From Balneolaceae bacterium (lineage in GTDB: Bacteria > Bacteroidota > Rhodothermia > Balneolales > Balneolaceae), in assembly GCA_017795005.1 (NCBI GenBank), contig CP051242.1, positions 3,402,119 through 3,466,118 of the forward strand: DNA of 64,000 bases, in the 5' to 3' direction. The stretch's first letter is position 1; each line of letters begins with the position of its first letter. Positions 1 to 64,000 of the stretch are shown here, one piece after another. The notes under the pieces are model-generated. The model searched no databases. It saw only the letters and a list, made by a program, of their open reading frames with translations, and was not told where the DNA came from. Position numbers and translations under genes: made by a program.

Positions 1-1
1 A

Positions 2-2317
2 CCCGGTTTATATTTCACGGAGTTCTTCGCAGGCATATTCCTAATGCTGGTTTTGTTAGCCCTGATCACTTTCTTTTTTCAGTCAGTACTGAACAATAAA
101 TATGTGGCACATATTGCAACAGCTGGCTTTCTTGTCGCAGGCATTATCCTCTTAGGTCTTTCTGGTTACAGTCATCCCCTTTATTCATTCGGAGGCGGGT
201 CTTTGCCCGTGTATTCTGAAATGAATGGCTACGGACATATTCTGAAGGAGTATTTCTGGATTAAATCCTACTGGCTTTGGTTCTCCATTATGTTGTTTGT
301 AGTAGCTGCTCTTTTTATCCCCAGAGGGGTTGAAGCAGGACTTAGAATAAGATGGAAGTCCTACAAAGAAAGATTCACAAAACCACTTATCAAACTATTT
401 TCCGGGGCCTTTTTCTTATTCCTTTTTTCGGGGAGCTACATTTTCTATAACACCAATGTTCTGAATGAATTCTCTTTTCCATCCACTGAAAATTTCTATC
501 GTGCCAGTTACGAGAGAACACTTAAGAAATTCAATACCCTTCCGCAGCCAAAAATTGTTGGCGTGAGACTAAATGTTAACTTGTATCCTAACGAAAGAAA
601 GTTTGAAGCGGACGGAAACTTCACACTTTTAAATAAACGCAATCAGCCTATCTCAGAAATCCATATTCAAAAACCTCCATCCGGCAATATCATACTGGAG
701 CATCTGGGTTTTGAAAGAACCGCGTTACCCGATTCCACTTATAAAGACTTCGGTTACTTTATATATACGCTGGAAGAGCCTTTGCAACCCGGTGATTCAC
801 TTGAGATGAGCTTCCGGGAAACATTCATCTCTGAAGGATTCGAATCGAATCCCAATCCGGATATCATTCGAAATGGTACTTTCTTCAATAATAACTATTT
901 CCCTACACTGGGATATCATCCGGAAATTGAACTAAATGACCCAAGTGAAAGAATAAAACAAGGTTTAAATCCAAAGCCTAGAAGAGCAGCTATCAATGAT
1001 ACTACAGCACTTACCAGGGGCATGGCAGGTGATGACGGTGAAGAAATTAATTTTGAAATAATTGTTAGCACTGATATAGGTCAGATTGCCCTTGCACCCG
1101 GACACTTACAAAAGCATTGGACAGAAGGAAATCGCTCATGGTTCCACTATAAAACAGACCTGCCAATTACTAATTTCTACTCCATTGTGTCAGCTAATTA
1201 CAAAGTAATGAAAGATCAATGGATTCTTTCTTCAGGAGATTCAGGGAAGCCTGTCGGACTGGAAATTTATTATCAACAAGGACATGAATACAATCTGAGC
1301 CGTATGATGAACGGAATGAAGAAATCGCTCGACTATTTCAGTTCGAATTATAGTCCATACCAATACCGGCAACTTCGGATTATGGAGTTTCCAAGATACA
1401 GGAGCTTTGCCCAATCTTTCCCCAATACCATTCCTTTTTCTGAGGCATTAGGTTTTATGATGAATATAGATGATGCTGAAGATGTTGATATGGTTTTTGT
1501 GATAACTGCTCATGAAGTAGCTCATCAATGGTGGGGTCATCAGGTCAACCCGGCAGATGTACAGGGAAAAGCTATGATATCCGAAACACTGGCTCAATAT
1601 TCCGCTTTGATGGTTCTTAAAAAAGAGTTTCCTGAAGAGAAATTAAGACAGTTCCTTCAGCACGAAATGAATCGCTACTTAAGAGGCAGGTCAAATGAAG
1701 AATTACAGGAAATGCCTCTTGCCCTGGTGGAATCAGGTCAGGATTACATTCACTATGGGAAAGGTGCTGTTAATATGTTTGCTCTGCAGGATTATATATC
1801 CGAGGATAGTGTTAATGTTGCCCTTCGTCGTTTTCTAAGAGACTGGAACAGTACTTCCGGACTGATCAAACTCAAAACTGATCGGTATGCTACTACGGAA
1901 GAACTTATTGGGTATTTCAGAGAAGTCACACCAGATAGCCTGCAATATGTAATAGAGGATTTGTTCGAAACCATAACACTTTATGAGAATAAAGCGGTTT
2001 CCGGAAGCTATAAGTCAACATCTGATAACAGATTTAAAGTTAACTTGGAAATAGATGTTACAAAAATACGCTTTGATGAAGAAGGCAAAGAAAACCCCAT
2101 TGCTATAGATGACTGGATTGACATAGGCATTTACACAGAAGGAGAAAACGGAAACCAGGAATTGATCTATCTTAAAAAGCATAAGATCACAAAAAAGCTC
2201 TCAAATTTTGAAATTGTAATCCCCAGGAAACCTGTAAAAGCAGGAATAGATCCTTTAAACAAACTTATAGACAGAAACTCAGAAAATAATATCATTGAAC
2301 TCCAAAGGAGGGAGTAG
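2..2317 (+). CDS. ABC-2-type permease fused to M1-family aminopeptidase (3' part)
   Basis: The reading frame is open from the left window edge, so the gene starts outside and only about 771 residues are seen. The visible N-terminal part has several hydrophobic segments (about residues 10-60, 85-105 and 130-150), as in ABC-2-type permease halves. The rest is a zinc peptidase of M1 type: HEVAH is at about residues 504-508, followed by QWWGH, with the third zinc ligand Glu in SETLAQ about 20 residues later. This permease/peptidase fusion is known in Bacteroidota-like bacteria, usually next to an ABC ATPase gene, which would lie just left of the window. The substrate is unknown. The peptidase domain probably faces the periplasm, which is inferred from the membrane segments. 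An in-frame ATG at 44 is internal, because coding continues upstream of it. Confidence 0.85.
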   Translation, partial: PGLYFTEFFAGIFLMLVLLALITFFFQSVLNNKYVAHIATAGFLVAGIILLGLSGYSHPLYSFGGGSLPVYSEMNGYGHILKEYFWIKSYWLWFSIMLFVVAALFIPRGVEAGLRIRWKSYKERFTKPLIKLFSGAFFLFLFSGSYIFYNTNVLNEFSFPSTENFYRASYERTLKKFNTLPQPKIVGVRLNVNLYPNERKFEADGNFTLLNKRNQPISEIHIQKPPSGNIILEHLGFERTALPDSTYKDFGYFIYTLEEPLQPGDSLEMSFRETFISEGFESNPNPDIIRNGTFFNNNYFPTLGYHPEIELNDPSERIKQGLNPKPRRAAINDTTALTRGMAGDDGEEINFEIIVSTDIGQIALAPGHLQKHWTEGNRSWFHYKTDLPITNFYSIVSANYKVMKDQWILSSGDSGKPVGLEIYYQQGHEYNLSRMMNGMKKSLDYFSSNYSPYQYRQLRIMEFPRYRSFAQSFPNTIPFSEALGFMMNIDDAEDVDMVFVITAHEVAHQWWGHQVNPADVQGKAMISETLAQYSALMVLKKEFPEEKLRQFLQHEMNRYLRGRSNEELQEMPLALVESGQDYIHYGKGAVNMFALQDYISEDSVNVALRRFLRDWNSTSGLIKLKTDRYATTEELIGYFREVTPDSLQYVIEDLFETITLYENKAVSGSYKSTSDNRFKVNLEIDVTKIRFDEEGKENPIAIDDWIDIGIYTEGENGNQELIYLKKHKITKKLSNFEIVIPRKPVKAGIDPLNKLIDRNSENNIIELQRRE

Positions 2318-2394
2318 GTATTAATTCAGCTTTAAAGTGTTTGTAATCAGTTAACTCAACAGATATTTTCAAGCCGTAATCAAACGCGGTTTAA

Positions 2395-4464
2395 TTGTCC
2401 CTTTCAAAACTTCCAGGATTAAGTACAAAACGACTCGAAGCACTCTCGAAAGAGGGGTTGGTTTCAGTATCGGACTTCCTCAACTTTTTCCCCCGTCGCT
2501 ATTTAGATCGAAGCAATGTTCAGCCCATCGCTCATTTGATGGGTTCGGGCGAAGAAATAACGGTTTCAGGAAAAGTTACTTACATCAACGAAGTTGGGTT
2601 TGGAAAAAAGAAACGGCTCGAAGTTACCATTAAAGATGAAACTGGTTCGCTGAAAGGTGTCTGGTTTCGGGGAGCTTCCTATTTCAAACGAATATTTAAA
2701 AAGGGTGATGTAGTTGCTTTCTTCGGAGCAGCTAAACGATATGGTAAGAACATCACTATCGCTCATCCCGAAGTGGATAAAATTGCCGGAGAGGAAGACC
2801 TCGATTCATTTTCGCGAATTATACCGGTTTATCCCGGAAGTAAAGAAATCAGCAAAGCCCGGATTACCAGCAATTTGTTTCAGTCGTGGATTAAAGTAAT
2901 TCTGGAACAAACTGAGCTTCCCGAATTCATCCCGCTTTCTATTCTGGAAGAACTCAAACTTCCCCATAGAAAAGACGCCTACCGGATGATTCACTTTCCC
3001 GAAACTCATGGAGAACGAAAGAAAGCACTGGAGCGATTCAAGTTCGAAGAACTTTTTCTGTTTGAGCTGAGTATGGAGAAAATCCATCACACCGTAGAAG
3101 AACGGAAAACCGGTCATCTGTTTTCTGATATGGGAACCTACACTTCACGATATTTCACTGAATTGCTTCCCTTTGAATTGACCGAAGGACAAAAGTCTTC
3201 TCTTGCTGATATTAAAAAAGATGTACGATCTGGCCGGCAGATGAACCGTCTTATTCAGGGAGATGTGGGCGCCGGTAAAACGATTGTTGCTATTGGAGCG
3301 ATTCTAATGGCTTTGGATAATGGATTCCAGGCTGCCTTTGTAGCTCCAACTGAGATTCTTGCTGAGCAGCATTTTCGAACACTTTCAGAACATCTCAAAG
3401 AATTGGATATCAATATTCGGTTGCTGGTAGGTGGACAAAAAACGGCTCTGCGCCGGGATGTACTTACCGATATTGAAGGAGGATCATGTCAGATAGTGGT
3501 GGGAACGCATGCGGTCATTCAAAAAGAAATTAAATTTCATAAGCTTGGTTTAGCAGTAATTGATGAACAACACCGCTTTGGAGTAAAACAGCGTGCGGAA
3601 CTTTTGAACAAAGGAGAACATCCTCATATCCTGGTGATGAGCGCCACTCCTATCCCCCGCTCATTGGCGATGACCGTGTATGCTGATCTGGATATTTCGA
3701 TCATCAAAGGATTACCTACCGGACGAAAACCAATCCGCACCGCTATCCGTGGACAAAAGAAACGGGATGATGTGTTCAGCTTTGTGAAGCTGGAAGTTGA
3801 AGACGGTGGCCAGGTCTATGTGATTTACCCTTTAGTAGAAGAGTCTGAAGCGCTTGACCTGAAAGATGCTACCGCCGGATTTGAAAAGATTCAAAAAAGA
3901 TTCCCGGATTTCAAAGTTGGGCTGCTTCACGGACGAATGAAATCCGAGGAAAAAGATCACGTGATGAAAGCCTTCATTAACAATGAAATTCAGATTCTGG
4001 TTTCTACTACGGTAATTGAAGTCGGTGTAGACGTTCCAAATGCTTCGGTTATGATCATCGAACACGCTGAACGGTTTGGACTTTCACAGCTTCATCAGCT
4101 TCGTGGAAGAATTGGTCGGGGAGAACGACAAAGTTACTGTATCCTCATGCCGGATGTGAAAGTAAGTCAGTCAGGCGCCTTCCGACTCAAGACTATGGAA
4201 GAAACCAATGATGGTTTCAAAATTGCCGAAGCTGATCTAAAACTTCGAGGACCGGGTGATTTCCTCGGCACCAAGCAGAGCGGGCTACCTGATTTCAATG
4301 TCGCGGATATTGTAGAAGACCAGTTTATCCTTGCGCAAGCTAAAGAGAAAGCAAAAGAGATAATTGAACGGGATGCCGATTTGGTCCTTTCTGAGCATCA
4401 TCCACTAAAGAAAGTCTTTGAGCCTTATTTTAAAGAGAAAGCAAGTTTTTATGGGATGGGGTGA
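2395..4464 (+). CDS. recG: ATP-dependent DNA helicase RecG
   Basis: RecG remodels stalled replication forks and branch-migrates Holliday junctions. The 689-residue length is normal for the family. An N-terminal OB-fold wedge domain (about 60-160) is followed by superfamily 2 helicase motifs: Walker A GDVGAGKT at about 289-296, the DEQH box at about 390-393, and MSATPIPRS of motif III. The C-terminal helicase half carries the GRIGRGE and LRGPGDFLGTKQSG signatures typical of RecG. The start is TTG at 2395, since no suitable ATG fits the family N-terminus. No clear Shine-Dalgarno sequence precedes it. Its stop is directly adjacent to the stop of the convergent gene at 4465, so there is no room for a terminator between them. 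Confidence 0.97.
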   Translation: MSLSKLPGLSTKRLEALSKEGLVSVSDFLNFFPRRYLDRSNVQPIAHLMGSGEEITVSGKVTYINEVGFGKKKRLEVTIKDETGSLKGVWFRGASYFKRIFKKGDVVAFFGAAKRYGKNITIAHPEVDKIAGEEDLDSFSRIIPVYPGSKEISKARITSNLFQSWIKVILEQTELPEFIPLSILEELKLPHRKDAYRMIHFPETHGERKKALERFKFEELFLFELSMEKIHHTVEERKTGHLFSDMGTYTSRYFTELLPFELTEGQKSSLADIKKDVRSGRQMNRLIQGDVGAGKTIVAIGAILMALDNGFQAAFVAPTEILAEQHFRTLSEHLKELDINIRLLVGGQKTALRRDVLTDIEGGSCQIVVGTHAVIQKEIKFHKLGLAVIDEQHRFGVKQRAELLNKGEHPHILVMSATPIPRSLAMTVYADLDISIIKGLPTGRKPIRTAIRGQKKRDDVFSFVKLEVEDGGQVYVIYPLVEESEALDLKDATAGFEKIQKRFPDFKVGLLHGRMKSEEKDHVMKAFINNEIQILVSTTVIEVGVDVPNASVMIIEHAERFGLSQLHQLRGRIGRGERQSYCILMPDVKVSQSGAFRLKTMEETNDGFKIAEADLKLRGPGDFLGTKQSGLPDFNVADIVEDQFILAQAKEKAKEIIERDADLVLSEHHPLKKVFEPYFKEKASFYGMG

Positions 4465-4935
4465 TTACTGCCTCTTTTCAACAGTAAAAAACACTTCAAA
4501 AGGCTCTCCGGCTTTTGGGAATTTTGTAAATGAAGTGCGAACCATAACAGGTTTGCTTTTTGATGTGGCTATGAATGGATCGCCATTCATCCCACCTCTT
4601 TTATCCCATTCTTCGTCTGGTAAATTTGAATGAAGAAACTTCATGATTTCCATCATTTTTTGTGAGGCTTCATACCCATTTTCAAACTCAATAACTAAAT
4701 GGTAGCTCGTTCTTTCTTTATCATCTACCCGGATTTCTTCCTCACCTTGATCTGAGATATTTACCAAAGATAGAAAAGAACTATAGAAATAATTCTCTCT
4801 TTTATTTTCTCCTTTAATTTGCTTGAAACCTGTCTCGGCACTTTCAATAATTTCAAACAGAGCCTTTTTGTCCAGTGTTTGAGCATAAGACATGTTGGCT
4901 ATAAAACAAATGAGTACAAACTGAAGTAGTTTCAT
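4465..4935 (-). CDS. small exported protein, paralogue of its neighbour
   Basis: This 156-residue protein has a signal peptide (about residues 1-18, ending ...MSYAQ) and no family I recognise. It aligns along its whole length with the next upstream gene (4938-5411). Shared features are a helical start with an FEIIESAETGF-like segment, a central FLHSNLP / FLNTNLS element, and a C-terminal beta strand ending the chain. The two genes look like a tandem duplication. It is the last gene of a three-gene minus-strand set that starts with the WG-repeat protein at 7485, with a 2-bp gap to the gene before it. It is probably periplasmic. The function is unknown. Confidence 0.8.
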   Translation of the reverse strand: MKLLQFVLICFIANMSYAQTLDKKALFEIIESAETGFKQIKGENKRENYFYSSFLSLVNISDQGEEEIRVDDKERTSYHLVIEFENGYEASQKMMEIMKFLHSNLPDEEWDKRGGMNGDPFIATSKSKPVMVRTSFTKFPKAGEPFEVFFTVEKRQ

Positions 4936-4937
4936 GG

Positions 4938-5411
4938 TTATTCAGAGGATTTATAAAACTGCAAGATGACCCTGGATGGAGGATTCCCTCTTTCAGGAAC
5001 CGGAATACTCAATTCTATTATATAGTCAGCCCCTTCTTTTGTATACATATGCGTAGCAATATTGGACTTCTTTTCTATTCTGCTATATGACCACTCCGAT
5101 AGATTAGTATTCAAAAATTCCAGTAATTCTTGCTCAACAATTTTGGGGTGATCCATTCCCCGCATATCATATTTTACCTCATATACAGGATTGTAGTAAT
5201 CCTCTCCATAAATCAGCTCTTCGGCGCGCTCATCAAAAACGACAGACGATTTATATAATGCTTCCAGTTCTGAAACTTCTTCTCCATAGAGATCATCAAA
5301 CTGATTTTCAAAACCGGCTATTATTTCGTTTAGTACTTCCACGCTTGGAGATTGTGCTTTCACACTTGTAAAAAATAAAACGGCTATTAATACAATGAAT
5401 ATCTGTTTCAT
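4938..5411 (-). CDS. small exported protein, paralogue of its neighbour
   Basis: The 157-residue product starts with MKQIFIVLIAVLFFTSVKAQ, a clear signal peptide. I chose the ATG at 5411. A longer frame reaches upstream to 5546, but it would overlap the end of the WG-repeat gene and bury the signal peptide. The start lies 1 bp after that gene's stop (5413), which suggests translational coupling. The mature part is acidic in its first half and shares segment order with the 156-residue protein downstream. No catalytic motif is visible. The location, just after a WG-repeat/TPR exported protein, suggests a shared envelope role, but the function is unknown. Confidence 0.8.
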   Translation of the reverse strand: MKQIFIVLIAVLFFTSVKAQSPSVEVLNEIIAGFENQFDDLYGEEVSELEALYKSSVVFDERAEELIYGEDYYNPVYEVKYDMRGMDHPKIVEQELLEFLNTNLSEWSYSRIEKKSNIATHMYTKEGADYIIELSIPVPERGNPPSRVILQFYKSSE

Positions 5412-5412
5412 A

Positions 5413-7485
5413 TTAGTTACCACATTTTTGTTCGAAGTTTGTTTTTGAAGCCTCACTGTGTGGAGCCAGAAAAGTCCAAAGTTCACAAGCCTTTGCTCTG
5501 TTGCCGGAAAGCTCGTAGGCGTCTGCCAGGCGTATATGATATCCACTTGGATTCAGACTCCCTGTCATTTTGATAGCTTGCTCATAATCAGAAATTGCTT
5601 TCAGAGGCTGATTATTCATCATGTATATCTGACCTCTGAAATAGTACAGGCTAATTTTATTAGCATTAAATTGGATTGCCTTTGTGATACTCTCTACCGC
5701 TTCTGTTAACAGATTCTTTTCAGCCTGGGCAATTCCCAAATACTCATATGCTTCTGCCGCCTGGGGGTAAAGCGAAATAACGTCGTTTAACTGCTGTATG
5801 GATTCATCAAAAAGCTTAACTTTTTGTAAAGCGACTCCATATCTCATTTTTATACTTGTATTATTATTACTTTCTGAAAATGCTTTTTCGAAGTCTTTTT
5901 TTCCTGCTTCTATGTTATTGGAAGAAAGATAAATCTCCCCACGCTCTGCCAATGCAAGCACAGCAACATCTGAGTTTTTAAGATTGGTAATTTGATTCAG
6001 ATAAGTAAGAGCTTGTTCAGGTTGTCCGAGTTTATGATAAGCTATCCCTATATTTAGTTTATCCTCTATTGTTTGAGAATCCAGTTTTTGAAAATTTACT
6101 AGTGCTTTTTGGAAATCGCCTACCGACCCATAATATTTCCCGTACTTTCGGTAAATCGAATTGAATCTTTTAAATACAGGAGATCCATCTTTATACCTAA
6201 TTAGTTCATCAAACGAATAATTTTCTGGCTCAACCACTTTATAATATTCATCAGAAACCCTTGTAATAAAGTGAAAGATAGGAGGAATAATTATTTCATT
6301 CTTTTCATTTATAATGCCTATCAAATTAGTAGTGTACCCATCAGGATTCTTATGCTTATTTCCTACTTCCGCTCTTCCGTCATCTTCAAAGTGATACGTT
6401 CTTCCAGTATAATTCAATGGAATTTTTAACTGCAAATTCTCATCTACATAGCCACAGCCAGTTCTATTATTTTCGGAAATACAAAATGGAATAAAACCAT
6501 GCTCTATCGGTAAAATCCAACTTATTGTATATGGTGTCTTCTCATTGAGATTATAATCACTTATGGCATATACCGGTCCACTATCTTCATCTTGTTTTTT
6601 ACCAATAGCAAGATACTTTTCAGAAATAGCTCGTATATGAACAATTGGATAAGTAAGAATGGTATTCCCATCAAAGTCAACAATACTCCAATCTGTTTCT
6701 CCCTGAAACCGAACGATGTGCTTATCATAATCCAGAAAGCTACTCACACTAGAAGCATCGGATATTTTCCGCTCAAAAACATCTCCTTTTTTTATTGACC
6801 AAATGCTGTAAATATAGTTGGTAACTTCTCTTCCCCACTGATTTTTCTTTGTTGGGTTTTCCTGATCTAAATATGTCCGAAGAAAAAACTCGTCTTTAAT
6901 GTGATTAATAAATCGTTGTTTAAAAGGCAGTATTATCTCATTATTATCATCAATTAACCCCCAGTTATCTTCCTTTTGCACCTTATAGTATCGTTGATTA
7001 TTCACTACAAATATCTCATCGCAATCATCATACTGGGCTTTAATAATTTCCTCCCCTTGTTTATTGATGAGCCCAAATTTTAGATTATCGTGTTTATAAC
7101 AAGCTGCCCCATTTATAAATGGAGTAATAGTACGGGCGTTAATTATTGAAATAATCTCTCCATTTTCATCCATAATGCGATGCCGTAAAGCTCTTAAACC
7201 TCCTTCATTCAGTACCGCAACTCCATCGGAGAATTCGGGCTTCGTTACCGATCGGCTATCTTCGATCTCTTTACCCCAATAATCAATCAGTTTCCAACCA
7301 TTTTGGGTTTTAATAGTTATTAGTCCATTATCAAATACTTCTGCCTGAGAGTATTCCTGAGTTACAACCGGGCTAAGCGTGCTTAGGTACATCAGCTTTC
7401 CATTAATTACAACCGGCTTCCCTTGTGCATTAACTACCGAGTAACTTATCGTACACGCCAAAAATAAAAGTGAAAATGATTTCAT
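5413..7485 (-). CDS. exported WG-repeat and TPR protein
   Basis: A signal peptide (about 1-20, ending VNAQ) precedes roughly 400 residues of WG-type repeats. Recurrent units such as WKLIDYWG, FGLINKQGEEII, NWGLIDDNNEII and IIGIINEKNEII are spaced about 45-60 residues apart. From about residue 440 to the end there are tetratricopeptide repeats, for example IAYHKLGQPEQALTYL and YEYLGIAQAEKNLLTEAV. WG repeats form beta modules found in exported and surface proteins and TPRs bind proteins, so a scaffold or binding role in the periplasm is likely. The specific ligand is unknown. It is the first gene of the minus-strand set ending at 4465. The upstream gap of about 60 bp to the divergent kinase gene must hold both promoters. 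Confidence 0.85.
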   Translation of the reverse strand: MKSFSLLFLACTISYSVVNAQGKPVVINGKLMYLSTLSPVVTQEYSQAEVFDNGLITIKTQNGWKLIDYWGKEIEDSRSVTKPEFSDGVAVLNEGGLRALRHRIMDENGEIISIINARTITPFINGAACYKHDNLKFGLINKQGEEIIKAQYDDCDEIFVVNNQRYYKVQKEDNWGLIDDNNEIILPFKQRFINHIKDEFFLRTYLDQENPTKKNQWGREVTNYIYSIWSIKKGDVFERKISDASSVSSFLDYDKHIVRFQGETDWSIVDFDGNTILTYPIVHIRAISEKYLAIGKKQDEDSGPVYAISDYNLNEKTPYTISWILPIEHGFIPFCISENNRTGCGYVDENLQLKIPLNYTGRTYHFEDDGRAEVGNKHKNPDGYTTNLIGIINEKNEIIIPPIFHFITRVSDEYYKVVEPENYSFDELIRYKDGSPVFKRFNSIYRKYGKYYGSVGDFQKALVNFQKLDSQTIEDKLNIGIAYHKLGQPEQALTYLNQITNLKNSDVAVLALAERGEIYLSSNNIEAGKKDFEKAFSESNNNTSIKMRYGVALQKVKLFDESIQQLNDVISLYPQAAEAYEYLGIAQAEKNLLTEAVESITKAIQFNANKISLYYFRGQIYMMNNQPLKAISDYEQAIKMTGSLNPSGYHIRLADAYELSGNRAKACELWTFLAPHSEASKTNFEQKCGN

Positions 7486-7544
7486 CTGCCAACATTTTAG
7501 TTTTTTAAAAACTACTTATTGGCTGCTGAAATACTATAAGGCAT

Positions 7545-10500
7545 ATGCCCTATTTTAGGTTTAACGCTTTTTGTGTTACTTATGCTTGTTCTATTCATAA
7601 GCTTGCTTTGAAATACATCCTGCTGCTCATATCACTATTTTTATTTCTACCGGATTTGGCAACCGGACAGGATTATCGTTTCACGCACTATGACATTGAA
7701 GACGGTCTTTCCCAGAATACGGTAACTGATATTTTCCATGACAGCGAAGGATATTTGTGGTTTGGAACACAGGATGGGCTTAATCGTTTTGACGGGTATG
7801 AATTTTCACACTACAAGCACATCCGCGGAGACAGCGCTTCTATCTCAGACAACTATGTCTGGAGTATTACCGAAGATACTTTTGGTAATCTGTGGATGTG
7901 TACCAGGAATGGAATAAATCGTTTTGACAAAAACTCTCAAAGCTTTACCTCTTTCGAGCTTTCTGTTTCAAGTATTCTAAGTTCCATCAGAATCATTGAT
8001 GATGTAGTATGGGGGGTAGTTAATGATGGCAACATCTACCGCATTCCACTAAATGCATCTCCAAATATTCTGACAAATACTATTGATGACTACTTGTATA
8101 CATCCTTGCCTGAAGAGTTCGGTTTTCTTCAATCAATAATAAATCATTCCAACTTTGGTAAGATTGTACTTTCAAATAAGGGAATTATCCTGCTTGATGA
8201 GGATTCTTCTAATTTCATAGCTACCGGAGTTGAAAGCTTTCCCTTGCGAAGTCAGCATTCCATGATGATTGAAACTAAAAATGAAGAACTCTATGTCGGT
8301 ACAAGTGAAGGATTGTTTGTTTACAACCATCAGGCTAAAAAACTGGATTTAACATATCCTGAGCTTGGTTTCCAAATACGATCAATAGAATATGGTCCCC
8401 GGCAAAAACTTTGGGTTGCAACAGCGGATGGAATAAAAATACTTGATGAAGAATCTGTTCATGTAACCGGGATCACACCTTTCAATGAAACCGCCACTCA
8501 GGATCTTACATCCGCTGATATACATGTTATTTACAAAGATCATAATGAAACCCTCTGGATTGGAGTCGATAACAAAGGCCTATACAAATATGACCCGGCA
8601 CAGGAACAGTTTAAGTTTATCTCTCAAAACACCGGACTTCAGTCACCCATAGTATGGAGTATCAAACAGCTTGAAGAAGATGAATATTGGATTGGTACTA
8701 GTGATGGAATTTCAAAAATTAAACTAAAGCCCGGTGTTTCATTTACTTCGAACGTATTTGCCCGGGAAAACTTAGAAGAAATAGCTCCATTAAATGTACC
8801 GGAGATTAGAAATAAACGCATAAATGTAATTTTCTCAGATGAAAACAATACCCATTGGATAGGGACTCATGGTGATGGAATTTATCTTCTGAATCAAAAC
8901 AACATTGTAAAAAAGCATATCACATTTGAGAACGAAGAGGTGTACAGTAATCAGATAACCTCGGTTGTTAATCTGGATGGTGAATTCTGGGTAACTACCT
9001 TTGGCGGGATTTTTCTGGTAGATGCTGATTACAATTTTAAGGAAAGACTTAGTTTGCCGGAACACTTCAGCCAGTACTTTTTTGAAGTAATTAAAGATTC
9101 TGAGCAAAACCTTTGGCTTGGCTCCAATAACGGGTTCTATCGTTATGAAACAGAGACTAGGAGTTTTACTCTCTTTCCTTTCAGTGATACAGGTAAGAGT
9201 CCGGGATTTAATTTCGTCAATCAAATCGAAGAGAATTCGGACAACACATTCTGGCTTGCTACTTTTGGAGGAGGAATAGATTTATTCAACCCGAATTCCG
9301 GTACGTTTAAAAATTATGGGGAAGGTGAAGGGCTGGCAAATAATGTAGTCGCTTCAATCGAGACTGATTCTAAAGAAAATGTATGGATAGCTACCAATAA
9401 AGGTCTTTCTCACTTCAACCTTGAACATGAATCGTTTATAAATTTTGATAGCCACAATGGAATCATTTTTGATGAAATGGCGATTAATGCTTCTTATCAA
9501 AATGAAGACGGTGAACTGTTCTTTGGTACCGCCAACGGGCTGGTTATTTTCAACCCGGATTCTATTTCTTCTCCCAAAAATATATCCGCCCCTGTAATTA
9601 CAAAGTTCGAGATTAATTATGAAGACGCCAGGCAGTGGCAGCCTGGTTTTGAAAGCATCCGCATAAGCCCCGAAGACAAAGTTATTTCCTTTGAATTTGC
9701 ATCGCTAAATCAACCAAACCCGCATCAAATGGTGTATGAGTTTATGGTTGAAGGTATCGATCAGTATTGGATTCAAACCCCGGCATCAAAAAGAACCGCT
9801 ACCTATTCTACCCTTCCTTATGGAGAGAATCTGTTTAAGGTTCGGGTGCGAAATCAATTTGGAGTAACAAGTAGCGAAACCATTATAAAACTGGATGCGT
9901 TGAGACCATTCTGGCTGAGCTGGTGGTTTTTATTAACCATAATCATCTTAGTTTTTGCTATTGTTGCTGGTTCTATCCGGGCTTATTACATCCACCGCCT
10001 AAGAATGAGGCTGAGAAAACATGAGATCACCGAAAAAGTGCATGAAGAAAGAGAGCGGATTTCGCGTGACTTACACGATACCGTTGGAACACAGCTTACT
10101 CATATCATTTCTTCTCTCGATAATATCACCTACCAAAGCAATCTTGATAAAGAGGAGAAACAAACACTGGAAACCTTAAGTGATTTTGCACGGACTACCA
10201 TGCAGTTTCTCCGGGAAACTATTTGGGTAATTAATAAGAATACCATTGGTATTGGAGAATTTATTGACCGAATCAGTGATTATACCGGTAAAATTTCTTC
10301 TCTGGAAAATATCTCCATTTCGGTTGTCGATAAAACATTTAGCAGTTACTTGCTTCATCAGTTTATTTCAATGAACCTGCTTCGAATTATACAGGAAGGA
10401 ATTGCCAATTCTGTAAAACATTCTCAGGCAACAAATCTCGATATTGTATTCAACGAACAGGCAAATATGTTTGAATTAACTATATCAGACAATGGAAAAG

Positions 10501-10634
10501 GCTTTGAAGCAATTCAGCAAGAAGGGCACTATGGATTAAAAAATATTCATTCCCGAATCATAGAACTGGAAGGCACTTTTGAGGTTGAGAGCTCTGCGGA
10601 AGGAACTACGCTTCATCTTTGTTTCCCTAAGTGA
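7545..10634 (+). CDS. two-component sensor histidine kinase with periplasmic propeller (HisKA_3 type)
   Basis: After an N-terminal signal or anchor (about 20-42) come Reg_prop-type propeller repeats (about 45-690; units like GYLWFGTQDGLNRFDGY). A Y_Y_Y-type beta domain (about 700-780) and one membrane segment (about 790-815) follow. The cytoplasmic kinase has ERERISRDLHDTVG with the likely phospho-acceptor His844, then an N box (NLLRIIQEGIANSVKHS) and a GHKL ATPase G box (DNGKGFE). The DLHD form places it with NarX/DesK-like HisKA_3 kinases, which pair with LuxR-type regulators. Such a regulator follows at 10682. The ATG at 7545 has a weak AAGG upstream. A TTG at 7608 just before KYILLLISL would give a more typical signal peptide and may be the true start. 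Confidence 0.93.
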   Translation: MPYFRFNAFCVTYACSIHKLALKYILLLISLFLFLPDLATGQDYRFTHYDIEDGLSQNTVTDIFHDSEGYLWFGTQDGLNRFDGYEFSHYKHIRGDSASISDNYVWSITEDTFGNLWMCTRNGINRFDKNSQSFTSFELSVSSILSSIRIIDDVVWGVVNDGNIYRIPLNASPNILTNTIDDYLYTSLPEEFGFLQSIINHSNFGKIVLSNKGIILLDEDSSNFIATGVESFPLRSQHSMMIETKNEELYVGTSEGLFVYNHQAKKLDLTYPELGFQIRSIEYGPRQKLWVATADGIKILDEESVHVTGITPFNETATQDLTSADIHVIYKDHNETLWIGVDNKGLYKYDPAQEQFKFISQNTGLQSPIVWSIKQLEEDEYWIGTSDGISKIKLKPGVSFTSNVFARENLEEIAPLNVPEIRNKRINVIFSDENNTHWIGTHGDGIYLLNQNNIVKKHITFENEEVYSNQITSVVNLDGEFWVTTFGGIFLVDADYNFKERLSLPEHFSQYFFEVIKDSEQNLWLGSNNGFYRYETETRSFTLFPFSDTGKSPGFNFVNQIEENSDNTFWLATFGGGIDLFNPNSGTFKNYGEGEGLANNVVASIETDSKENVWIATNKGLSHFNLEHESFINFDSHNGIIFDEMAINASYQNEDGELFFGTANGLVIFNPDSISSPKNISAPVITKFEINYEDARQWQPGFESIRISPEDKVISFEFASLNQPNPHQMVYEFMVEGIDQYWIQTPASKRTATYSTLPYGENLFKVRVRNQFGVTSSETIIKLDALRPFWLSWWFLLTIIILVFAIVAGSIRAYYIHRLRMRLRKHEITEKVHEERERISRDLHDTVGTQLTHIISSLDNITYQSNLDKEEKQTLETLSDFARTTMQFLRETIWVINKNTIGIGEFIDRISDYTGKISSLENISISVVDKTFSSYLLHQFISMNLLRIIQEGIANSVKHSQATNLDIVFNEQANMFELTISDNGKGFEAIQQEGHYGLKNIHSRIIELEGTFEVESSAEGTTLHLCFPK

Positions 10635-10681
10635 TGGATATGAAAAATTGGTCTGAGGCTTAAGTTTAGCTAGATTCCGCC

Positions 10682-11326
10682 ATGCGAATACGAATTGGAT
10701 TGGTAGAAGACGATGAAAACCTGATCAAATCGACGAGTGCCAAACTCGGAATGTTTGAGGATGTCGACCTCGTATTCGTTGCAAAAAATGGAAATGAAGC
10801 CATTGAAGCCGTCCAAAACAATACTCCCGACATCATTTTGATGGATATCAACATGCCGGAAATGAACGGTATTGAAGCAACTGCACGCATCAAAAAAATT
10901 CAGCCTTTAATCAAAATCATCATCCACACGATTTTTGATGACAATGACAAAATTTTCGAATCTATACTGGCTGGATCTTCGGGTTATTTGCTTAAAGATG
11001 AGAGGCCTCAACAATTGCTTGATTCGCTGATTGAAGCAATGGAAGGCGGAGCTCCAATGAGCCGTAGCATTGCTTCTAAAACCTTGCAACTCATCCGAAG
11101 AAGCGCACTTGAAAAGCGGGAAGATTTTAATCTTACAAAAAGAGAGCTCGAAATCTTAAATGAACTTGCGAAGGGCCAGAACTATAATATGATCGCCGAA
11201 GAACTGTTCATCAGCCCAAAAACCGTTCGCAAGCACATCGAAAATATTTATCAAAAACTACAAGTTCATAATAAGATGGAGGCTGTACAGCTTGCACTAA
11301 AACATGGGATAATTGGAAGTGGTTAA
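10682..11326 (+). CDS. NarL/FixJ-family response regulator
   Basis: The 214-residue protein has a receiver domain (about 1-120) with acidic pair E9/D10/D11, phospho-acceptor D55 in LMDINMPEMNG, T/I and K positions further on (KDER near 102). The C-terminal LuxR-type HTH (about 150-210) has LTKRELEILNELAKGQNYN and the recognition-helix segment FISPKTVRKHIENI. It lies 47 bp after the kinase gene ending at 10634 and is almost surely its partner. The target genes are unknown. The nearest candidates are the CxxC genes downstream at 11396 and 11742. Confidence 0.95.
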   Translation: MRIRIGLVEDDENLIKSTSAKLGMFEDVDLVFVAKNGNEAIEAVQNNTPDIILMDINMPEMNGIEATARIKKIQPLIKIIIHTIFDDNDKIFESILAGSSGYLLKDERPQQLLDSLIEAMEGGAPMSRSIASKTLQLIRRSALEKREDFNLTKRELEILNELAKGQNYNMIAEELFISPKTVRKHIENIYQKLQVHNKMEAVQLALKHGIIGSG

Positions 11327-11395
11327 ACCAAATTGTTCAAGCTTCTTTAAAGGTGCTTATCTCATAAAAATTTTGTTCCTTTAAGCCTTATAGCT

Positions 11396-11638
11396 ATGGA
11401 ACTAACGCAAAGAAATAAATTAAGGGAATGCAGTTTTTGTGGTTCTCTAGAAGGAAAGCCCAGAATTGTAGGAAGGTTTATAGTAGAACTATCAGAAGTA
11501 ACTCATGATGGTAAAACCATGCTCGCCTGTCAGGCTTGTCGGGATAATCACTCCAATCTTACACCTGGCGGAAATCTTACTATTCAGCATTCTCATGTAT
11601 TAGAGCATATATCTAAGATTAAGGATATGGGGTTTTAA
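11396..11638 (+). CDS. CxxC-x29-CxxC mini-protein (copy 1)
   Basis: This 80-residue protein has two CxxC pairs, CSFC at residues 13-16 and CQAC later, separated by exactly 29 residues. Between them is the stretch EGKPRIVGRFIVELSEV. Three other proteins in this window (11742-12002, 23895-24059, 24389-24640) have the same spacing and the same EG...V.L.EV...ACQ.C pattern, so this is a real gene family. Four cysteines in two CxxC knuckles suggest a zinc ribbon or treble clef. That is inference from spacing. There is no signal peptide, so it is likely cytoplasmic. The leader (11327-11395) has a possible stem of TTAAAGG (11347-11353) with CCTTTAA (11379-11385), which alone is weak. The function is unknown. 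Confidence 0.8.
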   Translation: MELTQRNKLRECSFCGSLEGKPRIVGRFIVELSEVTHDGKTMLACQACRDNHSNLTPGGNLTIQHSHVLEHISKIKDMGF

Positions 11639-11666
11639 TCCTTTTCTTCTTAAAACACTTTTTCAC

Positions 11667-11684
11667 TCTACAAAAACTCTACAA
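11667..11684 (+). promoter_or_regulatory. 11-bp-period direct repeat, likely operator
   Basis: TCTACAA occurs twice, at 11667-11673 and 11678-11684, exactly one helical turn (11 bp) apart. The same arrangement occurs upstream of the two TPR-HTH regulator genes (16591-16608, 18545-18564). It sits 57 bp before the preferred GTG start of the 86-residue CxxC gene. This is read directly; its role as a protein-binding site is inference. Confidence 0.5.
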
Positions 11685-11741
11685 CTACTGCGTTTGCAGT
11701 CTCAATCCTATATCATAGTCGAAACTATAAAGATTGGTGCA

Positions 11742-12002
11742 GTGACTTTAATAGACGACTATAGAAAAAAAGAAGAATTTGAATCAGATAGATACTGTGA
11801 ATTTTGTAATGCACAGGAAGGCAAACTACGAATGGTAGGTAATTTTATCGTGGAACTATCTGAAATTGAACTTGATGAGGAAACAAGATTAGCTTGTCAA
11901 AGCTGTAAAATCAAACACAGAAATTTTGAAAAGGCAAAACAGAGTGCTCATCGAAATAACCGTTCCCTTTTAAGAAAACTTTTTTCCTACGGTCATAAAT
12001 AA
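11742..12002 (+). CDS. CxxC-x29-CxxC mini-protein (copy 2)
   Basis: Second member of the family, 86 residues from the GTG at 11742. The frame can be extended to a TTG at 11694 (102 residues), but the extension has no counterpart in the paralogues, and the shorter form matches their length of 80-83. It has CEFC and CQSC with 29 residues between, including EGKLRMVGNFIVELSE, nearly identical to copies 1 and 4. A basic tail ends in RSLLRKLFSYGHK, which resembles RSLLHFGFK at the end of copy 4. A zinc-binding, nucleic-acid- or protein-binding role is plausible but unproven. It lies 103 bp after copy 1, with the TCTACAA direct repeat in the gap, so it may have its own promoter. Confidence 0.78.
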   Translation: MTLIDDYRKKEEFESDRYCEFCNAQEGKLRMVGNFIVELSEIELDEETRLACQSCKIKHRNFEKAKQSAHRNNRSLLRKLFSYGHK

Positions 12003-12016
12003 TAAAGTAGCTCTTC

Positions 12017-12036
12017 ACTTTTAATACAATAAAAGT
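12017..12036 (+). terminator. weak hairpin after CxxC copy 2
   Basis: ACTTTTA (12017-12023) pairs with TAAAAGT (12030-12036) around a six-base loop, 14 bp after the stop of the CxxC gene. The stem is A/T-rich and there is no long T run, so termination is doubtful. Confidence 0.3.
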
Positions 12037-12067
12037 ATCTTGAAGATCATTTAATTGATCAAAACAG

Positions 12068-14902
12068 ATGATGCTTAGACAGCTTTCCTTTTTGTTCTTG
12101 CTTGCACTTGTGCCTCAATTCAATCTCATTGCTCAGGTTTCTTTTGGCGGACACCCTCCTTCCGTAAAATGGCTTCAAATCGATACAGATAATGTACGGG
12201 TTATTTATCCCGAAGGCAGATCGGAACAAGCAAAACGAATTGCTGGTCTTATCAATTATCTCCAAGAATATCATCTTGAAACGGTCGGGACAAGAACTAA
12301 GAAAATCGATCTTGTTCTTCAAACTAATCAGGTTATTAGCAATGGTTACGTAGGCCTTTCTCCATATCGCAGTGAGTTTTATGCCACTCCTTTTCAGAAT
12401 CATCAAATAGTTGGAACAGCAGATTGGCTGGACGAATTAGCAATTCATGAATACAGACACGCTTTACAGTTTTCCAATGCTAACAGAGGTGCAACCAAAG
12501 TTTTTCATGTTTTGCAGGGACAAGGAGGCTGGGCTGGTGCTATGTTTCTTTCTGTTCCAAACTGGTACCTCGAAGGCGATGCCGTAGTTAGCGAAACCGT
12601 GCTTACCAATAGCGGGCGTGGTCGGGTTCCGGAATTTTTTAAAGAACAAAGAGCGCTTCTTCTTAATGGAATTGATTACTCATACATGAAAGCCCGTAAT
12701 GGATCCTACAAAGATATTGTACCAAGTCATTACCCTCTTGGATATGCAATTACTAACTATGGTCGGAATCATTTCGGGCAGGATGTCTGGAAAAATATTC
12801 TTGCTGATGCAGGAGCTTACAAAACCATCATTTACCCTTTTTCGGGAGCAATGAATATACATACTGGAATGAGAGCTCCAACTATGTATAAAGCGGCCTA
12901 TTCGGAATTGAAAGAACAATGGAATAATGAGCTTCAAGAACTTTCACTGACAAAGCATAATAGCATCACTTCAAAACAAAAGACGGTAACTAATAACCAA
13001 AGTGCTCGCTTTTTGAAAGATGGATCTATAGTATTTCTACACTCAAGTTTTAAACAAACTCCCTCTATTCACCTGTTACATGAAGGGGCCCAAAAAAAGC
13101 TTACAGATATTGGCTCTTCTGTTGATTCTTATATCACGGAAAACAATAACCAACTTGCCTGGACTGAATATCAAAGAGATCCCAGATGGGGAAATTTGAA
13201 CTATACAAAAGTAATGCTCTATGATCTTAGATCAGGACTAAAACAAACTGTTGCTGAAAACACCAAATTGTTTTCTCCACAAATTTCAGGGGATGGTTCG
13301 CTAATTGTTGCAGCAAGATATACGTCTGAACTTGAACCGGATATTGTATTACTAAATACCGCTACAGGAAATATAGATCGTGTTCTTCAAAATTCTGAGC
13401 GTGATTTTATTTCTTACCCAAATTGGACTCATGACGATAACGCTATCATATATATTGCAAAACGGGGACATGAAATCGCCATTTATAGGTATGATCTTGT
13501 AACCAACAAAACTATTCCTCTAACAGAATGGACACATCATACCATTGGGAGTTTATCAGTAGGAAAAGACAGGGTTATATTTACCTCCTCATATTCGGGA
13601 ATCGACAATATATATTCTGTTGATCTAGATGGTAGTAAAATTATTACCCAGCTTACTTCAGCCAGAATCGGAGCATATCAGCCGGATATTTCAAGTGATG
13701 GTAAGACTATCATTTTTAGTGAGTTTACTGAAAAAGGATATGTATTAAGTTCTTTAGACATATCTGACGCTTTACAAAAAAAGATCACCCCAGAAGAGCC
13801 TGTTGAAATGGAGAGATTCAATATTCAATTGGCTGAATATGAAGAAAATATTCTTGATAAAATCCCGGAATCTGATTTTGAATCTAAACCTTATAAGCGC
13901 TTTCTTAAAGGTACTAAGTTACATGATTGGGGAGTTTCGGGTGGAGACAGCGAAGTTTACGGCAGACTTGGGTTCGCAAATATCCTAAATGATTTCAATA
14001 CCTTCTTATATGGTGGTTATAATCAAAATGAAGAGGCATTTCGATATGGAGTTGGAATTCAGTATTGGAAGTATTTTACCGGGTTAAATTTTTCTGCCTT
14101 TAATTCTCTAAGGGGAACAGTTGCTGAGGGGCGTACAGATTCTACGATTTTTATAAGAGGTGATGTTTTTGAAGAGAATAAAATCAGTGCCGGTTTTACT
14201 ATTCCATTAGTATATCAAAGAGGGAACTTCACAACTGGTTTTACAGCAAATGTTAATTTTGCTAACTATCGGCTTGGAAACACTTTCTCATTTGAAAATG
14301 AAAAAGCATCACTTACTTCGTTTGAAACCCAGATCACTTTTTATAATCTGAGAAGAAGAGCTCTTCAAAATGTTCAGTCCAGGCTTGGACAGTATATTCT
14401 CTTTTCGCATTCCACATCATTAACTGAACTTTCCGGAAAGGTTTTTAATATTCAAGCCGGACTCTATTTACCTGGAATTGGATTAAATCATGGTATTTTG
14501 ATTGAAGCAGAGTATCAAAAAGAGCTGCTTACCAATTCGTATCAATATGCAGATTTTTTTAATTACGCCCGGGGATATCCATACCGACCTAATGATTATG
14601 CCCAAAGGATATCTTTTAATTACCAGCTACCACTTCTGTATCCTGATTGGGGCTTTTTCAATTTTGCATATTTCAAGCGGGTTAGATTGAATGCGTTTAG
14701 TGACTTAGCAAAACTTGAATATGAAAACTTTCCACCACGTTTTGATGTTGCACAAGCTTCTTTTGGAGGAGAGTTAATGATTGATACTATTATGTTGAAT
14801 GTACTGCCTGTTACATTCATACTTCGTCAAAGCTTTTTACCTGATGCATTTCCCGGGGAACCTACTTCAAATTTTGATTTCTTTATCTCAATTTCTCTTT
14901 AG
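12068..14902 (+). CDS. exported TolB-like propeller protein with HExxH peptidase-like domain
   Basis: A signal peptide (about 1-22, ending LIAQ) is followed by a domain with HEYRH at residues 127-131 and WYLEGDAVVSE, whose Glu169 could be the third metal ligand of a gluzincin-type zinc site. The middle (about 310-600) contains TolB/WD40-like beta-propeller units, such as SPQISGDGSLIVAARY and YQPDISSDGKTIIFSE. The C-terminal 300 residues are rich in alternating aromatic strands and end FDFFISISL, consistent with an outer-membrane beta-barrel-like segment. Length is normal for this Bacteroidota family. The substrate is unknown, and activity is inferred only from HExxH. Its stop overlaps the stop of the convergent TPR-HTH gene by 4 bp. 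Confidence 0.85.
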   Translation: MMLRQLSFLFLLALVPQFNLIAQVSFGGHPPSVKWLQIDTDNVRVIYPEGRSEQAKRIAGLINYLQEYHLETVGTRTKKIDLVLQTNQVISNGYVGLSPYRSEFYATPFQNHQIVGTADWLDELAIHEYRHALQFSNANRGATKVFHVLQGQGGWAGAMFLSVPNWYLEGDAVVSETVLTNSGRGRVPEFFKEQRALLLNGIDYSYMKARNGSYKDIVPSHYPLGYAITNYGRNHFGQDVWKNILADAGAYKTIIYPFSGAMNIHTGMRAPTMYKAAYSELKEQWNNELQELSLTKHNSITSKQKTVTNNQSARFLKDGSIVFLHSSFKQTPSIHLLHEGAQKKLTDIGSSVDSYITENNNQLAWTEYQRDPRWGNLNYTKVMLYDLRSGLKQTVAENTKLFSPQISGDGSLIVAARYTSELEPDIVLLNTATGNIDRVLQNSERDFISYPNWTHDDNAIIYIAKRGHEIAIYRYDLVTNKTIPLTEWTHHTIGSLSVGKDRVIFTSSYSGIDNIYSVDLDGSKIITQLTSARIGAYQPDISSDGKTIIFSEFTEKGYVLSSLDISDALQKKITPEEPVEMERFNIQLAEYEENILDKIPESDFESKPYKRFLKGTKLHDWGVSGGDSEVYGRLGFANILNDFNTFLYGGYNQNEEAFRYGVGIQYWKYFTGLNFSAFNSLRGTVAEGRTDSTIFIRGDVFEENKISAGFTIPLVYQRGNFTTGFTANVNFANYRLGNTFSFENEKASLTSFETQITFYNLRRRALQNVQSRLGQYILFSHSTSLTELSGKVFNIQAGLYLPGIGLNHGILIEAEYQKELLTNSYQYADFFNYARGYPYRPNDYAQRISFNYQLPLLYPDWGFFNFAYFKRVRLNAFSDLAKLEYENFPPRFDVAQASFGGELMIDTIMLNVLPVTFILRQSFLPDAFPGEPTSNFDFFISISL

Positions 14903-16509
14903 CCTAGTTTTTTCAGGTATTGTACCAAATCCTCTTCAGCTGCCAGGCTCAGTTTCTTTTTAAGACGGTATCTTGCCTGAGTAACACTCTTGGCGTTAAT
15001 TCCGATTATATTTCCTATTTCTTTATTAGACAAATCCATTTGCACCAACGAAGCCAGTCTCCTCTCCCCTTTTGTAAGTGATTCTGTTTCCTGATCCAGC
15101 TTTCTGAAGAAACCACTGTTAATTTGCTCTATCTTATTAAAGAGTTGATCCTCATCTTCTGTTAATTTCACATTTTGTCTTAATGAATCGATTAAAGAAT
15201 TCATCTCTTTCTTCGAATCAAAGGTCTTTAGCTCTTTGGTAAAAGACTTAAGCTTTTCTATTACTTCACTTATAAAAGAATCCTTTTCATTTATGAGAAG
15301 TCCATAGTTTTCTAATTCTTTTTGAATACTCTGAATTTCAAGCGCCTTTTCCCGTTCCTTTCGTTTTGTTTGTTGCCAGTAAATTATACTTCCAATAGTT
15401 ATAAAAAAGATTGCAACAACAATAGCTATTAACGTCTTTAATCGTGCTTCTTTATTTTCGGCTTCGAGCAGTAATATTTCCTGCTCTTTCTTTTCTGTCT
15501 CATACTTTTGCTGCGCATTTACCAGTTCCTGTTGAGTTGAAATATTGATAATACTATCGCTAAAAGACTTATACAGTTCATGGTGATAAAGCGCGGAATC
15601 TAAAGCCCCCGTTTCCTGAAAGGTGACGTAAAGTAGTTGATGAGCATCTCTTATAAGTGGAAGCGAATTTACCTGATAGGCAAGCTGACGAGATTTAGAA
15701 GCAAACTCACCTGCTTCTTTAAAACTATTTTGTTCTCTGTATATCGAAGAAATATCTCCGTAAATATCTGCTAGCCCATATACATTATTGAATTTCTCAT
15801 CTATTTCCATGGCTCTGGTAGCAAATATCAGTGCGGAATCCAGTTTCCCTTCACGCTGATAAATAAGACCTATATTCGTTAAGTCAGTACTCATCCTGAT
15901 AGAGTCTTTTATTTCTTCCCGAATCTTCAGCGACTGCAAGTAGTTATTTTTTGCTGAATCAAAATCTCTCTGCTGATAATTGATGCTGCCAATGGTACTG
16001 ATTGCAATAGCAGCAGACTGTAAGTCCCCGGATTCTTCAAAATAAGAAAGAGATTCTTCGTAGTAGTTTATTGCTGTATCATATTGCCCGTTGGTATAAT
16101 AAGTATATCCCATCATTCCAATTACTCTTCCCTTAAAATCTACTTCATTCGAAGCATCCAGATTTTGATAGGCTTCTTCTAAATATCCAATCGCTTGATC
16201 AGACTCCCCTTTTACTGCATGATACCTGCCAAGGTGATAAAGTGACCGTAATTTAAAATTGTCGTTGTTTTGAAGGTCTGCGAATTCTTTAAATTCAACA
16301 GCAAAATAGTGCATACTGTCAATATCAACCCGCATATAATTATCCAGTAAGGTCTGATAGATTCTACTTTTTTCCAGAGGAGTATTTTCCTCTTCAAGCA
16401 TTCCCTTAAGCTGGTGAATTGAATAATCATTGAATGATTCTTGAGCAGTAATACTGCCCCAAAAAAGAAATATGGCAAGTACTAAAATTCTATTTACCCA
16501 GATGAACAT
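14899..16509 (-). CDS. membrane-tethered TPR regulator with LuxR-type HTH (paralogue 1)
   Basis: The 536-residue protein has a signal or anchor segment (about 1-22) and tetratricopeptide repeats (about 60-330; units like IGMMGYTYYTNGQYDTAINYY). One membrane helix follows (about 356-377), then a coiled-coil linker, then a LuxR-like HTH (about 483-530: LTKGERRLASLVQMDLSNKE, KSVTQARYRLKKKL). This layout predicts an exported sensory part and a cytoplasmic DNA-binding part on one chain, a one-component membrane regulator. A paralogue of the same order is at 16838-18508. Upstream lie TCTACAA/TTGTAGA direct repeats (16519-16536, 16591-16608), which could be autoregulatory. The ligand and regulon are unknown. 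Confidence 0.9.
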   Translation of the reverse strand: MFIWVNRILVLAIFLFWGSITAQESFNDYSIHQLKGMLEEENTPLEKSRIYQTLLDNYMRVDIDSMHYFAVEFKEFADLQNNDNFKLRSLYHLGRYHAVKGESDQAIGYLEEAYQNLDASNEVDFKGRVIGMMGYTYYTNGQYDTAINYYEESLSYFEESGDLQSAAIAISTIGSINYQQRDFDSAKNNYLQSLKIREEIKDSIRMSTDLTNIGLIYQREGKLDSALIFATRAMEIDEKFNNVYGLADIYGDISSIYREQNSFKEAGEFASKSRQLAYQVNSLPLIRDAHQLLYVTFQETGALDSALYHHELYKSFSDSIINISTQQELVNAQQKYETEKKEQEILLLEAENKEARLKTLIAIVVAIFFITIGSIIYWQQTKRKEREKALEIQSIQKELENYGLLINEKDSFISEVIEKLKSFTKELKTFDSKKEMNSLIDSLRQNVKLTEDEDQLFNKIEQINSGFFRKLDQETESLTKGERRLASLVQMDLSNKEIGNIIGINAKSVTQARYRLKKKLSLAAEEDLVQYLKKLG

Positions 16510-16518
16510 CGAAGTGTT

Positions 16519-16536
16519 TTGTAGATTGTTTGTATA
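16519..16536 (-). promoter_or_regulatory. 11-bp-period direct repeat, likely operator
   Basis: On the minus strand this reads TATACAA-N4-TCTACAA (plus strand TTGTAGA at 16519-16525 and TTGTATA at 16530-16536), 10 bp upstream of the TPR-HTH gene start. The half-sites match those at 16591-16608 in the opposite orientation. A binding site is inferred from recurrence. Confidence 0.4.
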
Positions 16537-16590
16537 CCTTAAAGCTAATATTACTTTCAGAAATAGGACGAATTTTTTTTTAGATAGACA

Positions 16591-16608
16591 TCTACAAAAG
16601 GTCTACAA
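16591..16608 (+). promoter_or_regulatory. 11-bp-period direct repeat, likely operator
   Basis: TCTACAA at 16591-16597 and again at 16602-16608, 11 bp apart, in the region between the TPR-HTH gene start (16509) and the candidate RNA. The spacing and half-site are the same as at 11667-11684. Confidence 0.5.
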
Positions 16609-16647
16609 CAACTTTTAGAGGCTTTCATTTATTTATACTTGTTCACC

Positions 16648-16833
16648 CTATATAAAAAGCCTTTATGGGATTTACCATTACCTTAAGCTAATCCCATAAA
16701 TACCCCGTGAGTGTTTTGGATGAATCTGAATACTCTCCTTTTAAGAAACTAAATAGCGTAAGCTACTTAGCAGTAATAACTACTGACCAGACAAGTAAAA
16801 GCTCCCGACTTTCAATAAAGCGGGGCTTTTTTT
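16648..16833 (+). ncRNA. candidate structured RNA, copy A, with its own terminator
   Basis: This fills most of the 328-bp gap 16510-16837 between two minus-strand genes. A TATACTTG box at 16634-16641 (close to the TAnnTTTG -7 form) could give a start near 16648. A perfect 11-bp stem pairs 16662-16672 with 16690-16700. The core from 16681 aligns with copy B (24644-24801): CCTTAA..TAA.CCCAT, GT.AGT, a TTGGA-TGAA-TCTGA hairpin (B: TCGGA-TGGC-TCCGA), GAAACTA, a central hairpin TAGC-GTAA-GCTA, then TTAGCAGTAATAACTACT, and a terminator. In copy B the central hairpin has a different sequence but still pairs, which supports RNA structure. No open reading frame of note is seen. The exact start is uncertain. 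Confidence 0.55.
16798..16833 (+). terminator. rho-independent terminator of candidate RNA copy A
   Basis: AAAGC-T-CCCG pairs with CGGGGCTTT, extended inside by CTTT-CAAT-AAAG, followed by seven T (16827-16833). It ends 4 bp before the stop of the convergent TPR-HTH gene and points to transcription on the plus strand, where no protein gene exists. Confidence 0.8.
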
Positions 16834-16837
16834 ATTT

Positions 16838-18508
16838 TTAAACCTCATTCAAAATCTCCAATAGATCTTCTTCAGGATTAAGGTTCATTTTCTTTCTAAG
16901 CCGGTACCTGCTCTGCTCCACACTTTTAGGTTCTATATTAAAAATACTTGCTATTTCTTTAGAGCTTAAATTTAATCTTATTAGAGCCGCTAAACGCTCA
17001 TCTCTTTCTGTGAGATCAGGAAAACGCTCTTTTAATTCCATGAAGAAACCAGAACATACCTGATTGACCCTGAACTCAAGTTCCTCCCTGTCTTTATTCA
17101 GTGTTATATTTTGAAGAATTTTCATTTCCATTCTGGTGAGTTCTCTTCGCATTTCAGTTGGATCAGAGTCAAACTTAACACTATGAATTTGCTCCTTTAC
17201 TTGTTCAAGGCAATCATTTTTTTCTGCAATGTGGAGCGCATAATTTGTCAGTTCCTTTTGAACATGTTCTGATCTTAACTTTTCATTTTCTAATTCCTCC
17301 AGTGCTAATTTCCGTTTGGATTCGGATAGCTGGCGATCTTTCTCTTTGAGTTCTAGTTCTTTTCTCTTTTTAAATATTGTTCTCCAAAAAACCAGCACTA
17401 CTATTAACAATGTGGAACCAAGTATCACGGAGATCAAAACAACACGGGTTTTCTGAAGCTCATTTAGAGAGGCAAGTAACTCGATTTCTTTCTCTCGTTT
17501 CTCTGCCTCGTTCTTTTCTCTTTGTTCAATCAAAATCTCTCTGCTGCTCTCGCTAATCACACTATCACTATAAGCTTTATACTGAATAAAATTTTCCAAA
17601 GCTTTTTTGAAATCTCCCATAGCTTCATACACCATAAATAGTGCTTCGTACGATTCACTCAATAATTGATAAGAACTGTATTCTTTTGACAATTCCAATG
17701 CATTCTCAGCGTAACTTAAAGCGATATCATAGTTTCCCAGTCGGATGTGTAATTTTGATAATTCCTCATATGAACCAATCCTTTTTTGAATTGCACCCGT
17801 GTTCTCATCTATCTCCAAAGCTCTCTCCAAAAAAATAAGTGCTGAATCAAGTTGGTTTTTATTCTCATAAATCAATGCCAGATTCTTTATATCAGATGTC
17901 ATTAATACTGAGTCCTTCAAACCCTCTTTAATAGCCAGAGACCTAAGGTAATACTGCTTTGCCGTTTCATCATCTTCTTTTTGATAATAAATACTTCCAA
18001 TCGTGCTTAAAGCAATTGCAACAGGGCGTTGAGCCTCTGCCCGTTCAAAGTATGGAATAGATTCCTGGTAATATTCTATAGCAGAGTCAAATTGGTCATT
18101 GGTGTAGTAAACGTACCCAATCATACCGATAACTCTTCCTGCCATAGCCTCATCAGTTCGTTTGGAAGTCAGCTCCCTCGCAATCTTAAAATGTTTGATT
18201 GCTTCATTAGCTACCCCTTTTACAGCATAGTATCTACCCAGGTGATAATGAGCTCTGAGTTGATATTCAGAATCTCCTGTTTCTTCAGCAAATTCTAAAA
18301 AGTCCTCTGCATATAGGTACATCGTATCGAGATCAATATTTCTGTACCTACTTATTAGCCAGCCGTAGATTTCTTCTAATTGCCTTTCATCCTCTACAGC
18401 TTCTAAGGCTGCTACTAATTCTTGTGTCGAATATTCGGAATATTGTGAAAATATCGATTGCGTACTAACCACTACTATGATTAATACGAGTGTAATAGCT
18501 CTCTTCAT
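16838..18508 (-). CDS. membrane-tethered TPR regulator with LuxR-type HTH (paralogue 2)
   Basis: This 556-residue paralogue of the preceding gene has the same order. It has a signal peptide (about 1-21, ending SIFSQ), TPRs (about 60-330; for example IGMIGYVYYTNDQFDSAIEYY), a membrane helix (about 353-376), a long charged coiled coil (about 380-450), and a C-terminal LuxR-like HTH (about 500-545: LTERDERLAALIRLNLSSKE, KSVEQSRYRLRKKM). The two proteins share many residues in both TPR and HTH parts, so they arose by duplication. Upstream, CCCCTACAG is repeated at 18545-18553 and 18556-18564 with an 11-bp period, a variant of the motif near paralogue 1. They may sense different ligands but share targets; that is inference. 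Confidence 0.9.
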   Translation of the reverse strand: MKRAITLVLIIVVVSTQSIFSQYSEYSTQELVAALEAVEDERQLEEIYGWLISRYRNIDLDTMYLYAEDFLEFAEETGDSEYQLRAHYHLGRYYAVKGVANEAIKHFKIARELTSKRTDEAMAGRVIGMIGYVYYTNDQFDSAIEYYQESIPYFERAEAQRPVAIALSTIGSIYYQKEDDETAKQYYLRSLAIKEGLKDSVLMTSDIKNLALIYENKNQLDSALIFLERALEIDENTGAIQKRIGSYEELSKLHIRLGNYDIALSYAENALELSKEYSSYQLLSESYEALFMVYEAMGDFKKALENFIQYKAYSDSVISESSREILIEQREKNEAEKREKEIELLASLNELQKTRVVLISVILGSTLLIVVLVFWRTIFKKRKELELKEKDRQLSESKRKLALEELENEKLRSEHVQKELTNYALHIAEKNDCLEQVKEQIHSVKFDSDPTEMRRELTRMEMKILQNITLNKDREELEFRVNQVCSGFFMELKERFPDLTERDERLAALIRLNLSSKEIASIFNIEPKSVEQSRYRLRKKMNLNPEEDLLEILNEV

Positions 18509-18544
18509 TGCTCTTAATTTTAATTATAGCAAGTGTAAAGGACA

Positions 18545-18564
18545 CCCCTACAGTGCCCCTACAG
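18545..18564 (+). promoter_or_regulatory. 11-bp-period direct repeat, likely operator
   Basis: CCCCTACAG occurs at 18545-18553 and 18556-18564, in the 262-bp gap (18509-18770) between the divergent TPR-HTH gene and the giant beta-helix gene, 37-56 bp from the TPR-HTH start. A looser pair, TCTACCT-N4-ACTACAT, lies at 18662-18679. The gap also has a bulged hairpin, GTTACCT (18613-18619) with AGGTTAAC (18625-18632). The rest is A/T-rich with nothing else I can name. Confidence 0.45.
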
Positions 18565-18770
18565 ACCACATACTATAACCCAGACTTTAATTGATGATTT
18601 TTTGAAAATCTCGTTACCTCTTGCAGGTTAACAATTTACTGGGATAAAAATAAATTAAAACTCTACCTGAACACTACATTTTTTAAAGCAAAAAAACTCA
18701 TCCTATAGATTTTGGTACTAATTATCTGTCTGGTTTAAGAAATCCTCAAAAAATTCGAAAGGTGTGCGAA

Positions 18771-21700
18771 ATGAAACGCAGAAAGTTTATTCACTCTGGA
18801 GATTACTATGTTTCAAACTCGAAAATTGACCTCCATCAGCAAAGCTTTTTAAAACTACTGGTGGTCTTTTTTCTTTATTTTACAAGTTCCATAACGTTAT
18901 TTGCCCAAACAAACCTTTATGTGGATATCAGTGGCAACGACACCGGTAACGACTGTACCTCCCAGATATCCCCTTGTGCTTCAATACAATATGCCATTGA
19001 CTCAGCTGTCTCCGGAGATACTATCAATATCGCCAGTGGTTCTTATTCAGAGGATTTAGTCATTTCCACTTCTGGTTTAATGCTCTCTGGGAGTCAAGCT
19101 GGCGTAAATGCCATCGGAAGAAGTGTAAGTGAGTCATCAATCACTGGAAGTATTCGAATTACATTCAGCGCAGATAGCCTTACCATTGATGGTCTTGAAA
19201 TCATGGAGGGAAACACCGTTCAGGGAAGTAAAGCCGGTATTTACTTAGAGAAAAATGCGACTAATATCACGATCCGAAATACCATATTTAGTCGATCAGG
19301 AGATGTAGATGGTGATTTATACAGGGGAATACTTTCTATAGTAGCGGGTAATAATACTGACCTGATCATTCAACGAAATAGCTTCTCAGGCTGGGCTACT
19401 GGTATTTATCTCAATCCAGGAGCTTATGGAGCAAATATTCTCAACAATGAGTTTGATGATAACTATGTAGGGGTTTCAGTGGATGGACCGGATAGTATTA
19501 CAATCTCCGGAAATTCATTTTCAGATAATGTTTTTGAAGGGCTCGGACTAGGCCCCTGGACAGATGGAAGTAAAACTTCGCCGGATACTTTACAAGCTTT
19601 TGTTGAGAACAATAGCTTTGAAGGAAATACCATACATGTAGGACTTTATACCGGATCTGGCACAAAATTTGATTTTTCGACAAACAGCTTTGAAGGAACA
19701 ACAGCCAGTTCAATGTCAATTAACCAGATTATTACTACAGAAGAAAAGATCGGCCATGGTGTAGATGCTTCAGGTGGGTATTCGGGACTGGCGTTACTTC
19801 GTGAGAATATAATTGCGGTAACCAATGGTAATAGTATAACTACAGCCTTTGGCTTTGCTGAAGCCGAAGATAGTATTCTGGTTGGCTCAGGCACTTTTGA
19901 TTCATTTACGATAGGCTCATCTGGTCCTGATAGCTTAACATTCATAGGGGTATCGGGAGCAGAAATATCCCGTGATTCTTCCGGATCGAGGCGTGCAGTT
20001 GTAGACCTCCGTGCAGATGCGATTAAAGTTGAAGGTTTCAGTATCAAAGGTGGAAATTATCATGTTGGAATATCGGTGGCTGGGCAACATGTTATAGTTA
20101 ATAATAACTCCATTGATAGTGTTTTGACTGGAATACAAACCACAACCCAATATGTTGAAGGAAATGCAACCATAACTGGTAATACGATAACAAACGCAGG
20201 CTATGGAATAAGCCTCCAGAACAATTCCAATACAGTTACGGATAATGATATCACCATAACTACTGAAGGTTTTGGAATTGGCTCTGCTTCAAATACAATT
20301 ACAGGAAATATTGTTTCTGTAGATGAAGACGGTATTGTATTAGAGACCTATACCACCGAAGATTATGACGCTCTTCCTGGAGCTGATATTGACCTCTCCG
20401 AATTTCTTGAAAACAATACTTTTACCAGAGCTGCATATGTTGTCGACGAATCCGGAATAGCAATAGAAACAGTGTTTGGAGGAATTGAAATTCCGGTTGA
20501 TTCTGCAGCAGCCGGAGATAGTATTTTTGTTCTTGCAGGCACCTATCAAAATGGAAACATCATAATTAGTAAAGACAGCTTGTCTATTAATGCAGAAGAA
20601 GGAGTTTCAGGCTTAGACAGCGTAATGCTCGATGGGGACATTTCAAGATTTAGTCTGGATGGAGAGGGTATTACAATGTCCGTAACTGGAAATAGCAGTA
20701 ATACGCTTTTCGAACTTAGAGGAGGTAATATAACGGTTAATGGAGCAGCCGGTGTTGACACATTATTAGTTGATGGTAATAGAAGCGACTTCACTATAAC
20801 AGAAACAGAAAATGGAGTTGTTATTACAGATGATCGTTCTGGATCACCAAATGGTGAAACAACCCTTATAAATATTCAAAGAATCGTTTTTGCCAATTTA
20901 GAGGTTTCTTTGGTTACCGGGGAAAACAATCCATTCAGCTATTTTAATACTTACAGCACTGATTTCTCGGATTTTGACCCAGGATCAATTTCAAATGGTG
21001 AAAACGGTTGGTTAGTTAGCGGCGGGTCATCCCGTGATCAGGAAATTGTTGACATAGGTGGGCTTCGTGGGCATGTATTCAAAATGTCAAGCGATCCTAA
21101 CATATCTGATTTTGCTGGTCCGTACACAGCATCGTTAACCGAAACTGCCGGAGAAACCGGTACCTCTGCAAATGTTAATACTATACGAACTTCCTTTGAT
21201 TTTAAAGCGGTAAGTGCATCACCTGATTCATCCAGACTGGAAATTGACTTTGGAGTAAATGCAGGAACTGACAGAGCTAATTTCATGATCATTGAATGGG
21301 AGGAGTCTACCAGGCTACGCATAGCTGTAAATGAGCCGACAACGGATGGAAGTTGGACAACCACAAATTTCGCTGCTTTTAATGGAAACCGGACACTAGT
21401 TCAAAACATTGATACGGGCTCATCGGCATGGCATACACTGGAAATGGAGCTTCGCTTTGTAGATGGGAGCAATAATGATATCATCGATATCTACCTGGAT
21501 GGTTCCTATATCGGAACTACCACTACATTTGAGAATTATTGGGAGTTTTCTATAGGAGATGACCGTACAACTGCTGCCGAAAAAGGGGTTACTTCCAGAC
21601 TGTTTTTCCGCCCCTCTGCATCTGGTGCACCTTCTGATGGAACAGGCGGTAAAAATCAGGGTTTTTATTTCGATAACCTAAACATAACTTCTTACGATTC

Positions 21701-23807
21701 GAATAATCCGGTTTCTTATCCTGGCAACTCATTAAGCTTTGCAGATAATGCTTCAAAAGTAATAATTCCAAATAGTTATGCCCTGGATTTCTCATCTGAG
21801 TTTTCAGTAGAAGGTTGGGTAAAAATTAACGAGTTTACTTCTGAAAGCCAGTCAATCATACAAAAGGGAAGCGATTCGTGGAGTATTCACAGGTTTTCGA
21901 ACTCAAATACCCTTGGATTTAGCACCTGGATTTCCGGTTCTCATCACATCCTCAAAGGAAAAACTCCATTAATCGATAACGAATGGCATCATGTAGCAGT
22001 CACCTTTGATGGAACAAACAAGATTCTGTATATAGATGGTATTCAGGATACAACGGAATCCGTCTCCGGTTCAATTGACACCAATAATGATCCAATTTCT
22101 ATAGGAGGGTGGATCGGTAATATTGATGAATTGAGAATGTGGAGTACCGCTCGTACTGCGGATGATATTCGTAATAATGTATTTCAGGAAATCGACGCCA
22201 ATACTTCTGGCTTAGCCGGGTATTGGAAAATAGACGAAGGAAGCGGGAATCTACTTAATGATATTTCCTCAAACGGGAACGATGCTGGTATTTCTCCAAG
22301 CTCGAATATTTTCTGGAGTAGTATGGCTCATCCAATCGGAACCTATATTACAGGTGACGAAGGCTGGCGAATCATTACTTCACCCGCTAATGGTGTAACC
22401 TATGCTGAACTCTTTCAAAACATTTGGACCCAGGGCTTTACTGGTGCTGATTCAGAAACTGGAGATCCAAACGTATACACTTATGTTGAAGGTGATGGAG
22501 ACACAGATCCATCTTCACGTGGCTTTCAAGCCATCAGCTCCGCATCTGACACCGCTACAAAAGGTCAGGCCTTCATCGCTTACTTATATGAAGATAATGA
22601 CCCTTTTACTGAAGGGACTCAGGGCGGTTTCCCAAAACTAATTAAAACGGATAGCACTCAACTATCTGGGGAAATTACTCTTCCTTTATCACTTACAAAA
22701 TCGGGAGGTGGGGGCACTTTTGATTCAGCAAATGATGGATGGAACCTAATAGGAAATCCTTATGCATCTTCAATCGATTGGGATAACGATCATGGATGGA
22801 TACGTACGGGCTTAGATGATGTAGTATATGTATGGAGCGATAGTGCAAATAATGGATCTGGTGCTTATCTTTCCTGGAATGGTGTAACAGGAACACTGAA
22901 TAGTGGAATAATAGCTCCTCTTCAAGGATTTTGGGTAAAAGCGAATAACTCCGCTACACCTTCTATTTCGGTAAAAGATACAGCCCGAAGTTCCGGGGGT
23001 ACATTGCTCAAGAAAAGAGCCTTCACTCAAATAGAGTTTTCCATAGAGGGAAATGGCTTGCAAAACAAAAGTATCATAATGTTTTCTGATGATGCTGAAC
23101 TAGCTAAAGATTCGTTTGATGCATATAAACTTGCTTCTAATAATCCTTACTGGCTTTCTGTTTCAACAACTCAATCTGAATCTTTAGAACAGTTAGATAT
23201 TCAGGCTCTTCCCGCATCATTTTCAACGATTGATCTCAATCTTAATATCGATGGAAGTAAGCTTGAGGGGGAATACTTACTAAGATGGAATCCAAAACTT
23301 ATTCCAGAAAACTGGATTGCCACACTCTTTGACCTTGAAACCAGTAATGAGTTCTCCTTACTGGAAAAAGGCTTTACTTCCATTCTCCTGAACTCTTCGT
23401 ACAAAGAAAAAGAAGCTTCACCTTTTAATAGAGTGACCATCCCAAAAACTCTGAAGAAGAAAGCAACTACAACTGATAGATTCCGAATTATTTTGAAACA
23501 GAATACCCAAACTGATATCTATGAAAATCCTGATTTACCTCAGAAGCTGGAGCTGAATCAGAATTATCCGAACCCATTTAACCCTTCAACTGTCATCAAA
23601 TTTGCTCTTCCGGAACAAGGTTTGGTTAGTCTTACAGTTTTTGATCTGCTTGGAAGACCAGTAGCGAGATTAGTTGAATATCAGAAATTAAATGCCGGGT
23701 ATCATCAGGTAACCTTTAAGGCTGAAAATCTTGCATCAGGAATATACTACTACCGACTGGATACAAATCAAAAAACCATTATTAAGCAAATGACTTTAAT
23801 AAGGTAA
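18771..23807 (+). CDS. giant T9SS cargo with parallel beta-helix and LamG domains
   Basis: The product is about 1678 residues from the ATG at 18771, preceded by AAAGG. A GTG three codons upstream is less likely. After a signal region (about 15-46, ending LFAQ) comes a DUF1565-like start (YVDISGNDTGNDC, SIQYAIDSAVSGDTI) and two stretches of right-handed parallel beta-helix repeats (about 50-320 and 330-610; ITGNTITNAGYGISLQNNS-type units). A jelly-roll-like part (about 720-960), a LamG domain (about 986-1156) and a GWNLIGNPYASSIDW module (about 1310-1400) follow. The last 85 residues are the T9SS sorting domain (QNYPNPFNPSTVI...TLIR). It is probably exported and attached to or released from the cell surface. 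Beta-helix domains often bind or cleave polysaccharide, but no catalytic set is evident. Confidence 0.92.
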   Translation: MKRRKFIHSGDYYVSNSKIDLHQQSFLKLLVVFFLYFTSSITLFAQTNLYVDISGNDTGNDCTSQISPCASIQYAIDSAVSGDTINIASGSYSEDLVISTSGLMLSGSQAGVNAIGRSVSESSITGSIRITFSADSLTIDGLEIMEGNTVQGSKAGIYLEKNATNITIRNTIFSRSGDVDGDLYRGILSIVAGNNTDLIIQRNSFSGWATGIYLNPGAYGANILNNEFDDNYVGVSVDGPDSITISGNSFSDNVFEGLGLGPWTDGSKTSPDTLQAFVENNSFEGNTIHVGLYTGSGTKFDFSTNSFEGTTASSMSINQIITTEEKIGHGVDASGGYSGLALLRENIIAVTNGNSITTAFGFAEAEDSILVGSGTFDSFTIGSSGPDSLTFIGVSGAEISRDSSGSRRAVVDLRADAIKVEGFSIKGGNYHVGISVAGQHVIVNNNSIDSVLTGIQTTTQYVEGNATITGNTITNAGYGISLQNNSNTVTDNDITITTEGFGIGSASNTITGNIVSVDEDGIVLETYTTEDYDALPGADIDLSEFLENNTFTRAAYVVDESGIAIETVFGGIEIPVDSAAAGDSIFVLAGTYQNGNIIISKDSLSINAEEGVSGLDSVMLDGDISRFSLDGEGITMSVTGNSSNTLFELRGGNITVNGAAGVDTLLVDGNRSDFTITETENGVVITDDRSGSPNGETTLINIQRIVFANLEVSLVTGENNPFSYFNTYSTDFSDFDPGSISNGENGWLVSGGSSRDQEIVDIGGLRGHVFKMSSDPNISDFAGPYTASLTETAGETGTSANVNTIRTSFDFKAVSASPDSSRLEIDFGVNAGTDRANFMIIEWEESTRLRIAVNEPTTDGSWTTTNFAAFNGNRTLVQNIDTGSSAWHTLEMELRFVDGSNNDIIDIYLDGSYIGTTTTFENYWEFSIGDDRTTAAEKGVTSRLFFRPSASGAPSDGTGGKNQGFYFDNLNITSYDSNNPVSYPGNSLSFADNASKVIIPNSYALDFSSEFSVEGWVKINEFTSESQSIIQKGSDSWSIHRFSNSNTLGFSTWISGSHHILKGKTPLIDNEWHHVAVTFDGTNKILYIDGIQDTTESVSGSIDTNNDPISIGGWIGNIDELRMWSTARTADDIRNNVFQEIDANTSGLAGYWKIDEGSGNLLNDISSNGNDAGISPSSNIFWSSMAHPIGTYITGDEGWRIITSPANGVTYAELFQNIWTQGFTGADSETGDPNVYTYVEGDGDTDPSSRGFQAISSASDTATKGQAFIAYLYEDNDPFTEGTQGGFPKLIKTDSTQLSGEITLPLSLTKSGGGGTFDSANDGWNLIGNPYASSIDWDNDHGWIRTGLDDVVYVWSDSANNGSGAYLSWNGVTGTLNSGIIAPLQGFWVKANNSATPSISVKDTARSSGGTLLKKRAFTQIEFSIEGNGLQNKSIIMFSDDAELAKDSFDAYKLASNNPYWLSVSTTQSESLEQLDIQALPASFSTIDLNLNIDGSKLEGEYLLRWNPKLIPENWIATLFDLETSNEFSLLEKGFTSILLNSSYKEKEASPFNRVTIPKTLKKKATTTDRFRIILKQNTQTDIYENPDLPQKLELNQNYPNPFNPSTVIKFALPEQGLVSLTVFDLLGRPVARLVEYQKLNAGYHQVTFKAENLASGIYYYRLDTNQKTIIKQMTLIR

Positions 23808-23822
23808 AGAGAGTACAAAATA

Positions 23823-23890
23823 CCCTTAAGCTAAATGCTAAATCTATGTAAGTAATGGGGTGAATCCCTTCGCTTCCATTAAATAAACCG
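23823..23890 (+). other. partial copy C of the candidate RNA, 5' domain only
   Basis: Between the giant gene and the 54-residue CxxC gene lies a stretch aligning with the start of copies A and B. It has CCTTAAGCTAA, TAAAT, GT.AGT, and TGAATC in the loop of a GGGG-TGAA-TCCC hairpin, enclosed by TAAT/ATTA (extendable to TAATGG/CCATTA). The 3' half with the central hairpin, TTAGCA...AACTACT and the terminator is missing; the CxxC reading frame begins instead at 23895. It may be a leader of that gene or a remnant. Confidence 0.4.
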
Positions 23891-23894
23891 ATAT

Positions 23895-24059
23895 ATGAAT
23901 AATAAATGCTATTTGTGCCGGACTAAAGAAGGAGCTATGCAACCGCAAATGAGACTAAGGGTTTTTCTCAAACAAGTAAAAGTAGCGGGAGTAACCAAAA
24001 AGGTATGTCAGTTCTGTGTACCAAATAATCGGTCGAGATATAATCAATTTTCTAAATAA
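23895..24059 (+). CDS. CxxC-x29-CxxC mini-protein (copy 3, 54 residues)
   Basis: ATG at 23895 to TAA at 24059 encodes 54 residues. CYLC at residues 5-8 and CQFC at 38-41 are separated by 29 residues, the same spacing as in the three larger family members, with EG directly after the first pair and VCQFC at the second. The interior is more diverged and basic (MRLRVFLKQVKV). The exact spacing argues that it is a true, shortened family member. The partial RNA-like element C lies just upstream, and the PID-CTERM gene starts 11 bp after its stop, so the two are probably co-transcribed. Zinc binding is inferred; the function is unknown. Confidence 0.72.
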   Translation: MNNKCYLCRTKEGAMQPQMRLRVFLKQVKVAGVTKKVCQFCVPNNRSRYNQFSK

Positions 24060-24070
24060 TATAATCAGAT

Positions 24071-24268
24071 ATGAAAACTAAATATTTCCTTATATCCATA
24101 TTACTGATACTAATAATTATCATTGTATCAGCCTCGACAAAAGTACTTAGTCAACCTGGTCTGCCATCGGCGCCAAGTCAGGCACCTATCGATGGTGGTT
24201 TGTATTTATTAGCCGCCGCCGGTGGAGCCTATGCATTTAAGAAATTAAGAGAAAGAAAGAGCGAATAA
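24071..24268 (+). CDS. small PID-CTERM membrane protein
   Basis: This 65-residue protein has an N-terminal hydrophobic signal (about 5-28), a short proline/serine linker (QPGLPSAPSQAP), then PIDGGLYLLAAAGGAYAFKK and a basic end (LRERKSE). PIDGG plus a second hydrophobic stretch and a basic tail is the PID-CTERM pattern, a putative C-terminal sorting signal in small proteins of Bacteroidota-like bacteria. Here almost nothing lies between signal and sorting motif, so the mature peptide would be only about 10-15 residues. No processing enzyme is encoded in the window. It lies 11 bp after the 54-residue CxxC gene. Confidence 0.75.
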   Translation: MKTKYFLISILLILIIIIVSASTKVLSQPGLPSAPSQAPIDGGLYLLAAAGGAYAFKKLRERKSE

Positions 24269-24290
24269 CTTGCTCGTTTGCTCTAAATAT

Positions 24291-24372
24291 TAAACCGAAA
24301 CTTCGCACTAATATACTGCCCCCAAGAAGTCTCTCTTGACTAAGAGTTTTCTTCTACAATCTGCTCGGTTTA
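24291..24372 (+). promoter_or_regulatory. candidate folded leader before CxxC copy 4
   Basis: TAAACCGA (24291-24298) can pair with TCGGTTTA (24365-24372), enclosing a hairpin CTCTT-GACT-AAGAG (24333-24346) that is itself flanked by GAAG (24326-24329) and CTTC (24351-24354). The outer stem ends 16 bp before the gene start. A single TCTACAA lies at 24353-24359. The structure is read by eye and no relative was found in the window, so it is tentative. Confidence 0.35.
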
Positions 24373-24388
24373 GAAACAAAATAATTGA

Positions 24389-24640
24389 ATGGAACCTATA
24401 ACACATAACAAAAATAAAGCCTGCGACTTCTGCCTTTCGGAAGAAGGACAACTAAGAATGATAGGAAATTATACCGTTTCGTTAGTTGAGGTAGAAATTG
24501 ATGGACAACCTAAATTAGCTTGCCAAAGCTGCCGGATAAAAAATAACAATCTCAGAAAAATTTTGGGGCTAAGAACTTCATATAAGATAGTTGAACCAAC
24601 CAGGAAAAAAAGAAGCCTGCTTCATTTTGGTTTCAAGTGA
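24389..24640 (+). CDS. CxxC-x29-CxxC mini-protein (copy 4)
   Basis: The 83-residue product has CDFC near residue 12 and CQSC 29 residues later, with EGQLRMIGNYTVSLVEVEID between. It is closest to copy 2 in both the core and the tail (RKKRSLLHFGFK against RSLLRKLFSYGHK). The C-terminal 30 residues are strongly basic, which would suit nucleic-acid or membrane-surface contact. The stop (24638-24640) is followed after 3 bp by candidate RNA copy B, so the RNA may be the 3' end of this transcript. No signal peptide is seen. The function is unknown. Confidence 0.8.
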   Translation: MEPITHNKNKACDFCLSEEGQLRMIGNYTVSLVEVEIDGQPKLACQSCRIKNNNLRKILGLRTSYKIVEPTRKKRSLLHFGFK

Positions 24641-24643
24641 GAG

Positions 24644-24801
24644 CCTTAATGGTAACCCATTTTTTTTATACCTGTAAGTTTCGGATGGCTCCGACCAGTC
24701 TATTATCTGAGAAACTAGTTAACTCCACATAAAGTGGGTTTATTAGCATAACAACTACTAACCGTAGAACCCAAAAGCCCGTTAGCAATAACGGGCTTTT
24801 T
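24644..24801 (+). ncRNA. candidate structured RNA, copy B, with its own terminator
   Basis: It aligns with copy A (16681-16833) along its whole length. Shared blocks are CCTTAA, CCCAT, GT.AGT, GGATG, GAGAAACTA, TTAGCA..AA.AACTACT.ACC and a terminator. AGTTTC can pair with GAAACT as an outer helix around TCGGA-TGGC-TCCGA. The central hairpin is TCCAC-ATAAA-GTGGG (24724-24738), whereas copy A has TAGC-GTAA-GCTA at the same place, so pairing is kept with different bases. It fills the gap between a CxxC gene and convergent typA and may be a processed 3' untranslated region or a separate RNA. It has no tRNA-like ends, which argues against tmRNA. Confidence 0.55.
24773..24801 (+). terminator. strong rho-independent terminator of candidate RNA copy B
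   Basis: AAAAGCCCGTTA and TAACGGGCTTTT form a perfect 12-bp stem with a GCAA loop and a T run. It ends 2 bp before the typA stop. The A run on the other side lets it also stop typA transcription. Confidence 0.9.
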
Positions 24802-24802
24802 A

Positions 24803-26623
<1,821 letters not shown>

Positions 26624-26768
26624 TAAAGGCTAATGAGTGAAAATTTCCAAGCCTTGAATATACAGCTATTTCAAACAAAGTATGATTATGAAATACTTAA
26701 ATGTTTTCACATATCAATCATTTGCATTCCCTTCTTTTTTTAACTTTTTTCAATGAAAGCTAATCAAT

Positions 26769-29700
26769 ATGTATCTCCGAGCTTCCATATTTATTTATTG
26801 GGGAATTTTATTGCTTTTTCCAAACTTTGCTTCTTCTCAATCTTTCAAAGAATTAGGCAGACCTTTCTATACCTATTATTCCCCTTCCGATTATAATGCT
26901 AATGGGCAAAACTGGGCCGCCGTTCAGGATTCCTCAGGACGTATGTTTTTTGCTAATAATCATGGTGTGCTACGTTTTGACGGTCACCGATGGCATAAAG
27001 CTCCGAGTTTGAACGGAGGGCTGATTCGTGCCTTGGTAAAAGATGATGAAAATAATTTATACTGGGGAGGACAAAATGATTTCGGAGTTGTCTCTTCAGA
27101 TTCTGCCGGTAATACTGTTCTTGAATCACTTACTCATTTGATTCCGGATTCGGTTGAATCCTATAATAATGTCTGGAATATCCTTATCAATGAGCATGGA
27201 GTATATTACAGATCCAATAAATACATCTTTCGTTATTACAACGGTTCCATATCCATCATCAAAAATGATCGTTGGTTTCAACATGGGTTTGCTATAAAAG
27301 GCAAAATTATTGTACAACAATTTCCTCATGGGCTATTCCATATAAAACATGATTCACTTTCATTAGTACCCGGCAGTGAAATTTTTTCCGGAGACAATGT
27401 GGGAAATATGGTTCCATTGGACAATGGAAATATATTGACAATCACTTTTTCTAAAGGACTCTTTGAGTATAATGGTACCGTATTTTCTCCATTTAACAAT
27501 GAAATCAATGAGCTTCTTAAAAAGGCTTTGACCTACAAAGCTGTAAAGCTTAAAAGCGGAAATATAGCTATAGCTACTATCCAGCAAGGATTATTTGTAA
27601 TTGCCCAAAATGGAAAATTAATTAATCGTATCCATGTTGAAGAAAAGCCCACCACAGAACTATTTGAAGATGATCATGGTGGATTGTGGGCTGTACTGGA
27701 TGGAGGTTTAGCTCGTGTCGAAATTGAATCTCATCTCTCGAAGTTTCAGAATGAAAGTGGTTTAACAACAACTGCTTCTTCTATTACACGCTTCCAAGGA
27801 GAGATTTATGTCGGAGCTTACAATGGTCTTTTTAAACTTACACAAAATGGTATTGAACCAGCCAAGTTTGAACGTGTAAATAATTTTGCCAACCAAATTT
27901 GGGCTCTTCTACCAACCAAACATGGTCTACTTATTGGTTCTCAGCAAGGTTTATTTGTACTCAATAACGAAAGTATTAGTCCTATAGTTAATAATCTGGT
28001 TACACGGACTCTTTATTCCTCACAAAATAAACCGGGTACTATTCTGGTCGGTTCCATGTTGAATTTCAGGACTTTGGAGTACAGTAATGGATCGTGGGAA
28101 ATAAGTATCCCTATCGAAAAGATAGAAACGAATACACATTATATTGCAGAAGAACCAAATGGAAATATCTGGTTAGGTTCTCAGTTTCAGGGTGCAACCA
28201 AAATCGAACATTTGTTTGATAACCAAAATCGAAAAATAACCCGGTACCCAAGTGATGAGGGTTTCCCGGATAGAGATGATCAGTATGTAAATACTTTTTA
28301 CTTAGACGACCATATTTCGTTAGGGACTTCTAAAGGGATCTTCCGGATTGACAAAAATTTCGATAAAATTGTACCGGATTCTTCTTTTGGTGAACTCTTC
28401 GCAGGACCAGGTAAAGATGTATTCCGAGCAGAAAAAGCCCCTGATGAAGTTTGGTTTATCCGTTCCAGCGAAAACGGAATATTACAACCTATTTCCGGTT
28501 CCGGGTATACATGGAATGACCACCCTTTTCGTAAAATCACATCAGGTTCAACCCACGATTTCTATTTTGATTCAGAAAATACTGCATGGCTAAGTACCAC
28601 CAATGGAGTTTACAGATACGATAGAAACCAAACTGAAAATTTTTCACATTCAAAGAAAACTCATCTTCATAAAGTTTCGCTTATCAAAGATGATTCCCTG
28701 TTATTCGGCGGGCATCACAATGAAACTGTTACAAGCCCGGAACTTGAGCATCACCAAAATGAAATTCGATTCCAGTATGGCTTACCTCATTTTACAAATC
28801 CTGAGCTAACCCAATATTCATTCAGGCTTTTAGGAAGTGATGATGAGTGGAGTCCATGGATTTATGAATCGCAGAAAGATTACACCAATCTCAGACATGG
28901 TACTTACACTTTTGAGGTAAAAGCCAAAGATATGTACGACAACATTGCGCTTCCTGCAAGCTTCTCCTTCACCATAAACCCTCCATGGTATCAAACCTTG
29001 CTGGCTTACTTAATCTATTTTGTACTTGGTTTCGGAGTTTTTATTGGGATCATCCTTGGAGCGGTAAGATGGAATGGAAACCGGTTAGAAGTTAGAAATC
29101 GTGATCTGGAGCTACAGGTTGCATCCCGGACCAAAGAAATTGAGGAGCAAAAAAGTGTGATTGAGAAAAGCCTGGAAGAGAAAGAAATCCTGCTAAAAGA
29201 GATTCACCACCGGGTTAAAAACAATCTTCAAATAATCTATAGTCTTTTAAACCTGCAGAAAGAATCTATTACTGATGAAAAAGTGCTGCAAGCGGTAAAA
29301 GCAGGACAAGGAAGGATTCGGAGTATGAGCATGGTTCATGAAATTCTTTATAAAAACGAGGATTTGAAGCAGGTTGAGCTTTCACAATATATCCGAAACC
29401 TTGTTGAGCATATTGAAGAATCCTATCAGAAAGCAGAAGAAAGTGTTACCACTTCTTTCGACCTGGAACAGTGCGATGTAGACTTAAATGTAGCCATTCC
29501 ATTGGGACTTACCGTGAATGAGGTAGTAAGTAATGCGTTTAAACATGCCTTCGGGGAGACCAAAAAAGGAGTAGTAAAACTAAAAGGAGTTATTGAAGAA
29601 GGCGCCTTCAAATTAACTATTAGTGATAACGGTTCCGGGATTGATCCGGAGTCAAAATCTGACGACACTCTTGGATTGTTACTTATCCACGATATGATTC

Positions 29701-29780
29701 GGCAGCTTAAAGGAAAAACAGAATTGATTACCACAGCCGGTACCAGTTATACGTTTAATATTCCGTTAAGTCATGAATAA
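26769..29780 (+). CDS. propeller-type sensor histidine kinase (HisKA_2 type)
   Basis: The 1003-residue protein has a signal peptide (about 1-23), propeller-like repeats (about 40-640), a Y_Y_Y-type beta domain (about 655-738), one membrane helix (about 744-768) and a coiled-coil linker. The kinase core has LLKEIHHRVKNNLQIIYSLL with the phospho-acceptor at His813/814. That sequence is typical of HisKA_2 kinases, unlike the DLHD kinases at 7545 and 45520. The ATPase has VNEVVSNAFKHAF and DNGSGIDP. Its last 8 bp overlap the response regulator at 29773, showing tight coupling. It heads the plus-strand unit that runs to the lipoprotein at 38994. The external signal is unknown. Confidence 0.93.
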   Translation: MYLRASIFIYWGILLLFPNFASSQSFKELGRPFYTYYSPSDYNANGQNWAAVQDSSGRMFFANNHGVLRFDGHRWHKAPSLNGGLIRALVKDDENNLYWGGQNDFGVVSSDSAGNTVLESLTHLIPDSVESYNNVWNILINEHGVYYRSNKYIFRYYNGSISIIKNDRWFQHGFAIKGKIIVQQFPHGLFHIKHDSLSLVPGSEIFSGDNVGNMVPLDNGNILTITFSKGLFEYNGTVFSPFNNEINELLKKALTYKAVKLKSGNIAIATIQQGLFVIAQNGKLINRIHVEEKPTTELFEDDHGGLWAVLDGGLARVEIESHLSKFQNESGLTTTASSITRFQGEIYVGAYNGLFKLTQNGIEPAKFERVNNFANQIWALLPTKHGLLIGSQQGLFVLNNESISPIVNNLVTRTLYSSQNKPGTILVGSMLNFRTLEYSNGSWEISIPIEKIETNTHYIAEEPNGNIWLGSQFQGATKIEHLFDNQNRKITRYPSDEGFPDRDDQYVNTFYLDDHISLGTSKGIFRIDKNFDKIVPDSSFGELFAGPGKDVFRAEKAPDEVWFIRSSENGILQPISGSGYTWNDHPFRKITSGSTHDFYFDSENTAWLSTTNGVYRYDRNQTENFSHSKKTHLHKVSLIKDDSLLFGGHHNETVTSPELEHHQNEIRFQYGLPHFTNPELTQYSFRLLGSDDEWSPWIYESQKDYTNLRHGTYTFEVKAKDMYDNIALPASFSFTINPPWYQTLLAYLIYFVLGFGVFIGIILGAVRWNGNRLEVRNRDLELQVASRTKEIEEQKSVIEKSLEEKEILLKEIHHRVKNNLQIIYSLLNLQKESITDEKVLQAVKAGQGRIRSMSMVHEILYKNEDLKQVELSQYIRNLVEHIEESYQKAEESVTTSFDLEQCDVDLNVAIPLGLTVNEVVSNAFKHAFGETKKGVVKLKGVIEEGAFKLTISDNGSGIDPESKSDDTLGLLLIHDMIRQLKGKTELITTAGTSYTFNIPLSHE

Positions 29781-30381
29781 CCTCAGGGTTTTGATACTGG
29801 AGGACGAGATGGTGATTGCCAGAGACCTGCAAAACATTCTTCGAAAGATAGGTGTAACCAATATCGAGATAGTGAACGACTCTACCGAAATGGTAAATAT
29901 GTATCCTGATTTCCTTCCTCATCTTGTGCTTTGTGATATCAACCTGGAGGAAGACTATGAAGATGGAATCACCCTTTGTAAGCAGATGCTTCAAAATATA
30001 AAAACGCATATAATCTTCATTACAGCTAATGCTAAAGACGATTACCTCTTTCGTGCCCAAGGTGTAAAACCCCTCAATTATTTGCTTAAACCTTTTGATG
30101 AAGAACAGGTCGCCACTACTATCACCCTTGCGTTATCAAAACCTGAGGTACAGCAAGGGGGGTGTAAAAAAATCAATTATTCTGAATTGCTAACTGAGGG
30201 AGAATATAACATTCTGCAACTGATTGCAGACCACAAAACTACATCCGAAATAGCTTCCCAGCTTTTTGTCTCCCCCAAAACCGTGGAAAATCACCGCAGA
30301 AACATTTCTCAAAAATTAGGTCTTGAGGGGAAAAATAACACCCTACTCACCTGGGTGATGGAGCATAAAGACGATATCTAA
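29773..30381 (+). CDS. response regulator with LuxR-type HTH
   Basis: The 202-residue protein has a receiver with acidic residues E10/D11/E12, phospho-acceptor D55 (LVLCDINLEED), and a conserved K in LLKPFDEEQV (near 111). The HTH of LuxR type (about 140-195) has LTEGEYNILQLIADHKTTSE and FVSPKTVENHRRNISQKLG. The start overlaps the kinase gene, the expected partner. The HTH is close in sequence to the lone HTH gene that follows at 30453. Confidence 0.95.
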   Translation: MNNLRVLILEDEMVIARDLQNILRKIGVTNIEIVNDSTEMVNMYPDFLPHLVLCDINLEEDYEDGITLCKQMLQNIKTHIIFITANAKDDYLFRAQGVKPLNYLLKPFDEEQVATTITLALSKPEVQQGGCKKINYSELLTEGEYNILQLIADHKTTSEIASQLFVSPKTVENHRRNISQKLGLEGKNNTLLTWVMEHKDDI

Positions 30382-30452
30382 CCATTTTTTGTTTAAACGC
30401 CGGTTTTTTCTAATCAAAAATGAGGGCTAGCCCCTATATCTAATCTTTCAGG

Positions 30453-30707
30453 ATGGGGCTTAATTGGGGCATGATAAATCATACCCGACTCAGCAAAACA
30501 CAATTAAAGGTTCTGGAATTAATCTCTGCCGGGCTATCCACTATTGAAATAGCCGACCGGCTGGGATCCAAGCCAAAAACCATTGAGAACCATCGCAGTA
30601 ACATTGCGAGGAAACTAGGAATAACTGGAAATAACTGTGTGCTCAGGTATGCTTTTACTCATAAAAATGAACTTAATCCTTCACATTCTAAATCAATGAT
30701 GCCATGA
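30453..30707 (+). CDS. lone LuxR-type HTH protein
   Basis: The 84 residues are almost entirely one LuxR-type HTH (LSKTQLKVLELISAGLSTIE, SKPKTIENHRSNIARKLG). No receiver, TPR or ligand domain is attached. It resembles the HTH of the response regulator 71 bp upstream (both have P-KT-ENHR-NI--KLG), which suggests duplication with loss of the receiver. The ATG at 30453 is used; an internal ATG at 30471 preceded by GGGG is an alternative. Its stop overlaps the start of the S74 gene by 4 bp, so it is translationally coupled to it. It could act as a constitutive regulator or as a dimer partner of the response regulator. Confidence 0.85.
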   Translation: MGLNWGMINHTRLSKTQLKVLELISAGLSTIEIADRLGSKPKTIENHRSNIARKLGITGNNCVLRYAFTHKNELNPSHSKSMMP

Positions 30708-32188
30708 AACGTTCATTCCTTTTTCTAATCCCTTTTCTTTTTTTAATGACTGATATAGCAGCTCAAACAGCGCCTACCCTGAATATACAGGGTGTACTTC
30801 GCGATGATCAAAACAAAGCAGTATCAGACGGTACGTATCAGCTCACCTTTAAGCTTTATGAAGCCCAAACCGGCGGAGCAGAAATCTGGACTGAAGACCA
30901 GTCACTTTCTATCACAAATGGTGTCTATTCTGCACTATTGGGAGATGTAACTGATCTTTCCGGAATTGGATTCAGCAGCCAGTACTACTTAGGGATTGCA
31001 GTAGATGGCGGACTTGAACTGGGGCCGAGAATCCCTCTTTCACTAAGTCCTTATTCAATGGCAGTGGTGGGAAGTGAAAATGTATTTCCGTCTTCAGGAA
31101 CCGTTGGAATTGGAACAACTTCTCCTTCGGATAATGCAAAACTACAGGTAGAAGGTGGCGATTTAGTTGTATCCAATGGTGAATTTCATTTATCAGCCAG
31201 CAACATCAAACTGGACGGAAACTGGATCTCCGGTGATGGTGATGACGAAGGAATCTTTATAAGTGCTAATGGAGAAGTGGGAATAGGTACCACAAACCCG
31301 GAAGAGGATTTTCAGGTAAGTGGAAACTCCTTTATGGATGGCGTTTTAAGAATGGATATAGCCTCTGTTACTGCTGACAATACCATCTATGATTATGATG
31401 TATGGATTCAGGGTGGAAGTTCAACTAACGGAGGAGACGCAAGAAATCTGGCTATTCTTGGAGATCAACACAATGATGTTCTTTATCTGAATTATGCTGG
31501 TGAATACAAACAAGGAACCGTTACTGGTGGGAGAACATTAGCTACCGGGGGGTTTATATCTAACAGAATAGCTACTCATCATTCTGGCGGAAGCAGACGT
31601 TTAGGTGCTCATGAAGGTGAAACTGGAAATGCTAATCTGATAAGCGGTTATAAGTTTAGTGGTGATAATGATACAGGTATGTTTTCCCACAGTGATGGGG
31701 TAATTAACTTTTTTACAAATAGCCGCGAAACTATATGGATTGATCATAGAGGAATAAAATGTGGCGATGGAATGAGTTCTTGTGGGCTCGAAAACCGATT
31801 CAGCGATCAAAGAATTAAAACGAATATTCAGAACTATACTTCTGCTAATGCACTGGAAAATATTTTAAGTCTGTCACCTAAATCCTACCAGTTTCTATTT
31901 TTTGATGCCAAGCCTGTTTCCTATGGTTTTATTGCCCAGGAAGTTGAACAGGTACTCCCTCATGCAGTTGTCGATTCGGGGCAAGACAAAAAGATAAGTG
32001 ATGGTACAATAGTCAAAAATGTAAAAGAACTCGATTTTGATACCATTACTTTAGAATTAATTATTGCGGTTCAACAGCTCAACGATAAAGTAGATGCCCT
32101 TGCCAAAGAAAATGAACAATTAAAAAGGCAGTTGGCTAACGCTGCTAATAAAAATGCATCCTCAGGACAAAGTAAAACGGATAAATAG
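30704..32188 (+). CDS. exported tail-fibre-like protein with S74 self-cleaving chaperone domain
   Basis: The 494-residue product has a signal peptide (about 1-20). Its N-terminal module (TLNIQGVLRDDQNKAVSDGT...LSLSPYSMAVVG) is common in Bacteroidota/Balneolota surface fibres. Repetitive beta segments with GNVGIGT-like units (GTVGIGTTSPSD, GEVGIGTTNPEED) follow. Near the C-terminus (about 365-450) is a Peptidase_S74 domain: FSDQRIKTNI carries the Ser and Lys of the expected dyad, and YGFIAQEVEQVLP is typical. A coiled coil ends the chain. S74 domains trimerise fibres and then cut themselves off. It lies between a regulator and a giant T9SS protein in one unit, and no phage genes are near, so it is probably a host surface fibre. 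Confidence 0.88.
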   Translation: MKRSFLFLIPFLFLMTDIAAQTAPTLNIQGVLRDDQNKAVSDGTYQLTFKLYEAQTGGAEIWTEDQSLSITNGVYSALLGDVTDLSGIGFSSQYYLGIAVDGGLELGPRIPLSLSPYSMAVVGSENVFPSSGTVGIGTTSPSDNAKLQVEGGDLVVSNGEFHLSASNIKLDGNWISGDGDDEGIFISANGEVGIGTTNPEEDFQVSGNSFMDGVLRMDIASVTADNTIYDYDVWIQGGSSTNGGDARNLAILGDQHNDVLYLNYAGEYKQGTVTGGRTLATGGFISNRIATHHSGGSRRLGAHEGETGNANLISGYKFSGDNDTGMFSHSDGVINFFTNSRETIWIDHRGIKCGDGMSSCGLENRFSDQRIKTNIQNYTSANALENILSLSPKSYQFLFFDAKPVSYGFIAQEVEQVLPHAVVDSGQDKKISDGTIVKNVKELDFDTITLELIIAVQQLNDKVDALAKENEQLKRQLANAANKNASSGQSKTDK

Positions 32189-32214
32189 AATCCGTTATCT
32201 CAAAGGAGGACGCC

Positions 32215-35200
32215 ATGAAAACCAAACGATTATCAAAGACTATCTTATTTCTTCTGCTGGCAGTGTTAGCCAGCCAGGATCTGCTTGCTCAAACTTATAA
32301 TACAGGACGAACTGTTATTGTAAACGGAGCAACCGGAAAGATCAAGTCCGGAGAATATACCTCAAATGTAGTAATTGGTGAACCATTTACACTAACTGCT
32401 AAAGGATTGAATAATTCTACGAGTCCAGGCTTATGGGGTCTTCAACTTAATTCCCCATCCTCACCAAATATCACGGCTTCTGAAGGAAATTTCTCGGATA
32501 AAGTGGTAATTACATGGCAACTCGAAACTTTATCACCTGCACCGGGCAAAGGATATCATATATTCCGGGATGGGACTTTATTAGCACGACTTTCTGCTTC
32601 CGATACTTCTTACACTGACAGCAATGTAAAAGCGGGTGTATTTTATTTTTACACTATAACAGCAATAAATAATTTTGGAGAAAGTGTACTGGGTAACACA
32701 ACAGGATTTGTAAACCCGAATGGAGTCATAACCGGAACCATTTCCACATCCAAAAAAAGACCAGTTTCAGATGTTCAGGTAAGCCTGAGTCCGGTAGTTG
32801 GGCGCTCCCTCAGTTTTGATGGCTCCAATGATAAACTCAGTGCCGTAAGCAGCGAAGTAACCACTCTGAATTCCCTTATCGATACCGCTTTTACTTTCTC
32901 AATGTGGGTAAACCCATCTTCAACAGGAACGGATCGAATGCTGGGCGGTGGACAGTTCCAGGATGGAATGGGAGAATCATATCCCTTTATTCTTCGAACT
33001 TCCGGTGTTCAATTTGCAGCAACTGTAACCACCACTTCCGGAGAACAAACCCTTACCGGAACCACTACGTTTGTTACTTCACAATGGTACCAGGTAGCAC
33101 TTTCGTACAGTCCTTCAAACGGGGTAAGCTTATTTGTTGATGGAAGTGTGGAAGCCTCTGCTTCGGTAAGCGGTAGTCTGGATACCTATTCTTCGTTCCT
33201 GATTGGAGAGGATATTGATGTAACATCCGGTCTGGCTAACTGGGACGGGCTAATTGATGAAGTAAGATTATGGAACATTTATCGAAATGCTGCAACAATA
33301 CAGGGCGACAAAGACCGGACCATAAGTGGTAAAGCAGAGAATCTGATTGGGTATTGGCGGCTGGATGAAGGAACCGGGGAACTAGCATTCGATCTCACTC
33401 CTCAAAAAATAAAACTGGACATAGAAGGCGCTTCTTTTTCTGCAACCCATGCCAGCTTACCTGCAAGCGCTGTTACAGATTCATTAGGTAATTATGAAAT
33501 AGAAGGTATTTTTTATGGCACCGGAACTACTTTTGATGTAACTCCAACCAAACCATTACACACATTCAATCCCGCTTTACGTAATGCGACGCTAAATACC
33601 AGTAATACCGGGGTAAATAATGTAGATTTTGAAGACGATTCACAGATAGCTGTAGAGGGTTTTGTAAAATTTGCCGGCACTGAATGCTTCGAACAGGAAG
33701 TGGAAATTTTAGTAGATGGAAAATCAACCATCCCAAAAACGTTTACTAATAACAGAGGTGAATATACTCTGGAATTTGAACCAGGCACCTCTGCTACCAT
33801 AGGTCCTTCTAAAGGCGACCACCCTTTCAGCCCAATAAATTATGTTGTTGAAAATATTAACGAGCCCATTGCCGGAATTGAATTTATTGACAATGACTTG
33901 GTTGACTTAACCATCAATTTTGCCGGAGGTGCATGTCGGTATCCGATTGGTAAAGCTACCGTCACAGTTCGAACCGAAGATGGCTGTTTCAGTAAAACCT
34001 TTGAAACCAATAACGCGGGTTTTGCTGTGCTCAGGAATATTCCTTCGAATAAGTATGAAGTCATCCTGAAACCGGAGAACCCTAACATTACTTTTGATGG
34101 TATTCAGGTAGATCTTTCAGCAGGAAGTGATACCGTAGAATTTATTTACAAGGCACCGCTTCAGGCCGAAATAGAATTACTCACCAATACCCGTCATGTA
34201 AATGAAATCCCGGTTCTTAAGATGGCAGCTGAAGGACAGGATACCACCCGCTTCCGAATGATTCTCAGAGAGGAGTATAAAAACTCAACAACCGGGGCAC
34301 TCAACTACTGCTATATTGATTCCGGTACTGTTAAGATTGATGATAAAATCGCTCTGAAAGAAACAAGTCGAAGTATCACTTTTAAGAATCCCGATGTTAC
34401 CAGAAAGGATTCGATGCCTACTTATGAAATGATTGTAGGGCGACCTAACTTCCTGGATGGCGGAGCTCATCCTTATCAAAAAGAACTTCAGATTACTGGA
34501 AGTGATGTAAACGGTCGTGAAGCAACCGGAGAGTTTTGGGCCTATGTGGAAGGGCATCAAACAGTAGGAAATACTTTTATTACTACAGCCCCGAATCGTC
34601 CATTATTCATTTTAAGAGATCCACCGGGCGATAAAAGTTATTCTGAGATTACACGCGAATACACTCTGACCTATAAAAATAGTTTTGGTGCTAAATTTGA
34701 GGAGGATAAAGAATTTGAAGATGTAGCCTATGGCGGAATTGATGAATTTGAAGGAGAAGGGATATTAATTGAATCATTGGAGCAGGAACGAGAAGAGAAT
34801 CAGGTAGGCTCTAAAGAATCTTATGGATCTGGTTTTACCAGTCGTAAAACACTCTCTTTTGCGGAAACATTTAAAACCGATGAGAGTGCTGAAAGTGCCG
34901 GTGGAGATTACGATATCATTGCCGGAGCTGCTGAAAATTTTTTATACGGAGTTGTAAGATCCCTAACGGTTAAGAGTGATGGAAGTGTAGAGATCAATAA
35001 AAAGTTAGGCCTCGAAACAAAAGGATTTCAGACTTTCTACTTCTATACCGTTCAATTCATAGAAGAGGTACTTATACCTGAGTTAAAAGAAGCAGGTAAG
35101 GAAGATGAAGTTGAAAATTGGGAACAACATCTGACATTTCATAACCAACTTACCGGTCAAAATTTTACCGGTTTATTAAACATTCCTCAAAATTTACCCC

Positions 35201-38200
35201 AACTGTTATTTAAAAATAATGTTTCGTTTTCGGCTGGAGCCCCTTATGAAGCAGAAACACAATACCAATCGGTATCCGGAATTACCTGGAGCAGTGATAT
35301 TGATATTATCAGCGATGTAACAGATGAACTGGTAATAAATATTGGCGGAGAAGGGAGTGATTTTAAAACTCAGCTAAAAACTACAATGTCTTTTTATGAT
35401 GAATCCGAGTTTGAATTTGAATCTTCCACCTCTACAAAAATCGTTTTAGATGATGCTACCGAAGGTGATGCTTTCTCGGTTGATATAGAAACAGATATTC
35501 TGGGGTTTCCGCTATATAAACTAAAAGGTGGACAATCCACCAATCCGTGGGAAGAAGAAACTTCCAAACGAGATAAGGTTTCCCTAACTATGGACTCTTA
35601 TCAGGCTGTAAATGTGCCTCCAGCAGGAGAAGCTCAGTTTACTCTCAATATTGGGAATGAAAGCGAAACCGATGAAGAACGCATCTACGAAGTCCGCCTC
35701 ATCCCGGAATCTAACCCCGATGGAGCAGTTTTAAAATTAGCAGGCAAAACACTTCCGGCAACTAATTCTTTTACAGTTCCGGCAGGAGAAACAGTACAAG
35801 CTTCTCTTACCGTTGAACGAGGTCCGGAAGCTTTTGAATATGACAGCCTTATGCTAATGGCTTACGCACCGGGTCAATATGACCTATGGTTATCCACTGA
35901 GAATCGCCACTTTCTAAATGCTGTGGATACAGTACTCTTTAATGTTCAATTTTCAGAAGCCTGTGGCAGCGATGTAGCCATCGCCAACTTCAATAATTTT
36001 GTAATCAACAAGTACGACACCACCGCTTTTCCAGTACAGGTATTCGGGTATAATCCAAATGATCCTGACTTTGATCAGTTACTTCTGGAGTACCAACATG
36101 CAGGGGAAGATTTCTGGATTATCGCAGACTCTGTACGAGCTGATAGTATTGGAATACAAGACTTCTATTTTATGAGCTGGGAATATAAAGACCTCCAGGA
36201 TGGAGCATTCAACCTGCGTGTTAAATCGGTTTGCCTTGATGGAGCGATAAGCGAAAGTAATCACCTGAATGGTTTAATCGACCGGTCTTCGCCTACTATT
36301 TTTGGAGAAACCAGTCCTGTTAATAACGGCTCTCTCGGATTCAATCAACAGATCTCCGTTACTTTTACAGAACAGATCGACACTTCTACCCTGTTTGTAG
36401 ATCGAATCAGGTTATTCAATACCGAAGAAGACCGGGAAATTCCAATGCGGTACAGCTCGGATGGCTTTACTGTAATTCTTACACCAGAAGAACAAAACCG
36501 GTTTATTGAAGGGGTTCGTCTGCGCGCTGAGGTAGATACTGTTGCCGATATTCACGGAAACTGGATTTCGGGTCCTATTAGCTGGGAATTTGAAGTGGAC
36601 AGAAACCCGATAAGATGGAATCAGAAACAACTCTCTGAAGCTGTTTATACAGATATAACGACTGTTTTTGGAATTCCGTTGAGGAACATAGGACAACAAA
36701 CCATGGAATTCACATTAACCGAAATACCAGAGTGGCTTAGTATAAGCCCGATAGATGGTGAAATTGGAGCAAATGGAAAAATTGATATTGAATTTACTTT
36801 CAACGATGAAATAAACTTTGGGAAATATGTTGATACCGTAATGGTTCAAACCTCAGAAGGAAATGAGCCGCTGCAACTTGATATTCGAGCACTTCAGCGA
36901 CCACCAAACTGGAGAGTCAGTCCATTGGACTACGAATATCAAATGTCGGTAATAGGAGAAGTTATTCTAACAGGTTCACCTTCTTCAGATACCTATGATA
37001 TTGTAGGGGCTTTTGTAGATGGAGAATGCCGCGGGGTTGCCTCTCCTCAATTTGTTGAGGAAACAGGTCAGTATCTCTTGTTTTTGAATATGTACAGCAA
37101 TGTTCAGGATGGAGAAAGACTTACTTTCCGATTGTGGGATGCAGAGGATGCAGAGGAATATTGGGAACTAAGTGAAGATATTTCTTTCGAAGCCAACAGC
37201 GTAAAGGGTTCTGTTTCTGCACCATTACAATTTAATTCTGAGGGAGATGTCGCTCAACATGTTCAATTAAATAAAGGATGGACCTGGTTTACTGATCATT
37301 TATTAAATGACCCTGAAAGAAAAAATATTAACACCATTCTTACCGATGTTAAATTTAACGAAGGTGATCGATTTATAAGCCAGTCCCGGTTTGAATCATG
37401 GTCAGATAACACACAAAAATGGGTTCCGGGAAAACTCCTGTTCTCTCCTTCTGAGACATATCATGTAAATACTGATTCTTCACGGATAATTACCTTAATT
37501 GGAAAAGAAATTGATCCGTTAAATCAGCAGATAACTATAAAACCTGGTAATAACTGGATCGGGTACCCTCTGCGTAAAAACACCCCTATTAATATCGCAT
37601 TGTCGAATCTGAGTGCCACTGAAGGTTCTGTTATCAGAAACCAAACTCAGTTTGCGGAATACTTGGGAGGAGATATTAACCAGTGGTTTGGAAGCCTTCA
37701 GCTATTAAGAGCAGGAGACGGTTTTATTTTTTCTTCAACAGCCGATGATACTGCAACGTTTAGTTATCAAACAGATGATCAAAGCCAAAACCTGAAGAAA
37801 AAAGAAGTCCCGGCAATTGAAATGAGAAATCTGCAAATAAGCAATGGAGTAGTCTCAGTTGGCGCAAAAAATACAATAAATAAAACCAGCTCTTCAGGCT
37901 CCGGATCAAAGTTTCAATCCCCTTCTGCTTCTGATATTACCGAAACCAAGTCTGGTGCTCTTTGGCAATTAAGTGTATTTGAAAAACAATACAACATGCC
38001 CATTGTTATTGGCTTTGAAGACATAAAAACAGATAGTAATTGGGTGTTAGGAGCTTTTATTAATGACCAGCTTTCAGGTTTAGGTACAATTCACTCCAAT
38101 TCGTTAGTCGGAGAGATGCGAAGCTATTTAATGGTATATAGTTCAACACAAAGTAGACAAAAAGTAACCTTCAAGCTCATTAATTCGGAAACATCTGAAA

Positions 38201-38571
38201 TAATAGAACTAGAAGGAGAAACAGAGTTTTCCTTCACTAACACTGCGGGTACTCTTTTTGATCCGGTTCGGTTGAAGCCAGAACAGGAAGCGGATATACC
38301 TGCTGAATTTCACCTGAGCCAGAATTATCCGAATCCATTTAATCCAAGTACTACTTTTAACTTCAGCCTGCCAAGAAAAACGAATGTCGGCATTGAGATA
38401 TATAACATTCTTGGGCGTAAAGTAGCCACACTTCTACAAAAAGAGATGCCTCCCGGGGTTCATTCCATTAGATGGGATGCCGGGAAAACAGGAGTTTCTT
38501 CAGGAGTATATTTTGTACAAATGAAGGCTGGTAACTTCCGGCAAATGCGAAAGATAACTCTCATAAAATAG
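32215..38571 (+). CDS. 2118-residue multidomain T9SS cargo protein
   Basis: The start has a strong AAAGGAGG 8 bp upstream. In order: signal peptide (about 1-26, ending LLAQ), FN3-like domain (about 85-165), LamG (about 195-388), carboxypeptidase-regulatory-like beta domains (about 400-640), a long unassigned middle (about 640-1270), and an Ig-like Big_5-type domain (about 1355-1465: SSPTIFGETSPVNNGSLGFN). A domain with D-IVGAFVDGECRG (about 1565-1680) and a second copy of it with WVLGAFINDQLSG (about 1920-2030) follow. The T9SS sorting domain (QNYPNPFNPSTTF...TLIK) is at the end. The duplicated domain matches the lipoprotein encoded next. It is probably a secreted or surface-attached adhesin-like protein; the function is unknown. 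Confidence 0.92.
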   Translation: MKTKRLSKTILFLLLAVLASQDLLAQTYNTGRTVIVNGATGKIKSGEYTSNVVIGEPFTLTAKGLNNSTSPGLWGLQLNSPSSPNITASEGNFSDKVVITWQLETLSPAPGKGYHIFRDGTLLARLSASDTSYTDSNVKAGVFYFYTITAINNFGESVLGNTTGFVNPNGVITGTISTSKKRPVSDVQVSLSPVVGRSLSFDGSNDKLSAVSSEVTTLNSLIDTAFTFSMWVNPSSTGTDRMLGGGQFQDGMGESYPFILRTSGVQFAATVTTTSGEQTLTGTTTFVTSQWYQVALSYSPSNGVSLFVDGSVEASASVSGSLDTYSSFLIGEDIDVTSGLANWDGLIDEVRLWNIYRNAATIQGDKDRTISGKAENLIGYWRLDEGTGELAFDLTPQKIKLDIEGASFSATHASLPASAVTDSLGNYEIEGIFYGTGTTFDVTPTKPLHTFNPALRNATLNTSNTGVNNVDFEDDSQIAVEGFVKFAGTECFEQEVEILVDGKSTIPKTFTNNRGEYTLEFEPGTSATIGPSKGDHPFSPINYVVENINEPIAGIEFIDNDLVDLTINFAGGACRYPIGKATVTVRTEDGCFSKTFETNNAGFAVLRNIPSNKYEVILKPENPNITFDGIQVDLSAGSDTVEFIYKAPLQAEIELLTNTRHVNEIPVLKMAAEGQDTTRFRMILREEYKNSTTGALNYCYIDSGTVKIDDKIALKETSRSITFKNPDVTRKDSMPTYEMIVGRPNFLDGGAHPYQKELQITGSDVNGREATGEFWAYVEGHQTVGNTFITTAPNRPLFILRDPPGDKSYSEITREYTLTYKNSFGAKFEEDKEFEDVAYGGIDEFEGEGILIESLEQEREENQVGSKESYGSGFTSRKTLSFAETFKTDESAESAGGDYDIIAGAAENFLYGVVRSLTVKSDGSVEINKKLGLETKGFQTFYFYTVQFIEEVLIPELKEAGKEDEVENWEQHLTFHNQLTGQNFTGLLNIPQNLPQLLFKNNVSFSAGAPYEAETQYQSVSGITWSSDIDIISDVTDELVINIGGEGSDFKTQLKTTMSFYDESEFEFESSTSTKIVLDDATEGDAFSVDIETDILGFPLYKLKGGQSTNPWEEETSKRDKVSLTMDSYQAVNVPPAGEAQFTLNIGNESETDEERIYEVRLIPESNPDGAVLKLAGKTLPATNSFTVPAGETVQASLTVERGPEAFEYDSLMLMAYAPGQYDLWLSTENRHFLNAVDTVLFNVQFSEACGSDVAIANFNNFVINKYDTTAFPVQVFGYNPNDPDFDQLLLEYQHAGEDFWIIADSVRADSIGIQDFYFMSWEYKDLQDGAFNLRVKSVCLDGAISESNHLNGLIDRSSPTIFGETSPVNNGSLGFNQQISVTFTEQIDTSTLFVDRIRLFNTEEDREIPMRYSSDGFTVILTPEEQNRFIEGVRLRAEVDTVADIHGNWISGPISWEFEVDRNPIRWNQKQLSEAVYTDITTVFGIPLRNIGQQTMEFTLTEIPEWLSISPIDGEIGANGKIDIEFTFNDEINFGKYVDTVMVQTSEGNEPLQLDIRALQRPPNWRVSPLDYEYQMSVIGEVILTGSPSSDTYDIVGAFVDGECRGVASPQFVEETGQYLLFLNMYSNVQDGERLTFRLWDAEDAEEYWELSEDISFEANSVKGSVSAPLQFNSEGDVAQHVQLNKGWTWFTDHLLNDPERKNINTILTDVKFNEGDRFISQSRFESWSDNTQKWVPGKLLFSPSETYHVNTDSSRIITLIGKEIDPLNQQITIKPGNNWIGYPLRKNTPINIALSNLSATEGSVIRNQTQFAEYLGGDINQWFGSLQLLRAGDGFIFSSTADDTATFSYQTDDQSQNLKKKEVPAIEMRNLQISNGVVSVGAKNTINKTSSSGSGSKFQSPSASDITETKSGALWQLSVFEKQYNMPIVIGFEDIKTDSNWVLGAFINDQLSGLGTIHSNSLVGEMRSYLMVYSSTQSRQKVTFKLINSETSEIIELEGETEFSFTNTAGTLFDPVRLKPEQEADIPAEFHLSQNYPNPFNPSTTFNFSLPRKTNVGIEIYNILGRKVATLLQKEMPPGVHSIRWDAGKTGVSSGVYFVQMKAGNFRQMRKITLIK

Positions 38572-38580
38572 TCTTCTGTC

Positions 38581-38994
38581 ATGAATAAATTAACTTTACT
38601 AATTTTCCTGTCACTTACAGTACTCCTTTATGTAGGGTGTAAGAAAAATTCTCATGTCTTTGAAATTGATGATTCACCAGTCAACTGGAATTTAAATCCT
38701 GGTTCGTTTCAACACTATATGAGTATTGTGGCTTATACTGAATTTTCAAAAGATACCGGTAATATATTAGCCGCATTTCATGGGTCTGAACTCAAGGGGT
38801 ACTCGGGGGGTGAGATACATGAAGGACGTGTTGTACATTTTTTATTGGTCTATAATAATGAAGCACAAACAACGATTGGATTCAGATTGTACCAATCAGA
38901 AAAAGGCCGGGTAATAGGCTCCAGAGATAGTATAATTTTTAGCCCGGGTTCGGGATTAGGAACACCGGATAACCCATATGAAATTGAATTTTAA
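38581..38994 (+). CDS. lipoprotein homologous to a domain of the upstream giant protein
   Basis: The 137-residue product has a lipobox LYVGC with Cys20 as likely lipidation site. The mature part (WNLNPGSFQHYMSIVAY..., NILAAFHGSELKGYSGG, VVHFLLVYNN, TIGFRLYQSEKGRVIG) follows the same order as the domain present twice in the 2118-residue protein (W.VSPLDYEYQMSVIG, IVGAFVDGECRG, YLLFLNMYSN, LTFRLWDAEDAE). It starts 9 bp after that gene and ends the plus-strand unit. A stand-alone, membrane-anchored copy of a cargo domain could act as an anchor, partner or competitor. That is inference. Confidence 0.82.
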   Translation: MNKLTLLIFLSLTVLLYVGCKKNSHVFEIDDSPVNWNLNPGSFQHYMSIVAYTEFSKDTGNILAAFHGSELKGYSGGEIHEGRVVHFLLVYNNEAQTTIGFRLYQSEKGRVIGSRDSIIFSPGSGLGTPDNPYEIEF

Positions 38995-39139
38995 ATGTCT
39001 AAAGCAGGTTAATCTGATCCTAAAATGAAATCACAGTGTTGTTAAGATTCGCTGGTTTTTTGGAGACATCCATTTCTCCCGGGAACTTTATCAGAAAAGC
39101 GATGTCCAATTGCGGAACCGTTAATTAATCCATCTGATT

Positions 39140-39880
39140 TTGAAAGTATCACAACTTCTTTCACTGTTAGTTTTGGCATCCTGTGCGGTTTCCGGATGCA
39201 GCACTTCACAATACCTATCAGCTTATTCCAGTGTTCAGGCTGATTCTCTCAAACAAATAAATGACGAAGATATTCAGAAAGCGTTTGAGGCTGTTCCACA
39301 AATTACTATCCCTGCAACCATTGCCATTTACAACGCCAGTCAGGATAAATTTCCGTTTCAGGATTCTATTTTAACCATTTCTGAGATATCAAGAGCCGTT
39401 GAAATTTCTCCCTCGCTGTTAGACCCACAAGCGTATTATCGAAGTCAGGTTGACCCACATTGGAGCAGATATAATTCAACTCCTTCTCCCATCGATTTAA
39501 AACAACTCCGGTTATATGCAGCTCAAACCAAAGCTGATCTGGTTTTGTTTGTAAGTTCCTCTACCAGTTTTAATCAGGAAGCAAATATTCTCTCTCCATT
39601 GTATGCCGGATTGGTGACCATCCCATTTGTGCCGGGACAAAGAGTACAACTTACGACCTATCTGGAGGCTTATATTTTTGATGTTAGGAATGGATTGCTT
39701 TACTCTTCTTATCGGGACAAAAGAGTATTTAAGAGAAAATTTGCTAAGGTAAACTTCAGCCAGAAAATTGATCAATATAAAGCCGGACAAGTACAGAACA
39801 TGATCCCGGAGTTTCTGGAGTATGTTCAATCAACATTGAATCATCCGGAGTTACGCCTTCAATTTGCTCATGCTGAATAA
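39140..39880 (+). CDS. putative lipoprotein of unknown function
   Basis: The 246-residue protein starts with TTG at 39140 and has a signal with lipobox AVSGC (Cys20). The mature part starts STSQYLSAYSSVQADS and contains AAQTKADLVLFVSSSTSF, a pattern seen in envelope lipoproteins that handle stress or assembly, but I cannot assign a family. The 145 bp before it hold no gene and no clear signal. It is separated from the lipoprotein unit upstream and converges with the YihY-like gene at 39901 with a 20-bp gap. Confidence 0.75.
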   Translation: MKVSQLLSLLVLASCAVSGCSTSQYLSAYSSVQADSLKQINDEDIQKAFEAVPQITIPATIAIYNASQDKFPFQDSILTISEISRAVEISPSLLDPQAYYRSQVDPHWSRYNSTPSPIDLKQLRLYAAQTKADLVLFVSSSTSFNQEANILSPLYAGLVTIPFVPGQRVQLTTYLEAYIFDVRNGLLYSSYRDKRVFKRKFAKVNFSQKIDQYKAGQVQNMIPEFLEYVQSTLNHPELRLQFAHAE

Positions 39881-39900
39881 AAGTTAAACCAGGCTTTCAG

Positions 39901-40773
39901 TTAATCAATCTTTTCAGCATTCTCATCGGGGATGATTTTTCCCTCTTTCTCTTTGGAGTAAGTCGCGGTGAATTGCGCCCCGAATAGAAGAATCATGGAA
40001 GAAAAAAAGATCCAAACGAGTAGAACAACCAGCGAACCCGCAGCTCCATAGACGCTGCCCAACGAACTATTTCCCAGATAAAAACCGATCAGAAATTTTC
40101 CTGCTACAAAAAGAATCGTAGTTAAAAGTGCGCCACCAAATATATTTTTCCATTTTGTTTTTGCATCGGGAATAACTTTAAACAGGCAGGCAAACACAAA
40201 CGTAATAACTACTATTGAGAACAGTATATTCAGGATAGAGATTATTGAAAAACGAGAGATTGTGAGCATATCCAGGATCATCTCATCAAAAATATTAATT
40301 GCTGCTTCAACAAGTAACGAAACCAGCATAAGGAACCCAACGCTTCCTGCCATGGCAAGAGAAAGCGCCCTGTTTTTGAAAAAATAGAACAAGTTGTTAT
40401 CCGGCTTTGCCTTTATACCCCATACTTTATTAATCCCATCCTGTAGAGAAACAAAAACCGTTGTTGCGCTAACCAATAACATAACAACACCCGCTATCCG
40501 CGCCCAGGTTGAAGACGCGCTTTCATTGGCATTCTGTAATACTTTGTCTATAGCTTCTGCACTTTCTGCACCAAACAAAAGCTGAAATTGTTCGATCAGA
40601 TTTCTTCTTACAATGTCATCTTCATATAATATTCCTGCTATGGATGTGGTGATTATGAGTACCGCTGGCAGAGAAAAAATCACGTAAAAAGCGATTGAAG
40701 AGCTAAAGTTCATAGCTTCCTGTAGCTTGAATTCTTTCAGAGTGGTTTTTAAGGCTTTTTTGTAGTCTTTCAA
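39901..40773 (-). CDS. YihY/BrkB-family inner-membrane protein
   Basis: The 290-residue protein has about six hydrophobic segments and the family features AMNFSSSIAFYVIFSLPAVL near the N-terminus and VYGAAGSLVVLLVWIFFSSM near 240-260. The family was once annotated as ribonuclease BN, which is wrong; the true role (possibly transport) is not settled. The end is acidic and soluble (KEKEGKIIPDENAEKID). It is divergent from the YjbQ-like gene; the 90-bp gap is A/T-rich. Confidence 0.9.
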   Translation of the reverse strand: MKDYKKALKTTLKEFKLQEAMNFSSSIAFYVIFSLPAVLIITTSIAGILYEDDIVRRNLIEQFQLLFGAESAEAIDKVLQNANESASSTWARIAGVVMLLVSATTVFVSLQDGINKVWGIKAKPDNNLFYFFKNRALSLAMAGSVGFLMLVSLLVEAAINIFDEMILDMLTISRFSIISILNILFSIVVITFVFACLFKVIPDAKTKWKNIFGGALLTTILFVAGKFLIGFYLGNSSLGSVYGAAGSLVVLLVWIFFSSMILLFGAQFTATYSKEKEGKIIPDENAEKID

Positions 40774-40863
40774 TCTTTTATTTGTTAGAGTCGATTATAT
40801 TACAAAAATGTTTGGTTCCGAGTTTATGAACTCACTTTCTCAAAATTTTAATGTTTGTTTGGC

Positions 40864-41286
40864 ATGACTGTTTTTCAAAAAGAATTTTCCCTTAGCCCAA
40901 AGCCCCGTGGCTTTCACCTAGTTACAAAAGAAATACTGCAACAAGTTCCTGAAATCACAGAAATCAAATCCGGAATCATGCAGGTTTTCATTCAACATAC
41001 CAGTGCCGGCTTAACAATTAATGAAAATGCTGATCCGACTGTAAGAGAAGATTTCGAGACATTCTTTAATAGAACCGTTCCTGAAGATATGAGCCTGTAC
41101 AAGCATACATATGAAGGAGCTGACGACATGACTTCCCACATCAAAAGTTCTTTACTTGGTTCATCAGTTTCTTTGCCGGTTACTAATGGAAGATTAAATC
41201 TCGGCACCTGGCAGGGAATTTATTTGTGTGAGCACCGTAATTATGGAGGTTCCAGAAAAATAGTGGTTACGCTGATGGGAAACTAA
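40864..41286 (+). CDS. YjbQ/UPF0047 family protein
   Basis: From the ATG at 40864 the protein is 140 residues, the normal family length. A TTG three codons upstream is possible but not needed. Family motifs seen are [17 protein letters not shown], and [13 protein letters not shown] near the C-terminus with the conserved His and Glu residues. E. coli YjbQ has weak thiamine-phosphate-synthase activity in vivo; the real substrate is not firmly established. It is a single-domain cytoplasmic protein. Confidence 0.92.
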
Positions 41287-41312
41287 AAGCCCCGGAAAAC
41301 CGAGGCTTTTTT
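41285..41312. terminator. bidirectional terminator between convergent genes
   Basis: AAAAGCC-C-CGG, AAAA loop, CCG-A-GGCTTTT, with a T run on the plus strand and an A run on the other side. It sits between the stops of the YjbQ-like gene (41286) and the channel-like gene (41320), so it can serve both. Confidence 0.88.
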
Positions 41313-41319
41313 GGTTAGT

Positions 41320-42009
41320 TTATTCTTCGCTAGAAAGTTTACTTTCTTCAGTTAGCCGTTTAATAACCCCAGCTGCCCATTCTTTCCCTCCTAGTCCAAA
41401 AGAAAGTCCTAGTGCAAGACATACTGCACCAAAAAGGAGTAAGAAAGCATTTGAAACCAGTTCTTCGCCAATACTTAGCTGTGTTAAAGAAAGAGATACT
41501 ACAAAAAGAATAATAGCATACTTTGCAATCGCCCCAATTGCAGAGGCATTTGAAACCCCTACATTTGCTAAGTAGGTTGAAACAACCTGAGCAATAAATC
41601 CAGCCAGAAAAACACCAAAAATAAGGGCTAGTACTGCCACTATTACGTTAGGGATATAAAGAATTATTTGATTGAATAATTCTGATGCCACTCCTAAGCC
41701 TAATGCATCTAAACCGGCGAGAATCACAATTAGCATAATAAGCCAATAAATTATTCCGCCAATAATATCGATAGCTGTCTTGTTGCTACCGCCATCTTTA
41801 AGAAACTGGTCGATTTTAGCCTTCTCGGTAACTACATCCAGTTTGATTAGCTTCAGTAATTTAATAGCTGCAGTTTTAACAAGTTTTGCAATAATCCACC
41901 CTACTATCAGAATAAGAAGAGCGCCTATTAAACTTGGAAGAAAGTCAGCCAGTTTATTGAAAAACGTTTCATACGATTCTACAAGAACTGTAGTAATTCT
42001 ATCAATCAT
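41320..42009 (-). CDS. TM-helix-repeat membrane protein, MscS-related
   Basis: The 229-residue protein has four or five membrane segments, including two conserved TM-helix repeats (LPSLIGALLILIVGWIIAKL at about 25-44, and IPNVIVAVLALIFGVFLAGF near 119-138). It ends with LALGLSFGLGGKEWA, which resembles the pore-helix Gly/Ala pattern of MscS channels. The beta domain and cytoplasmic cage of true MscS are missing, so it is shorter than a mechanosensitive channel of that type. A channel or small-solute role is possible. The start is supported by GGAGG about 6 bp upstream. Confidence 0.85.
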   Translation of the reverse strand: MIDRITTVLVESYETFFNKLADFLPSLIGALLILIVGWIIAKLVKTAAIKLLKLIKLDVVTEKAKIDQFLKDGGSNKTAIDIIGGIIYWLIMLIVILAGLDALGLGVASELFNQIILYIPNVIVAVLALIFGVFLAGFIAQVVSTYLANVGVSNASAIGAIAKYAIILFVVSLSLTQLSIGEELVSNAFLLLFGAVCLALGLSFGLGGKEWAAGVIKRLTEESKLSSEE

Positions 42010-42126
42010 AGTGTACCTCCGTTAGTTTTTTGGATAACAGTAAGTACTAAATTGCCGGATGATTAAAAAATATGACTTGAAATTCTAACCTTTGGCTTAC
42101 TCCTTAATCTTTTCATTTCTGACCAA

Positions 42127-44730
42127 TTATTTAATCAATAACATTCTTCTAGCTTGGATAAATGTTCCAGCTTCCAGACGATAAAGATAGATTCCAGAAG
42201 GAAGTTTGGACGCATCGAATTCACTTTGATGAAGACCTGAGTTTATCTTTTGACCATCTATTAGCGTCGCTACTTCCCGACCAAGTATATCAAATACTTT
42301 TAGTGTTACTACCGAGGTCTTCGCAAGCTCAAACCTGATTATCGTTTTTGGATTAAAAGGATTAGGGTAGTTCTGTTCAAGTGCAAATCTATATGGCTCT
42401 TCCAAACCATATTCATTAGACACTGATTCAGTTACAGTAAATTCGAAAGGATTTATATCGGAACCCGAGCCCCAACTTGTTAAACCGAAAGAGTTGGTAA
42501 CTGACACTCTCCAGAAATAACCCCCCGTTAATAAGTCAACAGAAGTACTATAGGTAGTATCACCCATAATAGTAACTGAATCCAGTTTTGTAAAAAAGTC
42601 TGATTTATCTGAAAGTTCAAATGTATACACTAGGTTTTCAGTAGCATCATTTTCATCTGTCGCTTTTTGCCATCTGAATAAAGTGGGTGTTGCAGTTAGG
42701 GTATCGGTTTGATCTGCCGGACTTAGTAATTCAAATGTAGATGGAGGAGTTGGTACAAATGGTTCCTGAATTGTGAAAACAAAAGGATTCATGTCAGAAC
42801 CTGACCCCCAGGTAGTACTATCCGAAGAATTGGTTGCTGATACTCTCCAGAAATAAGTTCCCGGATTCAGTTGTACCTGTGAAGCATAAGAAGTATCTCC
42901 CTGAAATGACACTGAATCTAGTTTTAAGGCGAAAAGTGAATCATCAGAAAGTTCAAATGTATACCATAGACTATCCGAGTGATCAAACTGATCGGTAGTT
43001 TTCTGCCATGTAAATTGCGCCGGAGTTTGTGAAAGGGTGTCCGTGCCATTTTCAGGACTTAGCAATTCAAAAGGACTTGGTGGAGAAAAAGTAAAATCCG
43101 TTACTTCTATTATTTGTTCGGTTGCAAACGCAGAGCCATTATGACCGGCATCAATAGCCTGTACACTCCAGTAGTAGATTCCATTTGGAAGGTTCAGGTT
43201 GGTGGACGTTCCCTGAACTGCTCCGCGATAAGGAATCAGCCTTTTTCCTTCATTCGCACCAGAAAAAACGGATAATGGAGCCCGTATTTCTGAACCGCCC
43301 TGAGTATTACCCACCCTAAGTTCATAATTCAATCCCGGTGATGGCGTCGCGTCATCGGTAGAAGCATCCCATGAAAACTCAACTCCTGCTGGTGTTCGCT
43401 TTACCTGTAGATTCCCGGGAGTTGACGGTGCGGTATTTGAATGGTTGGATGTGTTTTCATACAAAATTACAGCCCCACTAAAATCAGATCTTGTTCCTGA
43501 TGAAAGCAAATCGAGGTCACCATCGCCATCATAATCTCCAAAAATAACCGCACGGGTAAAAAAGCCTTCAAAAGAACCCGCTCCGTCAACCGGATTAAAC
43601 AACTCATCAAAATCGTTCAGTCCTTGGTTTGAATAAATTCGTACAATACGTGATGAACTGGCTGATCCACCGTATGCCAAATCTGTATCTCCATCACCAT
43701 CATAGTCTCCCCATGAAGCACCATATCCAAGTACACCCGTAAATCCACGGAAACCTGCTCCGATGTTAGCTACAAAAAAGAAGGTATCATCTCCATTATT
43801 AGCGTATAAATCCCCTCTTCTACTGTTTCCTCTCGTCTCACCGGTATAAAAAAGATCGAGATCACCATCAGCATCATAATCAACAAAATCAGTAGCTCCG
43901 ATTCGTGTTCCGCTAAAAAAAGTACCCGGGTCTTCCCCTCTCTTTACCAAAGAAAAAGTTCCATCGCCATTATTTTTGTACAAAGAGCTGTTAATTCCGC
44001 CTGGTCCTGAGGCCCCCTGGGCATATAAATCAATATAGCCATCGTTGTTGTAATCTCCCCAAACTGCGTCTGCTTCACGATATCCTTCGAAGTTAGAAAC
44101 TCCGTTCACAGGAGTCAGATTTCTGGTAAAAGTACCATCTCCGTTGTTAGTATATAAAACTCCCTTCTCGATATCTCCGGAATTAGTATCCACATAATAT
44201 ATATCCAGATCGCCATCGTGATCGTAGTCTACCCAGTTTGGATTGAAGTCATCGCTCCCCAAAAACTGATCAGTTCCATCTACAGGATTAATAAGCGGAC
44301 TAAATACCCCATTATTATTTCCATAAAGAATGGTATGACGTTGTGGATTTGTAGCATCATCGAAACCGGTCTGAATGAGGTCAAGATCGCCATCGTTATC
44401 TACATCACCCCAGGAAAGTCCGCCACCATCAAGTCCGATGAGAGAAGTTCCTGTAACTGTATCGGCATCAGCTACAGAAAAGGTTCCGTCTCCGTTATTT
44501 TGATAAATGATTATGTGAGCGATAAAGGAATTATCTCTCCCATTTAAAGCAAGGTCTAAATCACCATCGGCATCATAATCTCCCCATGCAGCTCCCCCGT
44601 CACCGAGCTGGTAAAAGGACGTTACTCCGTTAACCGGAGTTGTGTTTTCGGTAAATTGTGCAAATGTAATATTACTGTAAAAGAAGCTTATTACTAAAAA
44701 TAAGACCCATTTCAACCTTGCGTTTTTCAT
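42127..44730 (-). CDS. FG-GAP/VCBS-repeat T9SS cargo protein
   Basis: The 867-residue protein has a signal peptide (about 1-24, ending TFAQ) and about eight FG-GAP/VCBS repeats (about 30-430) with calcium-binding-like DxDxDGDxD loops such as WGDYDADGDLDLALNG. An FN3-like domain (about 435-545) and two tandem domains of about 105 residues (about 560-770; both contain YFWRVS.TNS and WGSGSD.NPF.FT) follow. The T9SS sorting domain is at the C-terminus (QNYPNPFNPKTII). It is the last gene of a minus-strand block with a kinase and response regulator, 99 bp after the latter. FG-GAP repeats form integrin-like propellers, so adhesion or ligand binding at the surface is plausible. Confidence 0.9.
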   Translation of the reverse strand: MKNARLKWVLFLVISFFYSNITFAQFTENTTPVNGVTSFYQLGDGGAAWGDYDADGDLDLALNGRDNSFIAHIIIYQNNGDGTFSVADADTVTGTSLIGLDGGGLSWGDVDNDGDLDLIQTGFDDATNPQRHTILYGNNNGVFSPLINPVDGTDQFLGSDDFNPNWVDYDHDGDLDIYYVDTNSGDIEKGVLYTNNGDGTFTRNLTPVNGVSNFEGYREADAVWGDYNNDGYIDLYAQGASGPGGINSSLYKNNGDGTFSLVKRGEDPGTFFSGTRIGATDFVDYDADGDLDLFYTGETRGNSRRGDLYANNGDDTFFFVANIGAGFRGFTGVLGYGASWGDYDGDGDTDLAYGGSASSSRIVRIYSNQGLNDFDELFNPVDGAGSFEGFFTRAVIFGDYDGDGDLDLLSSGTRSDFSGAVILYENTSNHSNTAPSTPGNLQVKRTPAGVEFSWDASTDDATPSPGLNYELRVGNTQGGSEIRAPLSVFSGANEGKRLIPYRGAVQGTSTNLNLPNGIYYWSVQAIDAGHNGSAFATEQIIEVTDFTFSPPSPFELLSPENGTDTLSQTPAQFTWQKTTDQFDHSDSLWYTFELSDDSLFALKLDSVSFQGDTSYASQVQLNPGTYFWRVSATNSSDSTTWGSGSDMNPFVFTIQEPFVPTPPSTFELLSPADQTDTLTATPTLFRWQKATDENDATENLVYTFELSDKSDFFTKLDSVTIMGDTTYSTSVDLLTGGYFWRVSVTNSFGLTSWGSGSDINPFEFTVTESVSNEYGLEEPYRFALEQNYPNPFNPKTIIRFELAKTSVVTLKVFDILGREVATLIDGQKINSGLHQSEFDASKLPSGIYLYRLEAGTFIQARRMLLIK

Positions 44731-44771
44731 ATACCCTACCTTTTAATATTGTTTGGTATTAAAATGAAAAA

Positions 44772-44806
44772 CCCACAGTGGGATGACCATACCGGGTTTC
44801 CGGTAT
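44772..44806 (-). terminator. probable terminator after the response regulator gene
   Basis: On the minus strand ATACCGG-AAAC-CCGGTAT (44789-44806) is followed by CCCA-CTG-TGGG (44772-44782) and then TTTTTCATTTT. Together they could end transcription between the response regulator gene and the FG-GAP gene. A related ATACCGGGTTT sequence lies at 45511-45521. Confidence 0.5.
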
Positions 44807-44829
44807 TTTACGCAAAGACTTGGTCTAAG

Positions 44830-45477
44830 CTAAACCAATCCTTCCCGAATTGCTTTTGCAACTACACTGCTCCGATTATGAACATGGAGTTTCCGGTAGA
44901 TATTTTTGGTGTGAGTGTCTACCGTAAATGGACTTATATGAAGTTCTGCCGATATCATATCAATAGTATAACCCTCTACAAGAAATTTAAGAATAGTATG
45001 CTCTCTTTTGGTGAGTGGACTTTCTTTTAATGAGGGATTCCCACCCGAAAGCATACTCATCATTTTTTTGGCGATAGCCGGAGAAATTGGCGCTCCGCCT
45101 TTTATTACATCTTTAATGGCTTTAATAATTTCATCCCCTGAGGACCTTTTCAGGAGATACCCATCAGCTCCTGCTTTTATGGCTTCAAATACTCTGTCGT
45201 CATCATCAAAAATGGTGAGCATGATAACAGCTGCTTCAGGAAACTGTTTTTTGTAAAATGGAATCGCTTCAATTCCAGACATTCCCGGCAGCTCAATATC
45301 CTCCAAAATCACATCCGGGGATGGTTTTGAAGTAAATCCCTTTAATGCGGATTCAATGGAACTTACCGAGTTAACCAACTCGAATTGTTCTTCCAGTTCC
45401 ACTAAATCTTCCAGGGAAGTCTTAAATACGGGGTCATCTTCCACTACCCATATCTTATATATTTTATTCTCGCCCAT
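44830..45477 (-). CDS. NarL/FixJ-family response regulator
   Basis: The 215-residue protein has a receiver with E13/D14/D15, phospho-acceptor D60 (ILEDIELPGMSG), and the usual conserved Lys near 110 (LLKRSSG). The C-terminal LuxR HTH (about 150-210) has LTKREHTILKFLVEGYTIDM and ISPFTVDTHTKNIYRKL. It follows the kinase gene (stop at 45520) with a 42-bp gap and is its probable partner. Overall it is similar to the regulator at 10682, as their kinases are to each other. Confidence 0.95.
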   Translation of the reverse strand: MGENKIYKIWVVEDDPVFKTSLEDLVELEEQFELVNSVSSIESALKGFTSKPSPDVILEDIELPGMSGIEAIPFYKKQFPEAAVIMLTIFDDDDRVFEAIKAGADGYLLKRSSGDEIIKAIKDVIKGGAPISPAIAKKMMSMLSGGNPSLKESPLTKREHTILKFLVEGYTIDMISAELHISPFTVDTHTKNIYRKLHVHNRSSVVAKAIREGLV

Positions 45478-45519
45478 GTATCAATTAACCAGTTATTACC
45501 TGCTTCTTCTATACCGGGT

Positions 45520-48456
45520 TTAAGGTATTTTTGCTTTTAGCTTGATGGAGGTGCCTTCTCCAATTCTACTTTCCAACATCAAATCTGATTGCAATTCTTT
45601 TGCTCTTTGGTGCATGGTTCCAATACCTCGCCCTGCTTTTGCTTCTCCGGAATTAAATCCGACTCCATTATCCTGAATATCAATTTCCAAGTATTCTTCT
45701 TTCTTTGAAAATTGAATTTCAACTTCATCCGCATTCGAATGTTTGGCAATATTGTGTACCGCTTCTTTGAAAAATAGAAACAGGTTTCTTCGGTGAGCTG
45801 AACTCATCACTTTGTATCCATCCTTTTCCTTGATTTCTATGCTGAGCTTTACTCTTTTATCACCAAGCAATTCCTGCGCTGTAATCTGACATTTCGAAAT
45901 CAAATCACCCAGCGTTTCTTTTTTTGGGTCAATCAACCATACAATTGTATCTAGCGAAGAGGCTAAAGAACGCGAACTTTGAGTAATTCTTTCCACGAGT
46001 TCGGGTTTAGCCCCTCCATTATTAAGTTGTTTTGACAGAATATCTCCAGTCAATGCAATTCCGCTAAGTCCGCTTCCAATCTCATCATGCAGATCACCGG
46101 CAATTCGCAATTTCACTCTTTCTATTTCCAACAATTGCTTTACCCTGTACCGGTAAATTCTCCAAAGGATAAGTAAGGCTGATAGAAATACAAAAACTCT
46201 AAACCACCAGGTTTTCCAGAATGGAGGAGTTATGTTTATTTGAAGAGTGGCTCCGTCTGTATTCCAAATTCCATCATTGTTTGAAGCCTGAACTACAAAG
46301 GTGTACTCGCCATGAGGAAGCTGAACATATCTCGCTGTTCGGTCATCTCCAGCATTTACCCAGGTTGGGTCGTAACCCTCCAACTTGTATTTGTACAGAT
46401 TTTGTGAAGGATTGGTAAAATTGAGAGCTGTGTATGCTATTTCTAACGTGTTCTGGTTCCAGCCAAGATTAATCTCTTTTTCTAATAGACCATTTGGAGT
46501 AAATATGGAATCTGTTGTAACTACCTGAGCGTTAGTTATATACACAGGTGGCACAATTGGGTTGGACTGAATCTGAGCCGGATTAAATACTGTAATGCCC
46601 TCAATTCCACCAAAAAAAAGCCTTCCATCCTCCGTTTGAAAAGATGACTTCCGATTGAATTCAACATTTAAAATACCATCACTTTTAGAATAACTGGTTA
46701 TTTTCTGAGTAACAGGATTGTATTTAATAAGCCCTTTTTCTGTTCCGAGCCATAAGTTCTGCAGTCCATCCTCCTGAATGCTAAAAATTACTGTGTTTTC
46801 GAGTGCGGTTCCTGTTGATATAAAATCAAACGCAGAGTTCTCAAGATTGAATCTGTAAAGACCGCGATTTGTACCCAACCAAATAACATTGTCTTTGCTT
46901 TCATATAAATCCCAGACCGGGACTGTTTGCAACTGATTAGCATCTTCAACTTGTGCTCCCAAAGGTTTCATTGTTGAATCGCCTTCTTCGTATTTAAAAA
47001 TCCCGTCTCCTTCCGTGGCAATTAAAAAAGTATCGCCAACTTTATGAATATCTTGAATGATTGAAGCTAAAGGTTGAAAAGGTGATTTAATCACTTTTAT
47101 TATTTCTCCGGATGATTTCTCCAACTTATACAAAGCAAAAACACTGGAAACCCATAGAAAGTCCTGCTCATTAAAAATGGAAAATGTGGCAGGGAAGCTT
47201 TCATCGGCTTTAGCTAAAGGAATATGCTTTAGAACTTCCTTCTCTGGATTATACAAAAATAGCCCCGCATTGGTGGCAAGCCAGGCAACACCGTTTGTCT
47301 CCTCCGAAATTTCGATATCCCAAATTTGAAAAAAATCTCTTGGTGGTGGTATGGAAAAATTAAGCTCTCTTGTGCTTTTTTCTTTTTCATTATAAGCGAT
47401 CAATGTTCTTGAAAAAGCATTAATAAGTATTTCATCTTTCCATTCTGCCATTCCCATGACTATATCTGACTCTTTCTCGGCTATATCGATATGGGTAAAT
47501 GGTTTTTGATACGGATTGAAATGAAAAACACCATTCAAGGTACCTACCCAAATCCCGCCATTGTTATCCTGATATAAGCTCCTGATTGAATTCGTTAACG
47601 TGGATGCTTTCTCTCCGAAATCCACATTCCCCCAGCTCATCTGTTTCATCGAATAGACGAACAATCCTTCATCACTTCCAATCAATAACCGATCTTCATC
47701 TATTTCGAGTAAAATTGTAGGAACTATACCATTAGGTAGTTCCGGAATATTTGCGCGAGAAATAGAAACTTCTGATGCCGGAAATGCACTTTTTGTCCAT
47801 AGTTTGTTGGTATACTTTCCAAAATGGATGGGATGCTGAACATATTTTTCCCCCTCGATGAAAAGTTCGGATTTTTCTCCTGAATCGGAGTATTCTAACA
47901 GCCTTCCTTCTTTTGTTTGGATGAATGTCCTGCCGCCTTTGCCAATACTTATTGAATAGGGTTCGATATTTGGCTCGATAAAATGGAATTCCTTATTCCT
48001 GATATCAAACCAACCTGTAATACTCAGCGTATTGAACCAGAGTTTATCATTTCCAGACAACTGCATTTGCTTTAAGTCAAGCCGATTGGTGGCTACGGCT
48101 ACTTTCGGTAAATCGATGTAACGAGTAAAGGTTTCTGTTTTCCGATTGAAAGAATTCAACCCATTGAATGTTCCAATCCAAAGGGTACCGTTTTCATCTT
48201 CAGTGATAGACCTGACTATGTTACTCGAAAGAGAGGAGGAATCATCTCTTGAATGGTAAAATTTCTTGAAGGAGTAGCCATCAAACCTGTTCAGCCCATT
48301 TTCGGTAGCGATCCATATATAACCTTCGCGATCCTGATAAATATCGTAAACGATGTTATTGGAGAGTCCGTCTTCTGTATCAAGATGCTGAGACACTCCC
48401 TGCAATATGGGTACAGGTTGTACCCAAAGCACTATGAGAAATACCAAAACCTGCAA
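45520..48456 (-). CDS. propeller-type sensor histidine kinase (HisKA_3 type)
   Basis: The 978-residue protein starts at a TTG at 48456 with AGAGG a few bases upstream; an in-frame stop lies only four codons before. A short signal (about 1-20) precedes Reg_prop propeller repeats (GYIWIATENGLNRFDGY and others, about 25-640), a Y_Y_Y-type domain (about 660-740) and one membrane helix (about 750-770). The DLHDEIGSGLSG dimerisation/phospho-acceptor helix has His790, and the GHKL ATPase (KEAVHNIAKHS, DNGVGFN) follows. It has the same class and order as the kinase at 7545. It lies between an FG-GAP T9SS gene and a response regulator on the same strand, so it may control those surface proteins. Confidence 0.94.
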   Translation of the reverse strand: MQVLVFLIVLWVQPVPILQGVSQHLDTEDGLSNNIVYDIYQDREGYIWIATENGLNRFDGYSFKKFYHSRDDSSSLSSNIVRSITEDENGTLWIGTFNGLNSFNRKTETFTRYIDLPKVAVATNRLDLKQMQLSGNDKLWFNTLSITGWFDIRNKEFHFIEPNIEPYSISIGKGGRTFIQTKEGRLLEYSDSGEKSELFIEGEKYVQHPIHFGKYTNKLWTKSAFPASEVSISRANIPELPNGIVPTILLEIDEDRLLIGSDEGLFVYSMKQMSWGNVDFGEKASTLTNSIRSLYQDNNGGIWVGTLNGVFHFNPYQKPFTHIDIAEKESDIVMGMAEWKDEILINAFSRTLIAYNEKEKSTRELNFSIPPPRDFFQIWDIEISEETNGVAWLATNAGLFLYNPEKEVLKHIPLAKADESFPATFSIFNEQDFLWVSSVFALYKLEKSSGEIIKVIKSPFQPLASIIQDIHKVGDTFLIATEGDGIFKYEEGDSTMKPLGAQVEDANQLQTVPVWDLYESKDNVIWLGTNRGLYRFNLENSAFDFISTGTALENTVIFSIQEDGLQNLWLGTEKGLIKYNPVTQKITSYSKSDGILNVEFNRKSSFQTEDGRLFFGGIEGITVFNPAQIQSNPIVPPVYITNAQVVTTDSIFTPNGLLEKEINLGWNQNTLEIAYTALNFTNPSQNLYKYKLEGYDPTWVNAGDDRTARYVQLPHGEYTFVVQASNNDGIWNTDGATLQINITPPFWKTWWFRVFVFLSALLILWRIYRYRVKQLLEIERVKLRIAGDLHDEIGSGLSGIALTGDILSKQLNNGGAKPELVERITQSSRSLASSLDTIVWLIDPKKETLGDLISKCQITAQELLGDKRVKLSIEIKEKDGYKVMSSAHRRNLFLFFKEAVHNIAKHSNADEVEIQFSKKEEYLEIDIQDNGVGFNSGEAKAGRGIGTMHQRAKELQSDLMLESRIGEGTSIKLKAKIP

Positions 48457-48522
48457 ATAATCCTCTTATTTTATCAGCGGGATTATACAAATCTGACTGA
48501 ACTTCGGGTAATAGAAATATTT

Positions 48523-51500
48523 TTATTTAATCAACATCATTTTTCTGGTTTGAATGAATGAACCTGCTTCCAGACGGTAAAGATAGATTCCGGAAGCCAA
48601 TGATGAAGCATTAAACGTTGCCTGGTGGACACCTCCATTCAACCTTTGATTATCTATCAGCGTTGCTATTTCTCTTCCTAATACATCATATATTTTTAGT
48701 GTTACAACCGATGATGAACCCAATTTAAATTCAATATTAGTACTTGGATTAAAAGGATTCGGGTAGTTTTGCGAAAGCCGGTATTCTCCGGGAATTTCGA
48801 TTTCTTCGTTCGAAATAGGAAGAATTCCTGAATTTGGACTATAAGAATACATTCGACTGGAAAGAAACGCATCATTGCTATCAATTTCTTTCACCATAAA
48901 GATATCATAGAATCCATCATCATTAATATCGCCCACAGCCATTCTACCTCTGTCAGAGAAACCAAAAGACTCATTTACATTAGGTCCAATCAAACGGATA
49001 TCTGGCAGGCTGTCTGATTCCATTCCTCCATCATAAATAGCTGCATCAGGATAACCCGAAAATATGCCAGGTATATAAAGAATATCCTGATAATCCTTAC
49101 CGGTTTCTTTAGGCAGAAATTGGATATTGTTCCCTGATGTTCTTGCAATTAACTCATCTGTTTCTCCACCTAATGATGATCTTGTGAGGTATAAAAATTC
49201 ATCCGCCAGGCTATCCATTTGCATTCCTCCTAAAAAGATTTGAATAGCTGGGGGAGTTGGAGTACCAAAAGAGAAGTCAGAAAGTACTGCAATATCGTTA
49301 AAACCATCGCCATTAAAATCACCTCCTGCAAATTGTGCCCCAAAAGAAAAGATTGATTGACCTTCTATTTTTGTTGGTTGAAGAATCAGATCAGGATAAG
49401 GCTGTTCGAAGGCCTTGGATATTTTTTCGCTGTTATCTTCTTCAGTACCGAAATAAACATATACAACACCAGTGGCATCATCATACGAGTAAGAAGGGAG
49501 TCCAATCCCAAAATCATTTAATCCATCACCGTTAATGTCACCTAATCCTTCAACACTAGTTCCAAGTCCGGGAAATCCAAAATCCGTAATCGTAGTGTCT
49601 TCTTTAAAATCAAGAGTAAAATCGGGTAGTGATGCAAAAGATTCCCCTCCGTAAAAACCCCAGGCAATATTTAATGATCCACCTGCCTTTAAGCCTGTAG
49701 AGTTACTTGTAAAAAGTACATCATCAAATCCATCATTGTTAATATCACCAATGTTGTTTGCTTCAATGAAAATATTTTCGAGAGAATTTAAATCGACAAA
49801 CGAAGAAAAATCTATGATCTGAAAATCATCTATATATACTGTATCAGCTACAGAATTGCTTTTTTGACCTCCTCCCATCCAGATACTCGTTCCTAATCTG
49901 AACATGATCGTCTGAGTGGCAACATTATTTTCGTCTTCAGAACCTGACTTTGTTTGAATAGCTACATGACTCCCCAAAGTCTCTACGCCTTGTACTACAT
50001 GATCCTTGAACTGTTCCCCTACTGCATTAGAAAGACGATTTAAGCTACCAAAATCGAATCCAAATGTTAAATCTAAGCTGGCATTCTTAGAAAGAAAAAA
50101 ATTGATTCCAATATTAGGTTTAATCTCTAGTGTCATTATCTCATTTATTTTCGACCCGTCTGAAGTTTGTGATTCTCGTACTGATTCTATACCACTCGTT
50201 CTTTGTTCTGTAAATGTCGCGGGTGTGAAAATTAATTGTATTCCAAATGACTTAGTTACTGTATAGATCAATGCAAGACCTGGGTTTCGTGTTGGTTCAT
50301 GACCTATACCAAATCGACTTAATCTTGTTCTTTCCGGCCTTGCTATTTTACCGGGAACACTTTCCACATCAACACCTCGATTTATTACCGGAAAGTAGGT
50401 ACTTGAAAAAAGCACAAGATCTTCTTCCAAATTTAATGTATCAACAGAAGTACACGATTCTGAAAATTGACTAACCATTGGATCTATAGCTTCTGTTTCG
50501 CAAAGAAGTCCGCGTTCATTATTCATCAGGAAAGCCGAATAACTTCCATCTTCAGCTTCAAATATATGGTCAACGATTACATTATTTTTGAATACCTGAA
50601 ATGGAGAAAACAAAGAATCCGCTTCATCTCCCAAACTAAATGCCGCATAGGTAACTGGTGGATTGAAGAATACTTGCTGAAATAAACCAGCCGGTTGATA
50701 CCTGTTAATGCTGAGTAGAATGTCATCTTTTTGATCTCCGTCAACATCTGCAATAAAACTTCTTGTGCTTGAAGGGCTTAAATTTACATCCCCTAAAATT
50801 TGGGTGGTATCTATACTAATTTCCTTTGAAGCGGAAATCTCCAATACATCTAACTGATACTTGTATGGAAAAGCACCTGCTGAAATAATAACCGGTTCAG
50901 ACGTTGAGTCACCGGTTACATCTCCCGCATTGAGTCTTCCGGTCCGGCCGCTGAGTTCCTCTCCAAAATCACAACTTCGACTTTGAATATCATCAGGGTT
51001 TGAGGAACCAAAAATTATAAAACACTGAATTGATCCTGAAAAATCGCTAAATCCAGTAAAAAGATCATCAACACCATCACCATCGAAATCATGCTCAGGA
51101 ACAAACTGATCGACTTCAACTCCAAAAATAGTTTCATAAAAAGAAACTCCTATATCCGATATGTCTAGCTCACCGGAACCGAAGGAGTGGATACTAATCC
51201 CCATTTCATTAATAACTGCTACATCACCTCTGCCATCATTGTTTAAATCACCAACCGGGTAAAGAAGTGCACCGTAGTAAAAGGAAGTTGCACTGATTTG
51301 ACCGTCTGCATTAAGGTTATACACCATTGTTTTATCCAGAAAGTCGTCCGGGCTTGCCGTTCTTTCATCAGCGCTGCTTGTTTGATGCTTTATAAAATCG
51401 GTAACTCCATCTCCATTTAAATCTCCCGCAATTATTCCTGTTACATTTGGCTGAAAAAACCTAAGTGGATCTGCATCATCGATACTTCTGTACATTGAGA

Positions 51501-51600
51501 TTGGCTCAACAATTCTTTTTTCCTGAGCATTAAGCTGAAGGTGGGCAGGCATCAAAAATAAACTTATGAGTACTGCATAAAAAAGGCTCTTCATTTTCAT
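48523..51600 (-). CDS. FG-GAP-repeat T9SS cargo protein
   Basis: The 1025-residue protein has a signal peptide (about 1-25, ending NAQ) and FG-GAP/integrin-alpha-like repeats in two groups (about 45-330 and 630-930), with loops such as GDLNGDGVTDF, DFDGDGVDDLF and GDINGDGLNDFG. A non-repeat stretch (about 430-620) separates them. The T9SS sorting domain (QNYPNPFNPSTNI...MMLIK) closes the chain and is nearly the same as that of the 867-residue protein at 42127. The start has GAGGAT just upstream. It is the first gene of the minus-strand block, 66 bp before the kinase. A surface-binding role is inferred. Confidence 0.9.
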   Translation of the reverse strand: MKMKSLFYAVLISLFLMPAHLQLNAQEKRIVEPISMYRSIDDADPLRFFQPNVTGIIAGDLNGDGVTDFIKHQTSSADERTASPDDFLDKTMVYNLNADGQISATSFYYGALLYPVGDLNNDGRGDVAVINEMGISIHSFGSGELDISDIGVSFYETIFGVEVDQFVPEHDFDGDGVDDLFTGFSDFSGSIQCFIIFGSSNPDDIQSRSCDFGEELSGRTGRLNAGDVTGDSTSEPVIISAGAFPYKYQLDVLEISASKEISIDTTQILGDVNLSPSSTRSFIADVDGDQKDDILLSINRYQPAGLFQQVFFNPPVTYAAFSLGDEADSLFSPFQVFKNNVIVDHIFEAEDGSYSAFLMNNERGLLCETEAIDPMVSQFSESCTSVDTLNLEEDLVLFSSTYFPVINRGVDVESVPGKIARPERTRLSRFGIGHEPTRNPGLALIYTVTKSFGIQLIFTPATFTEQRTSGIESVRESQTSDGSKINEIMTLEIKPNIGINFFLSKNASLDLTFGFDFGSLNRLSNAVGEQFKDHVVQGVETLGSHVAIQTKSGSEDENNVATQTIMFRLGTSIWMGGGQKSNSVADTVYIDDFQIIDFSSFVDLNSLENIFIEANNIGDINNDGFDDVLFTSNSTGLKAGGSLNIAWGFYGGESFASLPDFTLDFKEDTTITDFGFPGLGTSVEGLGDINGDGLNDFGIGLPSYSYDDATGVVYVYFGTEEDNSEKISKAFEQPYPDLILQPTKIEGQSIFSFGAQFAGGDFNGDGFNDIAVLSDFSFGTPTPPAIQIFLGGMQMDSLADEFLYLTRSSLGGETDELIARTSGNNIQFLPKETGKDYQDILYIPGIFSGYPDAAIYDGGMESDSLPDIRLIGPNVNESFGFSDRGRMAVGDINDDGFYDIFMVKEIDSNDAFLSSRMYSYSPNSGILPISNEEIEIPGEYRLSQNYPNPFNPSTNIEFKLGSSSVVTLKIYDVLGREIATLIDNQRLNGGVHQATFNASSLASGIYLYRLEAGSFIQTRKMMLIK

Positions 51601-51664
51601 ATCCTCATATTTTATTGAAGTAAGCCTTAATGAAGGAGAATAAATTTAAAAACACAATAAAAAA

Positions 51665-51692
51665 AAGCCCTGCATATAATTATGCAGGGCTT
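51665..51692 (-). terminator. terminator of tRNA-Ser
   Basis: A perfect 12-bp stem, AAGCCCTGCATA with TATGCAGGGCTT, with a TAAT loop (51677-51680). On the minus strand it is followed by a long T run (A run at 51658-51666 on the plus strand). It lies 15 bp after the tRNA 3' end. Confidence 0.9.
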
Positions 51693-51707
51693 AACTTTAC
51701 ATTAGCT

Positions 51708-51799
51708 TGGCGGAGAGGGAGGGATTCGAACCCTCGTTACATGTTTCCATATAAACTCCCTTAGCAGGGGAGCGCTTTCAGCCACTCAGCCACCTCTCC
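51708..51799 (-). tRNA. tRNA-Ser (anticodon GCU)
   Basis: On the minus strand, GGAGAGG at 51799-51793 pairs with CCTCTCC near the 3' end, followed by G and an encoded CCA (51710-51708). The anticodon stem CTCCC/GGGAG holds the loop CTGCTAA, anticodon GCT, so it reads AGY serine codons. The long variable arm (about 18 bases between the anticodon stem and the T arm) is normal for tRNA-Ser. The T loop is GGTTCGAATCC. It has its own promoter upstream and a terminator downstream. Confidence 0.97.
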
Positions 51800-51813
51800 T
51801 TTTTCAAGGGCAA

Positions 51814-51844
51814 CAAATATACGGTGCTTATTAAGCCTAAGCAA
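51814..51844 (-). promoter_or_regulatory. Bacteroidota-type promoter of tRNA-Ser
   Basis: On the minus strand TTG (51844-51842), 20 bases, then TATATTTG (51821-51814), a perfect match to the TAnnTTTG -7 box of Bacteroidota-type sigma factors. The predicted start is about 7 bases further on, just before the tRNA 5' end at 51799. Confidence 0.75.
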
Positions 51845-51863
51845 CGGTAGAAATGAATATAAT

Positions 51864-54800
51864 TCAATCTTTTGCGTCTTTATCTGAAGGCAGTATAATC
51901 TTTACGGTAGTTCCTTCTCCTTCTTTAGATTCAATATCCAGAGAACCATTATTCATTTCTACCATTTCTTTACAAAGAACCAGTCCCAGACCCGTTCCTG
52001 CTTCGTTATTCGTCCCCGACCTTGTCGATTTTGAATCCAAATTAAGCACCCCTTTTAACATCTCTGGGTCAATTCCTATACCAGTGTCCGAAACTAAAAT
52101 GGTACAACATTGGTCATTTTGTATGGTCTTGATATTAACTTCTCCACCTTCCGGTGTGAATTTAATTGCGTTGGAAATCAAGTTGCGAAGCACCGTATCG
52201 ATCATATTTCGATCAGCATATAATCTGATTTTTTCATCCAGATTTTTGCTTATTGAAATATTTTTTTGCGAAGCAGACTGACTTAACACTTTTATAGATT
52301 GATCAATCAATTCTATTAGTTCAAATTCTGCGGGTTCGGGTTTAACTTTTCCAGTTTGCAGATTCGCCCACTCTAACAAGTTTTCGGTTAAATTAAGTAG
52401 TGTATTGGATGAATCTTTTATAATGCCAATACTCTCTTTAAGCTCAGCCTTTTCAACATTATCAAAATCGTCATATAGGTAGTCGGTGTACCCCATTAGT
52501 GCCTGGAACGGATTCCGTAAATCATGAGCAATTATGGAAAAGAACTTATCTTTTGTTTTGTTGCTTTGTTCTAAGTGCTCAGCCTGTTTTTCAATAATTT
52601 CTTTCTGAAGCTCTATTTCTTTTTTCTCCTGCCTTAATTCTTTCAATTGAGCCTCAATAATTACTTCCATTTCATTTTGCCTTGCCACTAATCTTTGGTA
52701 TCGCACTTTCCAACCTACAACTAACAAAAAAGAAAAAGCGACTATGCAAATCAGGTAGAACCATATCTGTTGATAGTATTTGGGAGTTACAGTAACAGAT
52801 ACGGACGCTGTTTGATCCGACCATGACCCGTCATACATTGTTGCCTGAGCAAGTATCTTATATTCTCCCGGGCTCATATTTGAAAACTCAACACTCCTAT
52901 TCGTACCAATCTCTATCCATTCTTTTTCTTCCTCATTATTGTAAAGAATTTTATATCTGAACCGGGTTCTTGTAGGATTAACAAATGTAATCGCATGGAA
53001 AGTCACCTCGAAATCATCAATGTTTGAGGCAAAAATTATAGATTCTGAAGTAAAACTTTCTCCCGCACTGGAAACATCTTTAATGATAACTTTAGGTATA
53101 TACTCACTTTCTACATCGATATCTTTTTCAAAAATGGCGACACCTTCCTGAGTAGCAAACCAAAAAGAACCTCTATTGTCTTTTATTCCCGCTTCCTGAA
53201 TGGAGCCATTTCCCTCAGGATTGCGCATCCCTTCCTCTCTCCCAAAAATGCGCATTTTATAGCCTGTAGAGTTACCATCCAGATATTCATTCAGTGATTC
53301 TTTTTGAATTCTGAATATCCCATTATTTGAAGAAAGCCATAAACGGTTTTCATCATCTTCAGAAATCCAGTGGATATTATAGTTTGGTAACCCATCATCT
53401 GTATTTAGAAATGTAATTTGACCATCTTTAAGTCTGTTTAACCCGTTATTTTCTGTCCCTATCCAAACAACATCCTCGTCATCATCATCTAAATACAATG
53501 ACCGGATATTATTTGAAGACAAACCTTCTGTCACTGTATAATTTTTGAACTCCCCATTCCGAAAATGACTAACTCCCCCATCAAGAGTTCCTATCCAAAG
53601 TGAACCGTCCCTGGCTTCAGTAATATATCTGATTTTATCTCCGGCCAGACCGTCTTTTATTTTATAAACAGTATGCTCCCCTTTATCACTAAACTTAATT
53701 AAACCACCATAGCTGCCAATCCAAAATTGTCCATCTGATGCTGTATAAAGGGCATGAATGTTATTCAGGCCAAGTTCATCCCCCAAGGAAAAATGAGAAA
53801 TACCTGAATCATTAATACGATTAAGACCTTTTTGATAATGACCAATCCAAATATTACCAACACTATCTTCCGCAATACTTTGAACAACACTAGAAGCAAT
53901 TTCTGAATGTTCTTTGAAATGAGTAATGGTATTATTTTCAATTAAGTTTAACCCACCTCCTCTTGTTCCAACCCAGTATCTTTCTCTTGAATCCTGTAGT
54001 AATCCAAGAATATTTCCTTCTGAAAGACCTTCTTTTTTACCGATGGTTTTTACCAGGGATTTTTTTAGCCGGATAATTCCTTCTCGAGGTGTAGTAACCC
54101 AAATATTCTTCTCTTTATCTTCAAAAGTGTATATAAAGTAATCCAAGCCGGTAGATGCTAATGCATTACTCTGAAAAATTTCTCCTTTTCTGAAGATGCT
54201 GATTGTACCCCGATCTCCTGTAAGCCAGGCCTGACCATCCGAATCCAACATACTAAAGCGATATGCTTCATTTTCTTTTCGGTAAGGATCATTAAGTTTT
54301 TTCAAATTTCCTTCCTTTAAAAGATAAAGGCCCTGATATGAACTTATTAACGTCCCTTCTTCTACATCAAATATTCTATAAACATCCGCATCTTTGAATA
54401 CACTGAATTTAATAGGTGATTCAAGCCTACCCTCTTCAATAATAAAAAGTCCTTCGGTAGTTCCAGCCAAAAATACTCCTTCCGAAGTTCGGCTTGCTGT
54501 AAAAAAAATATTTTCCGAACCGTTACTATTTACATTATACTCTTTAAAAGAACCGTCCACCTGAATGTGAATCAATCCATTATTGGTAGAAAGCCATTTT
54601 GAATTATCCTCTTCTACAAATAGGAAACGGGTTTGATTTTGCAGTGCATCTTTCCCTTCAAAAAACCTGAAAAAGCGACCATCCTGATATGTATAAAGTC
54701 CGGTATGAGTAACAAAAAACATATCTCCATTTTTATCCTCAACTATCTGGGTAATATCTGAACTCGAAAAGCCTTCATCTACACCAAAGTGTTGAAACCC

Positions 54801-55151
54801 TGAATCATCTATTAACAGAAGTCCACCATTTTCTACAGAGATCCATATTCCAACATCACCCTGTTTGTAAATTTCTGTTGCCCTGTTATGGGGAATTTGA
54901 GGAGTATTTTTGTGATTATAAGTTTCAAACTCAATTCCATCAAACCGAACGATGCCATCATAAGTCGTAAACCATAAATACCCATCATCATCCTGAACAA
55001 CTTGATTAACGGTATTTATGGGTAAACCATCATCAATAGTCCAGAACTGCGTAGTCAGACTATCTGAATCAACAAGTTTGTTATATGTTTGGCTGTAACC
55101 ACTCCAGCTAATCAATAACAAGACGCTAAGTAATGCTATTTGCCTCGCCAT
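51864..55151 (-). CDS. orphan propeller-type sensor histidine kinase (HisKA type)
   Basis: The 1095-residue protein has a signal peptide (about 1-20), Reg_prop repeats (about 30-680; GYLWFTTYDGIVRFDGI, GSLWIGTLDGGVSHF), a Y_Y_Y-type domain (about 700-785), one membrane helix (about 793-815) and a coiled coil. The classical HisKA has FSIIAHDLRNPFQALMGYTD with phospho-acceptor His876, and the HATPase has NLISNAIKFTPEGG, DTGIGIDP and GTGLGLVLCKEM. There is no receiver domain on the chain and no response regulator gene nearby, so the partner is elsewhere. It lies 44 bp after hpt and may be read from that operon. Its kinase type differs from the other three in the window. Confidence 0.94.
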   Translation of the reverse strand: MARQIALLSVLLLISWSGYSQTYNKLVDSDSLTTQFWTIDDGLPINTVNQVVQDDDGYLWFTTYDGIVRFDGIEFETYNHKNTPQIPHNRATEIYKQGDVGIWISVENGGLLLIDDSGFQHFGVDEGFSSSDITQIVEDKNGDMFFVTHTGLYTYQDGRFFRFFEGKDALQNQTRFLFVEEDNSKWLSTNNGLIHIQVDGSFKEYNVNSNGSENIFFTASRTSEGVFLAGTTEGLFIIEEGRLESPIKFSVFKDADVYRIFDVEEGTLISSYQGLYLLKEGNLKKLNDPYRKENEAYRFSMLDSDGQAWLTGDRGTISIFRKGEIFQSNALASTGLDYFIYTFEDKEKNIWVTTPREGIIRLKKSLVKTIGKKEGLSEGNILGLLQDSRERYWVGTRGGGLNLIENNTITHFKEHSEIASSVVQSIAEDSVGNIWIGHYQKGLNRINDSGISHFSLGDELGLNNIHALYTASDGQFWIGSYGGLIKFSDKGEHTVYKIKDGLAGDKIRYITEARDGSLWIGTLDGGVSHFRNGEFKNYTVTEGLSSNNIRSLYLDDDDEDVVWIGTENNGLNRLKDGQITFLNTDDGLPNYNIHWISEDDENRLWLSSNNGIFRIQKESLNEYLDGNSTGYKMRIFGREEGMRNPEGNGSIQEAGIKDNRGSFWFATQEGVAIFEKDIDVESEYIPKVIIKDVSSAGESFTSESIIFASNIDDFEVTFHAITFVNPTRTRFRYKILYNNEEEKEWIEIGTNRSVEFSNMSPGEYKILAQATMYDGSWSDQTASVSVTVTPKYYQQIWFYLICIVAFSFLLVVGWKVRYQRLVARQNEMEVIIEAQLKELRQEKKEIELQKEIIEKQAEHLEQSNKTKDKFFSIIAHDLRNPFQALMGYTDYLYDDFDNVEKAELKESIGIIKDSSNTLLNLTENLLEWANLQTGKVKPEPAEFELIELIDQSIKVLSQSASQKNISISKNLDEKIRLYADRNMIDTVLRNLISNAIKFTPEGGEVNIKTIQNDQCCTILVSDTGIGIDPEMLKGVLNLDSKSTRSGTNNEAGTGLGLVLCKEMVEMNNGSLDIESKEGEGTTVKIILPSDKDAKD

Positions 55152-55195
55152 TTTTAATAATAGTGCCTTGTAAACAAGACCTTTTAACCTAAAGC

Positions 55196-55753
55196 TTATC
55201 CTTCTTTTAAAGCATAAATCTGTGCAAGATTCCTACCTTCCTGAGCATAGTCTAATCCATAGCCAAGAACAAATTTGGTAGGTATCTCAAACCCAACATA
55301 ATCAATTTGAACATTATGTTTAGTGGCATCTTTTTTATGAAGTAAAGTAATAACTGAAACTGAAGCTGGATTATAGTGTTTCATTTTATCAACTATATAC
55401 TTCATTGAAAGACCTGTATCAACAATATCCTCCACCAAAATTACATGCCTGCCTTTTACTTTAGCATCAATTTCTTTCAACTCAGTTACCTGCCCTGATG
55501 ATACCTTTTCATCGCCGTAGCTACTTAACTTCATAAAATCGACCTCACACTCGATGGTAACGTGTCGCATTAAATCTGCTAAGAAAATAAATGCCCCATT
55601 AAGAATACCAATGAATATTGGCTTTTTTCCTTCAAAATCTTTGTCGAGTTTTTTTCCAAGTAAAGAAACCCTCGCATCAATTTGTTCTTTCGTAATGAAT
55701 ACATTGAAAATCTCACCATTACAATTAACTTTATCAGGCAGATAGAAACTCAT
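55196..55753 (-). CDS. hpt: hypoxanthine phosphoribosyltransferase
   Basis: This enzyme salvages purines by joining hypoxanthine (or guanine) with PRPP to give IMP (or GMP). The 185-residue length fits. The PRPP-binding motif VEDIVDTG is at residues 107-114, GILNGAF at about 49-55, and the purine-site segment VGFEIPTKFVLGYGLDYAQ near 152-170. It is encoded 5 bp after tilS. The tilS-hpt pairing is common in bacteria, often with ftsH following; here a kinase gene follows instead. Confidence 0.95.
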   Translation of the reverse strand: MSFYLPDKVNCNGEIFNVFITKEQIDARVSLLGKKLDKDFEGKKPIFIGILNGAFIFLADLMRHVTIECEVDFMKLSSYGDEKVSSGQVTELKEIDAKVKGRHVILVEDIVDTGLSMKYIVDKMKHYNPASVSVITLLHKKDATKHNVQIDYVGFEIPTKFVLGYGLDYAQEGRNLAQIYALKEG

Positions 55754-55758
55754 AAGTT

Positions 55759-57099
55759 TTATTTCAATTTAATGGTAAGATATTTTTTTGTTGATTCTGT
55801 ACACTTTGCAAGTTCAGATATTGAACCAATTTCTCCATTACTTGCCGTTTCAGGAAAAATTATGGCGTAAATAGTACCATCTACACCGCTTAATATCAAA
55901 GCTTTTTCTCTTTTTGCTGAAGGAATTTTTCGGTTTGTCAAATGATCCGATACCTTTTGGGATCCGCTCATTCCTAATGGGATAAAACGATCTCCTGAAT
56001 TCCATGGTCGAATAGAAATTGGCCAATACAAAGTCTCGGAATCAATTCTCAGATTATTAACTGAATTATTAGAGGTTGTAATATTGAAACTCACATTTTT
56101 TAAGGTCAATCCCTCAATTGCTTCCTTTTTTGAAATTGTATTTTCCGGTTGTGAAAACTCATTCTCTTCATTAATGCTTATTTCTGTACGACCTTTAAAA
56201 AGATTAATATTCCCAGCGATTCTAATAGAAGAACCCGTTTGTAAATTATGAATAGTACTTAGTTCATTAATTAGACCCTTGGAAAGATGAACTTCAGGGA
56301 TCTGGTGTTCTATATACTTCTTAATAATTACCGGTTTTAATTTTGAATCCAACTTTTGGTACAATTCTAAATCCAATTTTCCTTTATTCAGAATGCTTTC
56401 AAGAATGTGATTGAAAGCAGCTTCGTTAATTTTACCCATTTCCGAAAGTCCAAGAATGTTCTCTTTCCATCCCGGAAAAAAATTATCCAGGGAATCAGAT
56501 AATTCGTTTCTTAAAAAATTACGTGCATAAACTGACTCCGAATTACTTTGGTCAATCCTGAAAGGAACAGACTGCTTTCTACAGAACTCTAAAATTTCTT
56601 TCTTGTCGTGATTTAATAATGGCCTGAGCAACGTTCCATCCCAAACTTTTAATGCCTGCCAGGCTTCGGGGCCGCTACCTCTAAAAAGTTTTTGGAGGAT
56701 CGTTTCTACCTGGTCGTCTTTATGATGTGCTGTTAAAATTGCTTCTGCACCTATTTCTTCTTTTAGCTCTTTAAAAATCCTGTATCTCTCTTTTCTCGCC
56801 TCATTTTGAAAATTGCCTCTGTTTTTTTTGATATCAATTCTTATAGAACAACACTCAAATCCCCATTCTGAAGCCATACCTTCAACAAGTTCCTGGTCTA
56901 AATCAGACTCTTTTCCTCTTAATCCATAATTAATGTGTACTACGAATGTTTCTTTTTTTTCCTTAAAAAGAGTGTAAAGTAGAGCCATAGAATCCGGCCC
57001 GCCACTTACCCCAATAACGACCTTAGAAGCAGGATTTTCTAAAAATGAGAGAGAATTTGATACCGATTCTTCAATCGACCTTGATGCGGACTTGTTCAT
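55759..57099 (-). CDS. tilS: tRNA(Ile)-lysidine synthase
   Basis: TilS adds lysidine to C34 of the CAU-anticodon tRNA-Ile so that it reads AUA; it is essential in most bacteria. The PP-loop motif SGGPDS lies at about residues 32-37 from the ATG at 57099. HINYGLRG and the AHHKDDQVETILQKL stretch are typical, and the C-terminal TilS domain (RPWNSGDRFIPLG...SDHLTNRKIP) is present. The frame continues to an ATG at 57120, but 57099 gives a normal N-terminus. The start overlaps the birA end (57071) by 29 bp. Confidence 0.94.
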   Translation of the reverse strand: MNKSASRSIEESVSNSLSFLENPASKVVIGVSGGPDSMALLYTLFKEKKETFVVHINYGLRGKESDLDQELVEGMASEWGFECCSIRIDIKKNRGNFQNEARKERYRIFKELKEEIGAEAILTAHHKDDQVETILQKLFRGSGPEAWQALKVWDGTLLRPLLNHDKKEILEFCRKQSVPFRIDQSNSESVYARNFLRNELSDSLDNFFPGWKENILGLSEMGKINEAAFNHILESILNKGKLDLELYQKLDSKLKPVIIKKYIEHQIPEVHLSKGLINELSTIHNLQTGSSIRIAGNINLFKGRTEISINEENEFSQPENTISKKEAIEGLTLKNVSFNITTSNNSVNNLRIDSETLYWPISIRPWNSGDRFIPLGMSGSQKVSDHLTNRKIPSAKREKALILSGVDGTIYAIIFPETASNGEIGSISELAKCTESTKKYLTIKLK

Positions 57100-57853
57100 A
57101 TGAAAAAGTATCCACTTCAAGATCCTTATTCAACACTACAAGAGCTCCATTTTCATTTACACCAAGAAACTTGAAGGTGCCGTCCCGATCTAATCCATTT
57201 ACATTTAGTTTCGCCCACGTTCCGTACCCTAACATAGCTTTGTTTATTGTGCGAACTAAGTCAATATCATGTACTTCCCAAAGTCGATAGTAATACTCAA
57301 TTTTGCTTAGAATTCTGGCAAGCAAACGCTCTCTTGAAAATCTTTTCCCATCTATAGAATTCAACGAAATTGCAGTGTTTTCAAGATCAGTGTTAAACTC
57401 TGTCTGATTAACATTGATCCCTATACCAATAATTACCCTATCAAGTACATTACCATTATATATGGCTTCTGTGAGAAGACCGGAAAGCTTTTTTCCTTCA
57501 AACAGAACATCATTTGGCCACTTAAGGTCTAAACGTGTTTTTAATTGCTCGCCACAAACGTCAGAAACAGCTAAGGCACAGGCAAGAGTTAGTATGGTAA
57601 GACGAGAGTGATTCGAAGGTTCGAAAACTAAACTAAAAGTCAGATTTTCTAAAGGTAGTGCCTGCCAGTTACGTTCATATTGACCTCTTCCGGAAGTCTG
57701 AGAATCAGCAAGGATCAGAGTCCCGTGAAGAGTATCAATCCTACTCATTGATTTGGCATAAGAGTTGGTTGAATCCAGTTCCGGGAAATAGAAAAAGCTA
57801 CGTCCTAACCAGGACGTAGCTAAATTTTCTTCAAAATGTTGTGTATTAAACAA
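57071..57853 (-). CDS. birA: biotin--[acetyl-CoA-carboxylase] ligase
   Basis: BirA attaches biotin to the carboxylase carrier protein. The 260-residue protein lacks the N-terminal HTH of E. coli BirA, so it is a ligase only and not a repressor. The biotinyl-AMP loop TSGRGQYERNW is at about residues 53-63, KWPNDVLF at about 105-112, and GIGINVNQ at about 130-140. It ends inside the start of tilS and begins 6 bp after the CBM48-like gene. Confidence 0.94.
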   Translation of the reverse strand: MFNTQHFEENLATSWLGRSFFYFPELDSTNSYAKSMSRIDTLHGTLILADSQTSGRGQYERNWQALPLENLTFSLVFEPSNHSRLTILTLACALAVSDVCGEQLKTRLDLKWPNDVLFEGKKLSGLLTEAIYNGNVLDRVIIGIGINVNQTEFNTDLENTAISLNSIDGKRFSRERLLARILSKIEYYYRLWEVHDIDLVRTINKAMLGYGTWAKLNVNGLDRDGTFKFLGVNENGALVVLNKDLEVDTFSYEQVRIKVD

Positions 57854-57859
57854 CTTAAT

Positions 57860-58159
57860 TTATTTTCCGATGGCAACTAAAGAGTCTTCAGTTCCGAATT
57901 CATTGGGAACATAAGCATCTGCTTCGTAGTCGTTTTCCCAAACTTCACCATCAATTAAATATTTAAATTTATACTCAGATTCGGGCTTCAAACGAATTTC
58001 TGTTTCGTATACGCCATTTTTCTTTTCTAATTTTAAAGACGATGTATCCCAGTCATTAAAATCTCCTGCAAGTGCAACTTCTTCTTTTACTATTTCAGAT
58101 GGGATCGAAAAAGTAACTTTACATACAGTACGTTTTGGAGTGAATTTTTTTTCCAGCAT
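57860..58159 (-). CDS. small CBM48/isoamylase-early-set domain protein
   Basis: The 99 residues consist of one glycogen-binding-like beta-sandwich: VCKVTFSIPSEIV, VALAGDFNDWD at about 32-42, VYETEIRLKPESEYKFKYLI, and GEVWENDYEADAYVPN. These match the E-set/CBM48 domains of AMPK-beta and branching enzymes. No enzyme domain is attached. Free-standing forms are common in Bacteroidota-like genomes; their role in glycogen or other polymer binding is not proven. It is the first gene of the birA-tilS-hpt operon and has a good promoter just upstream. Confidence 0.87.
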   Translation of the reverse strand: MLEKKFTPKRTVCKVTFSIPSEIVKEEVALAGDFNDWDTSSLKLEKKNGVYETEIRLKPESEYKFKYLIDGEVWENDYEADAYVPNEFGTEDSLVAIGK

Positions 58160-58191
58160 GTGAACAATCAGATTATTTTAAGGTTGATTGC

Positions 58192-58222
58192 AAAAATACC
58201 TACTTTTTTTAATTGAAACAAT
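58192..58222 (-). promoter_or_regulatory. Bacteroidota-type promoter of the CBM48-birA-tilS-hpt operon
   Basis: On the minus strand TTG (58222-58220), 20 bases, then TATTTTTG (58199-58192), matching TAnnTTTG with the same spacing as the tRNA-Ser promoter. It lies 33 bp before the ATG at 58159. The rest of the 221-bp gap 58160-58380 is A/T-rich with no other feature seen. Confidence 0.7.
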
Positions 58223-58380
58223 AATTACTCCGTAAAGAAATTATTTAAAATTAATTTTTGACTTGATTTTTAATTTTAATTATTCAATATGGTTAATTAA
58301 TTTATGCGTGGAACCGTTTCCCCCAAAATCCTCATTAAGCTTTTTACTGATTCTGCTAAATAAGTAAATAAATATGAGGG

Positions 58381-60096
58381 TTAATCCCAGTTGTTATACA
58401 GATGTTTAATTTCTGCAGTTGTTGAACAAGACAATACGGCTTTGGAAAACCTGCTTAAGTCTTCAAAAGATCTGTTAATGAGAAGTTCCTTCACCTTAGG
58501 TAAATGAGAAGGTGACATACTTAAATCTGTAATTCCCATTCCCAATAGACAGGCTGCTCCGATTTCGTCCCCTGCAAGTTCTCCACAAACACTGATTTCG
58601 ATTTTGTTCTCTTTGGCAGCTTTGTAAGTCATTTTGATGAGCTTCAAAACGGAAGGATGATTTTGTTGGTAAAGTGTACAGATTTGCTCATTGCCCCTAT
58701 CTACAGCCAGGGTATACTGTGTTAAATCATTTGTCCCTATACTAAAAAAGTCGACTTCTTTTGCAAGGTGATCAGCTAATAATGCAGCGCTTGGAACCTC
58801 TATCATTATTCCAAGAGGAATTGAATCATCTACAGTAAGCTTTTCATTAACCAGATCGCTTTTTAATTGAGCAATTTTTTCTTTCACGAGCCGAATTTCT
58901 TCCACCATGCTGATCATTGGCACCAGGATTTTCACTTGACCGGGATATTTCCCCGCGACTTTCAGTATGGACCGAAGCTGCCCCCTAAACATTTCTTCTT
59001 CATCCAGAAGCATTCTTATACCTCGCCATCCCAAAAACGGATTATCTTCATCAGGTGTATGAAAATTAAGTTTATCTCCACCTACATCGAATAACCGAAT
59101 CACTACTGGTCCTTCTGTCTGAGATAAAATTTCCTCATAGAATTTATCCTGCTCTGCTTCACTTTTCTTTGTTATTCCACCATAAAGCAGTGCTTCCGTT
59201 CTTAATAACCCAATCCCTTCTGCACCAAACTCTTTGGCGAGGTTAAGTTCCTGAGTGAATTCTATGTTTGCCCTTAAATGAAACTCAATTCCATCTTTTG
59301 TAAATGAGGGTTTTTTTAGGATGTCTTTGGTTTTGGTTTCTTTTTGAAGACGTCGTATTTCCTTTTTAAACTTATCAAGGGTTTGCTTTTCGGGATCAAG
59401 AATCAGCTCCCCATTTGTTGCGTCCAGAATTGCATGTTTAGATGAAGAAGCAGTGTTTACGGCTTCTTTGGCACTAACAATACACGGAAGATTTAAAGAT
59501 TGGGCGATAATAGCAGCGTGAGAAGTAACACCGCCTTTATCCATAACCAAAGCCTTTACCCCTTTTTCATAAAAAGTTACCAGATCTGTAGGGCTTATTT
59601 CCTTAACAATGAGTATTGCTCCCTTTTCTATTTCCAGTTTTTGCTCATCTTCACATGAAAGATCTATTAATCGATCCCTAATATTTTCAATATCTATAAT
59701 TCTTTGTTGAAATAATTCCGAACCACTTTCCTTCAACCTCTCTATAAATTCATTGAAAACCTTATAAATTGCGAAGTCAACGGAATACTGATCAACTTCA
59801 ATACTGGTATTTACCCGTTTCTCAATCTCTATATCAGAAGCAATATGCTTTTGAGTTTCGAGGATGCTAGCAGTTTTATTATCGAGATTCTCTGTTAAAT
59901 CATCGAGTTCATTTAAAAATTTTTCTTTTGACTTAGCATACCTTTTTAAATGACTTAGAATAGTGTCGGATTTTATCTTCTTTGGCTGGACTTTTCTCTT
60001 TTTCTTATCTAAAACCAGCACAGATCCGATTGCGATACCATTGCTGCCGGACAAACCCTTTATTGATATTTCTCTTCCTGATCGGGTGCTCATCAC
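58381..60096 (-). CDS. ptsI: phosphoenolpyruvate-protein phosphotransferase (PTS enzyme I)
   Basis: Enzyme I takes phosphate from PEP and passes it to HPr. The 571-residue length is normal. The N-terminal phosphohistidine motif GGVTSHAAI has His at about residue 193. The PEP-binding C-terminal barrel has EGIGLLRTEALLYG, IRLFDVGGDK, GWRGIRM, GTNDLTQYTLAVDR and VCGELAGD. A second ATG one codon in is possible. It begins 2 bp after ptsH. No EII permease is seen in the window, so here the pair may have a regulatory role, or the permease lies elsewhere. Confidence 0.95.
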   Translation of the reverse strand: MMSTRSGREISIKGLSGSNGIAIGSVLVLDKKKRKVQPKKIKSDTILSHLKRYAKSKEKFLNELDDLTENLDNKTASILETQKHIASDIEIEKRVNTSIEVDQYSVDFAIYKVFNEFIERLKESGSELFQQRIIDIENIRDRLIDLSCEDEQKLEIEKGAILIVKEISPTDLVTFYEKGVKALVMDKGGVTSHAAIIAQSLNLPCIVSAKEAVNTASSSKHAILDATNGELILDPEKQTLDKFKKEIRRLQKETKTKDILKKPSFTKDGIEFHLRANIEFTQELNLAKEFGAEGIGLLRTEALLYGGITKKSEAEQDKFYEEILSQTEGPVVIRLFDVGGDKLNFHTPDEDNPFLGWRGIRMLLDEEEMFRGQLRSILKVAGKYPGQVKILVPMISMVEEIRLVKEKIAQLKSDLVNEKLTVDDSIPLGIMIEVPSAALLADHLAKEVDFFSIGTNDLTQYTLAVDRGNEQICTLYQQNHPSVLKLIKMTYKAAKENKIEISVCGELAGDEIGAACLLGMGITDLSMSPSHLPKVKELLINRSFEDLSRFSKAVLSCSTTAEIKHLYNNWD

Positions 60097-60098
60097 AA

Positions 60099-60371
60099 CT
60101 ATTCATCAAGCATTCCAAACTTGTTTTCTACAAGTTCTAAAATATTTTTTGATGCCTCTTTTTCATCCGGACCGTCAAACTCAAAAACAAGTTCAGCTCC
60201 TTGTTCAGCGGCGAGTGTCATAACCCCAAGAATACTTTTTCCATTTACCCGATAGCCATACATATGGATGTAAAAGTCTGATTTATACTTACTGGCAAGC
60301 TTAACTAATGCAGCAGAAGGACGGGCATGTAAGCCTGAACTATTTAATATGGTTACTTTCTTTTTGATCAT
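60099..60371 (-). CDS. ptsH: phosphocarrier protein HPr
   Basis: The 90-residue HPr has the active-site His15 in GLHARPS and Ser46 in NGKSILGVMTLA, the site phosphorylated by HPr kinase in species that have one. Presence of Ser46 with flanking K45 and ILGV suggests that control is possible. It is co-transcribed with ptsI (2-bp gap) and divergent from gatC. The 146-bp gap is A/T-rich. Confidence 0.95.
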   Translation of the reverse strand: MIKKKVTILNSSGLHARPSAALVKLASKYKSDFYIHMYGYRVNGKSILGVMTLAAEQGAELVFEFDGPDEKEASKNILELVENKFGMLDE

Positions 60372-60517
60372 GGCTTAATATAGTATTCTTACAGAACGAA
60401 AAATCCAAGAAGTCATTAAAAATAAAAGGTCTTTCCATTAAGAAAATTTTCATAGACAATTACATTAACCTTTAGAGCATTCTTTCTTACCTTTAAGATT
60501 AATTCAAAGTAACAGTT

Positions 60518-60805
60518 ATGTCAGTATCAGAAAAAGAAGTACGCTATGTTGCCAATCTTGCCCGACTACAACTTTCGGAGGAAGAAGTAAAAAACCTTGC
60601 GGGTGACATGAATAAAATTCTTGGATATATGGAGCTTTTAAACGAGCTCGATACTTCGCAAGTTGAACCACTTGAACATGTGATCGAAATGGATAGCCGG
60701 CTTCGGAAAGATGAAGCAAAACCCACTATCTCTCATGAAGAAGCTTTAAAGAATGCACCGGATGCTGATTCTGATTACTTCCGGGTACCAAAAGTCATTG
60801 AATAA
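60518..60805 (+). CDS. gatC: Asp-tRNA(Asn)/Glu-tRNA(Gln) amidotransferase subunit C
   Basis: GatC joins GatA and GatB in the complex that converts Glu-tRNA(Gln) or Asp-tRNA(Asn) to the amide form. The 95-residue length and motifs VRYVANLARLQLSEEE, ILGYMELLNELDTS, VEPLEHV and LRKDEA, as well as the end DSDYFRVPKVIE, fit the family. gatA and gatB are not adjacent here. The next gene starts 7 bp after its stop. Confidence 0.96.
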   Translation: MSVSEKEVRYVANLARLQLSEEEVKNLAGDMNKILGYMELLNELDTSQVEPLEHVIEMDSRLRKDEAKPTISHEEALKNAPDADSDYFRVPKVIE

Positions 60806-60812
60806 TCCTTTT

Positions 60813-63278
60813 ATGTCCCAAACGAACGATTCTCCCGATTTTTTTTACAAACTACCAAGATCACGGCAGCATATTATATCTCTTGCTGTTCTCTTTATAA
60901 TCCCTTTTATACTTTTTTTTGAAACCACATTAGGAGGAAAAGAACTTCAAAGACATGACATTACTCAGTGGCGTGCAAGCGCTGAAAGTGTAATTGAATA
61001 CCGTGAGAAGTTTGACAAAGAACCGTTGTGGGCAAACAATGTTTTTGGGGGTATGCCTGCATATGTAATTTCGTTAAGTCATACGGTACCTCATATAGAT
61101 CGAGTATCTAAATACTTTCATAAGATTTATCCTGCTTTTCAATTTTGGGTGATGCTTTCTGGAATGTATGTATTGCTAATACTCTTAGGGTTTCGCCCGC
61201 TTACTGCTGTGTTAGGAAGTATATTTTATTCTCTAACTACTTATTTCCCGATTATTATTATTGCAGGTCATACATCAAAGTTTTTTGCTCTTAGCCTTTC
61301 TCCCTGGATAATTGCCGGATATTGGATGTTATCGAGGCGTGAAAAAAAATTAATCGGCTTACTTTTGTTTTCTGTATCACTAGCACTCCAATTAAGGGCA
61401 GGTCACCCTCAAATAACCTACTATTTCTTTTACTTGATTGGATTTCTATGGCTCTTTGATTTTCAAAAAGCATTTAAGTTAAAGGAATTAAAAAACTGGG
61501 GAATTTTAACTGGGTTATTAATAATTGGTGTTTTTATTGGGGTAATGGGAAATGCTGAACGCTTGTTAGTTCTTCAGGAATATACTGAATACAGTATGCG
61601 AGGAGGTTCTGCAATACAAGGCACTACAGGACTTGATACCAGCTATGCTTTTGGTTGGTCACAAGGAATCAAAGAAACACTTACACTTCTTATTCCTAAT
61701 CTTTTTGGAGGATCTGGTGGAGACTATTGGGGCCCAAAAACATTTACTAGTGGCCCTCACTACTTAGGGATATTAACTCTTTTATTTTCTCTTATTGCTT
61801 TGTTTAAGGTTAAGAAAAGGGTGTTATATGTATTTTTTGGAACGGGGGTGTTAGCTATACTTTTTTCATGGGGAGGAAATTTCCTGCTTCTTAATGAATT
61901 TGCGTTCAACTATATCCCATTTTTTGACAAGTTCAGAGCTCCAGAAACATGGCTTGTTCTTACATCATTCTGCTTTGCAGTAGTAGCTGCATATGGAATA
62001 GACTGGCTAATGCAATCTAGCATGGAAACAGCTATATCAATAAAATCACTTTACAAACCAATTGGTACAGCCTTTGGAATACTTATTCTTTTATTCCTGT
62101 TTGTGAATTCACAAAACTTTATTAAAGATGGTGAAGTTGACCAGGTGGCCTACCAAATTGCTCAACAAAATCAAGTGAATCCGGAAAATCCACAAGTTCG
62201 GCAGCAAGCGCTCAACTATGTAAACTCAAGATTAGTGCCTGAAAGAGAGGAAAAAGCAAAAGCTGATCTTGTTCGTTTTGCCATTTTCTTAATTATTGGA
62301 ACGGGTATTATTTACCTGGTAGTAAGCTCAAAACTATCCGGCACTTTAGGGCTTATTTGTTTTATTTTGATTAGTACTATTGACTTAATTCGGGTTGATC
62401 AAAGATATATTCCTGAAAATAGTTTTGTTGCCGGAAACATCGACCCGGAAAAATCTATTCTATCTCAAAGAAGAGATTTAGATAATTATATTCAGCAGAA
62501 TATTTTTGAAGATAATGTATATCCATACCGTGTATTCCCGCTTCTTGATAACCCCCTGAGTAATGCAACACCAGCTTATTATTATCCAATTTTGGGCGGG
62601 TATACTGCTGCCAAATTGGGAATTATTCAGGAAGTTTTTTACGCGGAAGGAAATCCAGTATTTGGAGGGCCATTTGGTATTAACCTTGGTTTGCTTGAAA
62701 TGTTGAATTCAAAGTTTATCACCTATAGTGCCGGGTTAAATATTCCCGGACTAACTCCTGTTTTTAATGGAAGGTCTGGAGTTGTATATGAACTCGACAA
62801 TGTACTACCAAAAGCTTTTTTCGTTGATTCTACTGTTTCTGTGGATAATCCGCGAGAAGCTTATGATTATCTATATTCAAATAAAGTTGACTTTTCCAAA
62901 GTGGCAGTTGTTGAAAATTATGCCGCACTTTCAAGTCCAGACAGTTCTTCCAGTGCAATAGTTACTTACTACACTGGTCCTGAAATTACTGTCGAAACTT
63001 CCAGATCTGAACCTGGATTCTTAGTTCTTAGCGAAATCTATTATCCGGCTGGATGGGTGGCTCTTTTGAATGGAGAAGAAATTCCGATTCATAAAACCAA
63101 CTATTTAGTTAGGGGAGTACAAATACCTGAAGGGGATCATACCATAGAGTTTCGATTTGAACCAAACTCTCATAAACTAGGAGTTCTACTTTCGTGGATT
63201 TCGTTGGGAAGTCAATTTTTGATTGCACTTTTCGTAGCCTTTTCATTTTACTCGGAACGCAAGACTGTTGAAAAATAA
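60813..63278 (+). CDS. YfhO-family polytopic membrane protein
   Basis: From the ATG at 60813 the product is 821 residues. An earlier in-frame ATG at 60753 lies inside gatC and is unlikely. It has about 12 hydrophobic segments, the FGGMPAYVISL and AGHTSKFFALSLSPWIIAGY loops of the YfhO family, and a C-terminal soluble domain (FLVLSEIYYPAGWVALLNGEEIP). YfhO-like proteins are thought to act as lipid-linked sugar transferases on cell-wall or membrane glycans, for example in teichoic-acid glycosylation in Gram-positives. In this group the substrate is not known. A glycosyltransferase follows with a 10-bp overlap. Confidence 0.9.
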   Translation: MSQTNDSPDFFYKLPRSRQHIISLAVLFIIPFILFFETTLGGKELQRHDITQWRASAESVIEYREKFDKEPLWANNVFGGMPAYVISLSHTVPHIDRVSKYFHKIYPAFQFWVMLSGMYVLLILLGFRPLTAVLGSIFYSLTTYFPIIIIAGHTSKFFALSLSPWIIAGYWMLSRREKKLIGLLLFSVSLALQLRAGHPQITYYFFYLIGFLWLFDFQKAFKLKELKNWGILTGLLIIGVFIGVMGNAERLLVLQEYTEYSMRGGSAIQGTTGLDTSYAFGWSQGIKETLTLLIPNLFGGSGGDYWGPKTFTSGPHYLGILTLLFSLIALFKVKKRVLYVFFGTGVLAILFSWGGNFLLLNEFAFNYIPFFDKFRAPETWLVLTSFCFAVVAAYGIDWLMQSSMETAISIKSLYKPIGTAFGILILLFLFVNSQNFIKDGEVDQVAYQIAQQNQVNPENPQVRQQALNYVNSRLVPEREEKAKADLVRFAIFLIIGTGIIYLVVSSKLSGTLGLICFILISTIDLIRVDQRYIPENSFVAGNIDPEKSILSQRRDLDNYIQQNIFEDNVYPYRVFPLLDNPLSNATPAYYYPILGGYTAAKLGIIQEVFYAEGNPVFGGPFGINLGLLEMLNSKFITYSAGLNIPGLTPVFNGRSGVVYELDNVLPKAFFVDSTVSVDNPREAYDYLYSNKVDFSKVAVVENYAALSSPDSSSSAIVTYYTGPEITVETSRSEPGFLVLSEIYYPAGWVALLNGEEIPIHKTNYLVRGVQIPEGDHTIEFRFEPNSHKLGVLLSWISLGSQFLIALFVAFSFYSERKTVEK

Positions 63279-64000
63279 GAAAGTTCTCATTATCACTTAT
63301 TACTGGCCTCCAAGCGGAGGTTCAGGAGTACAAAGGTGGGTTAAGTTCACTAAATATCTTCGTCGATTTGGTTGGGAGCCAATTATTTATACCCCATCAA
63401 ATCCCGAAAGGCCAGCAATTGATGAAACACTTTTCCGTGATATACCAGAGGATATAAAAACAATTACAACTCAAATCTGGGAACCTTACTCATTTTATAA
63501 AAAATTTGTTGGCTTAAATAAAGAAGATAAACTAGGGTCCGGTTTAATGAATTCAGGAAATGAAAAATCTTTCCTTCAGAATATTTCAATCTGGATACGT
63601 GGTAATTTCTTTATTCCGGATGCAAGAAAGTTCTGGATTAAACCATCAATAAAATTCCTCCAGAATTATTTACAACACAATGAAATAAATGCTATTATTT
63701 CTACAGGTCCCCCTCATTCTATGCACATGATAGCTCATGGAGTTTCAAAAAAAACTTCGATTCCATGGCTTGCAGATTTCAGGGATCCATGGACAAATAT
63801 TGATTTTTTTGAAGATTTGAATCTTTCTTTTTTCGCAAGAAGAAAACACCACAAGCTTGAAAAGAAAGTGCTGGACCAAGCAGACTCCATAGTTGTTGTA
63901 AGCCCAACTATGAAAACAGAATTTTCAGAGGTAACTCACACACCTATTCGAATCATTACAAATGGATATGACTCTGATGATTTTAATAAAGTTATTGAGT
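63269..64000 (+). CDS. glycosyltransferase, GT4-like (5' part)
   Basis: A TTG at 63269 opens a frame that runs without a stop to the window end (about 244 codons) and overlaps the YfhO-like gene by 10 bp. It begins KKVLIITYYWPPSGGSGVQR, the glycine-rich donor/acceptor loop common at the start of GT4-type enzymes, and carries STGPPHSMHMIA and WLADFRDPWTN. These features are typical of glycosyltransferases for surface polysaccharide in Bacteroidota-like genomes. The C-terminal nucleotide-sugar domain lies beyond the window. The linkage to the YfhO-like gene suggests envelope glycan synthesis. Confidence 0.88.

Follow-up and report, generated by a model that had tools for sequence, protein, structure and literature searches.

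Separated by about 8 kb, two non-coding stretches of a Balneolaceae genome (G000) align with one another, which raises the question of whether they are copies of one structured RNA and, if so, what that RNA would do. We analysed them within a window, the whole 64,000-nucleotide stretch of DNA in which they lie, and in related genomes. With moderate confidence, we read the two copies, A and B, as a new family of structured regulatory small RNAs (sRNAs) of one Balneolaceae genus, co-controlled with its neighbours and acting in trans. The features of the two copies are as follows.

16645–16833, plus strand: RNA copy A, 5′ end placed from the promoter box and 3′ end from the terminator
16662–16700, plus strand: 5′ hairpin of A with ACCTTAAGC in its loop, stem letters differing between G000 and G001 with the fold kept
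16709–16735, plus strand: hairpin 1 of A (GAGT...TTGGA-TGAA-TCTGA...ACTC), with changed pairs, kept in three genomes
16749–16770, plus strand: variable hairpin 2 of A with constant CTAA/TTAG closing arms (10 of 1000 inner-part shuffles fold equally well)
16780–16795, plus strand: unpaired stretch CTACTGACCAGACAAG, conserved in four of the five sequences, which may act as a seed or bind a protein
16796–16833, plus strand: terminator of A, from sequence and fold
24645–24801, plus strand: RNA copy B, the 3′ end of an operon whose last ORF is 24389–24640
24681–24694, plus strand: hairpin 1 of B (TCGGA-TGGC-TCCGA), weak alone
24715–24746, plus strand: variable hairpin 2 of B with closing arms CTAG/TTAG (8 of 1000 shuffles fold equally well)
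24773–24801, plus strand: terminator of B, from sequence and fold

We found the two aligning stretches where the original prediction had placed them, with a similarity beyond chance. Without terminators, A against B scored 177 (match 5, mismatch −4) compared with a maximum of 159 among 1000 dinucleotide-shuffled pairs, and under 1/−1 scoring 1 of 1000 shuffled pairs attained the real score. The copies were reciprocal best partners in a scan of the whole window on both strands, and the 3′ block TTAGCA..AACTACT.ACC had exactly two occurrences in the genome (3.75 Mb), one in each copy. Both folded better than shuffled sequences (z = −3.71 for A and −3.81 for B), and both are closed by an intrinsic terminator, the rho-independent, plus-strand kind that had been predicted. 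From predicted promoter to terminator, copy A is approximately 185–190 nt long. An apparent match, CCTTAAGCTAA, common to A (16681) and the 3′ region of a giant gene described below (23824), was rejected, as 5 of 100 shuffles gave four near-matches.

Orthologous loci were located in two sister genomes of the same genus (G001 and G002) by gene order and without using the RNA, such that the sequences found there are an independent test of the two-copy proposal. The gene neighbourhood of the window was present in both. The interval between two TPR-LuxR genes contained a clear copy A in G001 and G002 (L082:9968–10098, minus strand, and L083:15366–15505, plus strand), and the interval before typA in G002 contained a shortened copy B without hairpin 1 (L083:17675–17777). 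In G001 copy B was missing, with a Cys-rich ORF directly abutting the end of typA. The sister genomes contributed three more RNA sequences, giving five from three genomes, with copy A in three of three genomes and copy B in two of three. The missing B in G001 and the missing hairpin 1 in G002 indicate that B is not firmly constrained.

The two hairpins proposed for each copy were present in both A and B. The variable hairpin 2 exists but had been drawn too short, since the constant arms CTAA/TTAG (CTAG/TTAG in B) extend it. All five sequences carried (A/G)GAACTA...TTAG or AGAAACTA...TTAG with a hairpin in between, the upstream block reading GAAACTA in three sequences and GGAACTA in two. Closed by the constant CUAR...UUAG, hairpin 2 paired better than composition-matched shuffles in all five sequences (10, 4, 1, 8 and 6 of 1000 inner-part shuffles folding equally well), and its inner letters were 0–25% identical among A orthologues. 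Hairpin 1 kept its pairing, with changed pairs, in the three A copies; in A an outer GAGT/ACTC stem surrounds it. In B, which lacks the outer stem, hairpin 1 on its own did no better than shuffles (331 of 1000). The 5′ hairpin of A was found in G000 and G001 and was missing from G002 and from B, while terminators were present in all five sequences, preceded in four by CTGACC-N0..2-AGACAAG.

The original prediction had proposed relatives and covariation as its check, and the sister loci do keep the RNA pairing through compensatory changes across homologues (five sequences, three genomes). Pairs changed on both sides numbered 8 of 26 in an alignment fitted to the model, compared with a mean of 3.5 in column shuffles (0 of 500 attaining 8) and 0–4 in slid-partner controls, an alignment that leans to structure and has the terminator helix out of register, so that the segment shuffles are the main structural support. 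No conserved reading frame was found by eye in the five sequences, which showed indels that were not multiples of three and altered starts and stops. A leader peptide from the ATG of hairpin 1 was likewise rejected, its frame being broken by a two-base indel and the ATG being absent in G002. Judged from this comparison, A and B are structured, apparently non-coding RNA.

No known class had been recognised for these copies, and Rfam 15 returned no family at its gathering threshold for either A or B; only a tRNA passed in the window. The best sub-threshold match on B reached 22 bits against a threshold of 47, and sub-threshold matches were mostly to terminator-ended RNAs. The Bacteroides sRNA BTnc231 (RF04180) resembles the copies in length and in having a terminator, but its weak match to B (19.3 bits) is far under the gathering score of 80.4 and A had no match. 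Both strands of the B terminator region weakly matched BTnc231, which indicates that the terminator probably carries the score. By sequence and covariance search, the family is new to Rfam. A literature search returned nothing on Balneolaeota small RNA or Balneolaceae noncoding RNA, which is weak evidence of absence.

The distribution of the family was assessed with a covariance model (R1) run on 92 family genomes with strict filters and 19 relatives with lax filters, and with a terminator-free model (R2) run on 39 family genomes. These searches recovered the five known copies and no other credible one; R1 matches in G011, G012 and G005 (26–28 bits) were terminator-driven, lacked the conserved blocks and were unseen by R2. 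A nucleotide search of 59 related genomes gave no real match to B, and the best one (G050, E = 8 × 10−4) was rejected as lying inside truB. Pattern matches among 296 phylum genomes were scattered and not commoner than in the reversed control, a single viral-contig pattern match was inside coding sequence, and a seed-pattern match in G014 apparently was too. Phage and plasmid collections gave no match, and a contig scan with the regulator-2 alignment returned the G001 contig alone. Among the genomes searched, only three, all of one genus, carry the family, which makes it lineage-specific rather than a widespread class.

We then considered what could drive expression of RNA A. It had been described as having no neighbouring plus-strand gene, and the next gene is indeed convergent, but the copy is not isolated, as it has a conserved predicted promoter of the type found at its neighbours. 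The elements concerned are as follows.

16591–16607, plus strand: 11-bp direct repeat TCTACA-AAAGG-TCTACA, where an activator of RNA A may bind, conserved in three genomes with the same spacing
16634–16642, plus strand: TATACTTGT, predicted −7/−10 promoter box of RNA A, a TAT[AT] box in three genomes
11667–11683, plus strand: repeat before the Cys-rich ORF 11694–12002, TATA box 25–27 nt downstream, kept in G001 and G002
18662–18678, plus strand: direct repeat ahead of the giant-gene operon (the one closed by RNA B), followed 25 nt later by a TATA box and kept in G001
16520–16536, minus strand: imperfect version of the repeat, TATACA-N5-TCTACA, where regulator 1 starts, in G000 and G002
14899–16509, minus strand: TPR-LuxR regulator 1, divergent from RNA A, with TPR repeats and a C-terminal GerE/LuxR match
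16838–18508, minus strand: TPR-LuxR regulator 2, convergent with RNA A, with domain matches as in regulator 1

Upstream of A in all three genomes, TCTACA-N5-TCTACA was followed after 26–27 nt by TATACTTGT, TATTATTGT or TATAATTGT, and the repeat region was 86% identical between G000 and G001 compared with 50% in the spacer after it. A TATA or TATT box 25–27 nt downstream of the same repeat was also present before the Cys-rich ORF in three genomes and before the giant T9SS-type gene in two, the operon of the latter having a distal second repeat at 18547–18563. The box was at the expected offset in 8 of 9 promoter-proximal repeat sites compared with a 5.7% background in the same flanks; the orthologous sites are not independent, but three separate promoters agree. 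Exact repeat matches numbered 4, 3 and 4 genome-wide in the three genomes (reversed controls 0–2), and 6 of the 7 in G000 and G001 belonged either to this neighbourhood or to the upstream regions of TPR-LuxR paralogues at other loci. The adjacent TPR-LuxR proteins probably bind the direct repeat, to judge only from their co-location; regulator 2 orthologues were 81% identical in G001 and 57–59% identical in G002.

Elsewhere in G000 and G001 (L136 and L127, near position 1500), TPR-LuxR paralogues were divergent from a gene encoding ~158 aa, and two CTCTACA direct-repeat sites separated the divergent genes, a layout that parallels the A locus. A G002 occurrence of the same repeat as at RNA A (L135 151–167) immediately follows a 5S rRNA-like sequence; the short ORF after it resembles a secreted Cys-containing peptide.

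Copy B has a different context, at the end of an operon consisting of the giant gene, a PID-CTERM gene and a Cys-rich ORF, and was directly 3′ of the Cys-rich ORF in G000 and G002. The giant gene (18762–23807) encodes a secreted protein of 1681 aa in which NosD-like, laminin-G-like and Por secretion-tail domains were recognised; it was in place in G001 and missing from that place in G002. The 65-aa product of 24071–24268 in this operon has a PID-CTERM sorting domain (NF046080). Small ORFs with two CxxC motifs (zinc-ribbon-like) were found at 11396–11638, 11694–12002, 24389–24640 and about 23899–24040, the last being short and placed between the giant gene and ORF 24071. Such ORFs matched no Pfam or NCBIfam family and occurred in several copies per genome in the genus and its near relatives.

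Bacterial sRNAs with hairpins and a terminator are a well-known kind, and trans action via a conserved unpaired segment is the default for an architecture like that of A. The family resembles terminator-ended bacterial trans-acting sRNAs in being intergenic, with its own predicted promoter, hairpins, a narrow phylogenetic range and a conserved unpaired stretch 5′ of the intrinsic terminator, but differs from the described families in giving no sequence or covariance match to them. A predicted promoter of its own, a terminator and the lack of a gene downstream make a stand-alone sRNA the best reading of copy A. The position of B at an operon 3′ end, after the Cys-rich ORF in two genomes, recalls 3′UTR-derived sRNAs, from which A differs in its own predicted promoter and in having no upstream ORF. 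A and B would accordingly be paralogous copies of one structured small RNA, A standing alone and B forming the structured 3′ end of the giant-gene operon, either as part of the mRNA or released from it. The direct-repeat promoter, probably bound by TPR-LuxR proteins, would turn on RNA A alongside the nearby secreted and Cys-rich proteins, and the two hairpins would present the unpaired CUACUGACC(C)AGACAAG 5′ of the terminator for target mRNA pairing or protein binding.

In the main rival explanation, Cys-rich-ORF operons carry the element as a structured 3′ end of their mRNA that is linked to the terminator and serves stability or processing; B would be the normal case and A a remnant left behind a regulated promoter once its ORF was lost. 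It would account for the position of B directly after the Cys-rich ORF in G000 and G002, for the best conserved block of the family adjoining the terminator, and for a copy A that has no ORF yet retains the same promoter type. We nevertheless consider it unlikely, as the ORF-less A is the copy kept in all three genomes with hairpins and promoter conserved, other Cys-rich ORFs in the window have no element downstream, and the B-site ORF of G001 manages without one.

Absence of B from the G001 site, where the ORF continues straight to typA, would also be expected of a short mobile or duplicated repeat that carries a terminator and has no function of its own. That origin is very improbable: the genome has just two copies, neither terminal repeats nor target duplications were noted, pairing is kept by compensatory changes, and A has stayed in place in three species. 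A functional minus strand, as the 3′ UTR of regulator 2 at A and of typA at B, has in its favour that the terminators are roughly bidirectional and that A has a good fold on the minus strand too; hairpin 2 had a mixed strand preference, the minus strand folding slightly better in A of G000 and G001. Two of four sequences had a much stabler hairpin 1 on the plus than on the minus strand (−7.4 vs. −1.3 in A of G000 and −11.6 vs. −4.4 in A of G002), the G-U pairs of this hairpin favouring the plus strand, the repeat-box promoter is oriented along the plus strand, and typA of G001 manages without the element, which together leave the minus-strand reading very improbable as well. A riboswitch or attenuator would likewise be a structured RNA ending in a terminator, but such a cis-acting leader is the least probable reading, as convergent genes follow both copies and neither has a plus-strand gene directly downstream.

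For the favoured reading of a trans-acting sRNA, we searched for targets among local genes. Seed duplexes with these genes were not consistently better than those of shuffled seeds (regulator genes, P = 0.03–0.8). As no more than a lead, seven conserved nucleotides upstream of the giant gene match RNA A (CCAGACA/TGTCTGG). The sequence concerned, ATTATCTGTCTGGTTTAA (18700–18740), is invariant between G000 and G001 ahead of the giant gene and is complementary to CCAGACA of RNA A; by this complementarity it is a possible RNA A target site. We tentatively suggest, as a doubtful extension, a circuit in which TPR-LuxR regulators, acting through 11-bp CTACA direct repeats set at a constant spacing from a −10/−7 box, co-express the sRNA with secreted T9SS or PID-CTERM proteins and small double-CxxC proteins, and in which the sRNA feeds back on this regulon.

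These results provide a concrete candidate sRNA, whose promoter, boundaries and structure are predicted in three species, together with a candidate DNA site for the TPR-LuxR regulators. They also indicate that a structured RNA can change its letters fast within one genus yet hold its fold. If the suggested circuit is real, it would be specific to this lineage and previously undescribed, with RNA A as its RNA arm.
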